Positions 1-64,000 of a stretch of 64,000 bases of DNA are shown here, piece after piece. The stretch spans positions 1 to 64,000 of the forward strand of contig NZ_JAUSRH010000003.1 in assembly GCF_030811715.1 (NCBI RefSeq), given 5' to 3'. Origin of the DNA: Sinomonas atrocyanea (GTDB lineage Bacteria; Actinomycetota; Actinomycetes; Actinomycetales; Micrococcaceae). A program made the position numbers and the translations under genes. How positions within the stretch are numbered: position 1 is the stretch's first letter; every line of letters begins with the position of its first letter. The notes beneath the pieces are model-generated. The model was not told the origin of the DNA, searched no databases, and was given only the letters and a program-made list of their open reading frames with translations.

Positions 1-135
1 CGGGCGCCCCTCGGGGCCGGCGGGGGGGGGGGGGGGCGCGGGGGGGGGGGGCGCCCCCCGCCCCCCCCCCCCCGCGGGGGCCCCCCCCCCCCCGCGGGGG
101 GGGGGGGGGCCCCCCGGGGGGGCCCCCCCCCGCCG
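1..135. other. G/C-only homopolymer block at window start
   Basis: The block consists almost only of alternating long runs of G and C, several over ten bases, with hardly any A or T. No ORF, repeat unit or site can be read in it. It lies just past the 3' end of kgd, where a strong GC hairpin terminator would be expected. I read it as a low-quality contig end or a collapsed hairpin rather than true genomic sequence. Confidence 0.7.
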
Positions 136-163
136 CCGTGGTCGCGCTGGCCCGGTGCTGGGC

Positions 164-3100
164 TCAGCGGGCGAACACCTCGCGGACGAGGACGTCGCCT
201 TCGGCCGAGTGCCGCTTCATCGAGCCCGCGCTCGTCGCGGCCGAGGCGGCACGCGAGACGAGGCGCAGCTCGCGCCCGAGGGACGGGATGAGGCGCACGG
301 CCATGTACATCCACGGGCCCTGGTTGGCCGGCTCGTCCTGCGCCCAGATGACCTCGGCGTTCGGGTACTTCGCGAGCTCCGCCTTGATCTCCTCCTCGGG
401 CAGCGGGTAGAGCTGCTCGACCCGGACGATCGCCGTGCGCGTGTCCTTGGCCTTCGTCCGGGCGGACAGCAGGTCGTAGTACAGGCGGCCGGAGACGAGG
501 ACCACGCGGTCCACGGCGCTCGCGTCCAGCTGCTCGTGCTCGCCGATGACCGGGCGGAACGTGCCCGAGGTGAAGTCCTCGACGGTCGAGGCCGCGGCCT
601 TCAGGCGCAGCAGCTGCTTCGGCGTGAAGACGATGAGCGGCTTGCGCGGGCGGCTGTACGCCTGGCGGCGCAGCAGATGGAAGTGCGACGCCGGCGTGCT
701 CGGCTGGGCGACGATCATGTTCTGCTCGGCGCACAGCTGCAGGAAGCGCTCGATGCGGGCGGAGGAGTGGTCCGGTCCCTGGCCCTCGTAGCCGTGGGGC
801 AGGAGCATGACGAGCGAACTGCGCTGGCCCCACTTCTGCTCGGCCGAGGAGATGAACTCGTCGATGATCGTCTGGGCGCCGTTGACGAAGTCGCCGAACT
901 GCGCCTCCCACGCCACGAGCGTGTCCGGCCGCTCCACCGAGTAGCCGTACTCGAAGCCCAGGGCCGCGTACTCCGACAGCGAGGAGTCGTAGATCGCGAG
1001 CTTGGCCTGATCGTCGGAGATGTGGGCGAGAGGAGTCCACTCGTCGCCGTTGCTGCGGTCGTGGAACACCGCGTGACGCTGCACGAACGTGCCGCGGCGG
1101 GAGTCCTGGCCCGCGAGGCGGACCGGGACGCCCTCGGCGATGAGCGAGCCGAACGCCGCGATCTCGCCGAAGCCCCAGTCGATGCCGCCCTCGCGGGACA
1201 TCTGCTCGCGCCGCTCGAGGAGCTGCTTGAGCTTGGGGTGGACGCCGAAGCCCTCGGGGACCGCGACGTGGGCCTGGCCGATGCGCGCGAGCGTCTCCGC
1301 GCTGATCGCGGTCGAGCGCTGCGAGGCGCCGGCGGCGTCGTCCTCCTGCTGGGCGAGGGGACGCTCGAGGTCCGAGACGGCCTTCGCGTCCCCGGTGACG
1401 ATCGGGATCGGCGAGGTCTGGGCCGCGTGGGTCTCGGCGAAGACGCGCTCGAGGCGCTCCTGGTAGTCGCGCAGGAGCTGCTCTGCCTCTTCCTGCGTGA
1501 TGTCCCCACGGCCGATCAGGCTCTCGGTGTAGAGCTTCCGGACCGAGCGCTTCGCCTCGATGAGGTTGTACATCATCGGCTGGGTCATCGACGGGTCGTC
1601 GCCTTCGTTGTGGCCGCGGCGGCGGTAGCACACGAGGTCGATGACGACGTCCTTGTGGAAGCGCTGGCGGAACCGGTAGGCCATCTGCGCCACGCGTACC
1701 ACGGCCTCGGGGTCGTCGCCGTTGACGTGGAACACCGGCGCCTGGACCATCTTCGCCACGTCGGTGGAGTACACCGACGAGCGGGAGGCCGAGGGCGAGG
1801 TCGTGAAGCCGACCTGGTTGTTCACCACGATGTGGATCGTGCCGCCGGTGCGGTAGCCGCGCAGCTGTGAGAGGTTCAGCGTCTCCGCCACGACGCCCTG
1901 GCCGGCGAAGGCCGCGTCGCCGTGGACCAGGATCGGCAGCACCGGGAACGCCTCGCCCCGGTCGAGGCGGTCCTGCTTGGCGCGGACGATGCCCTCGAGG
2001 ACCGGGTCGACGGCCTCGAGGTGCGAGGGGTTCGCGGCGAGGTAGACCTTGGTCTGCTTGCCGTTCTCCGCGGTGAAGGTCCCCTCGGTGCCGAGGTGGT
2101 ACTTCACGTCGCCGGAACCCTGCACGCTCTTGGGGTCCTGGGTGCCCTCGAACTCGCGGAACACCTGGGCGTAGGTCTTGCCGGCGATGTTCGTCAGGAC
2201 GTTGAGGCGGCCGCGGTGGGCCATGCCGATCGCGACCTCGTCGAGGCCGTCCTCCGCTGCCTCGGACAGCGTCGCGTCGAGCAGCGGGATGAGGGACTCG
2301 CCGCCCTCGAGGGAGAAGCGCTTCTGGCCGACGAACTTGGTCTGCAGGAACGTCTCGAACGCCTCGGCGGCGTTGAGCCGCGACACGATGCGCAGCTGCT
2401 CCTCGCGGCTGGGCTTCTTGTACGGGTGCTCGAGCTCGTCCTGGAACCACTTGCGCTCGGCGGGCTCCTGCAGGTGCATGTACTCGATGCCCGTGGTGCG
2501 GCAGTAGGCGTCGCGGAGCACGCCGAGGATGTCGCGGAACTTCATCTTCGGCTTGCCGCCGAAGCCGCCCGTGGGCCACTCGCGGTCGAGGTCCCACAGC
2601 GTCAGGCCGTAGGTCAGCACGTCCAGGTCCGGGTGGCGGCGCTGGACGTACTCGAGCGGGTTCGTGTCCGCCATGAGGTGCCCGCGCACGCGGAACGCGT
2701 GGATGAGCTGCTGGATGCGCGCCACCTTGTTGATGGCGTCCTCGGGGTTGACCTGGAGGTCGGGGCTCCAGCGCACCGGCTCGTAGGGGATGCGCAGCGA
2801 CTCGAAGATCTCGTCGTAGAAGCCCTGCTCGCCCAGGAGGAGCTGGTGCACGATCCGGAGGAACTCGCCCGAGCCTGCGCCCTGGATGACGCGGTGGTCG
2901 TACGTCGAGGTCAGCGTGATGATCTTGCCGACCGCCTGGAGCGCGAGGATCTTCTCCGAGGCGCCCTGGAACTCCGCGGGGTACTCGAGGGCGCCCACGC
3001 CGATGATGGCCGCCTGGCCCTTGGAGAGGCGCGGAACCGAGTGCACCGTGCCGATGCCGCCGGGGTTGGTCAGCGAGACGGTCGTGCCGGCGTAGTCGTC

Positions 3101-4000
3101 GGCCGTGAGCTTGCCGTCGCGGGCGCGCTTGATGAGGTCCTCGTAGGTGTGCCAGAAGTCCGAGAAGTTCAGCGTCTCGGCCTTCTTGATGTTCGGCACC
3201 ACGAGCAGGCGGCTGCCGTCCGGCTTGGGCAGGTCGATCGCGATCCCGAAGTTCACGTGCGCATGCTGGATCGCGGCGGGCTTGCCGTCCACCACGTCGT
3301 AGGAGACGTTCATCGACGGCATGAGCTTGAGCGCGCGGATCACGGCGTAGCCGATCAGGTGCGTGAAGGAGACCTTGCCGCCGCGCACACGGGTGAGGTG
3401 GTTGTTGATCACGATGCGCTGGTCCATGAGGAGCTTCGCGGGCACGGCGCGCACGGTGGTCGCGGTCGGGACCTCGAGGCTCTGGACCATGTTGGTCGCG
3501 ATGGCCTTGGCCGGGCCGCGGAGCGTCGAGACGACATCCTCCTCGATCGTCTCGTCCTTGGCCGTCTTGGGCAGCTGGGCGGGGATCAGGCCGGTCGTGG
3601 ACGGGCGGGCACCGTCGCGCACGACGGCGGCGGCGCCCTTCTTCGGGGCCGCTTCCGGCTGCTTCGGGGCCGGTGCAGGAGCCTGCTTCGGCGCTGCCGG
3701 CGCGGGCTGGGCTGCCGGGGCCTGGGCAGCCGGCGCCGCCGGGGCCTGGGCTGCCGGCGCAGGAGCCTGCGCCGCGGAGGCCTGGACCGCCGGAATCTGC
3801 CGGGTCAGCGTGTCAACGGCCGGCCCCTTCGCCGGCCCGTTGGACGTGTGGCCGCTGTCCGAGTCGAAGGACTCGAACAGCGGCCACCACTTGGCGTCCA
3901 CGGAGTTCTTGTTCTGCTGGTACTGCTCGTAGAGCTCGTCCACAAGCCACTCGTTGCCGCCGAATTCCTCGGGCAGGCGGTGGGTTGGCAGTTCTGGCAC
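164..4000 (-). CDS. kgd: Multifunctional 2-oxoglutarate metabolism enzyme (E1o/E2o fusion, 2-oxoglutarate dehydrogenase/decarboxylase)
   Basis: The product is a 1278-residue fused 2-oxoglutarate dehydrogenase E1 plus succinyltransferase (E2-like) protein of the TCA cycle, the actinobacterial Kgd/OdhA architecture. The N-terminal 40 residues (EFGGNEWLVDELYEQY) are the conserved E1 N-terminal helix. An Ala/Pro-rich linker follows (about residues 70-125), then an E2-type acyltransferase domain (about 150-390) with the catalytic-type DHRVIQGA motif near residue 370. The rest is the ThDP-dependent E1 part with AMAHRGRLN, VHGDAAFAGQG and NNQVGFTT. There is no lipoyl domain, as is usual in this family, where lipoate comes from E2p. 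The start is GTG at 4000, with GGAAGAGG as ribosome site 10 nt upstream. A -10 TAGACT at 4166-4161 would give a leader of about 150 nt. The downstream side runs into the G/C block at the window start. Confidence 0.97.
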   Translation of the reverse strand: MPELPTHRLPEEFGGNEWLVDELYEQYQQNKNSVDAKWWPLFESFDSDSGHTSNGPAKGPAVDTLTRQIPAVQASAAQAPAPAAQAPAAPAAQAPAAQPAPAAPKQAPAPAPKQPEAAPKKGAAAVVRDGARPSTTGLIPAQLPKTAKDETIEEDVVSTLRGPAKAIATNMVQSLEVPTATTVRAVPAKLLMDQRIVINNHLTRVRGGKVSFTHLIGYAVIRALKLMPSMNVSYDVVDGKPAAIQHAHVNFGIAIDLPKPDGSRLLVVPNIKKAETLNFSDFWHTYEDLIKRARDGKLTADDYAGTTVSLTNPGGIGTVHSVPRLSKGQAAIIGVGALEYPAEFQGASEKILALQAVGKIITLTSTYDHRVIQGAGSGEFLRIVHQLLLGEQGFYDEIFESLRIPYEPVRWSPDLQVNPEDAINKVARIQQLIHAFRVRGHLMADTNPLEYVQRRHPDLDVLTYGLTLWDLDREWPTGGFGGKPKMKFRDILGVLRDAYCRTTGIEYMHLQEPAERKWFQDELEHPYKKPSREEQLRIVSRLNAAEAFETFLQTKFVGQKRFSLEGGESLIPLLDATLSEAAEDGLDEVAIGMAHRGRLNVLTNIAGKTYAQVFREFEGTQDPKSVQGSGDVKYHLGTEGTFTAENGKQTKVYLAANPSHLEAVDPVLEGIVRAKQDRLDRGEAFPVLPILVHGDAAFAGQGVVAETLNLSQLRGYRTGGTIHIVVNNQVGFTTSPSASRSSVYSTDVAKMVQAPVFHVNGDDPEAVVRVAQMAYRFRQRFHKDVVIDLVCYRRRGHNEGDDPSMTQPMMYNLIEAKRSVRKLYTESLIGRGDITQEEAEQLLRDYQERLERVFAETHAAQTSPIPIVTGDAKAVSDLERPLAQQEDDAAGASQRSTAISAETLARIGQAHVAVPEGFGVHPKLKQLLERREQMSREGGIDWGFGEIAAFGSLIAEGVPVRLAGQDSRRGTFVQRHAVFHDRSNGDEWTPLAHISDDQAKLAIYDSSLSEYAALGFEYGYSVERPDTLVAWEAQFGDFVNGAQTIIDEFISSAEQKWGQRSSLVMLLPHGYEGQGPDHSSARIERFLQLCAEQNMIVAQPSTPASHFHLLRRQAYSRPRKPLIVFTPKQLLRLKAAASTVEDFTSGTFRPVIGEHEQLDASAVDRVVLVSGRLYYDLLSARTKAKDTRTAIVRVEQLYPLPEEEIKAELAKYPNAEVIWAQDEPANQGPWMYMAVRLIPSLGRELRLVSRAASAATSAGSMKRHSAEGDVLVREVFAR

Positions 4001-4160
4001 TGGAGATACGCCTCTTCCATCGATACTTAGGCCCGCGTGTCAGCGGCTCCGCGCCTCGGCCCCGTACCGCGCGCCCGCGTGCTCCACCGGGCGATACTCG
4101 GGGGCTGGCCGTATCCGCCGACCGCCGTGGGCGCCGTCAGGAGCCCACACTCAAGGGTCC

Positions 4161-4166
4161 AGTCTA
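4161..4166 (-). promoter_or_regulatory. Putative -10 box for kgd
   Basis: On the minus strand TAGACT lies about 160 nt upstream of the kgd GTG, and it closely resembles the -10 boxes seen elsewhere in this window. No good -35 is visible. The resulting leader (4001-4155) contains no ORF I would defend. Confidence 0.4.
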
Positions 4167-4247
4167 GTAAAGACCGGCGCGAATCGGGCGATTGTGAGTC
4201 CGCCGTCACACGCGGGTCGCCCCGCCGGCGCGCTCGGGAGGCGCTGA

Positions 4248-4253
4248 TAGGCT
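4248..4253 (+). promoter_or_regulatory. Putative -10 box for the CNNM gene pair
   Basis: TAGGCT is followed 9 nt later by ATG 4263. A transcript starting about 7 nt downstream of the box would begin almost at that ATG. The promoter therefore serves the leader ORF directly and the CNNM genes through a leader of about 145 nt. Confidence 0.45.
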
Positions 4254-4262
4254 GGACTCACT

Positions 4263-4403
4263 ATGGACGGCACCTCTAGATGCCGGCCTGGTCGCGGGGG
4301 CCTCACTGGCGCCCGCCGCCCCAGAGCCGGCATGCACCGTGTACTTGCCCACCTGGTTCCCGCGCGAGCGGCCATGTCATGGCGCGAGGAGCTCGAGCAC
4401 TGA
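4263..4403 (+). CDS. Possible 46-codon leader ORF upstream of CNNM genes
   Basis: This ORF starts at ATG 4263, right behind a -10 box, and ends with TGA 4401-4403. A single base separates it from the GTG (4405) of the CNNM protein. The predicted peptide is Arg-rich (begins MDGTSRCRPGRGG, ends MSWREELEH) and matches no family I know. Twelve of 46 codons end in A or T, more than in the flanking genes, so selection for protein coding is not clear. The stop-start junction would suit translational coupling or attenuation, for instance by metal level. This is inference from layout only, and the ORF could be chance. Confidence 0.3.
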   Translation: MDGTSRCRPGRGGLTGARRPRAGMHRVLAHLVPARAAMSWREELEH

Positions 4404-4404
4404 C

Positions 4405-5763
4405 GTGGAATGGCTCCTGCTGGCTGCCGGCCTGCTCCTCATCCTCGGCACGGGCTTCTTCGTCGCCGTCGAATTCTCCCTCGTGGCGCTCGACCGCGCC
4501 ACGGTCCAGCGCAGTGCCGACGCGGGCGAGCCCGGTGCCGAGGCCCTCCTGCGCTGCCTCAAGACCCTCTCAACCCAGCTCTCGAGCTGCCAGCTCGGCA
4601 TCACCCTCACCACGCTCCTGACGGGCTACGTCATGGAGCCCTCGGTGGGCAGGCTCCTTGAGGGGCCGCTGCGCGCGCTGGGGGTGCCCGGGGCCACCGC
4701 GGTCTCCCTCACGGTCGCCATGGTCTTCGCGACCCTGCTGTCCATGCTCATCGGCGAGCTCGTGCCCAAGAACCTCGCGATCGCCCGGGCGCTTGCGGTG
4801 GGGCGCGCCGTCGCCCGTCCCCAGCTGGTCTTCACGGCGGCCTTCAAGCCTGCGGTGATCCTCTTCAACGGCTTCGCCAACCGCGTGCTCGGGCTCATGG
4901 GCATCGAGGCCAAGGAGGAGATCTCCGGGGCCCGCTCGCCCGCCGAGCTCTCGTCCCTCGTGCGGCGCTCCGCCGAGCTCGGAACGCTCGATGCCGGCAC
5001 GGCGCGGTTCGTGTCCAGGACGCTGCGCTTCTCCGAGAAGACGGCGGCGGACGTCATGACCCCCCGCATCCGCGTGACGACCATCGACGCCGACGAGCCC
5101 GTCGACGCGATCGTCGAGGCGGCCCGGACCACCGGCCATTCCCGCTTCCCGGTGATCGGCGACTCGCCGGATGACGTGCGCGGCGTCGTCCACGTGAAGA
5201 AGGCCGTGGCGGTGCCGGCGAGGAAGCGCCGCGGCGTCCCCGCGGCCGCCATCATGACCGACATCCTCCAGGTGCCCGAGACGATTCACCTCGACGCGCT
5301 CATCTCGCAGCTGCGGGACGGGAACCTCCAGCTCGCCGCCGTGCTCGACGAGTACGGCGGCACCGCGGGGATCGTCACGCTCGAGGACCTGGTGGAAGAG
5401 ATCGTCGGCGAGGTCGCCGACGAGCACGACCGGCGCGCACCCGGGGTCCTGCAGAGCTCCGCGGGGGACTGGTACTTCCCCGGACTCATGCGGCCCGACG
5501 AGGTCTCCGAACAGGTCCCCGGCCTCCGGGTCGTGGACAGCCCCGCGTACGAGACGGTCGGCGGCTACGTCATGAGCGCGCTGGGCCGCGTCGCGCAGAC
5601 GGGAGACTCCCTCGAGGTCGGGGGCGGGACCCTCACGGTCGTGCGCATGGACGGCCGCAGGGTGGACCGCCTCCGGTTCACACCGCCGCCGCCCGAGCCG
5701 GGCGACGCCGAGGCGGCCGGCACCCGGGACGCCTCCGGCCGTGGCTCGGGGAGGGCAGCCTGA
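4405..5763 (+). CDS. CNNM/CorC (HlyC, TlyC-like) family membrane protein with CBS pair
   Basis: The protein has 452 residues. An N-terminal DUF21/CNNM transmembrane domain (about 1-190) begins VEWLLLAAGLLLILGTGFF and contains the conserved small-residue segment SSCQLGITLTTLLTGY and the ELVPKNLAIA motif. A tandem CBS domain follows (about 215-345, MTPRIRVTTID ... VLDEYGGTAGIVTLEDLVEEIVG), then a C-terminal CorC_HlyC domain (about 360-445). Family members are linked to magnesium/cobalt efflux; 'hemolysin' is a historical label. The start at GTG 4405 has GAGGAG 13 nt upstream and puts the first membrane helix at the N-terminus. ATG 4339 would add a non-hydrophobic tail. The stop overlaps the next start by one base, so the two genes form an operon. 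Confidence 0.9.
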   Translation: MEWLLLAAGLLLILGTGFFVAVEFSLVALDRATVQRSADAGEPGAEALLRCLKTLSTQLSSCQLGITLTTLLTGYVMEPSVGRLLEGPLRALGVPGATAVSLTVAMVFATLLSMLIGELVPKNLAIARALAVGRAVARPQLVFTAAFKPAVILFNGFANRVLGLMGIEAKEEISGARSPAELSSLVRRSAELGTLDAGTARFVSRTLRFSEKTAADVMTPRIRVTTIDADEPVDAIVEAARTTGHSRFPVIGDSPDDVRGVVHVKKAVAVPARKRRGVPAAAIMTDILQVPETIHLDALISQLRDGNLQLAAVLDEYGGTAGIVTLEDLVEEIVGEVADEHDRRAPGVLQSSAGDWYFPGLMRPDEVSEQVPGLRVVDSPAYETVGGYVMSALGRVAQTGDSLEVGGGTLTVVRMDGRRVDRLRFTPPPPEPGDAEAAGTRDASGRGSGRAA

Positions 5764-6821
5764 TGGGGGACTGGGCAGGAATCCTCTGGCTGGCGGTGCT
5801 GCTGCTCGGGAACGCCTTCTTCGTCGCGAGCGAGTTCGCGATCATGAGTGCGCGGCGCAGCCAGATCGAGCCGCTCGCGGACGCCGGGTCCGGGCGGGCG
5901 AGGACCACGCTCCACGCGATGGAGAACGTCTCGCTCATGCTGGCCGCCGCCCAGCTGGGCATCACCGTGTGCTCCCTGCTGATCCTCCAGGTCGCCGAGC
6001 CGGCCATCCACCACCTCATCGGCGACCCGCTGCACTCTGTGGGACTGCCCGTCGAGCTCGCTGACACCGTGGGGTTCGTCGTCGCGCTCGCAGCGGTCAC
6101 GTTCCTGCACGTCACGATCGGCGAGATGGTGCCGAAGAACATCTCCGTTTCGGCGGCGGATCGCGCCGCTGTGCTCCTCGCCCCGGTGCTGCTGAGCATG
6201 GCCCGCCTCGTCCGGCCCGTGATCTTCTTCCTCAACGGCAGCGCCAACGCCGTGCTCCACCTCCTGCGGGTCGAGCCGAAGGACGAGGTGACCTCGAGCT
6301 TCACCCTCGAGGAGGTCGCCTCGATCGTCGAGGAGTCGACCCGCAGCGGCCTGCTCGACGACGAGTCGGGCCTGCTCTCGGGCGCGCTCGAGTTCTCCGA
6401 CCAGACGGCGGAGTCGATCATGGTCCCGGTCGCGGACCTCGTCTCGCTCCCGACCAGCGCCACCCCTGCGGACTTCGAGAAGGCCGTCTCGCACACGGGC
6501 TTCTCCCGCTTTCCCATGGTCGACGACGACGGCGAGCTCGTGGGCTACCTCCACCTCAAGGACGTCCTGGCCATCGGGCCGGACGGGCGCGGGAAGCCGA
6601 TCGGGGAGAGCCGCGTGCGCTCGCTGGCGAACCTCGGGCTCGACGACGGAATCGAGGACGCCCTCTCTGCGATGCAGAAGTCGGGCTTCCACCTCGCCCG
6701 GGTGATCGGGCCCGAGGGGTCGACCCGCGGGGTGCTGTTCCTCGAGGACGTCATCGAGAAGCTCGTGGGCGAGATCCGGGATGCGACACAGAGCCAGGCC
6801 TTCCGCCGCCAGCGGGGCTGA
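5763..6821 (+). CDS. Second CNNM/CorC family membrane protein, short form
   Basis: This 352-residue paralogue of the preceding gene starts in a TGATG overlap with it. It has the same DUF21/CNNM membrane domain (MGDWAGILWLAVLLLGNAFF, then AAAQLGITVCSLLILQ and IGEMVPKNISVS) and a CBS pair (about 205-335, ending GVLFLEDVIEKLVGEI). It stops there and lacks the C-terminal CorC_HlyC domain of its partner. Pairs of one long and one short CNNM protein are common in actinobacteria, and CNNM proteins dimerise, so a heteromeric transporter is plausible. Transport of Mg2+ or another divalent cation is inferred from the family. Confidence 0.9.
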   Translation: MGDWAGILWLAVLLLGNAFFVASEFAIMSARRSQIEPLADAGSGRARTTLHAMENVSLMLAAAQLGITVCSLLILQVAEPAIHHLIGDPLHSVGLPVELADTVGFVVALAAVTFLHVTIGEMVPKNISVSAADRAAVLLAPVLLSMARLVRPVIFFLNGSANAVLHLLRVEPKDEVTSSFTLEEVASIVEESTRSGLLDDESGLLSGALEFSDQTAESIMVPVADLVSLPTSATPADFEKAVSHTGFSRFPMVDDDGELVGYLHLKDVLAIGPDGRGKPIGESRVRSLANLGLDDGIEDALSAMQKSGFHLARVIGPEGSTRGVLFLEDVIEKLVGEIRDATQSQAFRRQRG

Positions 6822-6980
6822 GGGCGCGAAGGCCGCGACCGCGGGCAGTGACCCCCGGGGTGCCCCCCCCTGGGCTGACGAGCGGTCCTGATGGGAATTG
6901 TTCGCAAGAGGCGCTACAGTGGTCCTATTGCGACCGGTTCTCACCGGTGGCCCGTGACAATCCGCAGAACTGAGGCCCCC
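6822..6980 (+). promoter_or_regulatory. Intergenic region upstream of the metal importer
   Basis: The region contains a C/G-rich stretch (about 6846-6872) that could fold as a terminator for the CNNM pair. Further on, two palindromic ACCGGT hexamers (6933-6938 and 6943-6948) are separated by 4 nt and could serve as an operator. I could not find a recognisable Zur box (TGAAAATGATTTTCA-like), although a Zur-type regulator lies 3 kb downstream. Confidence 0.3.
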
Positions 6981-7928
6981 TTGCGCTCGATCTCCTCTGC
7001 CCGCGCCGTGGTGCGGACCGCCGCCCGGGGCGCCGTCGCCGTGGCGGCGGTCGCCCTGGCCGCCTGCTCGTCGGGCGGCCAGGGGGCCCCGGCGGCGTCG
7101 GGGCAGGGCGGGGCCGTCCGCATCGTCGCCTCGACGAACGTCTACGGCGACCTCGCCAGGGCCGTGGGCGGTGACCGCGTCACGGTCACCTCGATCGTCT
7201 CCACGACGAGCCAGGACCCCCACTCCTACGAGGCGACGACGCATGACAGGCTCGCGGTGTCCAAGGCCAGCCTCGTGATCGAGAACGGCGGCGGCTACGA
7301 CCCGTACGTCGACCCTCTGGTGCGCGAGGCCAACCTCGGTGCGGACAGCGTCATCACCGCGGTGAAGACCGCCGGGCTCGAGGGCGGCGGGTCCGCCGGC
7401 CGCCCGGCGTTCAACGAGCACGTCTGGTATGACGTCAGCGCCATGAAGAAGGTCACGGACGCCATCGCCGGACGCCTCTCTGCCCTCGACCCGTCCGGAA
7501 CCGAGGGCTACACGAGCAGGGCGAAGGATGTCGACGCCCGCCTCACCCAGCTCGAGTCCACCCTCGCGGCGATCAAGGCGGCCGGCCCAGGCAAGAAGGC
7601 CGTCATGACCGAGCCGGCCCCCCTCTACCTCTTGGCCGCCGCGGGCGTGCAGGACGCCACGCCCGAGGCATACACCTCGGCCGTGGAGGAGCAGCAGGAC
7701 GTGCCGCCGGCGGCGCTCAGGGCGACCCTTGACCTCGTCTCCTCCCGGTCGGTCGCGCTCCTGGCCTACAACCCGCAGACCGAGGGCCCGCAGACCCAGC
7801 AGCTGCGGAACGCCGCCGAGGCGGCCAAGGTGCCGGTCGTCGACTTCACCGAGACCGTGCCCGACGGCGAGGACTACCTCGGCTGGATGCAGGAGAACGT
7901 CGCCGCGCTGAAGAAGGCGCTCGCATGA
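6981..7928 (+). CDS. Zinc-type ABC transporter substrate-binding lipoprotein (cluster 9 family)
   Basis: The product is the extracytoplasmic metal-binding lipoprotein of the importer formed with the next two genes. TTG 6981 is chosen because GAGG lies 5 nt upstream and because it leaves a normal lipoprotein signal peptide with lipobox LAAC (Cys29). The longer ATG 6891 frame would put the lipobox near residue 59. Mature-protein motifs are IVASTNVYGDLARAVGGD, QDPHSYEAT (His81) and NEHVWYDVS (His147). The third metal ligand position reads MTEPAPLYLL, so Glu211 stands where ZnuA has His, and there is no His-rich loop. Zn2+ is the likeliest ligand, but Mn2+ cannot be excluded. The gene overlaps the ATPase gene by 4 nt. 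Confidence 0.88.
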   Translation: MRSISSARAVVRTAARGAVAVAAVALAACSSGGQGAPAASGQGGAVRIVASTNVYGDLARAVGGDRVTVTSIVSTTSQDPHSYEATTHDRLAVSKASLVIENGGGYDPYVDPLVREANLGADSVITAVKTAGLEGGGSAGRPAFNEHVWYDVSAMKKVTDAIAGRLSALDPSGTEGYTSRAKDVDARLTQLESTLAAIKAAGPGKKAVMTEPAPLYLLAAAGVQDATPEAYTSAVEEQQDVPPAALRATLDLVSSRSVALLAYNPQTEGPQTQQLRNAAEAAKVPVVDFTETVPDGEDYLGWMQENVAALKKALA

Positions 7929-8743
7929 CGCCGCCCGCTGTGCGGCTCCGCTCGGCGGCGCTCGCGTTCGGCCCGCGGACCCTGTGGTCCGGCCTCGACC
8001 TCGACATCCGCCCGGGCGAGTTCTTCGCCGTGCTGGGCCCGAACGGCAGCGGCAAGACCTCCTTCCTCAAGGCGCTGCTCGGCCTCGTCCCCCTCAGCGA
8101 GGGGACGGCGGAGGTCGCGGGCCGCCCACCGGGCCACGCCGGGGCCGGCATCGGCTACATCCCGCAGCAGAAGTCCTTCGCCCCGGACACCCCACTGCGC
8201 GCGCGGGACCTCGTCTCGCTCGGCGTCGACGGTCACCGCTGGGGCGTCCGCCTGCACCGGCGCGCCGTCGACGCCCGCGTCGACGACCTCCTGGCCACCG
8301 TCGGAGCCTCCGACTACGCGAAGGTCCCCGTCGGCCAGCTCTCGGGCGGGGAGCAGCAGCGGCTCCGCGTCGCCCAGGCCATCGCCGGGCACCCCAGGGT
8401 CCTCCTGTGCGACGAGCCGCTGCTCTCGCTCGATCTGGGCCACCAGCAGGCGGTCAGCGGCCTCATCGACCGCCAGCGGCGCGAGGAGGGGAGCGCCGTC
8501 GTCTTCGTCACCCACGAGATCAACCCGATCCTGGACTACGTCGACCGGGTCCTCTACCTCGCCGACGGACGCTTCCGCGTCGGCACCCCCGAGGAGGTCA
8601 TGACCACGGCCGTGCTCTCCGAGCTGTACGGCTCGCCGGTGGAGGTCTCCCAGGTCCACGGCCGGATCGTCGTCGTCGGCCTCCCTGACGCCACGACGCA
8701 CGGCCACCGCGGTGCGCACCACCACGAGGAGGACACCCCGTGA
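7925..8743 (+). CDS. Metal ABC transporter ATP-binding protein (ZnuC-like)
   Basis: This cytoplasmic ATPase of 272 residues powers the importer. Walker A is GPNGSGKTSFLKALLGL (about 37-53), the signature is LSGGEQQRLRVAQA (about 138), and Walker B is VLLCDEPLLSLDLGHQ with the switch histidine in VFVTHEIN. The C-terminus is His-rich (THGHRGAHHHEED), common in zinc ATPases and possibly metal-sensing. ATGA overlaps on both sides tie it into a three-gene operon with the lipoprotein and permease genes. Confidence 0.93.
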   Translation: MTPPAVRLRSAALAFGPRTLWSGLDLDIRPGEFFAVLGPNGSGKTSFLKALLGLVPLSEGTAEVAGRPPGHAGAGIGYIPQQKSFAPDTPLRARDLVSLGVDGHRWGVRLHRRAVDARVDDLLATVGASDYAKVPVGQLSGGEQQRLRVAQAIAGHPRVLLCDEPLLSLDLGHQQAVSGLIDRQRREEGSAVVFVTHEINPILDYVDRVLYLADGRFRVGTPEEVMTTAVLSELYGSPVEVSQVHGRIVVVGLPDATTHGHRGAHHHEEDTP

Positions 8744-9654
8744 CCATCGATGACTTCTGGGCCAGCGTGTTCTCGTTCCAGGACTACGGGGAGATCCTCG
8801 CGCTCGTCCAGAACTCGGTGTGGGCAGGGGCTGTCCTGGGCCTCCTCGGGGGCGTCGTGGGCACCTTCGTCATGAAGCGCGACCTCGCCTTCGCCGTCCA
8901 CGGCATCTCGGAGCTGTCCTTCGCGGGGGCCTCGTTCGCCCTGCTGGTCGGCGCCGACATCGTGACCGGCTCGCTCGTCGGCTCGGTCGCCGCGGCGCTC
9001 CTGATCGGCCTCATGGGCGGCCGGGCGCGCGAGAAGAACTCGGTCATCGGCGTGATCATGCCGTTCGGGCTGGGGCTCGGCATCCTGTTCCTCGCGCTGT
9101 ACCAGGGACGGGCGGCGAACAAGTTCGGCCTGCTCACCGGCCAGATCGTCGCGGTCGACACGGTCCAGCTCCAGCTGCTCGCCGTGACCGCCGCGGCGGT
9201 CATCGCGGTCCTCGTCGCCGTGTGGCGCCCCCTGACGTTCGCGAGCGTCGACCCCGAGATGGCGCACGCCAGAGGTGTTCCGACCCGGGCGCTCTCGATC
9301 CTGTTCATGGTGGTGCTCGGGGTGAGCGTGGCCCTGTCGCTGCAGGTGGTGGGCGCACTCCTGGTCCTCGCCCTGCTCATCACACCGGCGGCCGCCGCGC
9401 TGAAGGTGACCTCCGCCCCGCGCCTCGTGCTCCTGCTCAGCGTGCTCTTCGCGGTGGCGGCCACGGTGGGCGGGATCATGCTCGCCCTCGGCGGACGGCT
9501 GCCGATCAGCCCCTACATCACCACGCTGTCGTTCCTCATCTACGCGGTGTGCGCGATCCTCGGCTGGATCCGGCGCCGCCGCGGCGGGAACGGGAGGGTG
9601 CTCCGGTCCGGATCCGCGCAGGGCGAGCGGCGCACGACGTCGGCCGCCGCCTGA
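8740..9654 (+). CDS. Metal ABC transporter permease (ZnuB-like)
   Basis: The 304-residue integral membrane permease of the ABC-3 family has about eight hydrophobic segments, beginning SVWAGAVLGLLGGVVGTFVM. The conserved region LAFAVHGISELSFAGASFALLVG and the coupling segment PEMAHARGVPTRALSILFMVVL are present. It completes the importer and overlaps the ATPase gene by 4 nt. The C-terminal 25 residues are polar and basic and lie in the cytoplasm. A hairpin at 9655-9688 follows directly. Confidence 0.92.
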   Translation: MTIDDFWASVFSFQDYGEILALVQNSVWAGAVLGLLGGVVGTFVMKRDLAFAVHGISELSFAGASFALLVGADIVTGSLVGSVAAALLIGLMGGRAREKNSVIGVIMPFGLGLGILFLALYQGRAANKFGLLTGQIVAVDTVQLQLLAVTAAAVIAVLVAVWRPLTFASVDPEMAHARGVPTRALSILFMVVLGVSVALSLQVVGALLVLALLITPAAAALKVTSAPRLVLLLSVLFAVAATVGGIMLALGGRLPISPYITTLSFLIYAVCAILGWIRRRRGGNGRVLRSGSAQGERRTTSAAA

Positions 9655-9688
9655 GGCGGGACCCCCGCCGCCGGGGGGCTCACCCGCC
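9655..9688. terminator. Bidirectional terminator-like hairpin between permease and fur genes
   Basis: The outer arms GGCGGG (9655-9660) and CCCGCC (9683-9688) enclose an inner C5/G5 pairing. The site sits in the 38-bp gap between convergent genes, so it can end both transcripts. There is no U-tract. Confidence 0.55.
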
Positions 9689-9692
9689 CTCC

Positions 9693-10157
9693 TCAGCCTT
9701 CCTGGGGAGAGCCGCCGTCCGCGTCCGCGGCGCCCGCGCCGAGGGCTGTGCACTCGGGGCAGAGCCCGAAGACCTCCACCGTGTGCTCGACCGCCGTGTA
9801 GCCGTGCTCCCGGGCGACGCGGCTGGCCCAGGTCTCCACCGCGGGCGCCTCGATGTCCACGGCCTTGCCGCACCGGCGGCAGACGAGATGGTGGTGGTGG
9901 CCGGTGGCCTCGCAGCGGCGGTACACCGCCTCGCCGTCGTCGCTGCGCAGCACGTCCACGAGCCCGTCCTCGGCCATGGACTGCAGGATGCGGTACGTCG
10001 TCGCGAGTGAGACGGATGCCCCCTCGCCCCTCAGGAGCCGATGCAGCTCCTGGGTGCTCACGAAGTCCTCGAGGCTGTCGAGGGCTGCCGAGACAGCGAC
10101 CCGCTGCTTCGTCACGCGCTGCTCGCGCGGCTTCTCGGCCAACGACTCCTCCTGCAC
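9693..10157 (-). CDS. zur: Fur family metal-responsive repressor, probably Zur
   Basis: This 154-residue Fur-family DNA-binding protein has a winged helix at about residues 15-85 (RVTKQRVAVSAAL, SLATTYRILQSM). The C-terminal metal-binding dimer domain contains GHHHHLVCRRCGK and a second CPEC pair, which form the structural Cys4 zinc site. It lies convergent with, and next to, a zinc-type importer operon, so Zur is the best call, controlling that operon by zinc. Fur or Nur specificity cannot be excluded from sequence. The GTG start is within GTGCAGGAGG; the upstream TAGGCT at 10181-10176 may be its -10 box. Confidence 0.85.
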   Translation of the reverse strand: MQEESLAEKPREQRVTKQRVAVSAALDSLEDFVSTQELHRLLRGEGASVSLATTYRILQSMAEDGLVDVLRSDDGEAVYRRCEATGHHHHLVCRRCGKAVDIEAPAVETWASRVAREHGYTAVEHTVEVFGLCPECTALGAGAADADGGSPQEG

Positions 10158-10195
10158 CTGCCTATCGGGTCTTCTAGCCTAGCAAGAGGCGGTCC

Positions 10196-10201
10196 TAGAC
10201 T
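10196..10201 (+). promoter_or_regulatory. -10 box TAGACT for leaderless metallo-hydrolase mRNA
   Basis: TAGACT ends exactly 6 nt before ATG 10208 and there is no Shine-Dalgarno sequence between them. A transcript starting at the normal distance begins at or next to the ATG. This is one of a series with the same spacing in this window. Confidence 0.6.
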
Positions 10202-10207
10202 GGCGCC

Positions 10208-10882
10208 ATGCGCCTGACCAAGTTCACGCACGCCTGCGTCCGCCTCGAGAAGCCCGCCGACTCGGGGACGGGGCAACGGGTCCTGACCATCGATCCGGGC
10301 AACTTCTCGGAAGTCGAACAGGCCCTGGACGGCGCCGAGGCGTTCCTCGTCACGCACGAGCACGCGGACCACATCGACATCCCGCGCGCCGCCGCGGTCC
10401 TCGAGGCCAGCCCGCGGCTCGAGGCGTGGGCGCCCTCCGCCGTGGCCGCCGCGCTCGCGGAGGCCGCGCCGTCCGCCGCGGGCCGCATCCACACCGCCGA
10501 GACCGGCACCGAGTTCGAGGCCGCGGGGTTCCGCATCCGCACGTTCGGGAGCCAGCACGCCCTGATCCACCCCAGCGTGGCGATGGTCGCCAACCTCGGC
10601 TACCTGGTCGACGGCAAGGTGTTCCACCCGGGCGACTCGTTCACCGTCCCGCCCGGGGCCGAGGTGCCGACCCTCCTCGTTCCGATCCACGCGCCCTGGA
10701 GCAAGGTCGGCGAGGTGCTCGACTTCATCATCGCCGTCGGGGCCCAGCGCGCCTACCCGATCCACAACGCCCTCCTCAACGAGCGCGGCACCGGGATCGT
10801 GGAGAAGCACGCCCAGCGCATCGGAGACCTCTACGGGACCCGCTACGAGCACCTCGACCCCGGGGACGCGGTAGACCTCTGA
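10208..10882 (+). CDS. MBL-fold metallo-hydrolase
   Basis: This 224-residue metallo-beta-lactamase-fold protein has the canonical HEHADH metal motif (His50, His52, Asp54, His55). Later ligands are seen in FGSQHALIHPS and FHPGDSFT, and His in YPIHNALLNE. It resembles the UlaG/YtkL-like group of stand-alone hydrolases of unknown substrate. Its stop and that of the convergent desulfhydrase gene form one palindrome, TGAGGCCTCA, at 10880-10889, so the two genes share essentially no spacer. It appears to be a single-gene leaderless transcript. Confidence 0.88.
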   Translation: MRLTKFTHACVRLEKPADSGTGQRVLTIDPGNFSEVEQALDGAEAFLVTHEHADHIDIPRAAAVLEASPRLEAWAPSAVAAALAEAAPSAAGRIHTAETGTEFEAAGFRIRTFGSQHALIHPSVAMVANLGYLVDGKVFHPGDSFTVPPGAEVPTLLVPIHAPWSKVGEVLDFIIAVGAQRAYPIHNALLNERGTGIVEKHAQRIGDLYGTRYEHLDPGDAVDL

Positions 10883-10886
10883 GGCC

Positions 10887-11987
10887 TCAGCCGCCCCAGC
10901 GTCCGGTCGCGAAGAACTCCTCGAGCACCTGCGCGTGCGGTGCGGGGTCCAGGCCCTGTTCGGCGAGCCAGCCCTCGTCGCCGTAGGACCCCCGGTAGCG
11001 CGAGCCGGCATCGCACATGAGCGTGACGATGCTGCCCCGCTCCCCGGCGGCCGCCATCTCCGCCACGAGCTGCCAGACGCCCCACAGGCTGGTGCCCGTC
11101 GACGGCCCCGCGTCGAACCCGAAGCGCGCGGCGAGGTCGCGCATCGCGGCGACCGAGGCGGCGTCGGGCACGCGGAACATGCGGTCCACGATCCTGGGGT
11201 TGAAGCTCGGCTCGAGCCGCGGCCGGCCGATGCCCTCGATCCGCGACGCCCCGCCCTCGGCGGGGGCGCCGGAAGCCCAGCTCGGATAGAACGCGGAGTT
11301 CTCGGGGTCCACCACGACGAGCTGGGTCGCGAGCCGCCGGTACCGCACGAAGCGCCCGATCGTGGTGCTCGTCCCCCCGGTCCCCGCACCGACCACGATC
11401 CAGCGGGGCACCGGGTGCGGCTCGAGCTGAAGCTGGTCGAAGATCGTCTCGGCGATGTTGTTGTTCCCGCGCCAGTCCGTGGCCCGCTCGGCGAACGTGA
11501 ACTGGTCCAGATAGTGGCCGCCGCAGGACTCCGCGAGCCGTGCCGCCTCGCCGTACACCTCGGCGGGCGAGTCGACGAAGTGGCACGAGCCGCCGTACTG
11601 CTCGATGAGCGCGATCTTCTCCCGGCTGGTCCCGCGGGTCATCACTGCAGTGAACGGGACCCCGATGAGACGGGCGAAGTAGGCCTCGGACACGGCGGTG
11701 CTCCCGCTCGAGGCCTCGACCACGCGCGTCCCCTCGCGGATCCATCCGTTGACCAGGGCGAAGAGGAACAGGGACCGCGCCAGGCGGTGCTTGAGGCTGC
11801 CGGTGCGGTGGGTCGACTCGTCCTTGAGGTACACGTCGACGCCCCACTCCTCGGGGAGGGGGACGCGGTGCAGGTGGGTGTCGGCGCTGCGGCGCCCGTC
11901 CGACTCGAGCCGGCGGATGGCCTCGTCGGCCCAGGCCCGGGCCCCGACGCCCGGCCCACGGGGGGCGTCGGTGGTGCTTGCGTCCAT
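10887..11987 (-). CDS. cds1: PLP-dependent cysteine synthase-like enzyme, probable L-cysteine desulfhydrase Cds1
   Basis: This 366-residue fold-type II PLP enzyme has the Schiff-base lysine in [13 protein letters not shown] (Lys66), the PLP phosphate loop GAGTGGTST, and [13 protein letters not shown] as the substrate loop. It is longer than CysK/CysM. The [12 protein letters not shown] signature and overall length match the actinobacterial Cds1 group (Rv3684-like), which degrades L-cysteine to pyruvate, ammonia and H2S. It is transcribed away from a rhodanese gene with only 32 bp between the start codons, so both sulfur genes share one control region. The -10 TACGCT ends 6 nt before the ATG. 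A cysteine synthase activity remains possible. Confidence 0.82.
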
Positions 11988-12019
11988 CCGGCCAGCGTAC
12001 GCGGCGCTAGGGTGTGGCC
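11988..12019. promoter_or_regulatory. 32-bp divergent promoter of the sulfur genes
   Basis: Only 32 bp separate the two start codons. The minus-strand -10 TACGCT (11999-11994) and plus-strand -10 TAGGGT (12008-12013) each end exactly 6 nt from their ATG. The -35 regions therefore fall inside the opposite coding sequence, and RNA polymerase cannot occupy both promoters at once. Confidence 0.6.
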
Positions 12020-12955
12020 ATGAACGCAGAACAGGTCCTGATTTCGGCCGCGGAGCTCGCCGGGCGCCTCGAGCGGGCCGAGCGCATCGTCCTGCTCGAC
12101 GTCCGCTGGGCCCTCGGCGGCCCGGACGGTCGCGAGGAGTATGCGGCGGGGCACCTGCCCGGCGCCGTGTTCGCGGACCTCGAGACGGAGCTCGCGGTGC
12201 CGGTGGCCCCGGGCAGCGCGGAGGAGGCGGCGGGCGGCCGGCACCCGCTCCCGTCGAGGGCGGTGTTCGAGGAGGCCGCGCGCGCCTGGGGCATCGACGA
12301 CGGCGACGCCGTGGTCGTCTACGATGCGACCTCCGGGCAGGCCGCCGCGCGGGCGTGGTGGATGCTCCGGGATGCGGGCCTGGAGTCGGTGCGCCTCCTC
12401 GACGGCGGCCTGGCCGCCTGGACGGCGGCGGGTGGGCCCCTCGAGCAGGGCGTCACTGTCCCGGACCGGGGGAACGTCACCCTGGGGGAGGGCCGCCTGC
12501 CCCGCATCGACGCGGACCAGGCGGCCTCGTTCTCCCAGCCCCGGCCGGAAGCCCCCGCCGGAGGCGTGCTGCTGGACGCCCGGGCTGCCGAGCGGTACCG
12601 CGGCGAGGTCGAGCCCGTCGACCCGCGTGCCGGCCACATCCCCGGCGCGAAAAGCGCACCGACGGCCGCGAACCTGGCCGCGGACGGCACCTTCCTGCCG
12701 CCGGCGGCCCTGCGGGAGCGCTTCGCCGCGCTCGGCGCCGACGGCCGCCGCCCGGTCGCCGTCTACTGCGGGTCCGGCGTCACAGCGGCCCACGACGTGC
12801 TCGCCCTGGCCGTCGCCGGCATCGACGCGGCCCTCTACCCGGGCTCGTTCTCCCAGTGGTCCCGGGACCCGTCCCGTCCCGTCGCGGTGGGCAGCGAGCC
12901 CTCCGCGGCAGGGGCGGGTCGGGCTGACCTGTCCGAGAACAGCACGCGGGCGTGA
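12020..12955 (+). CDS. sseA: Two-domain sulfurtransferase (rhodanese / 3-mercaptopyruvate sulfurtransferase)
   Basis: This 311-residue protein has an inactive N-terminal rhodanese domain (about 5-150; motif [23 protein letters not shown] typical of TST/MST) and an active C-terminal domain (about 165-290). The catalytic loop is CGSGVTA (Cys near residue 250). CGSGVT is typical of mercaptopyruvate sulfurtransferases, whereas thiosulfate enzymes have CRxGxT. ATG 12020 is preferred over GTG 12014 because it lies 6 nt from the TAGGGT -10. Its divergent neighbour degrades cysteine, so both genes probably serve cysteine-sulfur or H2S handling. Confidence 0.88.
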
Positions 12956-12970
12956 GCGGCCGGCATGCGA

Positions 12971-12976
12971 TAGCGT
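12971..12976 (+). promoter_or_regulatory. -10 box TAGCGT for alcohol dehydrogenase
   Basis: TAGCGT ends 7 nt before ATG 12984 with no ribosome site between, predicting a leaderless mRNA. Confidence 0.55.
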
Positions 12977-12983
12977 CGGTGGC

Positions 12984-14156
12984 ATGACCCCCGGACGCCC
13001 CGTCATGCCGAGTGCGGACAAGATCCGCGCGAACCTCGTCGAGGAGCTGCGCGCCGGCACCGAGGGCGGCGACGGATCCGAGGTGCGCGCGTACGGCGCC
13101 ACCTCCGCCTCGAGCGGCCTCGTGCCCCTCACTGTCGCACGCCGCGAGCCGGGGGCCGACGACGTCGAGATCGACATCGAGTTCTGCGGCCTGTGCCACT
13201 CCGACGTGCACGCGACGCGCGGCGAGTGGGGGGAGCGGCCGTGGCCGCTCGTCCCCGGCCACGAGATCGTGGGGCGCGTGCGGCGCGTCGGCTCCGCCGT
13301 CCACGGGTTCGCCGTCGGGGACCGCGTGGGCGTCGGGTGCATGGTCGACTCGTGCCGGGAGTGCGCGCACTGCCGGGCCGGGCTCGAGCAGTACTGCGAA
13401 CGCGGCATGGTCGGCACCTACGGTGCCCGGGACCCGCGTCACGGCGGGGAGGTCACCCAGGGCGGCTATTCCGAGAGGATCGTGGTCGCCGCGGCCTACG
13501 TCCTGCGGATCCCGGCGGCCCTCGACCCCGCTGCGGCCGCCCCGATCCTGTGCGCCGGCATCACGACCTACTCGCCCCTGCGGCGCTTCGGGGTGGGCCC
13601 CGGGCGCAGGGTGGGCGTCGTGGGGCTCGGCGGGCTCGGGCACCTGGCCGTCAAGCTCGCCGCCGCCATGGGGGCAGAGGTCACCGTCTTCACGCGCACC
13701 GCGGCCAAGGCCGCGGATGCCGCCCAGCTCGGTGCCCACCGCGTCGTGGTGACCACCGACGCGGCCCAGCTCGAGGCAGCGGCGGGGACGCTCGACGTCG
13801 TCCTCGACACCGTCGCCGCGCCGCACGATCCGAACGACTACCTCTCCGCGCTGCGCTTCGACGGCACCCTCGTGGCCCTCAGCCTGCCCTCCGGCGACAT
13901 GCCGCCCGTGCGGCCCGGGGCGCTCATCCGGCGGCGGCTGACGTACACGGGCTCGCTCATCGGCGGCATCGCCGAGACCCAGGAAGCCCTGGACTTCTGC
14001 GCCGAGCACGGGGTGGCCCCGCAGATCGAGATGGTCACGGCGGATTCGCTGAACGAGGCCTACGACCGCATGGTCGCCTCCGACGTCAAGTACCGGTTCG
14101 TCCTCGACGCCGCGAGCCTGCGCGGCCCGGGGGCCCCATCGAGGAGAGAGCAATGA
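12984..14156 (+). CDS. Zinc-dependent NAD(P)-linked alcohol dehydrogenase (YahK/cinnamyl-ADH type)
   Basis: This 390-residue medium-chain dehydrogenase shows the catalytic zinc site CGLCHSDVH (Cys68) with GHEIVGRVRRVG, and structural zinc cysteines in CMVDSCRECAHCRAGLEQYC. The Rossmann motif is VGVVGLGGLGHLAVKLA. The Cys-rich loop and the TGSLIGGIAETQEALDF segment match the YahK/CAD group of broad aldehyde reductases, usually NADPH-dependent. The N-terminus carries about 35 extra residues before the catalytic domain, although ATG 12984 is supported by its -10 box. The stop overlaps the HIT gene start (ATGA), so both are made from one mRNA. The physiological substrate cannot be read. Confidence 0.9.
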   Translation: MTPGRPVMPSADKIRANLVEELRAGTEGGDGSEVRAYGATSASSGLVPLTVARREPGADDVEIDIEFCGLCHSDVHATRGEWGERPWPLVPGHEIVGRVRRVGSAVHGFAVGDRVGVGCMVDSCRECAHCRAGLEQYCERGMVGTYGARDPRHGGEVTQGGYSERIVVAAAYVLRIPAALDPAAAAPILCAGITTYSPLRRFGVGPGRRVGVVGLGGLGHLAVKLAAAMGAEVTVFTRTAAKAADAAQLGAHRVVVTTDAAQLEAAAGTLDVVLDTVAAPHDPNDYLSALRFDGTLVALSLPSGDMPPVRPGALIRRRLTYTGSLIGGIAETQEALDFCAEHGVAPQIEMVTADSLNEAYDRMVASDVKYRFVLDAASLRGPGAPSRREQ

Positions 14157-14581
14157 GCACGCTGTTCACGCGCATCATCGAGGGCGAGCTGCCCGGCCGC
14201 TTCGTGTGGAAGGACGACGACGTCGTCGCGTTCCTGAGCATCGGCCCCCTCGCTGAGGGCCACACGCTCGTGGTGCCCCGCGAGGAAGTCGACCGGTGGA
14301 CGGACGCGTCGCCCGAGCTCATGACGAAGCTCACGCTCGTGGCCCAGACGATAGGGCAGGCGCAGGTGGAGGCCTTCGGGGCGCCGCGCGCCGGGATGAT
14401 CATCGCCGGCTTCGAGATCGACCACCTGCACCTGCACGTCTGGCCGTCCCGCAGCGAGGCCGAGTACGACTTCAAGCGCGCGCAGCAGAACCCGGATCCG
14501 GCCGTCCTGGACGCCGCAGCCGAGCGCATCCGCGAGGCGCTCCGCGCAGCCGGCCACGGCGAGCACGTGCCCGCCGCCTGA
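14153..14581 (+). CDS. HIT family nucleotide-binding/hydrolase protein
   Basis: The product is a 142-residue histidine-triad protein. The family motif H-x-H-x-H is HLHLHVWP (His91, His93, His95). The usual N-terminal FTRIIEGELPGRFVWKDDDVVAFLSI is the nucleoside-binding part of the HINT/GalT-like fold. Members hydrolyse nucleoside phosphoramidates or dinucleoside polyphosphates. It is translated by 4-nt overlap from the alcohol dehydrogenase gene, with GAGGAGAG as ribosome site. A 21-bp tandem repeat starts 4 nt after its stop. Confidence 0.92.
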   Translation: MSTLFTRIIEGELPGRFVWKDDDVVAFLSIGPLAEGHTLVVPREEVDRWTDASPELMTKLTLVAQTIGQAQVEAFGAPRAGMIIAGFEIDHLHLHVWPSRSEAEYDFKRAQQNPDPAVLDAAAERIREALRAAGHGEHVPAA

Positions 14582-14585
14582 CGCC

Positions 14586-14648
14586 GAGGTCGCCCCGTGG
14601 GTGGGCGAGGTCGCCCCGTGGGTGGGCGAGGTCACCCCGTAGGTGGGC
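14586..14648. repeat. Three tandem 21-bp repeats in the HIT-hrpA spacer
   Basis: The units are 14586-14606, 14607-14627 and 14628-14648; the first two are identical and the third differs at a few bases. Read on the minus strand the core is CCACGGGGCGACCTCG. The last unit touches the hrpA stop codon. The array fills almost the whole gap between two convergent genes. The same 21-bp family occurs inside hrpA at 15595-15699, in the opposite orientation. Confidence 0.85.
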
Positions 14649-17600
14649 TACGCCGGAGCGAGCGCCTCGTTGAGCGCCTGCCGCACCCGCTTCTCCGAGA
14701 CCTTGCCGGCGGTGCCGAGCTCGACGGCGAAGAGGCTCACCCGCAGCTCCTCGATCATCCACCGCACGGTGGACAGCTTGGCCTGGTTCCGGCCCGTCGG
14801 GGCGAGCGCCGCCACGGCGTCGTCGTAGTCGTCCTCGAGCCGCTGGACCGTGGCCATCGAGACGGCGTCGCGCTGGACGTTGGTCGGGAGCTTCTCGAGC
14901 CGGCGCTCGATCGCCCGGAGGTAGCGGGGGAGGTGCTCGAGCTGCGCGTAGCCGGTCCTCGCGACGAAGCCCGGGTAGACGAGCTGCTCGAGCTGGGCCT
15001 TGACGTCGTTCAGCGCGCTCACGAGCGCGAGGCTCGTGGAGCCCTTGAGGGCCTTGCCGATCCGCAGCGAGGACGCAAGGACCTGCTCGACGATCGCGGT
15101 CACCTTGAAGACCGTGTCGATGAGCTCGGCGCGCACCTGGTCGTAGAGCGCGTCGAAGGCGGCGCGGTCCCAGGGCAGCTGGGCCGGCACGAGCCTGTCG
15201 ATTGCGGCGACCGCGCAGTCGGCGATGAGGTCCGCGACCGAGCCGTGCGGATTCTGGCTGAACGTGAGCTTCTCGCGGTTGTTGAGGTGCTCGAGCACGT
15301 ACCGGTCCGGCGCCGGGATCCGTAGCGCGAGCAGGCGGATGACCCCGCCGCGGTGCGCCCGCAGCTGGTCCTCCTCGGTCTGGAACACGCGCAGCCCGGC
15401 GGTGCCGCGCGGCGCCGTCGCGGTGCGCTGCTCGTCGACGAGGGCGGGATAGCCGGTCACGGTGTGGCCGGCGACGACGGTGCTCGCCGTCCGCGGGATC
15501 GTCCCCACGCTCCACTCCGTCAGTCCGCTGCGCTCGGCCAGGCCAGAGCCGCCGCCGGCCGGGCCGCCCGAGGCGCCCGCCGCCGTCGTGCCTCCACGGG
15601 GTGACGTCGCGTGTCCACCGGGTGACGTCTCGGTCCCACGGGGTGACTTCGCGCCTCCGCGGGGTGACTTCGCGCCTCCGCGGGGTGACTTCGGCGACGT
15701 GGTGGCGGGGGTCGCGCCGAGGGACTCGGCGATCGCGCGCCGGGTGGCCGGGGCGAGCTGCTCCTGCAGGGCGGCGAGGTCCTTCCCGGCGCCGAGCACG
15801 GTGCCCTTCGGGTCGACGACGTTGAAGGACATGAGCAGGTGGGGCGGGACGGCGTCCCAGTTCCACGAGCCCGGCGGGATGATCTGCCCCTTGAGCCGGC
15901 GCAGGACGAGCTCGAGCGACTCCTCGAGCGCGTCCGTGTCCGGGTCGAAGTCGGCGTCGAGGGCCGCGACGGCCTGCCGCGCCACGTCGGGGGCCGGCAC
16001 GAAGCCCTTGCGCACCTGCTTGGGCAGCGACCTGATGAGCGCGGTGACGAGCTCGGTGCGCAGCCCGGGGATCTGCCAGCGGAACGGCTCGGGGTCGAGC
16101 TGGTTGAGGAACAGCACGGGGACCTCGGCGGTCACGCCGTCGGCCGGGTCCGGGGTCCCGCCGGGGGCGACGGGATGGAACTCGTAGGCCAGCGGCAGGT
16201 CGAAGCCGCCCTGCCGCCACGCGGTCGGGTAGGCGGTGTCGGCGGCCGCGGCCGAGCCTTCGGCGTCCTCGCCCAGCAGCAGCGCGCGGTCGAAGTCGAG
16301 CAGGTGCTCGTCCTCGTGCCGGGCCTTCTTCCACCACGCGTCGAAGTGCCGCTCCGAGACCACGGACGCCGGCACCCGCGCGTCGTAGAACTCGAACAGC
16401 GCCTCGTCGTCCACGCGCAGCCCGGGGCGGCGCATGCGCGTCTCGAGCTCCTCGACCTCCGTCAGGAGCGCCTGGTTCCGCTTGAAGAAGTGGTGCCGCG
16501 TGTGCCAGTCGCCCTCGACGAGCGCGTGCCGGATGAACAGCTCGCGCGCGAGCGCCGGGTCGATGCGGGCGTAGTTGACGCGGCGCTGCGCGACGAGGGT
16601 GACGCCGTAGAGCGTGACCTTCTCGTACGCCATGACCGAGCCCGAGCGCTTGGACCAGTGCGGCTCGGAGTAGGTGTGCTTGACGAGGTGCGGGGCCACG
16701 AGCTCGGCCCAGGCCGGGTCCATCTTCGCCGCGGTCCGGGCCCACAGGCGGCTCGTCTCGACGAGCTCCGCGGCCATCACGTACGTGGGGCTCTTCTTGA
16801 ACAGGGCCGACCCCGGGAAGATCGCGAACCGGGTCCCGCGCGCGCCGACGTACTCGCGCTTGCGCTCGTCGAGGAGCCCGATGTGGCTCAGGAGGCCCGC
16901 GAGGAGGGCCTGGTGGACGGCGTCGTGCCGTCCCACCGGATCGGTGTCGCGCCCCTGCCACAGGGAGATCCCCAGCGGCCGGGCGAGCTGGCGCAGCTGC
17001 TGGAACAGCTCCTGCCACTCCCGCACCCGCAGGTAGTTGATGAACTCGGCCTTGCACAGGCGCCGGAACGCCGAGGAGGACAGCTCGCGCTGCTGCTCCT
17101 GGAGGTAGTTCCAGAGGTTCAGGTAGCCCGTGAAGTCGGAGTTCTCGTCCTTGAACCGGGCGTGCTTCTCGTCGGCGGCCTGCCGCTTGCCGGTCTCCTG
17201 CGAGGGGCGCTCGCGGGGGTCCTGGATCGTCAGGGCCGCGGCGAGGACCATCACCTCGCGGACGCAGTCGCGCCGCGCCGCCTCGACGATCATGCGGCCC
17301 AGCCGAGGGTCCACCGGCAGCTGGGCGAGCTGGTGGCCGACGGCGGTCAGGCCGCCCCGCGCTGTGCTCCCACCTGCCGTACCCCCGCCCGGGGTGCGGT
17401 GCCCGCGGCGGCCGCGCCCGCCGTCGTGCGCAGGTTCCGCGGAGGGCGCACCACCGGCATCCTGGTCCTTGCCGTCGGCGAGGGCGCCGAGCTCGCGCAG
17501 GAGGGTCACGCCGTCGTTGATCGCGCGCGACTCGGGCGGCTCCACGAAGGGGAAGGCTGCGACGTCCTTGGGCCCGCGGGCGATCCCCATCGCGGTCATC

Positions 17601-18808
17601 TGCAGGATCACGGCGGCGAGGTTGGTCCGCAGGATCTCGGGGTCGGTGAACTCGGGGCGGGAGAGGAAGTCCTCCTCGGAGTACAGGCGGATGCAGATGC
17701 CGTCCGAGACGCGCCCGCAGCGGCCGGCGCGCTGGTTGGCCGAGGCCTGCGAGACCCGCTCGATCGGCAGGCGCTGGACCTTGGTGCGGTGCGAGTAGCG
17801 CGAGATGCGGGCCGTGCCGGTGTCGATGACGTACTTGATGCCGGGGACGGTCAGCGAGGTCTCCGCCACGTTCGTGGCCAGCACGATCCGCCGCTTCCCG
17901 CCGGGCGTGAACACGCGGTGCTGCTCGGCGAGCGAGAGCCGGGCGAACAGGGGCAGGATCTCCGCCCCGGCCATGCGGGGGTTCTTCTGGATCGAGCCGG
18001 CCAGGGCCTCGGCCGCGTCGCGGATCTCCCGCTCGCCCGAGAAGAAGATGAGGATGTCGCCGGGCGCCTCCCGGGAGAGCTCGTCGACCGCGTCGCACAC
18101 CGCGTCGACAGGGTCCCTGTCCTCCTCGAGGGCGTCGTCGCTCCGGGCGACGGAGTCGTCCTCATCCTCGGGGCCGGCCGGTTCGGCAACGAGCGGGCGG
18201 TAGCGGATCTCCACCGGGTACGTGCGGCCCGAGACCTCGACGATGGGGGCGGGCTCGGGCTCTGCCCCTGGCACCTCCCGCGCGAAGTGCCGGGCGAAGC
18301 GCTCCGGGTCGATGGTCGCGGAGGTGATGATGACCTTCAGGTCCGGCCGCTGGGGGAGCACCCGCTTGAGGTAGCCGAGGATGAAGTCGATGTTGAGGCT
18401 GCGCTCGTGGGCCTCGTCGATGATGATCGTCGAGTAGCGCCTCAGGAGCCTGTCGCGCTGGATCTCGGCGAGCAGGATGCCGTCGGTCATGAGCTTGACC
18501 TTGGTCTCGGGCCCGACCTCGCCCGTGAAGCGGACCTGGAAGCCGACCTCGGCGCCGAGCTCGACGTCCAGCTCCTCGGCGATGCGCTCGGCGACGGTGC
18601 GCGCGGCAAGCCTGCGCGGCTGGGTGTGGCCGATCAGGCCCTTCTCGCCCAAGCCGAGCTCGAGGCACATCTTGGGGATCTGCGTGGTCTTCCCCGAGCC
18701 GGTCTCGCCGGCGATGATCGTGACCTGGTTCGCGGCGATGGCCTCCATGAGCTCGTCGCGGCGCTCGGAGACCGGGAGGGCGGCGGGATACGTGATCGTC
18801 AGGGCCAT
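14648..18808 (-). CDS. hrpA: ATP-dependent RNA helicase HrpA
   Basis: This 1386-residue DEAH-box SF2 helicase has Walker A GETGSGKTTQIP (Lys40), DEAH at 131-134 (IIIDEAHERSLN), SAT in VIITSATIDPERF, and the motif VI arginine finger in QRAGRCGR. HA2 and OB-fold regions follow, then the large DUF3418-like C-terminal domain (about 780-1386), for a total close to E. coli HrpA (1300). HrpA acts on mRNA and stalled ribosomes. Two low-complexity inserts are visible: an acidic one near residue 215-235, and a Gly/Arg-rich one near 450-495. A heptad array of KSPRGGA type at about 1037-1071 is encoded by 21-bp DNA repeats. ATG 18808 lies 9 nt after a TAGACT -10 box. Confidence 0.95.
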   Translation of the reverse strand: MALTITYPAALPVSERRDELMEAIAANQVTIIAGETGSGKTTQIPKMCLELGLGEKGLIGHTQPRRLAARTVAERIAEELDVELGAEVGFQVRFTGEVGPETKVKLMTDGILLAEIQRDRLLRRYSTIIIDEAHERSLNIDFILGYLKRVLPQRPDLKVIITSATIDPERFARHFAREVPGAEPEPAPIVEVSGRTYPVEIRYRPLVAEPAGPEDEDDSVARSDDALEEDRDPVDAVCDAVDELSREAPGDILIFFSGEREIRDAAEALAGSIQKNPRMAGAEILPLFARLSLAEQHRVFTPGGKRRIVLATNVAETSLTVPGIKYVIDTGTARISRYSHRTKVQRLPIERVSQASANQRAGRCGRVSDGICIRLYSEEDFLSRPEFTDPEILRTNLAAVILQMTAMGIARGPKDVAAFPFVEPPESRAINDGVTLLRELGALADGKDQDAGGAPSAEPAHDGGRGRRGHRTPGGGTAGGSTARGGLTAVGHQLAQLPVDPRLGRMIVEAARRDCVREVMVLAAALTIQDPRERPSQETGKRQAADEKHARFKDENSDFTGYLNLWNYLQEQQRELSSSAFRRLCKAEFINYLRVREWQELFQQLRQLARPLGISLWQGRDTDPVGRHDAVHQALLAGLLSHIGLLDERKREYVGARGTRFAIFPGSALFKKSPTYVMAAELVETSRLWARTAAKMDPAWAELVAPHLVKHTYSEPHWSKRSGSVMAYEKVTLYGVTLVAQRRVNYARIDPALARELFIRHALVEGDWHTRHHFFKRNQALLTEVEELETRMRRPGLRVDDEALFEFYDARVPASVVSERHFDAWWKKARHEDEHLLDFDRALLLGEDAEGSAAAADTAYPTAWRQGGFDLPLAYEFHPVAPGGTPDPADGVTAEVPVLFLNQLDPEPFRWQIPGLRTELVTALIRSLPKQVRKGFVPAPDVARQAVAALDADFDPDTDALEESLELVLRRLKGQIIPPGSWNWDAVPPHLLMSFNVVDPKGTVLGAGKDLAALQEQLAPATRRAIAESLGATPATTSPKSPRGGAKSPRGGAKSPRGTETSPGGHATSPRGGTTAAGASGGPAGGGSGLAERSGLTEWSVGTIPRTASTVVAGHTVTGYPALVDEQRTATAPRGTAGLRVFQTEEDQLRAHRGGVIRLLALRIPAPDRYVLEHLNNREKLTFSQNPHGSVADLIADCAVAAIDRLVPAQLPWDRAAFDALYDQVRAELIDTVFKVTAIVEQVLASSLRIGKALKGSTSLALVSALNDVKAQLEQLVYPGFVARTGYAQLEHLPRYLRAIERRLEKLPTNVQRDAVSMATVQRLEDDYDDAVAALAPTGRNQAKLSTVRWMIEELRVSLFAVELGTAGKVSEKRVRQALNEALAPA
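15595..15699. repeat. Five tandem 21-bp repeats inside hrpA
   Basis: The units start at 15595, 15616, 15637, 15658 and 15679. The plus-strand core is CACGGGGTGAC(G/T)TCGCG. As 21 bp is seven codons, the array is read by hrpA as heptads KSPRGGA, KSPRGGA, KSPRGTE, TSPGGHA, TSPRGGT. The core shares about 12 of 14 bases with the repeats in the neighbouring spacer, but lies in inverted orientation. This suggests a small mobile or spreading repeat family rather than a protein-driven repeat. Confidence 0.85.
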
Positions 18809-18875
18809 GGCTGACCCAGTCTAGTGCTGCCGGTCCCGTGGGCCGCTGCGGACATGCCCTGTCCGCAGGGCGCCA

Positions 18876-18881
18876 TAGCGT
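18876..18881 (+). promoter_or_regulatory. -10 box TAGCGT for the DJ-1/PfpI gene
   Basis: TAGCGT ends 6 nt before ATG 18888; there is no ribosome site, so a leaderless transcript is predicted. Confidence 0.55.
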
Positions 18882-18887
18882 GGCGGC

Positions 18888-19562
18888 ATGGAGACGGAAT
18901 CTGGACGTCAGAGTGCACCGCCGGCCGAGGGCGGCCGCGGCCTGCGGGTGCTGGTCTATCTGCCCGAGGGCATGGCCGACTGGGAGGTCGGGCACCTCAT
19001 GAGCGAGCTGCGCCAGCACGGCGTCACGGCGCTGCCCGCCGTCGTCGTGACGGCCACGGCGGCCGGGGAGGCGGTGACGAGCATGGGCGGCCTCCGGGTG
19101 GGGCCCGACGCCGCGCTCGCGGACGTCGCCGACGAGCCGTTCGACGCGCTCGTGCTCTGCGGCGGGACCTCGTGGTACGACGATGACGCCAACGGTGCCG
19201 CCCTCGCGCTCGCCGCACGGCGCAAGGAGCAGGGCGCGCTCGTGGCGGCCATCTGCGGCGCCGTCGACGCGCTCGGCGGCGCGGGGCTCCTCGACGACGT
19301 CGAGCACACGGGCAACGACCTGGGCCAGCTCGAGCGCTGGCCCGGCTACGGCGGCAGCTCGCGCTTCACGGCGCTTCCGCACGCCGTCCGCGGCAGCACC
19401 CCGGAGGGCGGGACGATCGTCACGGCGGGCTCGTGGGCGCCGACGGACTTCGCCGCCGCGGTCATGGCCGAGCTCGGCGCGCTTTCGGACGCCCGGGCCC
19501 GCACCTGGCTGCGGTTCTGGCGGGACCGCGACCCGGCCGCGGTCCCGGAGCTGTTCGGCTAG
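18888..19562 (+). CDS. DJ-1/PfpI family glutamine amidotransferase-like protein
   Basis: The product is a 224-residue class I glutamine amidotransferase-like domain (about 18-205). The nucleophile elbow AAICGAVDALG has Cys123 in the normal position, and FDALVLCGGTSWYDDD forms the glycine-rich turn before it. The sequence is of the YdeA/intracellular protease-like group, whose members act as deglycase-like, chaperone or hydrolase proteins; the exact reaction is unknown. A polar 17-residue N-terminal tail precedes the fold. It stands alone between hrpA and tRNA-Arg. Confidence 0.85.
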   Translation: METESGRQSAPPAEGGRGLRVLVYLPEGMADWEVGHLMSELRQHGVTALPAVVVTATAAGEAVTSMGGLRVGPDAALADVADEPFDALVLCGGTSWYDDDANGAALALAARRKEQGALVAAICGAVDALGGAGLLDDVEHTGNDLGQLERWPGYGGSSRFTALPHAVRGSTPEGGTIVTAGSWAPTDFAAAVMAELGALSDARARTWLRFWRDRDPAAVPELFG

Positions 19563-19616
19563 ACCGGGCCCCGGGCTCGCTCGTCTTGGACGGGCGGGGA
19601 CGGGGGACACAACAGA

Positions 19617-19645
19617 GCACCCCCGGTCCATCGGACCGGGGGTGC
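19617..19645 (-). terminator. Terminator hairpin of tRNA-Arg
   Basis: A perfect 13-bp stem (19617-19629 with 19633-19645) with a 3-nt loop begins 5 nt past the 3' end of the tRNA on the minus strand. It is followed on that strand by a weak T-rich stretch. It could also stop the plus-strand DJ-1 gene transcript. Confidence 0.7.
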
Positions 19646-19650
19646 AGCGG

Positions 19651-19723
19651 TGCCCTCGATAGGATTCGAACCTACGGCCTTCTGCTCCGGAGGCAGACGC
19701 TCTATCCACTGAGCTACGAGGGC
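19651..19723 (-). tRNA. tRNA-Arg, anticodon CCG
   Basis: The cloverleaf is complete: acceptor GCCCTCG/CGAGGGC, D-stem GCTC/GAGC, anticodon stem TCTGC/GCAGA with loop CTCCGGA (anticodon CCG), and T-arm with GGTTCGAATCC. The discriminator is A, and CCA is not encoded. It decodes CGG, a common codon in this GC-rich genome. No duplicated 3' end that would suggest an integration site is seen nearby. Confidence 0.96.
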
Positions 19724-19730
19724 AACTCGT

Positions 19731-19783
19731 GTTCCCTCGCGGGAACTCACCGAGCTTATCAGGTGCTGTGGGGCGCCGCGCAA
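19731..19783 (-). promoter_or_regulatory. Putative tRNA-Arg promoter and leader hairpin
   Basis: On the minus strand a -35-like TTGCGC (19783-19778) and a -10 TAAGCT (19758-19753) are spaced 19 nt apart. The short leader contains the inverted repeat GTTCCC-tcgc-GGGAAC (19731-19746), just before the mature 5' end, possibly an RNase P processing context. Confidence 0.35.
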
Positions 19784-19799
19784 ACCGGGGCGGCCGGCG

Positions 19800-20036
19800 C
19801 TACTCCTTGTAGTTCTCCACGACGTCCGCGGGGCGCACGCTGGCCTCGTCGGGGTCCTCGCCGAACTCGCGCTTGGCGCGGCGCTGGCGCAGGAGGTCCC
19901 AGCACTGGTCGAGCTGCGCCTCCACCTCGCCGAGGCGGCCCGTGCCCCTCTCGGCGCTGCCCGCCCCCGGCGTGCCGCGGAGGGAGTGCTCCTCGTCGAT
20001 GAGCTGGCGGATGCGGTCCTGGATGTCCTTGTCCAT
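19800..20036 (-). CDS. DUF2630 family protein
   Basis: This small protein of 78 residues begins MDKDIQDRIRQLIDEEHSLR and contains the family core LDQCWDLLRQRRAKREFGEDPDEASVRPADVVENY. It is predicted all-helical, soluble and charged; function is unknown. The start is ATG 20036, where TATCGT on the minus strand ends 7 nt upstream. The open frame extends further upstream, but that extension would run into the opposite gene's promoter and reads as non-conserved Arg/Pro-rich sequence. Confidence 0.88.
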   Translation of the reverse strand: MDKDIQDRIRQLIDEEHSLRGTPGAGSAERGTGRLGEVEAQLDQCWDLLRQRRAKREFGEDPDEASVRPADVVENYKE

Positions 20037-20059
20037 GACCAGCACGATAGCGTCAGGGG
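20037..20059. promoter_or_regulatory. 23-bp divergent promoter with overlapping -10 boxes
   Basis: The minus -10 TATCGT (20049-20044) and plus -10 TAGCGT (20048-20053) share two base pairs. The start codons at 20036 (-) and 20060 (+) lie 7 and 6 nt from their boxes. Only one of the two promoters can be open at a time. Confidence 0.6.
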
Positions 20060-21382
20060 GTGGCAGAAGAACATGGGGGGACCCGGGGGCGCAGGCCCTG
20101 GCGGGGCCGCATCCTCGTCCTCGTCGGCCTGCTGGCCGTGGCATTCACCCTCCGCATCGCCGTGACGAGCGTGCCGGCGCTCACCGACCGCATCGCGGGG
20201 GAGATGTTCCTGCCCTCGTGGCTCGTGGGCATCCTCGGCATGCTCCCCACCGCGCTGTTCGGCGTCGCCGGCCTCCTCACGCCGCTGCTCATGCGCGCCT
20301 GGACCGTCGAGGCCATCGCGGTCGCGGCGATGGCGGCCGCGGCGGCCGGCCAGGTCATCCGGGCAGTGGCCCCCGGGACGGGGCTGTTCCTCACGGGGTC
20401 CGCGCTCGCGCTCGCCGGCATGGGCGCGGGCAACGTGGTCCTGCCCCCCATGGTGCGCAAGTACTTCCCCGACCGCGTCGGGCTCCTCACGGCCCTGTAC
20501 GTGACGGTCATCAACGTCGGGACCACCGTGCCGCCGCTGCTCTCGGTGCCCGTGGCCGACGCGGCCGGATGGCGGGCCTCCCTGGGCTGGTGGGCGGCCG
20601 TCAACGTCCTCGCGGTCCTGCCCTGGCTGACCGTCTGGCCCGCCCGCCGCGGGGGCGGGGCGAGGGCGGCCGCCGCCGGGGCTGCCGCTGCGGCGACCCC
20701 GGCGGGGGCCGCGGACGACGGCGGCCGCCCGCCGCGCGCGGTCGTCCGCCCGTGGCATTCGCCCGCCGCCTGGGCGCTCGCCCTGCTGTTCGGCTGCACG
20801 TCGCTGAACACCTACGCGATGTTCGCGTGGCTGCCCTCGATCGTCGGCGCCGCGGGGCTGGACGCCGCGGCCGCGGGGTTCCAGCTCTCGCTGTTCGCCG
20901 GGCTCGGGCTGCCGCTCAGCCTCGCGGTCCCGGTCCTGGCGGCCAGGCTCCGCAACCCGTTCCCGGTCGTCGCCTTCGGCGTCGCGACGTTCGCCGCCGG
21001 CTACCTGGGCCTGGCCCTCGCCCCCGGCGCCGCGACCTGGCTGTGGTCCACGCTCGCAGGGCTGGGCCCCGCCACGTTCCCTCTCGCGCTCGTCCTCGTC
21101 AACCTGCGCACCCGGTCCCACCAGGCGGCCGGCGCCGTGTCGGGCTTCGCCCAGGGGGTCGGCTACGTCGTGGCCTGCGCGGGCCCGCTCGCCGTCGGCC
21201 TCCTCCACGACGCGACCGGCGCCTGGACGGCCTCGTTCGCGTTCCTCGGCCTCACCCTCGCGGTCCTCGGCGTCTCGGGCTGGGTCATCAGCCGCCCGCA
21301 CTTCATCGACGAGCACCCCGGCGTGGTCGTCCGGCGGGGAACCGAGCCCGCGGCCTCCGGGCGCGGACGGCCGGGACCATGA
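20060..21382 (+). CDS. MFS transporter, CynX/NimT family
   Basis: This membrane protein of 440 residues has 12 predicted transmembrane segments. The start is GTG 20060, 6 nt after a -10 box. The first helix (GRILVLVGLLAVAFTLRIAVTSV) with RIAVTSVPALTDRI resembles the CynX (cyanate) and NimT (2-nitroimidazole efflux) group. The central cytoplasmic loop (about 195-235) is Ala/Gly/Arg-rich. No neighbouring enzyme points to a substrate, so cyanate transport should not be assumed. Confidence 0.85.
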   Translation: MAEEHGGTRGRRPWRGRILVLVGLLAVAFTLRIAVTSVPALTDRIAGEMFLPSWLVGILGMLPTALFGVAGLLTPLLMRAWTVEAIAVAAMAAAAAGQVIRAVAPGTGLFLTGSALALAGMGAGNVVLPPMVRKYFPDRVGLLTALYVTVINVGTTVPPLLSVPVADAAGWRASLGWWAAVNVLAVLPWLTVWPARRGGGARAAAAGAAAAATPAGAADDGGRPPRAVVRPWHSPAAWALALLFGCTSLNTYAMFAWLPSIVGAAGLDAAAAGFQLSLFAGLGLPLSLAVPVLAARLRNPFPVVAFGVATFAAGYLGLALAPGAATWLWSTLAGLGPATFPLALVLVNLRTRSHQAAGAVSGFAQGVGYVVACAGPLAVGLLHDATGAWTASFAFLGLTLAVLGVSGWVISRPHFIDEHPGVVVRRGTEPAASGRGRPGP

Positions 21383-21416
21383 CGGGCGCAGTTTCAGCGC
21401 GGACACGCCGCGCCGG

Positions 21417-21422
21417 TAGGCT
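21417..21422 (+). promoter_or_regulatory. -10 box TAGGCT for the argS operon
   Basis: TAGGCT ends 6 nt before GTG 21429 of argS. The start codon is at the expected transcription start, so the argS-lysA-hom-thrC-thrB transcript probably begins leaderless. Confidence 0.55.
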
Positions 21423-21428
21423 AGGGGG

Positions 21429-23087
21429 GTGACTCCCGAAGAACTTTCCTCCGCCATTTCTGCCTGCCTCGCCGACGCCGTGCGCGCCGGCGAGATCTCT
21501 GTGGACGTGCCGGAGGAGATCCGCGTGGAGCGCCCGAAGAACCGCGACCACGGGGACTGGGCCACCAACATCGCGCTCCAGCTGGGCAAGCGGGCCGGCA
21601 TGCCTCCGCGGCAGCTCGCCGAGCTCATCGCCGGGCGCCTCGCCACGGTGGAGGGCGTCGCCTCGGTCGACATCGCCGGGCCGGGCTTCCTCAACGTCAC
21701 CCTCGACGCCGCCGCCGCCGGCGCGCTCGCCAAGGCGATCGTCGAGGCCGGCGCCGCCTACGGCACGAACGAGGCGCTCGCGGGCCACGTCATCAACATG
21801 GAGTTCGTCTCCGCCAACCCCACCGGCCCCCTGCACATCGGGCACACCCGCTGGGCGGCCCTCGGCGACTCGATCGCGCGCGTCCTGCGGGCCTCGGGAG
21901 CGGACGTCACCCGCGAGTACTACATCAACGACGCGGGCAACCAGATGAACGTCTTCGCGAACTCCGTGCTCTCCCGCCTGCACGGGCGCGACGTCCCCGA
22001 GGGCGGCTACCCGGGCCAGTACATCGTCGATCTCGGCCACGAGGTGCTCTCTGCCCATCCGGACGTGCGCGAGCTGACCGACGAGGCCGCGCTGCCGATC
22101 GTGCGCGAGGCGGCCTACGCCGCGCAGATGAAGGACATCAGGGCCACCCTTGCAGAGTTCGACGTCACGTTCGACGTCTACTTCTCCGAGAGGGAGGGGC
22201 TGCACGGGTCCGGCGCGATCGAGACCGCCGTCAAGCGCCTGCGCGAGCAGGGCCACGTGTTCGATGCCGACGGCGCGGTGTGGCTGCGCACCACCGACTT
22301 CGGCGACGACAAGGACCGCGTCCTCATCCGGGCCAACGGCGAGCCGACCTACTTCGCCGCCGACGCCGCCTACTACCTCTCGAAGAAGGACCGCGGCTTC
22401 GCCGAGAAGGTCTATCTCCTCGGCGCCGACCACCACGGCTACGTCAACCGGCTCAAGGCCATTGCGGCGTGCGCCGGCGACGACCCCGAGGCGGCCATCG
22501 AGGTGCTCATCGGCCAGCTCGTCTCCGTCAACGGGGCCAAGCTGTCCAAGCGCGCGGGCAACATCATCGAGCTCAAGGACCTCATCGAGTGGCTCGGCAA
22601 GGACGCGGTGCGCTACTCCCTCGCCCGCTACCCCGCAGACTCGCCCCTCACCCTCGACCCCGAGCTGCTGAAGAAGAACTCGAACGAGAACCCCGTGTTC
22701 TACGTCCAGTACGCCCACGCGCGCTCCCGCGGCGCAGCCCGTAACGCCGAGGCCGCCGGGGTGGCCCGGACCGTGGACGGGACGGATGTGTTCGACGCCG
22801 CCCTGCTGACCCACCCGAGCGAGAACGACCTCCTGGCCCACCTCGCGGCGTACCCGTCGATCGTGGCCAAGTCCGCGGAGTTCCGCGAGCCGCACCGCGT
22901 GGCGCGCCATCTGGAGTCGATCGCGAGCGCCTACCACTCGTGGTACGACAACTGCCGGATCGCGCCCCAGGGCGACGAGGAGGTCACCGACCTCAACCGC
23001 ACGCGCCTGTGGCTCAACGACGCCACGAGCCAGGTCCTCGCCAACGGGCTCGGCCTCCTGGGCGTCTCCGCACCGGAGAGGATGTAG
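21429..23087 (+). CDS. argS: Arginyl-tRNA synthetase
   Basis: This class I synthetase of 552 residues charges tRNA-Arg. The N-terminal Add-1 domain spans about 1-110. HIGH lies in NPTGPLHIGHTRW (136-139). The KMSKS-like loop KLSKRAGN is followed by the C-terminal DALR anticodon-binding domain with its conserved YAHARSRG. argS heads a cluster with lysA, as in other actinobacteria where arginine and lysine availability co-regulate the pair. The stop lies 3 nt before the lysA GTG. A tRNA-Arg gene lies 1.7 kb upstream. Confidence 0.98.
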   Translation: MTPEELSSAISACLADAVRAGEISVDVPEEIRVERPKNRDHGDWATNIALQLGKRAGMPPRQLAELIAGRLATVEGVASVDIAGPGFLNVTLDAAAAGALAKAIVEAGAAYGTNEALAGHVINMEFVSANPTGPLHIGHTRWAALGDSIARVLRASGADVTREYYINDAGNQMNVFANSVLSRLHGRDVPEGGYPGQYIVDLGHEVLSAHPDVRELTDEAALPIVREAAYAAQMKDIRATLAEFDVTFDVYFSEREGLHGSGAIETAVKRLREQGHVFDADGAVWLRTTDFGDDKDRVLIRANGEPTYFAADAAYYLSKKDRGFAEKVYLLGADHHGYVNRLKAIAACAGDDPEAAIEVLIGQLVSVNGAKLSKRAGNIIELKDLIEWLGKDAVRYSLARYPADSPLTLDPELLKKNSNENPVFYVQYAHARSRGAARNAEAAGVARTVDGTDVFDAALLTHPSENDLLAHLAAYPSIVAKSAEFREPHRVARHLESIASAYHSWYDNCRIAPQGDEEVTDLNRTRLWLNDATSQVLANGLGLLGVSAPERM

Positions 23088-23090
23088 CCC

Positions 23091-24593
23091 GTGGCCGAGA
23101 CGACGGCCGCCGGCGCCGCCTCGCCGCTCGCCCCCTCCTGGCTCGGGGTCCCCGACGACCCCAACCGGCTCGTCCCCGCGCTGTGGGCGCACGACGCCGA
23201 GCGCGGCCCGGACGGCCAGCTCACCGTGGCAGGGCTTCCGGTGGGGAAGATCAAGGCCGCCCACGGCTCCCCGGTCTTCGTCCTGAGCGAGGCCGATTTC
23301 CGGGCCCGGGCACGCGCCTTCAAGAACGCCTTCGACACCGCGTTCGCCGACCTCTGCGGGGGAGTGGACGTCTACTACGCGGGCAAGTCCTTCCTGTGCA
23401 CGGCCGTGGCCACGTGGGTGCGCGAGGAGGGCCTGCGCCTCGACACCGCCTCTGGCGGCGAGCTCGCCGTCGCCGCCCGCGCCGGCACGCCGGGCGAGCT
23501 CATCGGGCTGCACGGCAACAACAAGTCCGACGCCGAGATCGCCCGCGCCCTCGAGCTGGGCGTGGGCCGCATCATCGTGGACAGCCTCGACGAGCTCGAG
23601 CGCGTCGCGGCGATCGCGGCGGCCCGAGGCACCGACACCCCCGGCAGCGAGGCCCCGCGCGCCAAGGTCATGCTCCGGCTCACCCCGGGGGTGCACGCGC
23701 ACACGCACGAGTTCATCGCCACCGCCCACGAGGACCAGAAGTTCGGCCTCTCCATGGCCCCGGGGACGGCCAGCGCGGACTTCGCCGGCGCAGCCTCCGA
23801 GGCGGCCGCGAGCATGGCCGAGGAGGCCGTCGCGGCCGCGGCCGGCCACGACAGCATCGAGCTCCTCGGCGTCCACTGCCACATCGGCTCGCAGATCTTC
23901 GAACCCGAGGGCTTCGAGGCAGCGGCCGTGCGGCTGCTCGAGTTCGTCGCCGCGATGCGCGCGGCGTACGGGGTCGCGCTGCCCGAGCTCGACCTCGGCG
24001 GCGGCTACGGCATCGCCTACCTCCCCGGGGACGCGCCGCGGCCGGCGGCCGAGATCGCCCAGGCGCTGGCCGGCGTCGTGCGCGCCACGTGCGAGCGGCT
24101 CGCCATCGCCGTCCCGCGCATCTCGATCGAACCGGGCCGTGCGATCGTCGGGTCCACGACCTTCACCCTCTACGAGGTGGGGACCATCAAGGACGTCGTC
24201 GTCGATCGTCCCGAGGGCGGCGGCACGGCCGTGCGCCGCTACATCTCGGTCGACGGCGGCATGAGCGACAACGCCCGCCCCGTCCTGTACGACGCCGACT
24301 ACTCCGTGGTCCTCGCCAACCGGACCTCAGACGCCCCGGCGCAGCTGGCCCGGGTGGTGGGCAAGCACTGCGAGAGCGGCGACATCGTGGTCCGCGACGC
24401 CTACCTGCCCGCGGACGTGCGCGCCGGCGACCTCCTGGCCGTGCCGGGGACCGGGGCCTACTGCTGGGCGCTGTCGAGCAACTACAACTACCTCGCGCGC
24501 CCCGGCGTGCTGGCCGTCCGTGACGGCGCGGCCCGCTGGATCGTGCGGGGCGAGACCGAAGAGGACCTGCTCTCCCGCGACATGGGAGCATGA
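23091..24593 (+). CDS. lysA: Diaminopimelate decarboxylase
   Basis: This 500-residue PLP enzyme of fold type III catalyses the last step of lysine synthesis, meso-DAP to L-lysine. The Schiff-base lysine is in VDVYYAGKSFLC (Lys99). Conserved blocks are GVHCHIGSQIFEPEGF, LDLGGGYGIAYLPGD, EPGRAIVGSTTFTLYEVGTIK and CESGDIVVRDAYLP with the cysteine of the dimer-shared active site. The length is slightly above the usual 440-470 because of an N-terminal segment (about 1-45). The start is GTG 23091. It is linked to hom by an ATGA junction or a gap of about 50 nt, depending on the hom start. Confidence 0.97.
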   Translation: MAETTAAGAASPLAPSWLGVPDDPNRLVPALWAHDAERGPDGQLTVAGLPVGKIKAAHGSPVFVLSEADFRARARAFKNAFDTAFADLCGGVDVYYAGKSFLCTAVATWVREEGLRLDTASGGELAVAARAGTPGELIGLHGNNKSDAEIARALELGVGRIIVDSLDELERVAAIAAARGTDTPGSEAPRAKVMLRLTPGVHAHTHEFIATAHEDQKFGLSMAPGTASADFAGAASEAAASMAEEAVAAAAGHDSIELLGVHCHIGSQIFEPEGFEAAAVRLLEFVAAMRAAYGVALPELDLGGGYGIAYLPGDAPRPAAEIAQALAGVVRATCERLAIAVPRISIEPGRAIVGSTTFTLYEVGTIKDVVVDRPEGGGTAVRRYISVDGGMSDNARPVLYDADYSVVLANRTSDAPAQLARVVGKHCESGDIVVRDAYLPADVRAGDLLAVPGTGAYCWALSSNYNYLARPGVLAVRDGAARWIVRGETEEDLLSRDMGA

Positions 24594-24640
24594 CCGCCGC
24601 AGGCGGGAAAGCGAGGCCAGGAACCGTGGGAGAGACGACG

Positions 24641-26077
24641 ATGGGAGCGACCATGACGGAGATCAGCGAGGCCCCCCAGCCCGGACTGCAGCCGGAGGCC
24701 GGGACGCGGCGGGTGCTGAAGGTGGCGCTGCTGGGCGGAGGCACCGTGGGCTCCCAGGTGGCCCGCATCCTCCTGGACGACGCCGAGGCGCTCGCCGCCC
24801 GCGCCGGGGCAAGGCTCGAACTGGTCGGCATCGCCGTGCGCAACGTGGACGCGCCCCGCGACGTCGAGCTCCCGCGCGAGCTCTACACGACCGACGCCGA
24901 GGGCCTCGTGGGCTCCGCCGACCTCGTGATCGAGCTGATGGGCGGTATGGAGCCCGCGCGCACCCACATCCTCGCGGCCCTGCGCCGCGGCGCCTCCGTC
25001 GTCACCGGGAACAAGGCCCTCCTCGCGCAGGACGGCGCAACGCTGTTCGACGAGGCCGACGCCAACGGGGCCGAGCTCAACTTCGAGGCCGCCGTGGCCG
25101 GGGCGATCCCGATCATCCGCCCGATCCGGGAGAGCCTCTCCGGCGACCGCATCACGCGCGTGCTCGGGATCGTCAACGGCACCACGAACTTCATCCTCGA
25201 CGCGATGGACACGACCGGCGCGCAGTTCGCCGACGTCCTGGCCGAGGCCCAGCGCCTTGGCTACGCCGAGGCGGACCCGACCGCCGACGTCGAGGGGCTC
25301 GACGCCGCGGCGAAGGCCGCCATCCTCGCATCGCTCGCGTTCCACACCCGCGTCTCGCTCGACGACGTGCGCTGCGAGGGCATCACGAACGTGAGCGCCG
25401 CCGACATCGCCGCAGCCCAGGACGCCGGTCTGACCATCAAGCTCCTCGCGATCGCCGAGCTCGTCCCGCTGGAGCCCGCGGGCAGTGCCGAGCGCGCGGC
25501 CGACGGCGCCGCCCCTGCCCCGCGCGAGGGCGTCAGCGTGCGCGTCCACCCCACACTGCTGCCCCGCACCCACCCGCTCGCCGCCGTCAGAGGGGCGTAC
25601 AACGCAGTGTTCATCGAGGCCGAGAACGCCGGCTCGCTCATGTTCTACGGCGCCGGCGCCGGCGGCGCCCCGACCGCGTCCGCGATCATGGGCGACGTCG
25701 TCACCACGGCGCGGCGCCTGCTGGCCGGCTCGCCCGGCCGGACCGGCACGGCCACCCGCACGCTCCCGCTCGTCGGCCCTGAGGCCGTGACCACCAGCTA
25801 CAGCATCGGCCTCGAGGTCGCCGACCAGCCGGGCGTCCTGGCCCGCGTCGCCGCCGTCTTCGCCGAGCACGGCGTCTCCATCGAGACGATGCGCCAGCGG
25901 ATCGACGGGGCCGAGCCCGCCGCCGAGGGCGCCGACGGGCGGCAGGGCCGCCGTGCCGAGCTGCGCTTCGTGACCCACCGTGCCTCGGAGGCCGCACTCG
26001 CGGCGACCGTGGCCGACATCAAGAACCTGGACGTCGTCGAATCCGTGACGAGCGTCCTGCGAGCCGAAGGAGTCTAG
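24641..26077 (+). CDS. hom: Homoserine dehydrogenase
   Basis: The enzyme reduces aspartate semialdehyde to homoserine, the branch point to threonine and methionine. NAD(P)-binding [19 protein letters not shown] is near the N-terminus. [11 protein letters not shown] and [19 protein letters not shown] are the catalytic core signatures. A C-terminal ACT domain ([20 protein letters not shown]) suggests threonine feedback. ATG 24641 is chosen for GGGAGAG 6 nt upstream (478 residues). ATG 24653 is equally possible, and ATG 24590 would overlap lysA by 4 nt and add a non-conserved tail. A Gly/Ala/Pro-rich insert lies near residues 280-310. Confidence 0.95.
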
Positions 26078-27189
26078 TGGCCCACCAGTGGCGCGGAGTC
26101 ATCCGCGAGTATGCAGACCGCCTGCCCGTCACCGCCTCGACGCGCGTGATCACGCTCGGGGAGGGCGGCACCCCGCTGGTGCACGCCCAGAAGCTCTCCG
26201 AGCTGACCGGATCGACGGTCTACCTCAAGGTCGAGGGCATGAACCCGACCGGTTCGTTCAAGGACCGCGGCATGACGATGGCGATGACGGCCGCCGTCGA
26301 GGCCGGGGCCAAGGCCGTGGTGTGCGCATCCACCGGCAACACGTCGGCGTCCGCCGCCGCCTACGCCACCTCCGCCGGACTCACGTGTGCGGTCCTCGTG
26401 CCCGAGGGCAAGATCGCGATGGGCAAGCTCAGCCAGGCGATCGCGCACGGCGCCACCCTGCTCCAGGTCGACGGCAACTTCGACGACTGCCTCGAGATCG
26501 CCCGCAAGCTCGCCGACTCCTACCCGGTCTTCCTCGTGAACTCGGTGAACCCGGCCCGCATCCAGGGCCAGAAGACCGCGGCCTTCGAGATCGTCGACGC
26601 CCTCGGCGACGCCCCGGACATCCACGTCCTCCCGGTGGGAAACGCGGGCAACATCTCCGCGTACTGGAAGGGCTACAAGGAGTACGCCACGGCGACGGAG
26701 TACGCCTTCGACGGCGGGGCCCCGCGCACGCTGGAGGCCGTGTCGACGAGGCTGCCCGTGATGTGGGGCTTCCAGGCCGCCGGCGCCGCGCCCTTCGTGG
26801 CCGGGCACCCCATCACGCACCCCGAGACCATCGCCACCGCGATCCGGATCGGCAACCCGGCCTCGTGGGAGACCGCTGTCGCCGCCCGCGATGAGTCCGG
26901 CGGCCTCATCGACGCCGTGACCGACGAGGAGATCCTCTCCGCGCACCGCTGGCTCTCGGCGCGCGAGGGCGTGTTCGTCGAGCCCGGGTCCGCCGCGAGC
27001 GTCGCGGGCCTGATCAAGATGCAGGCGGCCGGCCGCGTCCCGACGGGGAAGACCATCGTCTGCACCGTGACCGGGCACGGCCTCAAGGACCCGCAGTGGG
27101 CCCTCCGCACCGCCGACGGCGGCGAGGTCGAGCCCGTCAAGGTGGGCAACGACGTCGTGAGCGTCGCGGCCGCGCTGGGCCTGGCCTAG
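26077..27189 (+). CDS. thrC: Threonine synthase
   Basis: This 370-residue PLP enzyme of fold type II converts O-phosphohomoserine to threonine. The Schiff-base lysine is in [12 protein letters not shown] (Lys62), and the phosphate-binding glycine loop is [16 protein letters not shown]. It is the compact ThrC type found in actinobacteria and plants rather than the long E. coli form. The GTG start shares one base with the hom stop (TAGTG), so translation is coupled. Confidence 0.97.
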
Positions 27190-27197
27190 GTCCGCCG

Positions 27198-28196
27198 ATG
27201 ACGGCACCGACGACGGCGGCCGCCGAGTCGCTGCGCACCGTCGCCGCCGGGCAGCGCGTCACCGTGCGCGTGCCGGCGACGAGCGCCAACCTCGGCCCGG
27301 GCTACGACAGCCTCGGCCTGGCCCTCGCGATGTACGACACCGTGACCGTCGAGACGACCGACGGCGGCGGCCTCGCCTTCGAGCTGCGCGGCGAGGGTGC
27401 CGACACCCTCCCGCGCGACGAGACCCACCTCGTGGTCCGCACACTCGAGGCCGCGCTCGCGCGCCTGGGCTACCGGCACGGTGGACTGGCGCTGACCGCC
27501 GAGAATGTGAGCCCGCACGGCCGCGGCCTCGGCTCGTCCGCCTCGGCCACGGTCGCCGCTGTCCTCGCGGCCGCGGCGCTCGTCGCCCCCGAGGACCGCC
27601 CGGACCGGGCCTGGGCGCTCCAGCTCTGCAGCGAGATCGAGGGGCACCCCGACAACGTCGCGCCCGCGATCCACGGCTCGCTCGCCCTGTCGTGGCAGGA
27701 CGGAGAGGCCTTCCGGACGGCCATCGCCGAGGTGGCGCCCAGCGTGGTGCCCATCGTCGCGATCCCCGACTTCGAGCTCTCGACCGAGCTGGCCCGCTCG
27801 CTCCTGCCGTCCTCGGTCCCGCATCACGCCGCCGCGGCGAACGCCGGCCGCGCGGCCCTTCTCGTGCACGCGCTCACGAAGGACCCGTCGCTGCTCCTGC
27901 CGGCTACGGAGGACTACCTCCACCAGAGCTACCGCTCCAGCGCGATGGAGCCGAGCGCTCGGCTCATCGCCGCGCTGCGGGCTGAGGGCCACGCCGCCGT
28001 CGTCTCGGGCGCAGGGCCGACCGTGCTGGCCCTCGCCGACGGCGAGGACGAGGCCCGCGAGGTGCAGGCCGCCGTCGAGCGCTTCGCCCACGGCGTGCTC
28101 GACGCGGAGCAGGGCGCGGTCTCAGTGACACGCTGGCGTGTTGCGCGTCTGGCCGTGGACCGCGAAGGTGCTAGAGTGGACGTGCACCCACGGTAA
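27198..28196 (+). CDS. thrB: Homoserine kinase
   Basis: This GHMP-superfamily kinase of 332 residues phosphorylates homoserine for ThrC. Motifs are VRVPATSANLGPGYDSLGLAL at the N-terminus, the ATP-binding loop PHGRGLGSSASATVA, and the C-terminal VVSGAGPTVLAL glycine loop. ATG 27198 lies 8 nt after the thrC stop. The last 30 bp of the gene contain the -10 box TAGAGT proposed for rho. Confidence 0.96.
   Translation: MTAPTTAAAESLRTVAAGQRVTVRVPATSANLGPGYDSLGLALAMYDTVTVETTDGGGLAFELRGEGADTLPRDETHLVVRTLEAALARLGYRHGGLALTAENVSPHGRGLGSSASATVAAVLAAAALVAPEDRPDRAWALQLCSEIEGHPDNVAPAIHGSLALSWQDGEAFRTAIAEVAPSVVPIVAIPDFELSTELARSLLPSSVPHHAAAANAGRAALLVHALTKDPSLLLPATEDYLHQSYRSSAMEPSARLIAALRAEGHAAVVSGAGPTVLALADGEDEAREVQAAVERFAHGVLDAEQGAVSVTRWRVARLAVDREGARVDVHPR
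28172..28177 (+). promoter_or_regulatory. Putative rho promoter -10 inside the end of thrB
   Basis: TAGAGT matches the -10 type used across this window. Transcription from it would start near 28184, giving rho a leader of about 350 nt. No convincing -35 is seen. Read-through from the thr operon is also possible, as no terminator separates thrB and rho. Confidence 0.45.
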
Positions 28197-28251
28197 ATCT
28201 GTTCAGCGGTAAAATTTCCATCGGTGAAATTTCCAGTGGTGAATCTGCCCT
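28191..28251 (+). repeat. AT-rich tandem repeat in the rho leader
   Basis: Four imperfect units of 15-16 bp start at 28191, 28207, 28222 and 28237; the two middle units are CGGTAAAATTTCCAT and CGGTGAAATTTCCAG. They are about 60% A+T in a genome above 70% G+C. The first unit overlaps the thrB stop. They lie at the very 5' end of the predicted rho mRNA. Binding of a protein or of Rho itself, or base pairing, could be involved. Confidence 0.75.
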
Positions 28252-28404
28252 CGGCGACTAGGCCCGGGCACTGCGCGCCGCCTCCGTGATCCAGCTTCGT
28301 GCCAAGGGTGCCGCCCCTCCAGCTCTGTGCCTCGGTCCTGCTGCCCGCGCCTCTCCGCGCGCCAGCAGCGGCATCGACGGCAGCTCATGCTCGGGGCGGG
28401 CTGA

Positions 28405-28536
28405 ATGACTACGACGCTGCCCGGCCATCTGGCCTCGCAGCGCCACAGCCTGGCCGCCGCTCTCGTCGGCGGCCACGACCACGATGCGCCGGCCCATGAG
28501 AAGCCGGCGTCTCGACTCCGGAAGGACCATCCGTGA
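28405..28536 (+). CDS. Possible 43-codon leader peptide overlapping the rho start
   Basis: This ORF runs from ATG 28405 (GGGGCGGG 5 nt upstream) to TGA 28534-28536. It overlaps the rho GTG (28533-28535) in a GTGA junction. The peptide begins MTTTLPGHLASQRHS and is His/Asp-rich in the middle (GGHDHDAPAH). About one codon in five ends in A/T, more than in the neighbouring genes, so coding selection is uncertain. The precise overlap suggests coupling, in which translation of the leader would control rho initiation. No homologue is known to me. Confidence 0.35.
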   Translation: MTTTLPGHLASQRHSLAAALVGGHDHDAPAHEKPASRLRKDHP

Positions 28537-30701
28537 CACAGACCACTGAGCTGAACCCAGCAGTGGAAGCCTCCTCCGCGTCCGAGTCCAAGGGGATCGC
28601 CGGCCTCAAGCTCGCGCAGTTGCAGGCCTTGGCGTCCCAGCTGGGCATCACCGGTGGGTCCCGCATGCGCAAGGGCGACCTTGTCGCCGCGATCACCGCC
28701 CACCAGAAGGGCGAGCCGCTGGGCCGTCCCGCCGAGCGCCGCCGCCCAGCCGCGAAGGCCGAGGCCACCGCCGAGCTTCCCCTGCCCGAGACGCAGGCCC
28801 CCGCCCCCGCTCAGGAGGCCCCTGCGGCCGAGGCCCCCGCCGAGGCTGCTGCCCCGGCCCGCGGCCGTGGGCGGACCCGCCGCCGCGCGGGCAGCGACGG
28901 GGTCGTGACCCCCGCCGCCGGCGAGCAGGCCGCCCAGCCCGAGGCCGCGCCGTCGGCCGCTGCCCCCGAGGCCGCGCCGTCCGCCCCGGAGGCCGCCCCC
29001 GCGCCGCAGGAGGCCCCCGAGGCCGGCACCCGCCCGAGCCGCACCCGCAACCGCAACCGCCGCGCCGAGGCCGTGCAGGGGGCCGCCGAGGGCGCCCAGC
29101 CCGCCCGCGAGGAAGCCGCGGCCGAGGCCGCCGCCCCCGAGCGCGCCGAGGCCGGCCAGGCCGCACCGGCGGAGACCGCCGGTCGCCCCGAGGAGGCCGG
29201 CGAGGGCCGCGGCCGCCGCGAGCGCGGCCAGCAGGACCGTTCCGAGCGCCAGGAGCGCCAGGAGCGCCGCCGCGACGAGGGCGAGCGCCAGCAGGACCGT
29301 TCCGAGCGCCAGCAGGACCGCCGCCGCGACGAGGGCGAGGGTGACGAGGGCGGCTCGCGCCGCTCGCGCCGCAACCGCCGTGGCCGCGACCGCGACGAGG
29401 CCCAGCAGGGCGGGCGCAACGACCGCTTCCGCGACCGCAACGAGCGCCGCCGAGGCCGCAGCGCCGGCCCCGAGTTCGACGAGACCGAGGTGACCGAGGA
29501 CGACGTCCTCCTTCCGGTCGCCGGCATCCTCGACGTGCTCGAGAACTACGCCTTCATCCGCACCTCCGGCTACCTCCCGGGTCCGAACGACGTCTACGTC
29601 CCGCTCACCCAGGTCAAGAAGTACGGCCTGCGCAAGGGCGACGCGGTGGTGGGCGCGATCCGCGCCCCGCGCGAGGGCGAGGAGAACCAGGGCGGCGGCC
29701 AGGCCGGCGGCGGACAGGGCGGCCGGCACGGCAACCGCCAGAAGTTCAACGCCCTTGTGCGCGTCACGAGCGTCAACGGCAAGAGCCCCGAGGAGATGAA
29801 GAACCGGGTCGAGTTCACCAAGCTCGTCCCGCTCTACCCCTCGGAGCGCCTCCGCCTCGAGACCGACCCCAAGAAGATCGGCCCCCGCGTCATCGACCTC
29901 GTGGCGCCGATCGGCAAGGGCCAGCGCGGCCTCATCGTCTCCCCGCCCAAGGCCGGCAAGACGCTCATCCTGCAGTCCATCGCGAATGCGATCACCATCA
30001 ACAACCCTGAGGTCCACCTCATGATGGTGCTCGTGGACGAGCGGCCCGAAGAGGTCACGGACATGCAGCGCTCCGTCAAGGGCGAGGTCATCGCCTCGAC
30101 CTTCGACCGTCCGGCCGACGACCACACGACGGTTGCCGAACTGGCGATCGAGCGGGCCAAGCGCCTCGTCGAGATGGGCATGGACGTCGTGGTGCTCCTC
30201 GACTCGATGACCCGCCTCGGCCGCGCCTACAACCTCGCCGCGCCGGCCTCGGGCCGCATCCTCTCCGGCGGCGTCGACTCGGCCGCGCTCTACCCGCCGA
30301 AGCGCTTCTTCGGCGCGGCGCGCAACATCGAGAACGGCGGCTCGCTCACGATCCTCGCCACCGCGCTCGTGGAGACCGGCTCCAAGATGGACGAGGTCAT
30401 CTTCGAGGAGTTCAAGGGCACCGGCAACATGGAGCTCCGCCTGTCCCGCGCCCTCGCGGACAAGCGCATCTTCCCGGCCGTGGACGTCAACGCGTCCGGC
30501 ACGCGCCGCGAGGAGAACCTGCTCTCGCCGGAAGAGGTCAAGATCATGTGGCGCCTGCGCCGTGTGCTCTCGGGCCTCGACACGCAGCAGGCCCTCGAGC
30601 TGCTCACCACGAAGATCCGCGAGACCGGGTCCAATGTCGAGTTCCTCCTGCAGGTGCAGAAGACGACGCTCGCCGGCAAGGGCGAGAGCGACCGGCACTA
30701 G
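28533..30701 (+). CDS. rho: Transcription termination factor Rho
   Basis: The product is a hexameric RNA-dependent ATPase/translocase that terminates transcription. It has 722 residues against about 420 in E. coli. The N-terminal Rho_N helix-turn ([20 protein letters not shown]) spans about 20-55. It is separated from the RNA-binding OB domain (about 325-410; [20 protein letters not shown]) by a 250-residue insertion of Ala/Pro/Glu- then Arg/Glu/Asp/Gln-rich sequence. The P-loop is [12 protein letters not shown], with R-loop and Q-loop regions following. Insertions of this kind are known in actinobacterial Rho and alter RNA affinity. The start is GTG 28533 with GGAAGG 8 nt upstream. Confidence 0.98.
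29227..29340 (+). repeat. Duplicated segment in the Rho insertion domain
   Basis: A 26-bp block at 29227-29252 recurs identically at 29287-29312, and each copy is followed by the same CGCCGCCGCGACGAGGGCGAG block (29266 and 29320). Both copies encode the charged pattern QQDRSERQ ... RRRDEGE. The insertion domain of rho has evidently grown by in-frame duplication of about 54-60 bp. Confidence 0.75.
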
Positions 30702-30710
30702 CGCCCACCA

Positions 30711-30748
30711 CGGCGGCCGGGCCCGGGAGTCCCCGGGCCCGGCCGCCG
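30711..30748. terminator. 17-bp perfect hairpin between rho and prfA
   Basis: Arms 30711-30727 and 30732-30748 pair perfectly with a 4-nt loop. No U-tract follows. It lies 10 nt after the rho stop and about 70 nt before prfA, exactly where rpmE is found in the homologous mycobacterial cluster. It may end or attenuate rho transcription or stabilise its 3' end. Confidence 0.65.
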
Positions 30749-30817
30749 TCGTCGTCCCTCCTCGAGCCGGCACCGGCTCCCCAGACCAGTTGCACCGTCC
30801 CCAGAAAGGCCCCTGAC

Positions 30818-31891
30818 ATGTTCGAGTCCGTGCAAGGACTGCTGGACGAGCACGCCGAGATCCAGAAGCAGCTCAGCGACCCCGCGGTCTACCAGGACCA
30901 GGCGCTGGCTCGGAAGCTCGGGCGGCGCTCCGCCCAGCTCAACGGCATCGTCGAGGCCTACAACCGCTGGAAGCAGCTCGGCGACGACCTCGAGGCGGCC
31001 GAGGAGATGGCCGAGGAGGACCCCGACTTCGCCGCCGAGGTCCCCGTCCTCAAGGAGGGGCACGAGAGCGCCCAGGAGAAGCTGCGCCGGCTCCTCATCC
31101 CGCGCGACCCCAACGACGCCCGCAACGTGATCCTCGAGATCAAGGGCGGCGAAGGCGGCGACGAGGCGGCACTCTTCGCCGCCGACCTCACGCGCATGTA
31201 CACCCGCTACGCCGAGTCGAAGGGCTGGAAGACGGAGGTCCTCTCCTCGACCGAGTCCGACCTCGGCGGGTACAAGGACATCCAGATCGCGGTCAAGGGC
31301 TCCTCCAACGACCCGGCCGAGGGCGTGTTCGCCCACCTGAAGTACGAGGGCGGTGTGCACCGCGTCCAGCGCGTGCCCGTGACCGAGTCGCAGGGCCGCA
31401 TCCACACCTCCGCGGCCGGCGTCCTCGTCTTCCCCGAGGTGGACGAGCCCGAGGAGATCGAGATCAGCGCCAACGACCTCAAGATCGACGTCTACCGCTC
31501 ATCGGGCCCCGGGGGCCAGAGCGTCAACACGACCGACTCCGCCGTGCGCATCACCCACCTGCCCACGGGCATCGTCGTGGCGATGCAGAACGAGAAGTCC
31601 CAGCTGCAGAACCGCGAGGCCGCGATGCGCGTGCTCCGCTCACGCCTGCTCGCGCACCAGCAGGAGCAGATCGACGCCGAGAACGCCGAGGCGCGCAAGT
31701 CCCAGGTGCGCACCATGGACCGCTCCGAACGCATCCGCACCTACAACTACCCCGAGAACCGCATCGCCGACCACCGCACGGGATACAAGGCCTACAACCT
31801 CGACACGGTGATGGACGGCGAGCTCGGCCCGGTCATCCAGTCCTGCATCGACATGGACGAGCAGCACCGGCTCGAGGCGCTCGGCGAATGA
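30818..31891 (+). CDS. prfA: Peptide chain release factor 1
   Basis: This 357-residue class I release factor reads UAA and UAG. The GGQ motif, methylated by PrmC, lies in [16 protein letters not shown]. The anticodon-tripeptide region is [13 protein letters not shown]; PxT is the RF1 type (RF2 has SPF). Start ATG 30818 has AAAGG 8 nt upstream. The stop overlaps prmC by 4 nt, so the factor and its modifying enzyme are co-translated. Confidence 0.97.
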
Positions 31892-32886
31892 CCGACGCCG
31901 CCGGGAGCAGGGCGGGCGGGGGAGTGCGGCCGGGGACGGAGGACGACCTCGGCGCCGCGCTGCGCCGCGCGGCCGCGGTCCTCGCCGAGGCCGGCGTGCC
32001 CAGCCCGCGCGTCGACGCCGAGCTCCTCGCGGAGCACCTCCTCGCCCACTCTCCCGTGGGCGACCAGCTGGGCGGCGGCGGCCTCGGGCGCCTGCGGGCT
32101 CTCGCGATCTCCGGCCATCCCGTCCCGGAAGGGTTCTGGGACCTGGTCGCGGAGCGCGCCCGGCGCGTGCCGCTGCAGCACCTCACCGGGACGGCCCACT
32201 TCCGGCACCTCACCCTCGCCGTCGGCCCTGGCGTATTCGTCCCCCGGCCCGAGACCGAGGGCGTCGTCCAGGTCGCCCTGGACTGGATCGGGGAGCACTT
32301 CCCGGCAGCGCTCGCCGCGGAGCCTGCGGGGACGGCCGACGCCGCCGGGCCGGCCCGGGCGCGTCGGCGCCCCGTCGTCGTCGACCTCGGCACCGGATCG
32401 GGGGCGATCGCCGCATCGGTCGCGCACGAGGCGCCCGGCGCCGTCGTCCACGCCGTGGAGCTGTCCGAGCTCGCCCACGCGTGGGCCGCGCGGAACCTCG
32501 CGCTGCCCGAGGTGGGCGGGCGCGTCCGGCTCGTGCGCGGCGACCTGCGCACCGCGCTGCCGGAGCTGGACGGAACCGTGGACGTGGTCGTGACGAACCC
32601 GCCCTACATCCCCCCGGACATGGTGCCGCGGGACCCGGAGGCAGCCCTGCACGACCCCGAGATGGCGCTCTACGGGGGCGCGGACGGCGGCCTCGAGCTC
32701 CCGCTCGCCGCTGCGGCCACGGCCGCGCGGCTCCTCGTCCCAGGCGGGTTCCTGGTCATGGAGCACGCCGAGGTGCAGGCCGGGCGCATCGCCGAGCGCC
32801 TGTCGTCGAGCCCGGACTGGACCGCGGTGCGCTCCCATGCCGACCTCAACGGGCTCCCGCGCGCCACGAGCGCCGTGCGGCAGTGA
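31888..32886 (+). CDS. prmC: Release factor glutamine methyltransferase
   Basis: The enzyme N5-methylates the glutamine of the GGQ motif in release factors, using SAM. It has 332 residues. The N-terminal helical domain spans about 10-120, and motif I is [16 protein letters not shown]. The catalytic NPPY is in [12 protein letters not shown] (Asn237), followed by the usual [15 protein letters not shown] 31888 overlaps the prfA stop (ATGA). The N-terminus carries about 20 extra residues compared with the family. Confidence 0.96.
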
Positions 32887-32929
32887 GGCACGGACGGGAC
32901 ACGGCGGAGCCCGTGGAAGAATGGTCGCC

Positions 32930-33700
32930 GTGACGACCGCGACCTACAACTGCACCGATCCCCAGCAGCGCGCCGAGGGCCTCGCCCACGCACAGCGCGC
33001 GATCGCCCAGAAGCAGTGCATCGTGATGCCGACGGACACGGTCTACGGCATCGCCGCCGACGCCTTCTCCGCCCAGGCCGTCGCCACGCTCCTGGCCGCC
33101 AAGGGCCGCGGGCGCTCCATGCCGCCGCCCGTGCTCATCCCGCGGCTGCAGACCATGGACGGCCTCGCGACCGAGGTCCCGGCCGCCGGCCGTGCCCTCG
33201 CCGAGAGGTTCTGGCCCGGGCCGCTCACGCTCATCTTCCACGCCCAGCCCTCGCTCACCTGGGATCTGGGGGAGACGAAGGGCACGGTGGCCCTGCGCAT
33301 CCCGGACGACGAGCTCGCCCAGGCACTCCTGACCATCACCGGCCCGCTCGCCGTCTCGAGCGCGAACCGCACCGGCCACCCCGCGGCCCAGACCGCCGCG
33401 GAGGCCCGCGAGCAGCTGGCCGAGAGCGTGGAGGTCTACCTCGAGGAGGGCTTCCGCCCGGCGGACGGAGGCTCCGGCGCCTCCGCAGGGCTGCCCTCGA
33501 CGATCATCGACTGCACCGGCGATCACCTGCGCGTCGTGCGCCAGGGTGCCCTGAGCCTCGAGGCGATCCGCGAGGTCGCCCCGGGCGTGCTCGGCCTGGG
33601 CGAGGAGCCGGCCGGCGCACCTGCCGAGGAAGCACCTGCCGAGGCACCGGGGGAGCCCGTCGAGGCCGCCCGCGACCAGGCAGACCTCCCGCCCGCATGA
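32930..33700 (+). CDS. tsaC: L-threonylcarbamoyladenylate synthase (Sua5/YciO/YrdC)
   Basis: The enzyme makes threonylcarbamoyl-AMP for the t6A37 modification of ANN-decoding tRNAs. The YrdC-like domain covers most of the 256 residues: KQCIVMPTDTVYGIAADAF, KGRGRSMPPPVLIPRL, RFWPGPLTLIF and LAVSSANRTGHPAA. The PSTIIDCT segment is LPSTIIDCTGDHLRVVRQGA. The Glu/Ala/Pro-rich tail (about 222-256) is extra. GTG 32930 is favoured because AAGAAT ends 7 nt upstream with no ribosome site; ATG 32921 is the alternative. The position after prmC matches Rv1301. Confidence 0.93.
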   Translation: MTTATYNCTDPQQRAEGLAHAQRAIAQKQCIVMPTDTVYGIAADAFSAQAVATLLAAKGRGRSMPPPVLIPRLQTMDGLATEVPAAGRALAERFWPGPLTLIFHAQPSLTWDLGETKGTVALRIPDDELAQALLTITGPLAVSSANRTGHPAAQTAAEAREQLAESVEVYLEEGFRPADGGSGASAGLPSTIIDCTGDHLRVVRQGALSLEAIREVAPGVLGLGEEPAGAPAEEAPAEAPGEPVEAARDQADLPPA

Positions 33701-35541
33701 GCGCCACGGAATCCGCCCCCGCGCACCGTCCGGCCGAGACGGCGGAGGCGCCTCCGCGCGTCGTCGCCGTCGTCGTGAGCTTCAACCGCCGGGAGCTGCT
33801 CGGGCGCACCCTCGCGGGCCTCGCGTCCGGGACCATGCTGCCGGCGGCGGTGGTGGTCGTGGACAACGCCTCGACGGACGGCTCGGCCGAGTTCGTCCGC
33901 ACGCTCGAGACTCCGCTGGCGATCGACCTCGTGGAGCTGGGCGCCAACGTGGGCGGCGCCGGCGGCTTCACCGTGGGGATCGAGCGGGCCGTGCTCGACC
34001 ACGATGCGGACCTCGTCTGGGTCATGGATGACGACACGGAGCCGCACGCCGACACCCTCGCTGCGGCCGTCGACGCGTGGACACGGTACGCGCAGGCTCC
34101 GGAGCACCGGCCCACGGTGCTTGCCAGCCACGTCGTCTGGACCGACGGGCGCGAGCACCCCATGAACTCCATGCGCGAGCGGCTCGGCGTGACGGCCGCG
34201 CAGCGCCGCCGTGCCGCGGCCGTCGGAGCGCGCCCGATCCGCAGCGCGTCCTTCGTCTCGTGCTTCCTCGCCGGCGACGCGGTGCGGGCGCTCGGGCTGC
34301 CGGTCGCGGACTACTTCCTCTGGGGCGACGACTTCGAGTACACGACGCGCCTCGCCCGCTTCCACGACGCGATCCAGGTCCCGGCCTCGGTGGTCACGCA
34401 CCACACCAAGAAGTTCGGCACGACCGACGTCGACCCGGGACCGCGGTTCTACTACGAGGTCCGCAACCGGTTCTGGCTCTACGGGCGCACGCACTCCCTG
34501 GCTCCGTGGGAGCGGCTCGCGTACACGTACGCGACCGCACGGATCTGGGCCCGGACCTTCGCCAAGTCCGCCGATCGGCGCCTCCTCGCCGGATGCCTCG
34601 CACGGGGCATGCGGGACGCGCTCCGCGCGCCGCGCAGCAATGCCGAGGTCCTCGCGGGCGTCTACCCGCTCCGCCCCGTGCCCGCGCTCCCGCCCGCGGC
34701 GCCGCTCGCGGCGGGGGAGCCGTTCAGCCTGCTGCTGCCGGTGTACGACGGCGACACCGCCGACCGCTTCCGGCGCGCCCTCGCTTCGAACACCGCCGAG
34801 CAGGAGCGGCCGCCGGCGGAGGCCGTCATCGTGCGCGACGGACCGGTGCACGCCGAGCTCCAGGGCGCCCTCGACGACGCGCAGGCCATCGCCGGGCCGG
34901 CCACCGCGGTCAGGGTGCTGGCCCTGCCGGCCAACGTCGGCATCACCGCCGCCCTCGACCTCGGCCTGGCGGCGTGCAGCCACGCGGTCGTGGCCCGGGC
35001 CGACGCGGACGACATCTCCCTGCCGCGCCGGTTCGCGGCCCAGCTGCCCGTCATCGAAGCCGGCGCCGACCTGGTCGGCAGCGCGATGGAGGAGATCGGC
35101 GACGACGAGGCGGTGGTCCTCGCGACTCGGTCGGTCCCCACCTCGCCGCCCCAGATCCGCGCCGCCGCCCGGGCTCGGAACCCGATCTCGCACCCCACCG
35201 TGGTCTTCCGGCGCGCCGCTGCCGAGGCGGTGGGCGGGTACCAGTCGGTGCCGGCTGCCGAGGACTACTGGCTGTGGGCCCGCATGATCGCCGCCGGGGC
35301 CTCGGTGCGCAACCTCGCCGAGCCGCTCGTGCGCTACCGGGTCTCGGGGGGTGCCTACGAGCGGCGCGGCGGCCTGCGGGTCCTCGCGAACGACGTCGCC
35401 ACCCAGGACCAGCTCCTGGCAGGCGGCTTCATCACCCGTTCCGACTGGCTGCGCAACGTGGGCATCCGCGCGGTCTACCGCTTCCTGCCCACGTCCGTGC
35501 GCGCCGGCCGCTACCGGCGCATGGTCGCGCCGCGCAGCTGA
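33697..35541 (+). CDS. Double-domain family 2 glycosyltransferase (GT2-GT2 fusion)
   Basis: The protein has 614 residues and two complete GT-A domains. Domain 1 (about 20-310) starts RVVAVVVSFNRRELLGRTLAGL and has the DxD-type motif VWVMDDDTEPH (Asp111-113) and FLWGDDFEYTTRL. It resembles GlfT-like/rhamnosyl GT2 enzymes. A Pro/Ala linker (about 322-341) precedes domain 2 (about 342-565; FSLLLPVYDGDTADRFRRAL, ARADADDIS with Asp436/438/439, AEDYWLWARM). The C-terminus is basic. It overlaps tsaC by 4 nt. It precedes a nucleotide-sugar enzyme and wecA, so it likely adds sugars in cell-wall or surface glycan synthesis, on the cytoplasmic side. Donors and acceptor are unknown. Confidence 0.87.
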   Translation: MSATESAPAHRPAETAEAPPRVVAVVVSFNRRELLGRTLAGLASGTMLPAAVVVVDNASTDGSAEFVRTLETPLAIDLVELGANVGGAGGFTVGIERAVLDHDADLVWVMDDDTEPHADTLAAAVDAWTRYAQAPEHRPTVLASHVVWTDGREHPMNSMRERLGVTAAQRRRAAAVGARPIRSASFVSCFLAGDAVRALGLPVADYFLWGDDFEYTTRLARFHDAIQVPASVVTHHTKKFGTTDVDPGPRFYYEVRNRFWLYGRTHSLAPWERLAYTYATARIWARTFAKSADRRLLAGCLARGMRDALRAPRSNAEVLAGVYPLRPVPALPPAAPLAAGEPFSLLLPVYDGDTADRFRRALASNTAEQERPPAEAVIVRDGPVHAELQGALDDAQAIAGPATAVRVLALPANVGITAALDLGLAACSHAVVARADADDISLPRRFAAQLPVIEAGADLVGSAMEEIGDDEAVVLATRSVPTSPPQIRAAARARNPISHPTVVFRRAAAEAVGGYQSVPAAEDYWLWARMIAAGASVRNLAEPLVRYRVSGGAYERRGGLRVLANDVATQDQLLAGGFITRSDWLRNVGIRAVYRFLPTSVRAGRYRRMVAPRS

Positions 35542-35569
35542 GGCTGAACGCGCCGTCCGGCACGGCAGA

Positions 35570-35575
35570 GTATCT
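35570..35575 (+). promoter_or_regulatory. Putative -10 TATCTT upstream of the nucleotide-sugar enzyme
   Basis: TATCTT lies in the 94-bp gap between the glycosyltransferase and nucleotide-sugar genes and could start a separate transcript near 35582. A five-codon ORF (MEESH, ATG 35611) precedes the real start. Confidence 0.35.
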
Positions 35576-35635
35576 TGGACACGCACGCGGGGCACACGCC
35601 GGACGCCCCCATGGAAGAGAGTCACTGAAACGCGC

Positions 35636-37495
35636 ATGAGCTTCTCCGCAACAACGCCGGAGGCCCCGAGGCCGGTGCTGTGGCGCTGGATCCAGTTCGT
35701 CCTGGATGCCGGAGCATGGACGCTGGCCATCCTCGTCGCCGTCGTCCTCCGCTACGAGCTCACCGAGCAGACCCTCACGCCCAACGGCGTCGCGGCGTTC
35801 AGCCTGCTCGCCATCCTGTGCCAGGCAGTCGTCGGGTTCAGCATGGCCCTGTATCAGGGGCGGTACAGCTTCGGCTCGTTCGAGGAGGCCCGGCTCCTCG
35901 TCTCGGTCACGCTCATCGTGGCGACGATCCTCGTGCTCCTGAGCACATTCCTCGGCTTCAGCCTCCAGATCCCGCGCAGCACGGGCGTCATCGCATTCCC
36001 GTTCGCAGCGCTGTTCATGGCGGCGAGCCGGTACGCGAAGCGCATGTTCGTGGAGAGCCGGCAGAAGCCCGGCGAGAACGCCCAGCAGGCCCTCGTCTAC
36101 GGCGCCGGCTTCCTCGGCTCGAACCTCGTCACCCGCATGATGCAGGACCCCAAGTCGCCGTACTACCCGGCCGGCTTCATCGACGACGACCCGGCCAAGA
36201 AGCACCTGCGGGTCTCCTCGGTCCAGGTCCTCGGGACCGGCGAGGACCTCCCCGAGATCATCCGCCGGACGCGGTCGACGGCGCTCATCCTCGCCTTCGC
36301 CTCGGCTGACGCGGCCTTCATCCGCGGGGTCTCCGACCGCGTCGCCGGGCTCGGCGTGAAGGTGCTCGTGCTCCCGCCGCTGAAGGACATGCTCGGCGGC
36401 GGTGCGCACAGCGTCACCGACTTCCGCGAGGTCGCGGTCGAGGACCTCATCGGGCGCCGGCCCGTGGACATCAAGGTCGAGGAGATCGCCGGGTACATCA
36501 CGGGCAAGCGCGTCCTCGTCACCGGTGCGGGCGGCTCGATCGGCTCCGAGCTGTGCCGCCAGATCCACCCGTTCGCCCCGGCCGAGCTGATCATGGTCGA
36601 CCACGACGAGACCGCCCTCCAGGCCACCCAGATCTCCCTGACCGGCAGGGGCCTGCTGGACGGCCGGGACACCGTGCTCGTGAGCATCCGCGACGCCGAA
36701 GGCCTCACCCGCGTCTTCCGCGACCGTCGCCCCGAGGTGGTCTTCCACGCTGCCGCGCTCAAGCACGCGCCCCTGCTCCAGCAGTACCCGGCCGAGGCGT
36801 GGAAGACCAACGTCGTCGGCACGCTCAATGTCCTGCGGGCGGCCGAGGCGGTAGGAGTCGAGGCGTTCGTGAATGTCTCCACCGACAAGGCCGCGGCGCC
36901 CACCACCGTCCTGGGGCACTCCAAGCGGATGGCGGAGCGCCTCACCGCCTGGATGGCGGGGCGCACCGGCCGGCGCTACGTCTCGGTCCGGTTCGGCAAT
37001 GTCATGGGCTCGCGCGGCTCGATGCTCCCGCTCTTCTCCGAGCAGATCCGCACCGGGGGTCCCGTCACGGTCACCCACCCCGAGGTCACGCGCTTCTTCA
37101 TGACCATCCCCGAGGCCTGCCAGCTCGTCATCCAGGCGGGTGCGATCGGCAGCGGGGGAGAGGTGCTCATCCTCGACATGGGCGAGCCGGTCCGCATCCT
37201 CGACGTCGCCGAGCGCATGATCGCGATGTCCGGCAAGGACATCGACGTCGTGTTCACGGGGCTGCGCCCCGCAGAGAAGCTGCACGAGGACCTCGTGGAC
37301 CCTGACGTGGCGGACGTGCGACCCCTCCATCCCAAGATCTCCCACGCGACCTCGTCCGGCATCGCCCCGGACCGCCTCGACTACGACCGCTGGCTCGCCG
37401 AGTGCGCGCGCACCGAGGAGGCGATGATCGAGGCCCAGGTGCAGGAGGAGACAGAACTCTCGCACGAGGCCGTCCCGGGGTCGGGGGCGGCGTGA
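35636..37495 (+). CDS. Membrane-anchored nucleotide-sugar dehydratase/epimerase (WbpM/CapD/FlaA1-like)
   Basis: This protein of 619 residues has four N-terminal membrane helices (about 15-135; QFVLDAGAWTLAILVAVVLR). A CoA-binding-like Rossmann domain (about 145-265; LVYGAGFLGSNLVTRM) follows, then the catalytic SDR domain (about 285-575). NAD binding is VLVTGAGGSIGSELCRQI. The catalytic segment is NVSTDKAAAPTTVLGHSKR, with Lys retained but Leu where FlaA1 has Tyr and WbpM has Met. Large-form members are UDP-GlcNAc C4,6-dehydratases feeding bacillosamine- or QuiNAc-type sugars. The neighbouring glycosyltransferase and WecA-like enzyme fit surface glycan synthesis. The stop overlaps the next GTG. 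Confidence 0.9.
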   Translation: MSFSATTPEAPRPVLWRWIQFVLDAGAWTLAILVAVVLRYELTEQTLTPNGVAAFSLLAILCQAVVGFSMALYQGRYSFGSFEEARLLVSVTLIVATILVLLSTFLGFSLQIPRSTGVIAFPFAALFMAASRYAKRMFVESRQKPGENAQQALVYGAGFLGSNLVTRMMQDPKSPYYPAGFIDDDPAKKHLRVSSVQVLGTGEDLPEIIRRTRSTALILAFASADAAFIRGVSDRVAGLGVKVLVLPPLKDMLGGGAHSVTDFREVAVEDLIGRRPVDIKVEEIAGYITGKRVLVTGAGGSIGSELCRQIHPFAPAELIMVDHDETALQATQISLTGRGLLDGRDTVLVSIRDAEGLTRVFRDRRPEVVFHAAALKHAPLLQQYPAEAWKTNVVGTLNVLRAAEAVGVEAFVNVSTDKAAAPTTVLGHSKRMAERLTAWMAGRTGRRYVSVRFGNVMGSRGSMLPLFSEQIRTGGPVTVTHPEVTRFFMTIPEACQLVIQAGAIGSGGEVLILDMGEPVRILDVAERMIAMSGKDIDVVFTGLRPAEKLHEDLVDPDVADVRPLHPKISHATSSGIAPDRLDYDRWLAECARTEEAMIEAQVQEETELSHEAVPGSGAA

Positions 37496-38493
37496 TCGTC
37501 GTCGCCGCGGCGCTGGCGTTCGCCGTCAGCGCGGCGCTGCCCGTCCTCGCCCGGCCCGTGCTGACGCGCCTCGGCGTCATCGACGTCCCGGGGGAGCGCT
37601 CCTCCCACACCCGCCCCACCGTGCGCGGGCTCGGGCTGACCATCGGGATCGGCCTCCTCGCGGGCTGGGCCGTCGCGTTCGCAGCGGGCCTCGCGGCCGA
37701 CGGCGCCGCCCTGGCCGCGTGCGTCGTGGCGGGCACCGTCGCGGCCGCCGCCGTGGGGTGGGCTGAGGACCTGAGGGGCCTGCGCATCGCGAGCCGGGCC
37801 GGGCTCCAGCTGGCGGTCGGGTTCGCGGGCACCCTGGCGATCATCCTCGCCACGGGCAAGGGCCTGTGGTGGCTTCCGCTCGGCATGGTCGCCGTGGCCG
37901 CCTACATCAACGTCGCCAACTTCATGGACGGCATCAACGGCATCTCGGGGCTGCACGCCGTCGCCGTGGGCGTCCTCTACGCGGCGGCGGGCGCCGCCAG
38001 CGGCCACGGCTGGCTGGTCGTCGCGGGCGTCCTGCTCGCGGCCGCCTTCGCCGGGTTCCTCCCGTGGAACCTCCTGCGCGGATCGATGTTCATGGGGGAC
38101 GTGGGCAGCTACCTCCTCGGTGCGGGGATCTCGTTCACCGCCGTCGCCGCATTCCTCGCCCAGCTCCCGCTCGAGTACGTCTTCTCACCCGTGCTCGTCT
38201 ACCTCGCGGACACGTTCGCGACGCTCGTGCGGCGCACGCTGCAGGGCAAGCGCTGGTACGCCTCGCACCGCGAGCATGTGTACCAGCGGCTCACGGACAA
38301 CGGCCTGGGGCACCTCGAGGTCTCGCTCGTGGTCACCGCCGCGTCCGTCCTGACCGGGCTCGCGGGCTTCTACGCGGCCACTGCGCCGTCGGGCGGGGTG
38401 TTCGCCGCACAGATGGTGACGGCCGCCGTCCTCCTGGCCTACCTGACCTCCCCGACCTGGCTCCGGGCCCGCGGTGCGCGGCGGGTCCCCTGA
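37492..38493 (+). CDS. wecA: Polyprenyl-phosphate GlcNAc-1-phosphate transferase (WecA/TagO/MraY family)
   Basis: This 333-residue integral membrane enzyme with about ten helices transfers a sugar-1-phosphate to decaprenyl/undecaprenyl phosphate at the inner leaflet, the first step of lipid-linked glycan assembly. Conserved loops are VIDVPGERSSHTRPTVRGLG (substrate and Mg2+ loop), YINVANFMDGINGISGLHA, MFMGDVGSYLLG, and the HRxHxYQ loop ASHREHVYQRL. It occupies the rfe (Rv1302) position just upstream of the ATP synthase operon. GTG 37492 overlaps the preceding stop by 3 nt. The sugar could be another HexNAc. Confidence 0.92.
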   Translation: MIVVAAALAFAVSAALPVLARPVLTRLGVIDVPGERSSHTRPTVRGLGLTIGIGLLAGWAVAFAAGLAADGAALAACVVAGTVAAAAVGWAEDLRGLRIASRAGLQLAVGFAGTLAIILATGKGLWWLPLGMVAVAAYINVANFMDGINGISGLHAVAVGVLYAAAGAASGHGWLVVAGVLLAAAFAGFLPWNLLRGSMFMGDVGSYLLGAGISFTAVAAFLAQLPLEYVFSPVLVYLADTFATLVRRTLQGKRWYASHREHVYQRLTDNGLGHLEVSLVVTAASVLTGLAGFYAATAPSGGVFAAQMVTAAVLLAYLTSPTWLRARGARRVP

Positions 38494-38542
38494 CGGGAGG
38501 TCCCCGGACGGCAGCCCCGTCCTCCGCAGGCGCGGCAGGACC

Positions 38543-38570
38543 CTCTTCTATCCTGTGTAGAATAGAGGAG
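38543..38570 (+). promoter_or_regulatory. Putative ATP synthase operon promoter with inverted repeat
   Basis: TAGAAT (38558-38563) is a -10 box. It overlaps the right arm of an inverted repeat, CTCTTCTAT (38543-38551) and ATAGAGGAG (38562-38570), matching at 8 of 9 positions. The surroundings are locally AT-rich, and an operator covering the promoter is plausible. No clear -35 is present. Confidence 0.45.
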
Positions 38571-38622
38571 CACCCACCCCCGCCGGCCTCCTGGCAGCAG
38601 GCCGCCGACGAATTGGCATGAA

Positions 38623-39144
38623 ATGGACCCCATGACGCACCGGCACGGCTTCTTCGGCCGTTCCCGCGTCGGCCGATCCGACCCCGGACGCACCCCGTGG
38701 CTCGGCCTCGCCGGCACCTGCACGGCGGCGTCCGCCGCCGCAGCGGTCCTGCTCGCGGTGGCGGCCCTGGCCTTCACCGGCCCCGCGGCCGCGGCCAGCG
38801 TCGCCTTCGCAGCAGTGATCGTGATCGCCTTCTTCGCACTGAGCCTCCTCGCGGGACATCTCGTGGGGCGGCGGAATCCGTCCGGGGCCATCGGCGTGTT
38901 CGCCGTCGTCTACGTGCTCAAGATCGTCGGCTTCGCCGCGATCCTGCTCTGGATCGGCACCCCGGCCTGGATCGACCGTCCGTGGTTCGGCGCCGCCGGG
39001 ATCGCGAGCGTCGTCGTGTGGCAGGCCGCCGAGCTCTACGGGTTCAGCAGGCTCCGGCTGCAGATCTTCGACGACGCCCCGGCCGGCCACGACGCAGGCG
39101 GCGACGCCGCGCCGTCGTCCGGGCAGGAGGGTCCCCATGCGTGA
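38623..39144 (+). CDS. AtpI-like membrane protein upstream of ATP synthase genes
   Basis: The protein of 173 residues has four hydrophobic segments: TCTAASAAAAVLLAVAALAF, AASVAFAAVIVIAFFALSLL, IGVFAVVYVLKIVGFAAILL and FGAAGIASVVVWQAAELYGF. The polar ends are variable. Position and topology match the Rv1303-type/AtpI-like proteins found before atpB in actinobacteria, proposed to help c-ring assembly or Mg2+ supply. Sequence identity alone would not identify it. The start is ATG 38623 or ATG 38632, and neither has a good ribosome site. It overlaps the next gene by 8 nt. Confidence 0.75.
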   Translation: MDPMTHRHGFFGRSRVGRSDPGRTPWLGLAGTCTAASAAAAVLLAVAALAFTGPAAAASVAFAAVIVIAFFALSLLAGHLVGRRNPSGAIGVFAVVYVLKIVGFAAILLWIGTPAWIDRPWFGAAGIASVVVWQAAELYGFSRLRLQIFDDAPAGHDAGGDAAPSSGQEGPHA

Positions 39145-39427
39145 GGACACCCCTGGCCGGCAGGTCCCCGCGGAGCCCGAGGGCGACGGCGGCTACAACT
39201 CTGGAATGGCCGTCTTCAGCTACGTGATTGGCGGGATCGTTGTCTGGAGTTTGATAGGGTGGGGGCTGGACAATCTCCTGAAAACGCGCTGGCTTGTGCT
39301 CGCTGGCGCTCTGGTGGGGATTGCCGGCGGCATCTACCTGACCATGAAGCATGGGCTCTTCACGCACCGAACGGGCCCCGCTGAGCCTCAGGGCCCAGGC
39401 GATGACGCCGAGGCGGACCGTCGCTGA
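39137..39427 (+). CDS. atpZ: AtpZ/AtpI family protein
   Basis: This protein of 96 residues has two transmembrane helices (about 25-45 FSYVIGGIVVWSLIGWGLDN and 50-70 WLVLAGALVGIAGGIYLTM) in the AtpZ pattern, with a Gly-rich first helix and conserved WGLDN. It overlaps the upstream AtpI-like gene by 8 nt and precedes atpB by 88 nt. The pair probably assists assembly of the FoF1 complex or cation handling, as proposed for AtpIZ. Confidence 0.82.
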   Translation: MREDTPGRQVPAEPEGDGGYNSGMAVFSYVIGGIVVWSLIGWGLDNLLKTRWLVLAGALVGIAGGIYLTMKHGLFTHRTGPAEPQGPGDDAEADRR

Positions 39428-39515
39428 TGGAGCACCCGAAAAATTTCACATGTGGGGGTCGAAGCCACTCGCCCCAGCATCTGCCCGACGATGGACACTG
39501 CAGAGAGGAATCGCG

Positions 39516-40316
39516 TTGACCCCGCTCACGCTTCCGGCCGAAGACTCCGGCGCCTTCACCCCGCCCACCCTCGAGGACATGCACCTCCCGGCCATCTTCC
39601 CCTGGGGCGCGCACGAGGGCTTCTCGAAGCAGATGCTCATGGTCCTGCTCTCCGTCGTCTTCATCGCCTGGTTCTTCATCGCGGCCTCCCGCAAGGGCCA
39701 GCTGGTCCCGGGCAAGCTCCAGTTCGCCGGTGAGTACCTGTACGGGTTCGTGCGCAACTCGATCGGCAAGGACATCATCGGCGGCAAGGACTTCATGAAG
39801 TTCGTGCCCCTGCTCTTCGCGCTGTTCTTCTTCATCCTGGTGAACAACATCTACGGCGCGATCCCGTTCTTCCAGCTGCCCACGATGTCCCACGTCGGCG
39901 GCGCGTACTTCCTCGCGGCGCTCGTCTACGTGACCTGGATCGGCGTCGGCCTGAAGAAGTTCGGCCCGCGCTTCATCAAGCTCACCGTGGTCCCGGCCGG
40001 CGTGCCGTGGTACATCCTCCCGATCGTCGTCCCGATCGAGATCATCTCGAACTTCATCGTCCGCCCGATGACGCACAGCCTCCGTCTCTTCGCGACCATG
40101 CTCGCCGGCCACCTCGTGGTCGCGCTCGCCGGGTCCGGCATCGCGTTCCTCATCGCCCAGGAGAGCGTGGTCCTCAAGGGCACCTCGCTGCTCGTCCTCG
40201 TCGGTGCCACCGCGATGTACATGCTCGAGGCGCTGATCATGGTGCTGCAGGCGTACGTCTTCACGCTTCTTACTGCCATCTACATCCAGGGCGCGCTCCA
40301 CGCGGACGCCCACTGA
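39516..40316 (+). CDS. atpB: ATP synthase Fo subunit a
   Basis: This 266-residue membrane subunit forms the proton half-channels. The essential arginine is in SLRLFATMLAGHLVV, and the final helix ALIMVLQAYVFTLLTAIYIQ is conserved. TTG 39516 is chosen because GAGAGGAA lies 4 nt upstream and the N-terminus PLTLPAEDSGAFTPP aligns with other Micrococcaceae AtpB. The upstream frame in the 39428-39515 gap has no conserved residues. Confidence 0.95.
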   Translation: MTPLTLPAEDSGAFTPPTLEDMHLPAIFPWGAHEGFSKQMLMVLLSVVFIAWFFIAASRKGQLVPGKLQFAGEYLYGFVRNSIGKDIIGGKDFMKFVPLLFALFFFILVNNIYGAIPFFQLPTMSHVGGAYFLAALVYVTWIGVGLKKFGPRFIKLTVVPAGVPWYILPIVVPIEIISNFIVRPMTHSLRLFATMLAGHLVVALAGSGIAFLIAQESVVLKGTSLLVLVGATAMYMLEALIMVLQAYVFTLLTAIYIQGALHADAH

Positions 40317-40385
40317 GACTTCCCCCTCCATGGGGGATGAACCGATCACTCAATCCGCCCTCCAGGGCAGCCTGAAAGGAACACA

Positions 40386-40589
40386 ATGACCGGCAACCTC
40401 AACCTCGTCGGCTACGGTCTCTCCGCCATCGGCGGTGCCATCGGCGTGGGTCTCGTCTTCGCGGCCTACATCAACGGCGTGGCCCGCCAGCCGGAGGCGC
40501 AGCGCGTGCTCCAGCCGATCGCCTTCCTCGGCCTTGCGCTCACCGAGGCGCTCGCGATCCTCGGCCTCGTGTTCGCCTTCGTTCTCTGA
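40386..40589 (+). CDS. atpE: ATP synthase Fo subunit c
   Basis: This 67-residue two-helix proteolipid forms the rotor ring. The proton-carrying carboxylate is Glu in [14 protein letters not shown] of helix 2. The cytoplasmic loop RQPEAQ is typical. The proton-type residue pattern lacks the Na+-binding Gln/Ser set. AAAGGA lies 7 nt before the ATG. Confidence 0.97.
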
Positions 40590-40624
40590 CCCAGAGCACG
40601 GCATACACAGCCAGAACCGAGTAG

Positions 40625-41193
<569 letters not shown>

Positions 41194-41194
<1 letters not shown>

Positions 41195-42027
41195 TGGCAG
41201 GAGCATCGAGCGAATCGCTGTCCGCCGCGCTGGCGGACCTGGAGACCACGCTGCCCACGGCCTCGCTGTCGCTGGCGCGGGAGCTCTTCGGCATCCTCGC
41301 CGTCCTTGACGGCTCCGCCGGGCTTCGCCGCGCGCTGACCGACCCGTCCCGTGAGGGCGCGGAGAAGTCGGCCCTCGTGCACAGCCTGCTGGACGGCAAG
41401 GCCTCGGGCGACGCCGTCGAGATCACGGCCAAGCTCGCCGCCTCGCGGTGGGCCGACGCGCGCGACATCAGCGATGCGCTCGAGACCATCGCCTCGACCG
41501 TGGCGAGCGCCGTGGCCGAGCAGGGCGCGGGGACCGCGAGCGGGCTCAGCGGGCTGGAGAAGCTCCAGAACGACCTGTTCGCGTTCAACAACACCGTCGA
41601 GGGCAGCCACGAGCTCCAGGCTGCACTGACCGACCAGCAGGCCTCCCCGGAGGCCCGGCGCACCCTCGCCCTCCGGCTTGTCCCGGGGGCGTCCGAGGAG
41701 GCCCGGCTGCTCATCGGCCAGGCGGTGTCCTCCCCGCGCGGTGCCAAGCCGACGGCGCTCGTGGAGAAGTTCGCGTCCCTCGCGGCTGCTCGCCAGAAGC
41801 GCTGGATCGCCGACGTTGCCGTCGCGCGTCCCCTCAGCCAGGCGCAGCTGACGCGGCTCCAGGACGGGCTCAATACCCTCTACGGGCGCGAGCTGAAGAT
41901 CAACACGACCGTGGAACCGTCGCTCGTCGGCGGCCTCCGCGTGACGGTCGGCGACGAGGTGCTCGATGCCTCGACCGTGACGCGGCTCGGCGAGCTGCGA
42001 CGTCAGCTGGCCGCCCAGGCACGCTGA
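41194..42027 (+). CDS. atpH: ATP synthase F1 subunit delta
   Basis: The stator protein of 277 residues connects b to the F1 head. It is longer than the about 180 residues of E. coli, with the conserved C-terminal OSCP region TALVEKFASLAAARQKRWIA and TVEPSLVGGLRVTVGDEVLD. The additional roughly 90 residues are typical of the actinobacterial form. It starts in a TAATG overlap with atpF. An 87-nt gap without obvious structure precedes atpA. Confidence 0.94.
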
Positions 42028-42114
42028 GGCATCAGCACACTCCGTACAAGACAATCCGGTCATCGCAGCAGTACCGCTTTCGATGACCACGAGATCAAGA
42101 GAGCAGGACTGAAG

Positions 42115-43752
42115 ATGGCCGAATTGACCATCAATGCCGACGACGTCCGCAGCGCGCTGAACGACTTCGCGGCTTCCTACCAGCCCGGCACGGCTGAGCG
42201 CGTCGAGGTCGGCCGTGTCACGGCCGCCGGCGACGGCATCGCCCGTGTCGAGGGCCTCCCCTCGGTCATGGCGAACGAGCTCCTCCGCTTCGAGGACGGC
42301 ACCCTTGGCCTCGCCCAGAACCTCGACGTCCGCGAGATCGGCGTCATCGTCCTCGGCGACTTCGGCGGCATCGAGGAGGGCCAGGAGGTGCACCGCACCG
42401 GCCAGATCCTCTCCGTGCCGGTCGGCGATGCCTTCCTCGGCCGCGTGGTGGACCCGCTCGGCGCGCCCATCGACGACCTTGGCCCGATTGCGGCCGAGGG
42501 AACCCGCGCGCTCGAGCTCCAGGCTCCCGGCGTGACGCAGCGCAAGTCGGTCCACGAGCCGATGCAGACCGGCCTCAAGGCCATCGACGCGATGATCCCG
42601 ATCGGGCGCGGCCAGCGCCAGCTCATCATCGGCGACCGCCAGACGGGCAAGACCGCCATCGCTGTCGACACCATCATCAACCAGAAGGCCAACTGGGCCT
42701 CGGGCGATGCGACCAAGCAGGTCCGCTGCATCTACGTCGCGATCGGCCAGAAGGCCTCGACGATCGCGGCCGTGCGCCAGACCCTCGAGGACCACGGTGC
42801 CCTCGAGTACACGACGATCGTCGCGTCTCCGGCGTCCGATCCCGCGGGCTTCAAGTACCTCGCCCCGTACGCCGGCTCGGCCATCGGCCAGCACTGGATG
42901 TACGGCGGCAAGCACGTCCTCATCATCTTCGATGACCTCTCGAAGCAGGCCGAGGCGTACCGCGCCGTGTCCCTCCTCCTGCGCCGCCCGCCGGGCCGCG
43001 AGGCGTACCCGGGCGACGTGTTCTACCTGCACTCCCGCCTGCTCGAGCGCTGCGCGAAGCTCTCGGACGACCTCGGCGCGGGCTCGATGACCGGCCTGCC
43101 GATCATCGAGACGAAGGCGAACGACGTCTCGGCGTACATCCCGACCAACGTCATCTCCATCACCGACGGGCAGATCTTCCTGCAGTCCGACCTGTTCAAC
43201 GCCAACCAGCGCCCCGCGGTCGACGTCGGCATCTCGGTCTCCCGCGTCGGCGGCGCCGCGCAGGTGAAGTCGATGAAGTCGGTTTCCGGCACGCTCAAGC
43301 TGGACCTCGCGCAGTACCGCGACATGCAGGCGTTCGCGATGTTCGCGTCCGACCTCGACGCGGCGTCCCGCCAGCAGCTCACCCGTGGGGCGCGCCTCAT
43401 GGAGCTGCTCAAGCAGGGCCAGTACTCGCCGTACCCGGTCGAGGAGCAGGTTGTGTCCATCTGGGCCGGCACGCGCGGCTACCTGGACGACGTCCCCGTC
43501 GAGGACGTGCGCCGCTTCGAGGCGGACTTCCTCGACTACCTCAAGCGCAAGACGTCGATCCTGACGACGCTGGCCCAGACGGGCAAGCTCGAGGACGACA
43601 CCGTCGAGGCTCTCAAGACCGCCGTCACGGAGTTCAAGAAGGGCTTCTTCGGCGAGGGCGACAGCCTGCTGGTCGGCGCCGGGCACGAGGAGCACGATGC
43701 TCTTGCCGAGGGCGACGTCAACCAGGAAAAGATCGTCAAGCAGAAGCGCTGA
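42115..43752 (+). CDS. atpA: ATP synthase F1 subunit alpha
   Basis: This 545-residue regulatory nucleotide-binding subunit of F1 has P-loop [19 protein letters not shown] and [19 protein letters not shown]. The signature near residue 370, [20 protein letters not shown], contains the arginine finger. The Asp/Glu-rich C-terminal tail (about 515-545) is the actinobacterial extension, implicated in mycobacteria in suppression of ATP hydrolysis. A hairpin follows at 43768-43802. Confidence 0.98.
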
Positions 43753-43767
43753 TTCCCTGCAGCTGAT

Positions 43768-43802
43768 CGGCCGGGCCGGAGCCCACGGCTCGGGCCCGGC
43801 CG
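43768..43802. terminator. Intra-operon hairpin between atpA and atpG
   Basis: A GC-rich stem of 16 pairs with one mismatch and a 3-nt loop begins about 15 nt after the atpA stop. The operon continues, so it is more likely an attenuator or an mRNA-stability element that sets subunit stoichiometry than a full terminator. Confidence 0.55.
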
Positions 43803-43829
43803 GTCGGCGAGGGTGAGGAAAGGACAAGA

Positions 43830-44720
43830 ATGGGAGCCCAGATCCGGGTCTACCGCCAGAAGATTGCCTCGACGTCGTCGATGCGCAAGATGTTCAAGGC
43901 GATGGAGCTGATTGCTACCTCCCGCATCGGCAAGGCGCGCGCCCGTGTGGCCGCCTCCCTGCCGTACGCGAATGCCATTACCCGCGCCGTTTCTGCTGTC
44001 TCCTCTTCGTCCGAGATCGACCACCCGCTGACCACCGAGCCCACCCAGGTGCGGCGCGCGGCAGTGCTGGTCCTCACGGCAGACCGAGGCCAGGCCGGCG
44101 CCTACTCGGCCAGCATCATGAAGCAGGCCGAGTCCCTCGCCGAGCTCCTCCGCTCCGAGGGCAAGGAGGTCGCCGCGTTCCTGGTGGGCCGCAAGGGCCA
44201 GGCCTACTTCGACTTCCGCAACCGCCCCTATGAGCGGGTGTGGACCGGCAACACGGACAACCCCGAGTTCGCGACCGCCAAGGAGATCAGCCGCGTGCTG
44301 CTCGACGCCTTCGCGACTCCCTACGAGGACGGCGGGGTCGACGAGATCCACGTCGTCTACACCCAGTTCAAGTCGATGGTGGTGCAGGTGCCCACGGTGA
44401 TCCGGCTGCTTCCCCTCGAGGTCGTCGAGGAGGAGGCGAAGGACGCCAAGGAGATCCTGCCCCTCTACGAGTACGAGCCCGAGCCCGAGCAGGTGCTCGA
44501 CGCGCTGCTGCCGCGGTACATCGAGTCGCGGATCTTCGCGGCGATGCTCCAGGCCGCGGCGAGCGAGCTCGCGTCGCGCCAGCGGGCCATGAAGAACGCC
44601 GGGGACAACGCGACCGAGCTCATCAAGAAGTACACGCGCCTGCGCAACACCGCCCGCCAGGCGGAGATCACGCAGGAGCTGACGGAGATCATCGCCGGCG
44701 CCGACGCACTCAACGCGTGA
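43830..44720 (+). CDS. atpG: ATP synthase F1 subunit gamma
   Basis: This 296-residue central-stalk subunit rotates inside the alpha3beta3 head. The N-terminal helix [20 protein letters not shown] and C-terminal helix [21 protein letters not shown] form the coiled coil. [16 protein letters not shown] is the conserved Rossmann-type region. GAGGAAAGGA lies 6 nt upstream of the ATG. Confidence 0.97.
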
Positions 44721-44751
44721 GCCCCCGGGCGCACTCGTACACACCACCTAG

Positions 44752-46239
<1,488 letters not shown>

Positions 46240-46240
46240 C

Positions 46241-46522
46241 ATGGCTGAGCTCGAGGTCGAGATCGTCGCGGCGGACCACTTCGTGTGGTCCGGCCCGGCG
46301 AAGATGGTCAAGGCCCGCACGGCGGACGGCGAGATCGGGATCCTCCCCGGCCACACGCCCGTCCTGGCGATCATGCACGCGGGTGACATTGTGATCGAGC
46401 CGGTCTCCGGCTCGCGGATCACGGCGGCGGTGGACGGCGGATTCTTCTCCGTCGATTCCGACCGGGTCGTGATCGTCGCCGACAACGCCCAGATCGGCGA
46501 ATCGGCCGCGGGGACTCGTTAG
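46241..46522 (+). CDS. atpC: ATP synthase F1 subunit epsilon
   Basis: This 93-residue rotor subunit has only the N-terminal beta-sandwich domain (LEVEIVAADHFVWSGPAKMV, GEIGILPGHTPVLAIM) and a very short C-terminus. It lacks the helical hairpin that inhibits ATP hydrolysis in E. coli. The short form is common in actinobacteria. It starts one base after the atpD stop and ends the ATP synthase genes. Confidence 0.95.
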   Translation: MAELEVEIVAADHFVWSGPAKMVKARTADGEIGILPGHTPVLAIMHAGDIVIEPVSGSRITAAVDGGFFSVDSDRVVIVADNAQIGESAAGTR

Positions 46523-46532
46523 CCAGACCTCG

Positions 46533-46964
46533 ATGGACGACTCCGCCATTCCGTTCATCGTCCTGGCAGTGGTCTTCGTTCTCCTCGCAGCCCTGCTCTG
46601 TGCCCTCGGGGTGCGCCGCGTCGTCCTGCGGCGCACCCTGGGCACGGTTGATGCCTCCATCTCCATGGCCACCGGGCCTTGGCGGATGGGGGTATGCCGT
46701 TATCAGGACACCGAGCTCGAATGGTTCAATCTCCTCTCCCTCAGTCCGCGCGCGCGGCACCGCTTCACGCGCAGCTCGCTCGAGCTCCTCGGGCGGCGAT
46801 CGCCCACCGAGGCCGAGCGCACGAGGGTGCAGGCCGACGTCGTGATCGTCGAGCTGCAGTACCAGGGCGCGAGCGTGCGCTTCGCGATGGACTTCAACGC
46901 CTATGCCGGCCTCGCCTCGTGGCTCGAGGCCGGACCCGTCATCGGCATCGGGACGTGGCGCTGA
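46533..46964 (+). CDS. DUF2550 family membrane protein
   Basis: This protein of 143 residues has one N-terminal membrane helix (FIVLAVVFVLLAALLCALGV) followed by a basic stop-transfer and a soluble cytoplasmic domain (about 45-143) with GPWRMGVCRYQDTELEWF. It matches the DUF2550 proteins found directly after atpC in actinobacteria (Rv1312 position). Function is unknown. It lies 10 nt after atpC and probably shares its mRNA. Confidence 0.88.
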   Translation: MDDSAIPFIVLAVVFVLLAALLCALGVRRVVLRRTLGTVDASISMATGPWRMGVCRYQDTELEWFNLLSLSPRARHRFTRSSLELLGRRSPTEAERTRVQADVVIVELQYQGASVRFAMDFNAYAGLASWLEAGPVIGIGTWR

Positions 46965-47046
46965 GCTCCGGGGCCTGTTCCCGCCACATGGCCGCCGTGC
47001 CGAGGCCCGTCCGGCCCGAAGTGCCCGCGTCGCGGCGGAGGCAGCC

Positions 47047-49554
47047 GTGAGCGGGACCGGCAGGGCGGTCCGGGCCGCGCGCGCCGCCGTCCGCGGCGCC
47101 CGCCGCATCCCCTTCACGCTCGCGGTCATCGCCGTGCTGTGGATCGCCGGAATCGCCACCGGAAGCATCCTGTCCGGCCCCCCGCCCGCGGTGCTGGACG
47201 TGGTGGGCGGCGACCTCGGGTCGCTGCGCTCCGGCCAGTGGTGGGGCGCCGTGACCTCGATCTTCTTCGTCACGAACCCCGTCGCCTACCTTGCGGCGAC
47301 CGTGGTGGTGGGGGTGCTGGTCGCCGTGGCCGAGACGGCCTACGGCTCCCTCAGGGCGGCCGCCCTGTTCTTCCTCGGCGACTTCGCCGCCGTCACCGTG
47401 TTCTTCGCGGTCACCCAGTTGGCCCGGATCGGGGGCGACGGGTGGCTCGGCTCGATGGTCGGCGACCCGGTGCTCGGGCCCTACCCCGCGGCCCTGTTCG
47501 CTGCCATGGCGGCCGCTCCCGCGCTCGGCGTGCTCTGGCGGCGCCGCCTGCGCATCGCCGTGGTCGGCATCGCCGCCATGCTCACGCTCTACGTGGGCCA
47601 CTCCGAGACCGTGCTGGGCCTCATCGGTGCCCTGCTCGGCATCGCCGCCTCGTGGTGGTCCGCGGGCTGGCGGCACGACTCGCACCTGGCGCTGCCGTCG
47701 ATGCGCGAGCGGCGCAACATCGTCGTCGTCGTCGTCACCCTCGCCGCGGTGGGGCCGGTCCTCACGGCGCTGACCCGCAGCCCGTCCGGACCGCTCGCCC
47801 TCGTCCGGGACATGGTCCTCAACCCGATGCCCGTGTTCGCCCAGCTCGAGCAGGACTGCGGCGGGATGGTCGACACCGCCTGCCTGCAGGCCGCGCAGCC
47901 GGCCTTCCTCTCGCCCGAGGGCTACGTGACCTCCCTCGTGCCGATGGCCATCCTGCTGATCTGTGCCGAGGGCCTGCGGCGGGGCCGGAAGGTCGCCCTG
48001 CGCCTCGCGATCGCCGTGCAGCTGGCCGTCGGTACGCTCGCGGTCGGCTACCTTGCGCTGTTCCTCAGGATGCCGCCCGCGCCCCGCGGGCCGCGGTTCA
48101 CCGTGCTGGCCTCCGGGTTCGTCCACCTTCTCCCCATCGCCCTGACAGCGGTGGCCCTCGTGGCGATCCTGTGGGTGAACCGCGGCCTCTTCCCGGTGGA
48201 GACGGAGCGCGGCATGCGCAGGCGCCTCGGGGCCGTCGGCGGCGCCGTCGCCGGCGGCCTCCTCGTCGCCTACACCCTCCTGTGGTGGCAGGGCGGGGGA
48301 CTCGGCCGGCGGGAGTCGGCCTGGGGGCTGCTCGCCGAGCTCGTCCGCCAGTACCTGCCCTCGCCCATTCCCAGCAGCTACGGCACCCTCTTCCGGAACC
48401 GGAGCGGTGCTGAACTCTGGCTCTTCACCCACAGCGGGCTGATCCTGTGGCTCGTCGCCCTCGTCCTCGCCGCCGTCGTCGTGCTCCGCGGGCGGCAGTC
48501 GGTGGGGGCCGGGGACGGCAGCCTCCAGCTGGCCCGCAGGCTCGTGCGGCGGGGCGGCGGGTCTCTGTCCTGGATGACGCTGTGGCCGCCGAACCGCTTC
48601 TGGTTCGACGAGCACGAGACCGCGGGGCTCGCCTTCCAGCTCCACGGGAGGGTCGCGCTCTCGGTGGCCGGGCCGATCGGGGTGCCGGGGCGCGGCGCGG
48701 CGGCCGTGACGGAGTTCATCGCCCACTGCGCCCGCACCGCGCTCGTGCCGTGCTTCTACTCGCTGTCCGACGACCTGTGGCCCGTGCTCCGGGCCCGCGG
48801 CTTCCACCGCGTCGAGGTCGCCCAGGAGACCCGCCTGAAGGTCCGGGAGCTGGAGTTCGTCGGCAAGGAGTGGCAGAACGTCCGGACGGCGGTGAACCGG
48901 GCCTCGAAGCTGGGTGTGAACGCCGTGTGGACGAGGTACCACCTGCTCAGCCCGTCGCAGCGCCAGCAGCTCAGCGCCCTCTCCGAGGAATGGTCGGCGC
49001 AGAAGGCCCTCCCGGCCATGGGGTTCACCCTCGGGGGCCTCGACGAGCTCGATGACCCGGAGGTGCTCGTGTGCCTCGCCGTCGATGCGGACGGCCGGAT
49101 CCACGGCGTGACGAGCTGGCTGCCCGTGTACGAGGAATCGCGGATCGTCGGATGGACGCTCGACTTCATGCGCCGCGGGCCCGGCGCCTTCCCCGGCGTC
49201 ATGGAGTTCCTCATCGCCTCGGCCGTGACGGAGCTCAGGAGCAGCGTCGAGTGGATCTCGCTGTCCGGCTCTCCGCTGGCTGCCGATCCCGCGGGCGAGC
49301 GGGCCGAGGTGGAGGCTGGGGACGAGCTGCTCTCGAGGCTGCTCAACGCCGTGGGCCAGGCCCTCGAGCCGGTCTACGGATTCCGCTCGCTCGCGAAGTT
49401 CAAGTCGAGGTTCCAGCCCGAATACCACGCGCTCTACATGTACTACCAGGACCCGCTGCAGCTTCCCGCCATCGGGCAGGCCCTCGCCCAGGCGTACCTC
49501 CCCGGGCTCACGATGCGCCACCGGATGCGCATCCTGCGGCAGATGGTCGCCTAA
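47047..49554 (+). CDS. Polytopic membrane protein with rhomboid-like N-terminus and DUF2156 (MprF/LysX-type) C-terminal domain
   Basis: The protein has 835 residues. GTG 47047 is chosen for GGAGG 5 nt upstream. The membrane region (about 20-490) has a first block resembling rhomboid-like proteins (GQWWGAVTSIFFVTNPVAYL) and further helices. The C-terminal cytoplasmic domain (about 510-830) is DUF2156, the GNAT-like aminoacyltransferase fold of MprF/LysX: FLIASAVTELRSSVEWISLS and YGFRSLAKFKSRFQPEYHAL. MprF enzymes transfer Lys or Ala from aminoacyl-tRNA to phosphatidylglycerol and flip the product, lowering negative surface charge. This N-terminus is not the classic MprF flippase, so the substrate is uncertain. 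Confidence 0.85.
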   Translation: MSGTGRAVRAARAAVRGARRIPFTLAVIAVLWIAGIATGSILSGPPPAVLDVVGGDLGSLRSGQWWGAVTSIFFVTNPVAYLAATVVVGVLVAVAETAYGSLRAAALFFLGDFAAVTVFFAVTQLARIGGDGWLGSMVGDPVLGPYPAALFAAMAAAPALGVLWRRRLRIAVVGIAAMLTLYVGHSETVLGLIGALLGIAASWWSAGWRHDSHLALPSMRERRNIVVVVVTLAAVGPVLTALTRSPSGPLALVRDMVLNPMPVFAQLEQDCGGMVDTACLQAAQPAFLSPEGYVTSLVPMAILLICAEGLRRGRKVALRLAIAVQLAVGTLAVGYLALFLRMPPAPRGPRFTVLASGFVHLLPIALTAVALVAILWVNRGLFPVETERGMRRRLGAVGGAVAGGLLVAYTLLWWQGGGLGRRESAWGLLAELVRQYLPSPIPSSYGTLFRNRSGAELWLFTHSGLILWLVALVLAAVVVLRGRQSVGAGDGSLQLARRLVRRGGGSLSWMTLWPPNRFWFDEHETAGLAFQLHGRVALSVAGPIGVPGRGAAAVTEFIAHCARTALVPCFYSLSDDLWPVLRARGFHRVEVAQETRLKVRELEFVGKEWQNVRTAVNRASKLGVNAVWTRYHLLSPSQRQQLSALSEEWSAQKALPAMGFTLGGLDELDDPEVLVCLAVDADGRIHGVTSWLPVYEESRIVGWTLDFMRRGPGAFPGVMEFLIASAVTELRSSVEWISLSGSPLAADPAGERAEVEAGDELLSRLLNAVGQALEPVYGFRSLAKFKSRFQPEYHALYMYYQDPLQLPAIGQALAQAYLPGLTMRHRMRILRQMVA

Positions 49555-49603
49555 TTCGGCACGCGCGATGAATATTTACAGCGCCCGTCAGTAATCGGTC
49601 AAG

Positions 49604-49637
49604 AAAAAGGAGGGGCCCCGAGTTCCGGAACCCCTCC
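49604..49637 (-). terminator. Rho-independent terminator of the cold-shock gene
   Basis: Read on the minus strand, GGAGGGG (49637-49631) and CCCCTCC (49615-49609) form a stem, followed by TTTTTCTT (49608-49601). It lies about 30 nt past the csp stop. It is one of the few U-tract terminators in this window. Confidence 0.8.
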
Positions 49638-49665
49638 CGCGCTTCACGCGCCGGCGTGCAGCTGC

Positions 49666-49869
49666 TCAGATGGCGCTGACACCGGTGGCCTGAGGGCCCT
49701 TGGCGCCCTGGCCGATCTCGAACTCCACGCGCTGGTTCTCCTCGAGCGTGCGGAAGCCGTTCGCCTTGATCTCCGAATAGTGGACGAAGACGTCCGATTC
49801 GGCGTTATCCGGGGTAATGAAGCCGAACCCCTTCTCGGCGTTGAACCACTTGACGGTCCCCTGTGCCAT
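49666..49869 (-). CDS. Cold-shock protein (CspA family)
   Basis: This 67-residue single cold-shock domain carries both RNA-binding motifs: [15 protein letters not shown] (RNP1-like KGFGFI) and DVFVHYSEI (RNP2-like VFVH). It binds single-stranded RNA/DNA and acts as an RNA chaperone. AGGAGAA lies 8 nt before the ATG. Its mRNA has a long, structured leader and a strong terminator, so it is a monocistronic unit. Confidence 0.97.
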
Positions 49870-50191
49870 GTCCTGCGTTCTCCTGTGGATTGCAACGAGA
49901 CGCCGGCACTTGTGTGCCGGCCGGGTTACTCCGCGGGGAGGCCGGTGTTGGCCGGAACTCCACGCTCGCAACGGTCTTGCGAGCCTGCATTGCATGGAAA
50001 ACACTGCTACCTACATCAAGACTGGCTCTAGCCAATCATGCCGCGCATTCACGGTCAACGGCATAGGCCGTTTCGGGCGCGACAGCGGGGAGAAATTCAG
50101 GAGAACGGACGGAAAACGTCCCGCGGCCGACATAGGGCGGGCATTGAATGGCGAATTGGTCCGTTCAGAGGGGGCAGGGGCTCGGTGGGCC
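49870..50191 (-). promoter_or_regulatory. Structured leader and promoter region of the cold-shock gene
   Basis: No gene is seen in these 322 bp. Two perfect 8-bp hairpins lie upstream of the ribosome site: 49902-49909/49914-49921 (GCCGGCAC, 4-nt loop) and 49964-49971/49977-49984 (GCTCGCAA, 5-nt loop). A weaker stem GGACG-gaaaa-CGTCC is at 50107-50121. A -35-like TTGACC lies at 50058-50053 on the minus strand, without a good -10 at standard spacing. A leader of 100-170 nt fits the temperature-responsive 5' UTRs of csp mRNAs. Confidence 0.5.
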
Positions 50192-51439
50192 TCAGCGCAC
50201 CGAGGTGAGCACCGCGCCCGCCCGGACGACGGCGGCCAGGCCGAGGTCGGCGTCCGTGGCGACGATGTCCGCCCGCAGTCCGCGGCGCAGGCTGCCGAAT
50301 TCGTCCGATCGGCCGAGGACCGCCGCGGGCACGGCCGTGGCGGAGAGCACGGCGTCGGCGAGCGGCACCCCGGCGGCGGCGGTGCGCGCCACGACCTCGA
50401 GCAGGGTGGCGGTCCCCCCGGCGATCGATCCGTTCGCATCGAGGGTTGCCACGCCGCCGGCCACGGTCACGGGGGAGGGGCCGAGCATGTAGTGGCCGTC
50501 GCTGAGCCCGGCCGCGGCCATGGAGTCGGTCACGAGGGCGATGTTGGCCGAGCCGACGAGCTCGAACACGGTGCGGACGGTCGCCGGGGCGAGGTGCACG
50601 CCGTCGGCCACGAGCTCGACGACCGCCGCGCCGGCTGCGGCGGCGCGCAGGCAGGCCGCGACGGGGCCGGGGGAACGGTGGTGGAGCGGCGGCATGCCGT
50701 TGAAGAGGTGCGTGACGGTGGGCACACCCTCGGCGCCGTCGAAGCCCGCGGCGGTGAGTCCGTCCCGCGCCTGCTCGAGGGACGCCTCCGCCGTGGCGTC
50801 GTCACAGGCGGTGTGCCCGAGCGACGGCGTGACGCCGTGCGCCGTGAGGAGGTCGACGAGATCGGCCGCGCCCGGCAGCTCCGGCGCGTAGGTCATGGTT
50901 GCGAGCGAGCCCTCGGAGGCCTCGATGAGCTCCATCGCGAAGTCGACGTCCGGCTCGAGCAGGAAGTCAGGGTTCTGGGCGCCGCAGCGTGCGTGCGAGA
51001 GGAACGGCCCCTCGGCGTGGACGCCCGCGACGAGGCCCTCGTCGTCGAGTTGCGAGAAGAGCCCGACGCCGCGGAGCAGGTCATCGCGCGAGGCGGTGAC
51101 CAGGCTCGCGAGGAGCGTGGTCGTGCCCCGCCCGTGGAGGAACGCCACTGCCCGGCGAGCCTGCTCCTCATCCGCGCCGGGGAAGTCCACGCCGTCGGCG
51201 CCGTGGCAATGCAGGTCCACGAGCCCGGGGAGCAGCAGCGCGCCGTCCGGGACGGGCACCGATTCGCCGCCGAAGGCCGCGGCGTCGAAGTCCGCGGCGG
51301 CCCCGGCGTACTCGATGCGGTCGTCCTCGACGGCGACGAGGCCGTCTTCCTGGACGGTGCCGTCGCTCACGATCCGGCCCCGGAGGGTGAGCCGGGTCGG
51401 GGCGGTGGGATCCGGGGCAGCAGAGGCGGCGGTGGTCAT
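50192..51439 (-). CDS. nagA: N-acetylglucosamine-6-phosphate deacetylase
   Basis: The enzyme hydrolyses GlcNAc-6-P to GlcN-6-P and acetate for amino-sugar use and cell-wall recycling. This amidohydrolase-fold protein has 415 residues. The metal motif is LVDLHCHG (His77, His79), with metal ligand Glu in GVHAEGPFLS and His in SLGHTACD and VTHLFNGMPPLHHR. The catalytic Asp lies in IALVTDSMAAAG. The -10 TAAGGT (51451-51446) ends 6 nt before the ATG. Its pathway partner nagB lies 9 kb away in the opposite direction. Confidence 0.95.
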   Translation of the reverse strand: MTTAASAAPDPTAPTRLTLRGRIVSDGTVQEDGLVAVEDDRIEYAGAAADFDAAAFGGESVPVPDGALLLPGLVDLHCHGADGVDFPGADEEQARRAVAFLHGRGTTTLLASLVTASRDDLLRGVGLFSQLDDEGLVAGVHAEGPFLSHARCGAQNPDFLLEPDVDFAMELIEASEGSLATMTYAPELPGAADLVDLLTAHGVTPSLGHTACDDATAEASLEQARDGLTAAGFDGAEGVPTVTHLFNGMPPLHHRSPGPVAACLRAAAAGAAVVELVADGVHLAPATVRTVFELVGSANIALVTDSMAAAGLSDGHYMLGPSPVTVAGGVATLDANGSIAGGTATLLEVVARTAAAGVPLADAVLSATAVPAAVLGRSDEFGSLRRGLRADIVATDADLGLAAVVRAGAVLTSVR

Positions 51440-51445
51440 GCCACT

Positions 51446-51451
51446 ACCTTA
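51446..51451 (-). promoter_or_regulatory. -10 box TAAGGT for nagA
   Basis: TAAGGT ends 6 nt before the nagA ATG, within the 29-bp gap to nucS. It predicts a leaderless nagA transcript separate from nucS. Confidence 0.5.
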
Positions 51452-51468
51452 GGCGAGCCCCGGCGGGG

Positions 51469-52164
51469 TCAGAACAGGCGGGACTCGACGTCGTCCACGC
51501 CGCGCATGGCGTCGTAGTCCAGCGTCACGCAGTCGATCCCGCGGTCGGCTGCCAGGACCCTCGCCTGCGGCTTGATCTGCTGCGCGGCGAAGATGCCGCG
51601 CACGGGGGCGAGCAGCGGGTCGCGGTTGAGGAGCTCGAGGTAGCGCGTGAGCTGCTCGACGCCGTCGATGTCGCCGCGGCGCTTGAGCTCGACCGCGACG
51701 GTGGCGCCGGTCGCGTCCCGGGCAAGGATGTCGACCGGGCCGATCGCGGTGAAGTACTCGCGCCGGATGAGGCTGTAGCCGGGCCCGAGGGTCTCGATCT
51801 GCTCCGCGAGGAGCCGCTGGAGATCGGATTCCACGCCGTCCTTGATAAGGCCGGGATCCACGCCGAGCTCATGCGAGGAGTCGTGCAGCACCTCGTGGAC
51901 GTTGACGATCAGCCGGTCGTCCGTCTTGGCCGACTGCACGGTCCACTGCTCGAGGACGCCGTCCTCAAGCTCGGACTCCTCGGGGGAGGCGACGCGCATC
52001 GTGGCCGGCGGGCTCATCCAGTTCAGCGGCTTGTACGACCCGCCGTCCGAGTGGACGAGCACCGAGCCGTCCGCCTTCACGACGAGCAGGCGGGTCGCGA
52101 GGGGCAGATGGGCCTTCAGGCGGCCCACGTAGTCGACGGAGCACCGGGCAATGACGAGTCGCAC
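51469..52164 (-). CDS. nucS: Mismatch-specific endonuclease NucS (EndoMS)
   Basis: This 231-residue nuclease cleaves mismatched DNA and drives the MutS/L-independent mismatch repair of actinobacteria and archaea. The N-terminal dimerisation domain begins [16 protein letters not shown]. The C-terminal RecB-like nuclease shows [32 protein letters not shown] and [10 protein letters not shown]. The start is GTG 52164, 6 nt after the -10 TAGAGT. The position downstream of the ATP synthase region recalls Rv1321. It lacks the long C-terminal tail with a sliding-clamp motif that some homologues have, ending at VDDVESRLF. Confidence 0.95.
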
Positions 52165-52170
52165 CCGAGC

Positions 52171-52246
52171 ACTCTACCGTGGCGCCCGGGTCCGGCCGGG
52201 GCCCCGGCAGGGCCGGTGCGGGCGCCCGGCACGGCAGAATGGACCC
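52171..52246. promoter_or_regulatory. Divergent leaderless promoters of nucS and the small Cys/His gene
   Basis: Minus-strand TAGAGT (52176-52171) and plus-strand CAGAAT (52235-52240) each end 6 nt from their start codons (GTG 52164 and ATG 52247). The intervening sequence is GC-rich with no further motif. Confidence 0.5.
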
Positions 52247-52591
52247 ATGCCGCGTTCGAACCGCCCCCGACGCCGCCCTGCCGCCTCCCGCAGCGACAGG
52301 GACGCCGCGGATGCCCGCGAGGGCCGGGACGACTTCAACCCCGAACGCGTGCTCGCCGGGTTCGCCCGCCTCGAGTCCGCGCCGGACGGCGACTGGCGCG
52401 TCCGGCAGGTCACCACGCGCACCGCGGCGAAGGTGTACACCTGCCCGGGGTGCTCGCGCAGCATCCCGCCGGGGACGGCCCACTTGGTGGTCTGGGCCGA
52501 CGACCACCTGTTCGGCGAGGAGGCCGGCATCGCCGAGCGCCGGCACTGGCACACCCACTGCTGGCGCACCCGGACGTACCGCTACCGGTAG
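52247..52591 (+). CDS. Small conserved actinobacterial protein with Cys2/His zinc-binding pattern
   Basis: The product is a 114-residue soluble protein. The N-terminus is highly basic (MPRSNRPRRRPAASRSDRD). The C-terminal half has a metal-ligand pattern CPGCSRSIPPGTAHLVVW ... RRHWHTHCW, suggesting one zinc site of C-x2-C ... H-x-H-C type. Homologues in actinobacteria are often labelled 'ATP/GTP-binding protein', but no P-loop is present here. It lies beside nucS, so a nucleic-acid role is conceivable but unproven. Confidence 0.8.
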   Translation: MPRSNRPRRRPAASRSDRDAADAREGRDDFNPERVLAGFARLESAPDGDWRVRQVTTRTAAKVYTCPGCSRSIPPGTAHLVVWADDHLFGEEAGIAERRHWHTHCWRTRTYRYR

Positions 52592-52603
52592 TCCGCCTTT
52601 CGC

Positions 52604-52609
52604 TACTGT
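52604..52609 (+). promoter_or_regulatory. -10 box TACTGT for the alpha/beta hydrolase
   Basis: TACTGT ends 7 nt before ATG 52617 with no ribosome site, again predicting a leaderless mRNA, although the preceding gene ends only 25 nt upstream. Confidence 0.5.
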
Positions 52610-52616
52610 GGGGACC

Positions 52617-53405
52617 ATGACCTTCGACCCCTCCTCCTACGTGTTCACCGAGCCCGACAGGCCCGCGGCGATCCGCGCCAACACCGTCCTGCCCGCGCGG
52701 CGCGAGAACATCGAACTGCGCACCGAGGACGGGCTCACGCTCGTCGGGGAGCTCGCGCTGCCGCAGGACACGGAGCCGGTGGCGACGCTCATCACGCTCC
52801 ACCCGCTGCCGACCCACGGCGGCTTCATGGATTCGCACGTGTACCGGAAGGCCTCGTTCAGGCTCCCTGCGCTCGCCGGCATCGCCGTCCTGCGGTTCAA
52901 CACCCGCGGAACCTCGAGCCCGCGCGGGACGAGCGAGGGCCGCTTCGAGGAGGGGGTCGGCGAGAGGGCCGACGTCGAGGCCGCCGTGCGCTTCGCCGCC
53001 GAGCGCGGGCTCCCGCGCCGGTGGCTCGTGGGGTGGTCCTTCGGCACCGAGCTCGCGCTAAAGTACGGGGCCGTACCCCCGGTCGTGGACCAGATCGAGG
53101 GCGCGGTCCTGCTCTCGCCCCCGCTGCACCGCGCGGGCGACGCCGACCTCGACGCATGGGCCGCGTGCGGCAAGCCGCTGACGGTGCTCGTCCCGGAATT
53201 CGACGACTACCTGCGCCCTGCCGAGGCGGTCCAGCGGTTCGCACGCGTGCCCCAGGCGCGCGTGGTCGGGGTGGACGGCGCGAAGCACCTCTGGGTGGGG
53301 GAGAAGTTCGTCCAGCGGGTGCTCGGCGAGGTCCTCGACGACGTGCTCGGAGGCTCCGCGGAGCTCCCCGAGCTGTGGGAGGGGCCGACGGCGACCGCGT
53401 CCTAG
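52617..53405 (+). CDS. Alpha/beta hydrolase
   Basis: This 262-residue alpha/beta-hydrolase-fold protein has the nucleophile elbow GWSFGTELAL with Ser, the oxyanion region TLHPLPTHGGFMDS, and a candidate catalytic His in DGAKHLWVGEKF; the acid is probably Asp in PEFDDYLRP. The HPLPTHGG segment and short cap-less architecture recall the KANL3/Tex30-like or YpfH-like hydrolases. Substrate is unknown. It converges on the AI-2E family gene, with a 41-bp gap. Confidence 0.87.
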   Translation: MTFDPSSYVFTEPDRPAAIRANTVLPARRENIELRTEDGLTLVGELALPQDTEPVATLITLHPLPTHGGFMDSHVYRKASFRLPALAGIAVLRFNTRGTSSPRGTSEGRFEEGVGERADVEAAVRFAAERGLPRRWLVGWSFGTELALKYGAVPPVVDQIEGAVLLSPPLHRAGDADLDAWAACGKPLTVLVPEFDDYLRPAEAVQRFARVPQARVVGVDGAKHLWVGEKFVQRVLGEVLDDVLGGSAELPELWEGPTATAS

Positions 53406-53446
53406 CCGGGGCGGCCCGCCGTCCGCGGGGCTCGCCGTCCCTTGGG

Positions 53447-54763
53447 CTAGTGCTGGTCCTGCCTGATGATGAAGACCTCCCGCATGAGCAGCATGACCGA
53501 GGCGGCGGTCGGGATCGCGATGAGCGCCCCGAGCACGCCGAGGAGGCTTCCGCCGGCGATCACCGAGATCACCGCGACGGGGCCGGGTACCGCCACGGCG
53601 CGCTGCATGATGCGTGGGGAGATGAAGTACGCCTCGAACTGCAGGTAGGCGAAGTAGGGGGCCGCCACCCCGAGCGCCGTCTGCCAGCCGCCCGTGAGCG
53701 CGACGAGCGAGATGATGGTGCCCGCCACGACGCCGCCCACGAGCGGGATGAACGCGAGGAAGCCGACCATGAACGCCAGGAGCGCGGCGAAGGGCACCTT
53801 GAGGATCGTCATGACGATGAAGGCGAAGGCCGCGTTGAGGGCCGCGACGCAGACCTGCCCGATGACGTAGTTGCCCACCGACCGGGTGATCTCCTCGCTG
53901 AGCGCCTGCACCCGTACCCGGCGGGAGCGGGGTGCGAGCCGGTAGGCCCAGCGCTTCATGGCCGGCATGGCCGAGAGGAAGTACAGGCTGAGCACGACGA
54001 CGATGAGTACCCCGAACAGGGAGTTGGCCACGGTCGTCCCGAAGCCGAGGACCCCGCCGAACAGGTTCGTGACGGCGGTGGAGTCCTGGCCGAACTTCTG
54101 CAGCTCCTCGGTCACCCGGGTCTTGATGCCGAACTGCTCGTCGATGCTCTTGTAGAAGTCGGAGGCCAGGAAGTCGTTGATCCACGTCGGGACGTTGTTG
54201 ACGAGCTGCGTGATCTGGTCGACCATCGTCGGGATGAGCGTGCCGAAGAAGGCGCCCAGCACGGCCAGGAGCGCGAGGATCGTCGCGGCGATCCCGAGCG
54301 CGCGCGGGATGCGGTGCGACTCGAGCCAACGCACCACGGGGTCGAGCCCGAGGGAGATGAACAGGGCCGCGAGGATCCAGAGCAGCAGCTGGGTGGTGTG
54401 CGCGGCGATGTAGTAGAGCGCGAGGGCGATGCCCACGCCGACCGTCCCCATGAACCCCACGTAGACGGGGTTCCGGTTCGAGACCCTGGGCCCCGGCTCG
54501 CCGAGGCCCCTGTCCTTCGACAGGGGAGCGAGGGGGCTGCCCTCTTCCGCGTCCGCCAGGGGCGGCATCTCGAAGCGCACGCGCGGCTGGGCGCCCGGCA
54601 GCGGCGTCCGCAGCCGCTGGGCGACGCTGCGCATGAAGTCCCTGCCGCCGTGGTGCTCGGCGGGGTGCTCGCCGCCGAGCACCGGATGCTTCACCGGCGG
54701 GTTCGTCCCTGCGGCGGAGGGAGACTCCGGCTCGACTGGTTCGGGCTGGTGGTTCTCTCCCAC
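53447..54763 (-). CDS. AI-2E family transporter (PerM/YdiK-like permease)
   Basis: This protein of 438 residues has about eight membrane helices in the AI-2E/UPF0118 pattern: VGVGIALALYYIAAHTTQLL, then HRIPRALGIAATILALLAVL. A large extracytoplasmic loop (LVNNVPTWINDFLASDFYKS) and VAGTIISLVALTGGW follow. The cytoplasmic N-terminus (about 1-95) is long, polar and Pro-rich. GTG 54763 has GAAGG 7 nt upstream; the longer frame to 54862 is unlikely, since it would start inside a -10-like TAGGGT. Family members export diverse small molecules or Na+ for H+; AI-2 transport is not implied. Confidence 0.87.
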   Translation of the reverse strand: MGENHQPEPVEPESPSAAGTNPPVKHPVLGGEHPAEHHGGRDFMRSVAQRLRTPLPGAQPRVRFEMPPLADAEEGSPLAPLSKDRGLGEPGPRVSNRNPVYVGFMGTVGVGIALALYYIAAHTTQLLLWILAALFISLGLDPVVRWLESHRIPRALGIAATILALLAVLGAFFGTLIPTMVDQITQLVNNVPTWINDFLASDFYKSIDEQFGIKTRVTEELQKFGQDSTAVTNLFGGVLGFGTTVANSLFGVLIVVVLSLYFLSAMPAMKRWAYRLAPRSRRVRVQALSEEITRSVGNYVIGQVCVAALNAAFAFIVMTILKVPFAALLAFMVGFLAFIPLVGGVVAGTIISLVALTGGWQTALGVAAPYFAYLQFEAYFISPRIMQRAVAVPGPVAVISVIAGGSLLGVLGALIAIPTAASVMLLMREVFIIRQDQH

Positions 54764-54945
54764 GCCTCTGCCTTCTTCTAGGGTCCGGACGGGCCGGAGG
54801 ACGACGGGCGCCGAGGGGTCGGCTGCAGTAGGCCGCGGGCCCCCCGGGCCCACTGCGCACACCCTACCAGCCGGCCCGATCTGACCCGATGGTCACGATT
54901 TGGTTACCATGGACAGGTTCCCTTTCCCCGACGTGAGGTATTCCT

Positions 54946-56769
54946 GTGCGATTGAAGACCGCAGCCGCGCTCCTGCTGCTCGGCCTTGTAGCCCTCGTGG
55001 CCGGCATCGGCCAGCTCAGCTGGTGGGCGCCCGCCGACCAGGTGACCGCCACGGTCCCGGCCGGCACCCCGGCCTCCCCGCTGACCGTGATCGATGCGAA
55101 GCTCAAGGACCTCCGCGGAGGAGAGGCGACCCTGACCGTCCACGGCAACGGCAACTACGTGCTCGCCGCCGCGCGGCCCGACGACATGGCCGCGTGGGTC
55201 GGCAAGGCCGCGCACACGACGATCGACGGCGCCTCCGACGACGGCAAGGTCCTCAAGGCCACCCACACGGACGGCGAGGCCACTTCGCCCAACCCCGCCG
55301 GCGCCGACCTCTTCGCCACGGCCCAGAACGCGAACGGCACCCTCGAGTACCACTGGGACCTCCCGGACTCGGGCGACTGGCAGCTCCTTCTCGCAAGCGA
55401 CGGGAAGGCTCCGGCGCCCCAGGACGTCACCATCACGTGGCCGAGCCACGCGAGCATGCCCTGGGCCGTCCCGCTCATCGTCATCGGCGCACTCCTGATC
55501 CTCGCGGCCGCCGCCCTGGTGTTCCTGGGGCGCCTGCGGGGCGGCTCGAGCCGTCCCGGCGGCAAGGGCCCCGGCGCCGGCGGCCCCGACGCGGGCAAGC
55601 CCGACGCGGGCGGGCCGGACGCCGAGGGCCGCGACCGGCGTCCTGCGCCCGCCGGCGACGTCTCCGGGCCCGCGACCACGGCGATCCCCCCGGTGCCCGG
55701 CCAGGCACCCGGCACCGCACCCGGCAAGGCAGAGCGCGCCGCCGACCGTGGCGGCGTGTCCGCCGCCTCCCGCGGTGCGCGGCGGGCGCCGGCGGCCCGC
55801 GCCTCGGCGGCGCTCGCCGTCGTGCTCGGCGTGGGTGGCCTCGCCGCAGTGCCCGCGCAGGCCGCGACCGCGCCCGCGCCGAGCCCCGCCGAGTCGGGGA
55901 CCCGCGTGGTGGTCGAGGACCAGCTCACCCGCATCCTCGACCAGACCGCCAACGCCGTCCAGGCCGGCGACGACGCGAAGGACGCCGGCAAGCTCGGCGC
56001 CCGGGTCGACGGCTCGGCGCTGCTCGCGCGCCAGCAGAACTACAAGGTGCGCGCGGCGGTCTCGAGCGCCCCGGCGATCGCCCCCGTGCGCTCGTCCAAG
56101 CTGCTCACCACCGTGGTGACGACCCAGCGGTCCTGGCCGCGCACGATCGTCGCCGTCACCCAGGGCCAGGGCAACACCACCCCCCAGCTCCTGACGCTGC
56201 GCCAGGCGTCCGCCCGCGAGAACTACAAGCTCATCGAGGCCGCGCCGCTCCTTCCGGGGGCGACCTTCCCGGGGACGCCGAAGTCCGGCGCAGAGCAGAT
56301 CGCGCTGGACGACAAGGCCGGCCTCGCGGTGAGCCCGAAGGACGCGATCGCGGGCGTGGCCGACAGGCTCTCCAACGCCAACAGTGCGTGGAAGGGCAGG
56401 ATCCCGGACAACGCCTACATCAAGGACACGTTCGGATACCAGTCCGACATCGCCAAGGCCGCGGACGCGACGTTCACGTTCAAGCACACCCCCGTGGGCA
56501 ACGAGGCCACCGCCTTCCGCGCGGCCGACGGCGGCGCGATCGTGATCGCGCCCCTGGACTTCACGGTGGAGGGCACGCCGAAGGCCTCGGGGGACAAGGT
56601 CACCCTCCAGGACGACGCCGCGGCGCTCGCCGGCGGCAAGGAGGCCACCAAGAAGGCGACCCTCACGTTCCGCGAGTCGGTCATGCTCTACCTCCCCAAG
56701 GACGGCGGCCCGCAGCAGGTCACCCTCATCGGGGCGACCCGGAACCTCTCCGGGGCCAGCGTGAGCTGA
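54946..56769 (+). CDS. Large exported/membrane protein of unknown function with two export-signal-like segments
   Basis: The product has 607 residues. GTG 54946 has GAGG 7 nt upstream. Segment 1 is a signal anchor (TAAALLLLGLVALVAGIGQL) with a 165-residue outside domain rich in Ala/Thr/Asp, closed by a second helix (PWAVPLIVIGALLILAAAAL). A Gly/Pro/Asp-rich cytoplasmic linker (about 205-280) follows. A second hydrophobic segment, ASAALAVVLGVGGLAAVPAQ, resembles a signal peptide with AQA cleavage. The last 300 residues form a globular extracytoplasmic domain (QLTRILDQTANAVQAGDDAK ... VMLYLPKDGGPQQVTLIGA). I do not recognise the family with confidence. It looks like two exported modules joined in one gene. 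It stands alone, with a strong hairpin downstream. Confidence 0.7.
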   Translation: MRLKTAAALLLLGLVALVAGIGQLSWWAPADQVTATVPAGTPASPLTVIDAKLKDLRGGEATLTVHGNGNYVLAAARPDDMAAWVGKAAHTTIDGASDDGKVLKATHTDGEATSPNPAGADLFATAQNANGTLEYHWDLPDSGDWQLLLASDGKAPAPQDVTITWPSHASMPWAVPLIVIGALLILAAAALVFLGRLRGGSSRPGGKGPGAGGPDAGKPDAGGPDAEGRDRRPAPAGDVSGPATTAIPPVPGQAPGTAPGKAERAADRGGVSAASRGARRAPAARASAALAVVLGVGGLAAVPAQAATAPAPSPAESGTRVVVEDQLTRILDQTANAVQAGDDAKDAGKLGARVDGSALLARQQNYKVRAAVSSAPAIAPVRSSKLLTTVVTTQRSWPRTIVAVTQGQGNTTPQLLTLRQASARENYKLIEAAPLLPGATFPGTPKSGAEQIALDDKAGLAVSPKDAIAGVADRLSNANSAWKGRIPDNAYIKDTFGYQSDIAKAADATFTFKHTPVGNEATAFRAADGGAIVIAPLDFTVEGTPKASGDKVTLQDDAAALAGGKEATKKATLTFRESVMLYLPKDGGPQQVTLIGATRNLSGASVS

Positions 56770-56788
56770 CGCCGGAGCCAGCGCGAAG

Positions 56789-56837
56789 CGGGCGGGGGCG
56801 GGGCTGCACCGATGCGGTGCGGCCCCGCCCTCGCCCG
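56789..56837 (+). terminator. Long terminator-like hairpin
   Basis: Arms 56789-56804 and 56822-56837 pair almost completely and enclose a second perfect stem GCACCG-atg-CGGTGC (56806-56820), about 22 pairs in all. It lies 20 nt after the stop of the exported protein gene. There is no U-tract. Confidence 0.7.
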
Positions 56838-56851
56838 TTCCGGCCCTTCGC

Positions 56852-56857
56852 TAAGCT
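56852..56857 (+). promoter_or_regulatory. -10 box TAAGCT for the YbbN-type gene
   Basis: TAAGCT ends 6 nt before ATG 56864, a predicted leaderless start. Its -35 region falls within the terminator hairpin of the previous gene. Confidence 0.55.
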
Positions 56858-56863
56858 GGACCC

Positions 56864-57853
56864 ATGAGCGTTCCCGGTTCCCGCCAGCCCCAGCCGCAGC
56901 TGAACTTCCGCGGCGCCGTCGACCTCTCGGCCCTCAAGGCGCGTGCGACGGCGGCCCCGCCCGCCTCTGCCGCGCACCCGGCGCCCGCCTCCGCAGCCCA
57001 GGCCGCGGGCCAGGCCCCGCCGGCGGCCGACGCACCCGTCCCGGGGCGGATCGACCTCGACGAGCGGACCTTCGGCGAGGTCGTCCAGCGTTCGGCGACG
57101 GTGCCCGTCGTCGTGCTCCTGTGGGCCTCCTACTCGCCCGAATCCCAGCGGCTGCGCGACGAGCTCGGCACGATCATCTCCTCCTACGCCGGCCGCCTGC
57201 TCTACACCGCGGCGGACGTCGAGGCGTTCCCCCAGCTCGCCCAGGCCTTCCAAGCCCAGGCTGTTCCGACCGCGGTCGCGATCCTCAAGGGCCAGCCGAT
57301 CCCGCTGTTCCAGGGCGCGGCGGCCGAGCAGCAGACGCGCCAGCTCCTCGACGAGCTGCTGCGGGTCGCCGCGGCCAACGGCGTCACCGGCACCGCCGAC
57401 GGCGTCCCCGTGGCCGAGGCCGAGCCGGAGCTGCCCCCGCTGCACCAGGAGGCCTTCGACGCGATCGACCGGGGGGACTTCGCCGCCGCCGAGGCCGCGT
57501 ACCGCAAGGCGCTCGCCGAGCAGCCCGCGGACCGCGAGGCCAAGGCCGGGCTCGCCCAGGTCCAGCTCATGGCCCGGGTGGCCGGTGTCGACCAGCCGGC
57601 GGCCGAGGCCGCCCGGGCCGCCGCCGCGGCATCGCCCGACGACGTCGCCGCCCAGCTCCTGGTCGCCGACCTCGACGTGGCCGGCGGGCACGTGGAGGAT
57701 GCGTTCTCCCGGCTCGTGGGACTCATCTCCCGGACGGGGGGCGAGGACCGGGAGGCCGCGCGCGTGCGGCTGCTCGAGCTCTTCGAGGTGATCGGCGCCG
57801 CCGACCCGCGGGTGGCCGCGGCCCGGCAGCAGCTCGCCCGCGCGCTCTTCTGA
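56864..57853 (+). CDS. YbbN/CnoX-type thioredoxin-TPR co-chaperone lacking CxxC
   Basis: The protein has 329 residues: a disordered Ala/Pro-rich N-terminus (about 1-60), a thioredoxin-fold domain (about 65-170), and TPR-like helices (about 190-329; FDAIDRGDFAAAEAAYRKAL). The active-site position reads WASYSPES, so both cysteines of CxxC are replaced by Ser and Ser. Redox catalysis is therefore excluded. Such domains serve in protein binding, and E. coli YbbN (SxxC) works with chaperones. The cis-proline loop AVPTAVAILKG is intact. Its position beyond nucS matches Rv1324. Confidence 0.88.
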   Translation: MSVPGSRQPQPQLNFRGAVDLSALKARATAAPPASAAHPAPASAAQAAGQAPPAADAPVPGRIDLDERTFGEVVQRSATVPVVVLLWASYSPESQRLRDELGTIISSYAGRLLYTAADVEAFPQLAQAFQAQAVPTAVAILKGQPIPLFQGAAAEQQTRQLLDELLRVAAANGVTGTADGVPVAEAEPELPPLHQEAFDAIDRGDFAAAEAAYRKALAEQPADREAKAGLAQVQLMARVAGVDQPAAEAARAAAAASPDDVAAQLLVADLDVAGGHVEDAFSRLVGLISRTGGEDREAARVRLLELFEVIGAADPRVAAARQQLARALF

Positions 57854-57982
57854 GCCCGCACGATCTTCTGAGCACAGTCCTCTCCTGAGAAGGGCGCACG
57901 GCCGAGGCCCGTGGCGGGGATCATCCTCAAGGCTGAGCCGATCCTCATCCTCGGGGCTCATCCGCTGCGGGGGGCGCCTTGC

Positions 57983-57988
57983 TAGCGT
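57983..57988 (+). promoter_or_regulatory. -10 box TAGCGT for the ABC exporter; nearby direct repeat
   Basis: TAGCGT ends 6 nt before ATG 57995. Just upstream (57921-57962) an imperfect direct repeat, CATCCTCAAGGCT and CATCCTCGGGGCT, about 25 bp apart, sits where an activator or repressor could bind. Confidence 0.5.
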
Positions 57989-57994
57989 GGTGGC

Positions 57995-58768
57995 ATGGAT
58001 GCTCCCAGCCCGGCCGCGCCCGCCGCGCTCTCCCTCAGGGGCCTCGTCAAGACGTTCGGCGGCAAGCCTGCCGTCAACGGGATCAGCCTCGACGTGCCAG
58101 CCGGCTCGTTCTACGGCCTGGTCGGGCCGAACGGCGCCGGCAAGACGACCACCCTCTCGATGGCCACCGGGCTCCTCCGCCCTGACGCCGGCACGGCCGT
58201 CGTGCTCGGGGTCGACGTGTGGGCAGACCCGCTCGGCGCCAAGCGCCTGCTCGGGGTGCTCCCCGACGGGGTCCGCCTCTTCGACCGGCTCAGCGGGGAG
58301 CAGCTGCTGACCTACGCGGGGCTCCTGCGCGGCATGGACCGCGCGACCGTCGCCGGGCGCGCCCGCGACCTGCTCGAGGCGTTCGACCTCACCGACGCGG
58401 GCCGAACGCTCGTGGTGGACTACTCGGCCGGCATGACGAAGAAGATCGCGCTCGCCGCGGCGCTCGTCCATGCGCCCCGGGTCCTCGTCCTGGACGAGCC
58501 CTTCGAGTCGGTGGACCCCATCTCGGCCTCGGGGATCCGGACCATCCTGGCCGACTTCGTCCGCTCGGGCGGCACCGTCGTCGTCTCGAGCCACGTCATG
58601 GACCTCGTGCAGCGCATGTGCGACCACGTCGCCGTGGTGGCCCAGGGCCGGATCCTCGCGGCGGGAACGGTGGACGAGGTCCGCGCGGGCGCCTCGCTCG
58701 AGGACCGCTTCGTCCAGCTCGTGGGTGCGCCGGGACGCACGGGGGGACTGTCGTGGTTGCACACCTGA
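57995..58768 (+). CDS. ABC transporter ATP-binding protein (DrrA/CcmA type)
   Basis: This 257-residue ATPase has Walker A GPNGAGKTTTLSM (about 48-60) and the degenerate signature VDYSAGMTKKIALAAAL. Walker B is VLVLDEPFESVD, and the H-loop is VVSSHVMD. The YSxGM signature is typical of exporters of the CcmA/ABC-2 type, which move drugs, lipids or peptides outward. Its stop lies 13 nt inside the permease gene, so the two are translationally coupled. Confidence 0.92.
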   Translation: MDAPSPAAPAALSLRGLVKTFGGKPAVNGISLDVPAGSFYGLVGPNGAGKTTTLSMATGLLRPDAGTAVVLGVDVWADPLGAKRLLGVLPDGVRLFDRLSGEQLLTYAGLLRGMDRATVAGRARDLLEAFDLTDAGRTLVVDYSAGMTKKIALAAALVHAPRVLVLDEPFESVDPISASGIRTILADFVRSGGTVVVSSHVMDLVQRMCDHVAVVAQGRILAAGTVDEVRAGASLEDRFVQLVGAPGRTGGLSWLHT

Positions 58769-60351
58769 TCCGGCTCAAGCTGACCCTCCTGCGCAACGGC
58801 CTGCGCCGCAGCCCGTGGCAGCTCGTGGGCGTGATCGTCGGGGCCCTGTACGGGCTCTGGATCCTCTCGCTCGCGCTCGTGGGGCTCGTGGCCCTCAGGG
58901 CCGCCCCGGCGTCCCTCGCCGAGACCGTGCTCGTGCTCGCCGGCTCCCTCCTCGTCGTGGGGTGGGCGCTCACCCCGATCCTGCTCTCGGGGATCGATCT
59001 CACGCTGGATCCGGCTAGGTTCGCGCTGTACCCCATCCCGCTGCGGCAGCTGCTCGTCGGCCAGGCGGCCGCGGGGCTCATCGGCGTGCCGGGGGTGTGC
59101 ACCGCGCTCGCCCTCGCCGGGACGACCGTGACGTGGGCACGCGGCGGTCTCGTCGTCGCCGTGGCCGTCCTGGGCGCGCTGCTCGCACTCGCGCTGTGCG
59201 TGGTCACGAGCCGGCTCGTGGCGAGCGTCGTGGCGGAGCTGGCCTCCTCGCGCCGCTTCCGCGACGTGAGCCGCATCCTGTTCATCGTGCCGATCATGTT
59301 CCTCGGCCCCGGCCTCTCGCTCCTCGCCCGCGGCATCGGCGAGGGCGGCACCACCGCCGTCTCCCGGGCCGCAGACGTCCTCGCCTGGACGCCCCTCGGC
59401 TCGGCCTTCTCGGCGCCCGCCGCCGCGGCCGAGGGCCGGCTGGGCGAGGCGGCCGCGAAGCTGCTGATCACTGCCGCGGCGCTGCTCCTCGCGGCCTGGG
59501 GATGGTCCTGGGCGCTCGCGCGCGCCCTCGAGAACCCGGGCAGCAGGGGGTCCGGGCGGGCGCCCGCGCCGCGGCGCGGGCTGGGCGCCTTCGGGTGGAT
59601 GCCCGCCTCGCCGGCGGGCGCCGTGGCGGCCCGCGCGCTCACCTACTGGATCCGCGACCCCCGGTACACGACCGGTCTCATCGTGGTGCCGCTGCTGCCC
59701 GTGGTGCTCTATGTCGCCTCCGTGGCCGGCCGGCACACCTCCGGGTCGGTGCTCGAGGGGCCGTTCCCGCTCGCCGGGCCGATCTCCGCCTTCGTCCTGG
59801 CCTGGTCCATCTCCGCGGACGTCTCCTATGACTCGACGGCCTTCTCGATGCACCTCGCGGCGGGCGTGCGCGGCTGGGCCGACCGGCTCGGGCGGGCGGC
59901 GGCCCTGCTGCTGTTCGCCCTGCCGGCCGCGGCGCTCATCACCGCGCTCCCGTTCGCCCTCGCGGGGGACTGGGCCCTCTTCCCTGCCCTCCTGGGGCTG
60001 GCGCTCGGGGTGCTGCTCAGCGGCGTCGGGCTCTCCTCCGTGGTCTCGGCGCGGTACACCATGGCGGTGCCGCTGCCCGGGGAGAGCCCGTTCAAGAAGC
60101 CCGCCGGCAACAGCGCCCAGACGTTCCTCGTCCAGTTCGGCGGCATCGCGGCGCTCGGGATCCTCGCCGCGCCCGAGATCGTCCTCACGGTGCTCGCGGC
60201 GGCGACCGGCGCCGCGGCCTTCGCGTGGGCGGCCCTCGGCGCGGGCGTGCTGCTCGGCGTAGCGCTGCTCGCCGCGGGAGTGCTCCTCGGCGGTCGCCTC
60301 ATGGACGCGCGCGGCCCCGAGCTGTACGCGAGCCTCGTGCGGGTGCGCTGA
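58753..60351 (+). CDS. ABC-2-like transporter permease
   Basis: The 532-residue membrane protein has about 12 hydrophobic segments, starting at RRSPWQLVGVIVGALYGLWI and ending at LGAGVLLGVALLAAGVLLGG. GTG 58753 has a G6 run 6 nt upstream and overlaps the ATPase gene by 16 nt. Size and topology suit a large ABC-2/YhgE-like export permease working as a homodimer with the upstream ATPase. Substrate is unknown. A perfect 15-bp inverted repeat follows at 60372-60403. Confidence 0.85.
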   Translation: MVAHLIRLKLTLLRNGLRRSPWQLVGVIVGALYGLWILSLALVGLVALRAAPASLAETVLVLAGSLLVVGWALTPILLSGIDLTLDPARFALYPIPLRQLLVGQAAAGLIGVPGVCTALALAGTTVTWARGGLVVAVAVLGALLALALCVVTSRLVASVVAELASSRRFRDVSRILFIVPIMFLGPGLSLLARGIGEGGTTAVSRAADVLAWTPLGSAFSAPAAAAEGRLGEAAAKLLITAAALLLAAWGWSWALARALENPGSRGSGRAPAPRRGLGAFGWMPASPAGAVAARALTYWIRDPRYTTGLIVVPLLPVVLYVASVAGRHTSGSVLEGPFPLAGPISAFVLAWSISADVSYDSTAFSMHLAAGVRGWADRLGRAAALLLFALPAAALITALPFALAGDWALFPALLGLALGVLLSGVGLSSVVSARYTMAVPLPGESPFKKPAGNSAQTFLVQFGGIAALGILAAPEIVLTVLAAATGAAAFAWAALGAGVLLGVALLAAGVLLGGRLMDARGPELYASLVRVR

Positions 60352-60371
60352 GGCGCGTCCGCGGCGAGCCG

Positions 60372-60403
60372 GCGCACGACGGCGGGCGCCCGCCGTCGTG
60401 CGC
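60372..60403. terminator. Perfect 15-bp inverted repeat after the ABC exporter
   Basis: Arms 60372-60386 and 60389-60403 are exact complements with only CG between them. It lies 20 nt after the permease stop. It is probably the operon terminator, without U-tract. The near-zero loop also makes it a cruciform candidate. Confidence 0.65.
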
Positions 60404-60431
60404 GGACTCGCCCCAGGCCAGATATAGGACG

Positions 60432-60437
60432 TAGGAT
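60432..60437 (+). promoter_or_regulatory. Putative -10 TAGGAT for nagB
   Basis: TAGGAT lies 64 nt before the nagB ATG in a short AT-richer stretch. Transcription would start near 60444, giving a leader of about 58 nt with a normal ribosome site. No DasR/NagR-type box is recognisable. Confidence 0.45.
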
Positions 60438-60501
60438 AACCGGAGCCGGAGATGCGCCGTCCGGCGGGGAACGTGCCAGCGACGCGACGGGAGAGCCCAG
60501 C

Positions 60502-61284
60502 ATGGAAGTTGTCATCCTCAAGGACGCACACGAGGTCGGCAGGACCGCCGCGTCCGCCTTCGCCGCCCTGCTGGAGCGCCGGCCCCACGCCGTGCTCGGC
60601 CTCGCGACCGGGTCCTCGCCGCTGCCCGTCTACGACGAGCTGGCCCGCCTCCACGCCGAGGAGGGACTCGACTTCTCCCGGGCCTCCGGCTTCGCGCTCG
60701 ACGAGTACGTCGGCCTGCCGGCCGACCACCCCGAGTCCTACCGCTCCGTGGTCAGCCGCGACTTCGCCGGGCGGGTCAACATCGATCCGGCGCGCGTCCA
60801 CACGCCCGACGGTGCCGCGGCCGACCTTGAGGCCGCGTGCGCGCGGTACGAGCAGGCGATCCTCGACGCCGGGGGAGTGGACCTCCAGATCCTCGGCATC
60901 GGCACCGACGGCCACATCGGCTTCAACGAGCCGGGGTCCTCGCTGGCCTCCCGCACCCGCATCAAGACCCTCACCGAGCAGACCCGCCGCGACAACGCGC
61001 GATTCTTCTCCTCGATCGACGAGGTCCCCCACCATGTGGTCACCCAGGGTGTCGGGACCATCATGGATGCGCGGCACGTGGTGCTCGTGGCGACCGGGGC
61101 CGTCAAGGCCGAGGCCGTGCACGGGCTCGTCGAGGGGCCGGTCACCGCGATGTGCGTCGCCTCGGTGCTGCAGTTCCACCCGCACACGACGGTGATCGTG
61201 GACGAGGCCGCGGCCTCGGCCCTGAACCTCGCCGACTACTACCGCCACATCTACGAGAACAAGCCCGCATGGCAGGGCCTGTGA
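60502..61284 (+). CDS. nagB: Glucosamine-6-phosphate deaminase
   Basis: The enzyme converts GlcN-6-P to fructose-6-P and ammonia, following NagA. It has 260 residues of the NagB/RpiA fold. Conserved segments are GLATGSSPLPVYDELARLH, ALDEYVGLP with the catalytic Asp, GIGTDGHIGFNEPGSS with the catalytic His, and the lid segment. It is the short form without the C-terminal allosteric extension of E. coli NagB. GGGAGAG lies 7 nt before the ATG. Confidence 0.95.
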   Translation: MEVVILKDAHEVGRTAASAFAALLERRPHAVLGLATGSSPLPVYDELARLHAEEGLDFSRASGFALDEYVGLPADHPESYRSVVSRDFAGRVNIDPARVHTPDGAAADLEAACARYEQAILDAGGVDLQILGIGTDGHIGFNEPGSSLASRTRIKTLTEQTRRDNARFFSSIDEVPHHVVTQGVGTIMDARHVVLVATGAVKAEAVHGLVEGPVTAMCVASVLQFHPHTTVIVDEAAASALNLADYYRHIYENKPAWQGL

Positions 61285-61309
61285 CTGGGGCGCCCCCGCC
61301 GCCCGGGGC

Positions 61310-61315
61310 TAGCAT
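61310..61315 (+). promoter_or_regulatory. -10 box TAGCAT for the DUF3039 gene
   Basis: TAGCAT ends 7 nt before ATG 61323, predicting a leaderless mRNA that continues into the MFS and helicase genes. Confidence 0.5.
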
Positions 61316-61322
61316 GGACCCC

Positions 61323-61625
61323 ATGAGCACCATGCCCCCGGACCCGTTCGCCGACGACCCCCGCGACCCCGGCCTCGGCGGCTCCACCGCCACGATCGAG
61401 CGCGAGGAGCTCCGCGAGGAGCTCGAGCCGGGCGACCGCGAACGCTTCTCCCACTACGTGCGCAAGGAGAAGATCATGGAGTCCGCCCTCACCGGCGAGC
61501 CCGTGATCGCGCTGTGCGGCAAGGTCTGGACGCCCGGCCGCGACCCCAAGAAGTTCCCCGTGTGCCCCACGTGCAAGGAGATCTACGAGGGCCTGCGCCC
61601 GAGCAACGACGACAACCAGTCATGA
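61323..61625 (+). CDS. DUF3039 family zinc-ribbon-like protein
   Basis: This soluble protein of 100 residues matches the actinobacterial DUF3039 family through FSHYVRKEKIMESALTGEPV and a Cys pattern ALCGKVWTPGRDPKKFPVC followed by PTCKEIYEGL, which probably binds one zinc. Function is unknown. It is followed after 4 nt by the MFS gene and then by a helicase gene, an arrangement that suggests one transcript. Confidence 0.88.
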   Translation: MSTMPPDPFADDPRDPGLGGSTATIEREELREELEPGDRERFSHYVRKEKIMESALTGEPVIALCGKVWTPGRDPKKFPVCPTCKEIYEGLRPSNDDNQS

Positions 61626-61629
61626 CCCC

Positions 61630-63105
61630 GTGACGGCGCCTGTGGGGGAGGGGCCCCACGGGCCCCACGGCGCTGGCGGGGCCCCGGCGCGCCCGCACGG
61701 GCTCCTGTCCGCCGCCTACCGGGGGCTCGTGGTGGGCCTCCTCGCGATCGTCACGTGCAGCGCCTTCGAGGCCATGGCCGTGACGACCGCGATGCCGGTC
61801 GTCGCCGCCGACCTCGGCGGCGAGCGGGCCTACGGCCTCGCGTTCTCCCTGTTCCTCACCGCGTCCCTGGCCGCCACCGCCGCCGCCGGGCCCTGGTGCG
61901 ACCGCGCCGGGCCGCGGCCCTCGCTGCTGGTCGGGCTCGTCCTCATGACCGGCGGCCTCGTCCTGGCCGGCGGCGCAGGGGACTTCGGGGTATTCACCCT
62001 CGGACGCATGGTCTCCGGTGCCGGCACCGGCTTCATGATCGTCCCGCTCTACGTGATCATCGGGCAGGCGCTGCCCTCCGCCCTCCAGCCCGTGCTGTTC
62101 AGCTGGTTCTCCGCCGCCTGGGTCCTGCCGTCCCTCGTGGGTCCCTACATCTCCGGCCTGCTCGCCCAGCACGCGAGCTGGCGGTGGGTGTTCTTCGGCG
62201 TGGCCCCCATTGTCATCGCGGCGGTCGTGCTCACGTGGCCGCGGGTGCGCGGCCTCGGCGCGCCGGAGGAGACCACCCTCGTACCCGGCGAAGGACGACG
62301 CCGGGCCCTCCTGGGCGTGCTCCTCGCCGCGGGCGTCGCGGCCGCACAGTGGGCCGCCCAGTCCTGGAGTGACCCCGGCGCGAGGGCCACCGTCCCCGCG
62401 GCGGTGCTCGCCGCCGTCGTGCTCTGCGGGGTTGCCGCGGTCGCGGCGACGGCACCCCGCCTCATGCCGCGCGGGGTGGCCCGCGTCGCGCGGGGGCTGC
62501 CCGCGGTGATGGTGGTGCGCGGCCTCCTGACGCTCGCGTTCTTCGGCGCCGAGGCGTTCATTCCGCTCATGCTGGTCGACGCCTACGGGCTCGAGCCCTC
62601 CGTCGCCGGGCTGGCCCTCACCGGCGGCGCGCTCGGCTGGACGGTCGGCTCGTTCGTGCAGGCGCGCGGATGGCTCGCCAAGCCGACGTTCCTCGTGCTC
62701 GGATCCGTGGTCCTCACCGTGGGCCTCGGCTCGATCGCGGCCGTGGTCGCCGCCGCCGCGGCGCCGTGGCTCCTGGCCATCGCGTGGTTCCTCGCGGGCG
62801 CCGGGATGGGGCTGGCCACGACCACGACCTCGGTGCTCGTCCTGGACCTGAGCGAGGCCGTCGACCGGGGACGGAATTCGGCCTCGCTGCAGATGGCCGA
62901 TATGCTCGGTGGAGTGATGGGAACCGCCGGAGCTGGAACGCTGTACTCGCTGCTGCTGACGCCGGAGGCGGTTCCCGGACCCGGCGTCTTCGCCCTCCTG
63001 GCCGGTGCTCTGACCCTGTCGGCCTTCCTGTCCGCCTTCGCCGGCGCGAGGTCCGCTGCGCCGGCGGCCGCTACCTCCACTGCAGCAGACGAGGACCTCG
63101 CGTGA
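61630..63105 (+). CDS. MFS transporter (drug:H+ antiporter-like)
   Basis: The 491-residue membrane protein has about 14 hydrophobic segments. Motif A between helices 2 and 3 is WCDRAGPRPSLLVG; motif C-like VLPSLVGPYISGLLAQ points to an antiporter. The DHA2-type layout suggests export of small hydrophobic compounds, but the specificity is unknown. The start is GTG 61630, 4 nt after the DUF3039 stop. The stop overlaps the helicase start (GTGA). Confidence 0.87.
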   Translation: MTAPVGEGPHGPHGAGGAPARPHGLLSAAYRGLVVGLLAIVTCSAFEAMAVTTAMPVVAADLGGERAYGLAFSLFLTASLAATAAAGPWCDRAGPRPSLLVGLVLMTGGLVLAGGAGDFGVFTLGRMVSGAGTGFMIVPLYVIIGQALPSALQPVLFSWFSAAWVLPSLVGPYISGLLAQHASWRWVFFGVAPIVIAAVVLTWPRVRGLGAPEETTLVPGEGRRRALLGVLLAAGVAAAQWAAQSWSDPGARATVPAAVLAAVVLCGVAAVAATAPRLMPRGVARVARGLPAVMVVRGLLTLAFFGAEAFIPLMLVDAYGLEPSVAGLALTGGALGWTVGSFVQARGWLAKPTFLVLGSVVLTVGLGSIAAVVAAAAAPWLLAIAWFLAGAGMGLATTTTSVLVLDLSEAVDRGRNSASLQMADMLGGVMGTAGAGTLYSLLLTPEAVPGPGVFALLAGALTLSAFLSAFAGARSAAPAAATSTAADEDLA

Positions 63106-64000
63106 GGGAAACGCTCTTCGGCGACCAGTCGTCGTCGAACGCCGGATCCTCCGCGTCCGACGGCGGCCCGGCGGCCCCGCAGGCCTCTCCCGCGGCGCTT
63201 CCCCCCGCCTACCCCGAACGCGCCGCCTGGGGCACCGCCCCCAAGCTGCGCGCCTGGCAGCAGGAGGCGCTCGAGAGGTACCTCGCGCTCGCGCCCAAGG
63301 ACTACCTCGCCGTCGCGACGCCCGGAGCCGGCAAGACGACGTTCGCGCTGCGCGTCGCCTCGACCCTGATCGAGCGCGGGCAGATCAACCGCGTCACGAT
63401 CGTCGCCCCCACCGACCACCTCAAGCGGCAGTGGGCGGACGCCGCGGCACGGGTGGGGATCGCGATCGATCCCAACTTCAAGAACGCCGACGGCCAGCAC
63501 GGGCGCGGCTTCATGGGCGTCGCCGTCACGTACGCCCAGGTCGCGAGCAAGCCGCTCCTGCACCGGGCCAAGACCGAGGCGGCCCGCACCCTCGTCATCC
63601 TCGACGAGATCCACCACGGCGGCGAGTCCCTCTCGTGGGGCGACGGCCTGCGAGAGGCCTTCGACCCCGCCGTGCGGCGCCTGGCCCTCACGGGTACCCC
63701 GTTCCGCTCCGACACCTCGCCCATCCCCTTCGTCGAGTACGCCGAGGACAAGGACGGCATCCGCCGCTCGAAGGCGGACTACACGTACGGCTACGGCCAG
63801 GCCCTGCGGGACCACGTGGTGCGGCCCGTCATCTTCATGGCCTACTCGGGCCAGATGCGCTGGCGCACGAGCGCCGGCGAGGAGATGGCGGCCTCCCTCG
63901 GCGAGGCCGCCGTGACGAAGGACATCACCGCCCAGGCCTGGCGGACCGCGCTCAACCCGCAGGGCGAATGGATTCCCGCCGTCCTCGCCGGTGCCGACCG
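63102..64000 (+). CDS. DEAD/DEAH-box (SF2, XPB/type III-like) helicase, cut by window end
   Basis: The first 299 codons are present and the frame is open to the last base. The start GTG 63102 overlaps the MFS stop (GTGA). A low-complexity N-terminus (about 1-40) precedes the helicase core: a Q-motif-like LRAWQQEALERYL, Walker A ATPGAGKTTFAL (Lys78), motif Ia IVAPTDHLKRQW, and motif II LDEIHH (Asp168). Motif III follows as ALTGTPFRSDTSP. This is the RecA-like domain 1 of an SF2 DNA translocase/helicase. The C-terminal RecA domain lies beyond the window. A role in DNA repair or processing is inferred from family only. Confidence 0.9.
   Translation, partial: MRETLFGDQSSSNAGSSASDGGPAAPQASPAALPPAYPERAAWGTAPKLRAWQQEALERYLALAPKDYLAVATPGAGKTTFALRVASTLIERGQINRVTIVAPTDHLKRQWADAAARVGIAIDPNFKNADGQHGRGFMGVAVTYAQVASKPLLHRAKTEAARTLVILDEIHHGGESLSWGDGLREAFDPAVRRLALTGTPFRSDTSPIPFVEYAEDKDGIRRSKADYTYGYGQALRDHVVRPVIFMAYSGQMRWRTSAGEEMAASLGEAAVTKDITAQAWRTALNPQGEWIPAVLAGAD

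Follow-up and report, generated by a model that had tools for sequence, protein, structure and literature searches.

Conserved hairpins reach the start codon in the rho leader of Sinomonas and its relatives, a candidate cis-regulatory RNA

We propose that the region between thrB and rho in the window (the whole 64,000-nucleotide stretch of Sinomonas atrocyanea DNA analysed here) comprises the rho promoter and 5' leader, and that this leader acts as a cis-regulatory RNA that would limit ribosome loading and expose C-rich RNA to Rho, allowing autogenous attenuation. We put the probability of this reading at about one half. Comparison with relatives establishes its parts, namely a putative -10 box inside thrB, a C-rich sense strand, a leader with no conserved ORF and predicted hairpins conserved up to the start codon. 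Judging from the translations, the gene order is what we take to be a homoserine dehydrogenase-like gene, a threonine synthase-like gene and a thrB-like gene, then rho and a prfA-like gene. The rho coding sequence (28533-30701, + strand) starts with GTG, read in the sequence GTGA. This GTGA is present in all 15 members of the genus set, which consists of the window genome (G000, 4.2 Mb) and the 14 same-genus relatives in the genome collection.

The original prediction placed a -10 TAGAGT inside thrB, and the box is indeed there, as part of the extended -10 element TGcTAGAGT near the end of the gene (28169-28177, + strand). All 15 genus members have TGCTARAGT at 305 to 394 nt upstream of rho, which is beyond chance; despite the high GC content of the gene, AGA or AAA codons are used within the box. 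A related box is found at 59 of 67 family loci (52 plus 15 fetched, with better protein matches favoured and several family genera unsampled); the other eight include two, L085 and L067, where the rho start was not located and the box was not sought. Transcription would start at about 28183-28186. A sigma-70 consensus scan of 27800-28800, which requires a -35 box, returned nothing. The accompanying claim of a long rho leader also stands, in that rho has its own promoter box inside thrB followed by a long, conserved and folded leader. This leader may sense Rho or translation, as the original prediction held.

Among 91 distinct leaders of the order, the box was found for 77, and these leaders measure 179 to 461 nt with a median of 327. 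After removal of the last 60 nt, C exceeds G in 76 of the 77, as against 7 of 77 for the 300 nt that precede them (thrB stretches). A second comparison, made on the named loci and the window with genes called by a crude ORF rule, gave C above G in 23/23 rho leaders and in 32/58 other intergenic stretches of 150-500 nt. A long C-rich leader before rho, as looked for in a rho leader attenuated by Rho, is thus what was found, and its roughly 350 nt contain no conserved ORF among those tested. The sequence of the upper leader is not conserved between genera: long words common to many genera were not seen in it, and a separate word count was dominated by the promoter and the thrB end. No intrinsic terminator was found in 27800-28800.

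Four AT-rich repeats of 15-16 bp are present at 28191-28251 (+ strand), as originally described. The first copy contains the thrB stop codon (TAA, 28194-28196), so the repeats begin at the thrB end; TRF reported 2.7 copies at 28204-28243 with 84% matches and a score of 59, and GC content is 0.53 over 28150-28249 against about 0.75 around it. Among the 15 members of the genus set the repeats are complete in L004 and L006 and one unit short in L005, while L009 and L010 carry related GGTRAATC units in their place; by eye, none were seen in the other ten. As a genuine feature the repeats are limited to the window's clade, and they look like a local accident, probably slippage of a unit that takes in the thrB end. 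The suggestion that a regulator binds them, and with it the candidate of a conserved binding array, was abandoned since they are confined to near kin and the stretch that bears them folds like its shuffles (z -0.21).

The 43-codon ORF at 28405-28536 (+ strand) likewise exists, and its TGA overlaps the rho GTG as GTGA. Its start aligns with a start codon in four of the 15 genus members and its length is kept in three (the window and two near kin); in other members the frame that ends at GTGA is open for 10 to 145 codons, its starts are unrelated or absent, and stops interrupt it. Four other ORFs of at least 12 codons in the window leader keep their start in 3/15 each. The rho start reads GTGA in 81 of the order's 91 distinct leaders. 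An ATG ORF of 30 codons or longer stops at that position in 12 of the 91, with lengths of 42 to 114 codons, but no common length was found in that frame and the length of 43 codons recurs in the two near kin only. The ORF also runs across three predicted hairpins, Pa, Pb and Pc (see below), whose pairs are kept. From these comparisons we judge it to be what such a leader yields by accident and not a gene; a conserved small ORF, or a uORF-coupled leader, was rejected on the same lack of a conserved start codon and frame. The original prediction had joined the two features in one model, with the ORF coupling translation to rho and the repeats binding a regulator. The window and its two near kin do have the ORF with its GTGA overlap, but the counts for its start and length, the kept hairpin pairs beneath it and the ten species in which no repeats were seen make this model very improbable, and as a device conserved in the genus it is refuted: the conservation of repeats and ORF frame on which it depended fails outside the nearest relatives.

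At the 3' end of the family leaders we found a hairpin, H2, a short linker and a further hairpin, H3, made of ACGAGGG, a loop with GAAGGA, and CCTTCGT. The loop of H3 holds the Shine-Dalgarno (SD) sequence and its base takes in the first bases of the GTG start. We scored as SD-in-loop any hairpin with the SD core inside the loop and a stem of at least four pairs. Such a hairpin is present at 63 of the 67 family loci, which were fetched by Rho protein, and all four failures belong to one genus (g23). Counted by distinct family sequence the figure is 21/25, against a mean of 4.87 with shuffled flanks (maximum 9, 300 shuffles). A score of 33 of 35 rho sites comes from loci that had been fetched by the H3 sequence itself, and we give it no weight for that reason.

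Pairing in this element was examined by covariation. A model of H2 and H3, R1, was built from 20 sequences; the reference list has 83 rows, nine near-duplicate loci having been excluded, and alignments A1 and A2 take 46 and 20 of them. On alignment A3, which was fitted to the model and so is biased towards it, and which contains one non-rho chance row (L102), all eight H2 pairs show two-sided changes, in 154 cells against 44.4 in shuffles (0/500 as high). The H2+H3 model pairs 90.0% of cells, compared with at most 59.5% when it is slid. These compensatory changes beyond both shuffles and slid controls are those of a conserved structured RNA. H3 is nearly invariant in the order, with two-sided changes at one of its seven pairs, so that its pairing rests on its sequence and on the class-wide comparison.

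Searches with R1 show how closely the element is tied to rho. The model gave 82 matches in 93 sources, comprising 65/65 family loci (20 of them training sequences), 6/15 genus loci, 10 order loci fetched by H3, and L102. In the genomes of the order it gave 83 matches in 81 of 198 genomes; the 117 genomes without a match include three of genus g3, which belongs to the same family as the window. Seventy of the 83 matches were examined and 67 lie upstream of rho. Of the 30 best matches, the script traced 29 into Rho, and Rho coding sequence is also visible in the remaining one, L124, which is offset within its stretch; among the 40 weaker ones, 34 were assigned to rho by script and three by eye (L384, L385, L404), and three are non-rho matches (L387, L388, L390) with E values of 1.8e-4 to 7.2e-4. 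A scan of the named genomes with the H3 sequence returned at least 119 stretches, and 76 of the 80 examined open into Rho by script. Three of the other four (L154, L162, L178) end at the stretch edge, L162 after one residue, and in the fourth, L171, a Rho-like beginning is followed by a break in the frame. Arthrobacter, Pseudarthrobacter, Nesterenkonia, Kocuria, Cellulomonas, Actinotalea, Intrasporangium and Brevibacterium are among the matches listed. With up to three mismatches, the H3 sequence was found in 14 of 394 class genomes, all inside the order. The match in the window genome (L102, G000:C6:14302-14379, outside the window) lies within another coding region and is due to chance.

Hairpins with a UCUGA loop are present in 73 of 159 distinct leaders, against a mean of 4.75 and a maximum of 10 in 100 shuffles. 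In 58 of the 73 the loop begins 68-80 nt upstream of the start codon, a position that we call H1, and in 12 it begins 33-38 nt upstream, at the place of H2. Recognition sites typically keep a loop while their stems vary, as is seen here in 15 of 26 genus or family groups, and H3 covers the ribosome-binding site. Some factor other than Rho, either a protein or a small molecule, could accordingly bind H1, H2 and H3, read the UCUGA loop and switch rho translation. However, 86 of the 159 leaders, including that of the window, have no UCUGA-loop hairpin, and many of the named bearers are close Arthrobacter relatives that share one stem. We know of no effector for H1-H2-H3, and consider this alternative possible but doubtful. 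CsrA binds GGA loops, which made it a candidate; yet it occurs in 6/10 order genomes with an R1 match and in 6/9 without one. Since its occurrence does not follow the element, CsrA as a general effector, or a CsrA-type operator, was discarded. A CsrA homologue is encoded in the window genome (G000:C1:73109-73267, outside the window), one of 12 genomes with such a homologue among the 19 order genomes searched.

We then turn to the window and its genus. Folding of 28304-28545 gave -121.7 kcal/mol with a z score of -3.11, and 2 of 200 shuffles folded as well. The predicted structure (all features on the + strand) contains a long-range helix, P1, present in both the MFE and the centroid structure, in which GGGUG (28306-28310) pairs with CAUCC right before the start codon (28528-28532). 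It also contains a helix P2 between CGCCCC (28312-28317) and GGGGCG (28393-28398), and the hairpins Pa (28415-28442), Pb (28451-28475) and Pc (28482-28514). Pb occupies the H1 position with a loop altered from UCUGA, and Pc corresponds to H2. At least four of the six P1 pairs are possible in 15/15 genus members, with one position occupied by G-C or by A-U depending on the clade, and all six P2 pairs are possible in 14/15, with a change from C-G to U-G between clades. Two-sided changes affect 6 of 11 pairs in Pa and few in the other two hairpins (1/6 in Pb, 2/10 in Pc). Taken together, the three hairpins have such changes at 9 of 27 pairs and in 28 cells, against 10.9 cells in shuffles (0/500 as high) and 2 to 10 cells when the hairpins were slid as a control; nine changed pairs were reached in 10/500 shuffles, and the tally of pair types is unremarkable (145/500). 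These counts come from alignment A4, in which three rows are one column off in Pb and were counted as they stand.

The genus divides at the ribosome-binding site. Clade B (six species) passes the SD-in-loop test, whereas clade A, formed by the window and eight other species (9/15), fails it and has neither the H3 sequence nor the UCUGA loop. The rho Shine-Dalgarno sequence GGAAGGA (28520-28526, + strand), which in relatives lies in the H3 loop, is placed here in a rebuilt, weaker hairpin. Instead of H3, clade A has GGAAGGACCAUCCG, which can form a local CGGA/UCCG hairpin, to which CAUCC would contribute, or join P1. The two pairings are mutually exclusive and may mark the site of a switch. A second model, R2, found rho in the six clade B species at E 2.3e-8 or better and gave weak matches in two species of clade A (E 2.0 and 5.15). 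In the window genome, rho was found neither by R1 nor by R2, whose best match there (E 0.007) is elsewhere. By these predictions the H1 and H2 hairpins are kept in the window's clade and H3 is rebuilt.

Beyond the order, SD-in-loop hairpins with different stem sequences recur before rho. We sampled other families by the Rho N-terminal domain, obtaining 111 loci, five without a start, with some genomes sampled twice; 41 of the 106 usable loci have such a hairpin, against 9.4 with shuffled flanks (maximum 19, 500 shuffles). Class-wide, 17/60 distinct sequences, from 13 of 32 families, have one; shuffled flanks gave 4.93 (maximum 13, 300 shuffles). The stems, among them AGGG/CCCU, UGGG/CCCA, CAGG/CCUG and ACUCGG/CCGAGU, vary in a manner suggestive of compensation. 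With at least four pairs required, none was found in families f11, f20, f25, f34 and f40, among others. These structures might have no regulatory role and serve only to shield the mRNA or to leave the ribosome-binding site free. An SD in a loop may be accessible, and it can equally mean good access and not repression, which also counts against attenuation. Other genes, however, do not favour this arrangement: in the named loci and the window it occurs at 39 of 383 (10%), below the 13% obtained with shuffled flanks. In addition, rho is autoregulated elsewhere (PMC6582626). We regard the absence of regulation as unlikely.

Structured RNAs associated with Rho are already known as a kind. The Pseudomon-Rho motif lies upstream of rho. 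Under the accession RF01720 it has been put forward as a structured cis-regulatory RNA of Pseudomonas (PMC2864571), and the element described here is similar in being a structured cis-regulatory RNA candidate tied to Rho. It belongs to no Rfam family above cut-off: an Rfam scan of window positions 27000-30800 and of 20 relatives gave no such family and no match to RF01720, and a covariance search for RF01720 in 19 order genomes gave 0/19, its built-in controls being silent too, which leaves the weight on the Rfam scan. The only known families to appear were C4 antisense RNA, in the rho-prfA spacer (30706-30753; 26.7 bits against a cut-off of 45), probably by chance, and KCNQ1OT1_1 (L037); neither came close to its cut-off.

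In E. coli and B. subtilis the rho leader is attenuated by Rho itself (PMC6582626, PMC12350095). The long C-rich leader reported here would suit such control of rho through its own leader; unlike in those two systems, conserved hairpins lie at the ribosome-binding site. The E. coli thiC riboswitch, in which occlusion of the ribosome-binding site and Rho-dependent termination act together (PMC5234074), offers another parallel, with structure at the start codon and, as proposed here, Rho-dependent termination. It differs in that no ligand is known for the present leader and the controlled gene is rho itself. A literature search returned no account of the control of rho in these GC-rich bacteria and, with most subscription journals beyond its reach, no paper on a structured rho leader in Actinomycetes.

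We infer autogenous attenuation from a leader that is C-rich and lacks a conserved ORF, from the hairpin at the ribosome-binding site and from how rho is known to behave in E. coli and B. subtilis. The hairpins would slow ribosome loading, so that the C-rich leader would remain naked for a time in which free Rho could bind it and terminate transcription before rho or early in it. Ample Rho would in this way reduce its own synthesis, and when Rho is scarce transcription would pass. Several observations count against this reading: clade A, with the window, fails the SD-in-loop test, neither model detects rho in the window genome, most order genomes (117 of 198) have no R1 match, H3 hardly varies, Pb and Pc show few two-sided changes with an unremarkable tally of pair types, and the upper leader diverges in sequence from genus to genus. 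In the window's clade the same job might be done by the rebuilt local hairpin and the long-range helix P1 as mutually exclusive structures. A bolder version, which we think improbable, is that the rho ribosome-binding site in many Actinomycetes is an RNA operator composed of the SD-in-loop hairpin, the flanking hairpins and the UCUGA loop, at which Rho or a partner would shut off translation, with stalled initiation handing the naked leader to Rho. If true, this would place Rho under double autogenous control. Rho sets the extent of early termination across the transcriptome, and an RNA element that is conserved, linked to rho and located at its ribosome-binding site would offer a concrete handle on Rho level and on genome-wide termination.

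Two further features of the locus were observed. An open frame of 856 aa runs antisense to rho and its leader (28203-30773, - strand) and is probably the usual antisense frame of GC-rich DNA. The N-terminal part of Rho, encoded by 28740-29560, is long and of low complexity, rich in A, P and E and then in R, D, E and Q; actinobacterial Rho proteins have long low-complexity N-terminal parts of this kind.
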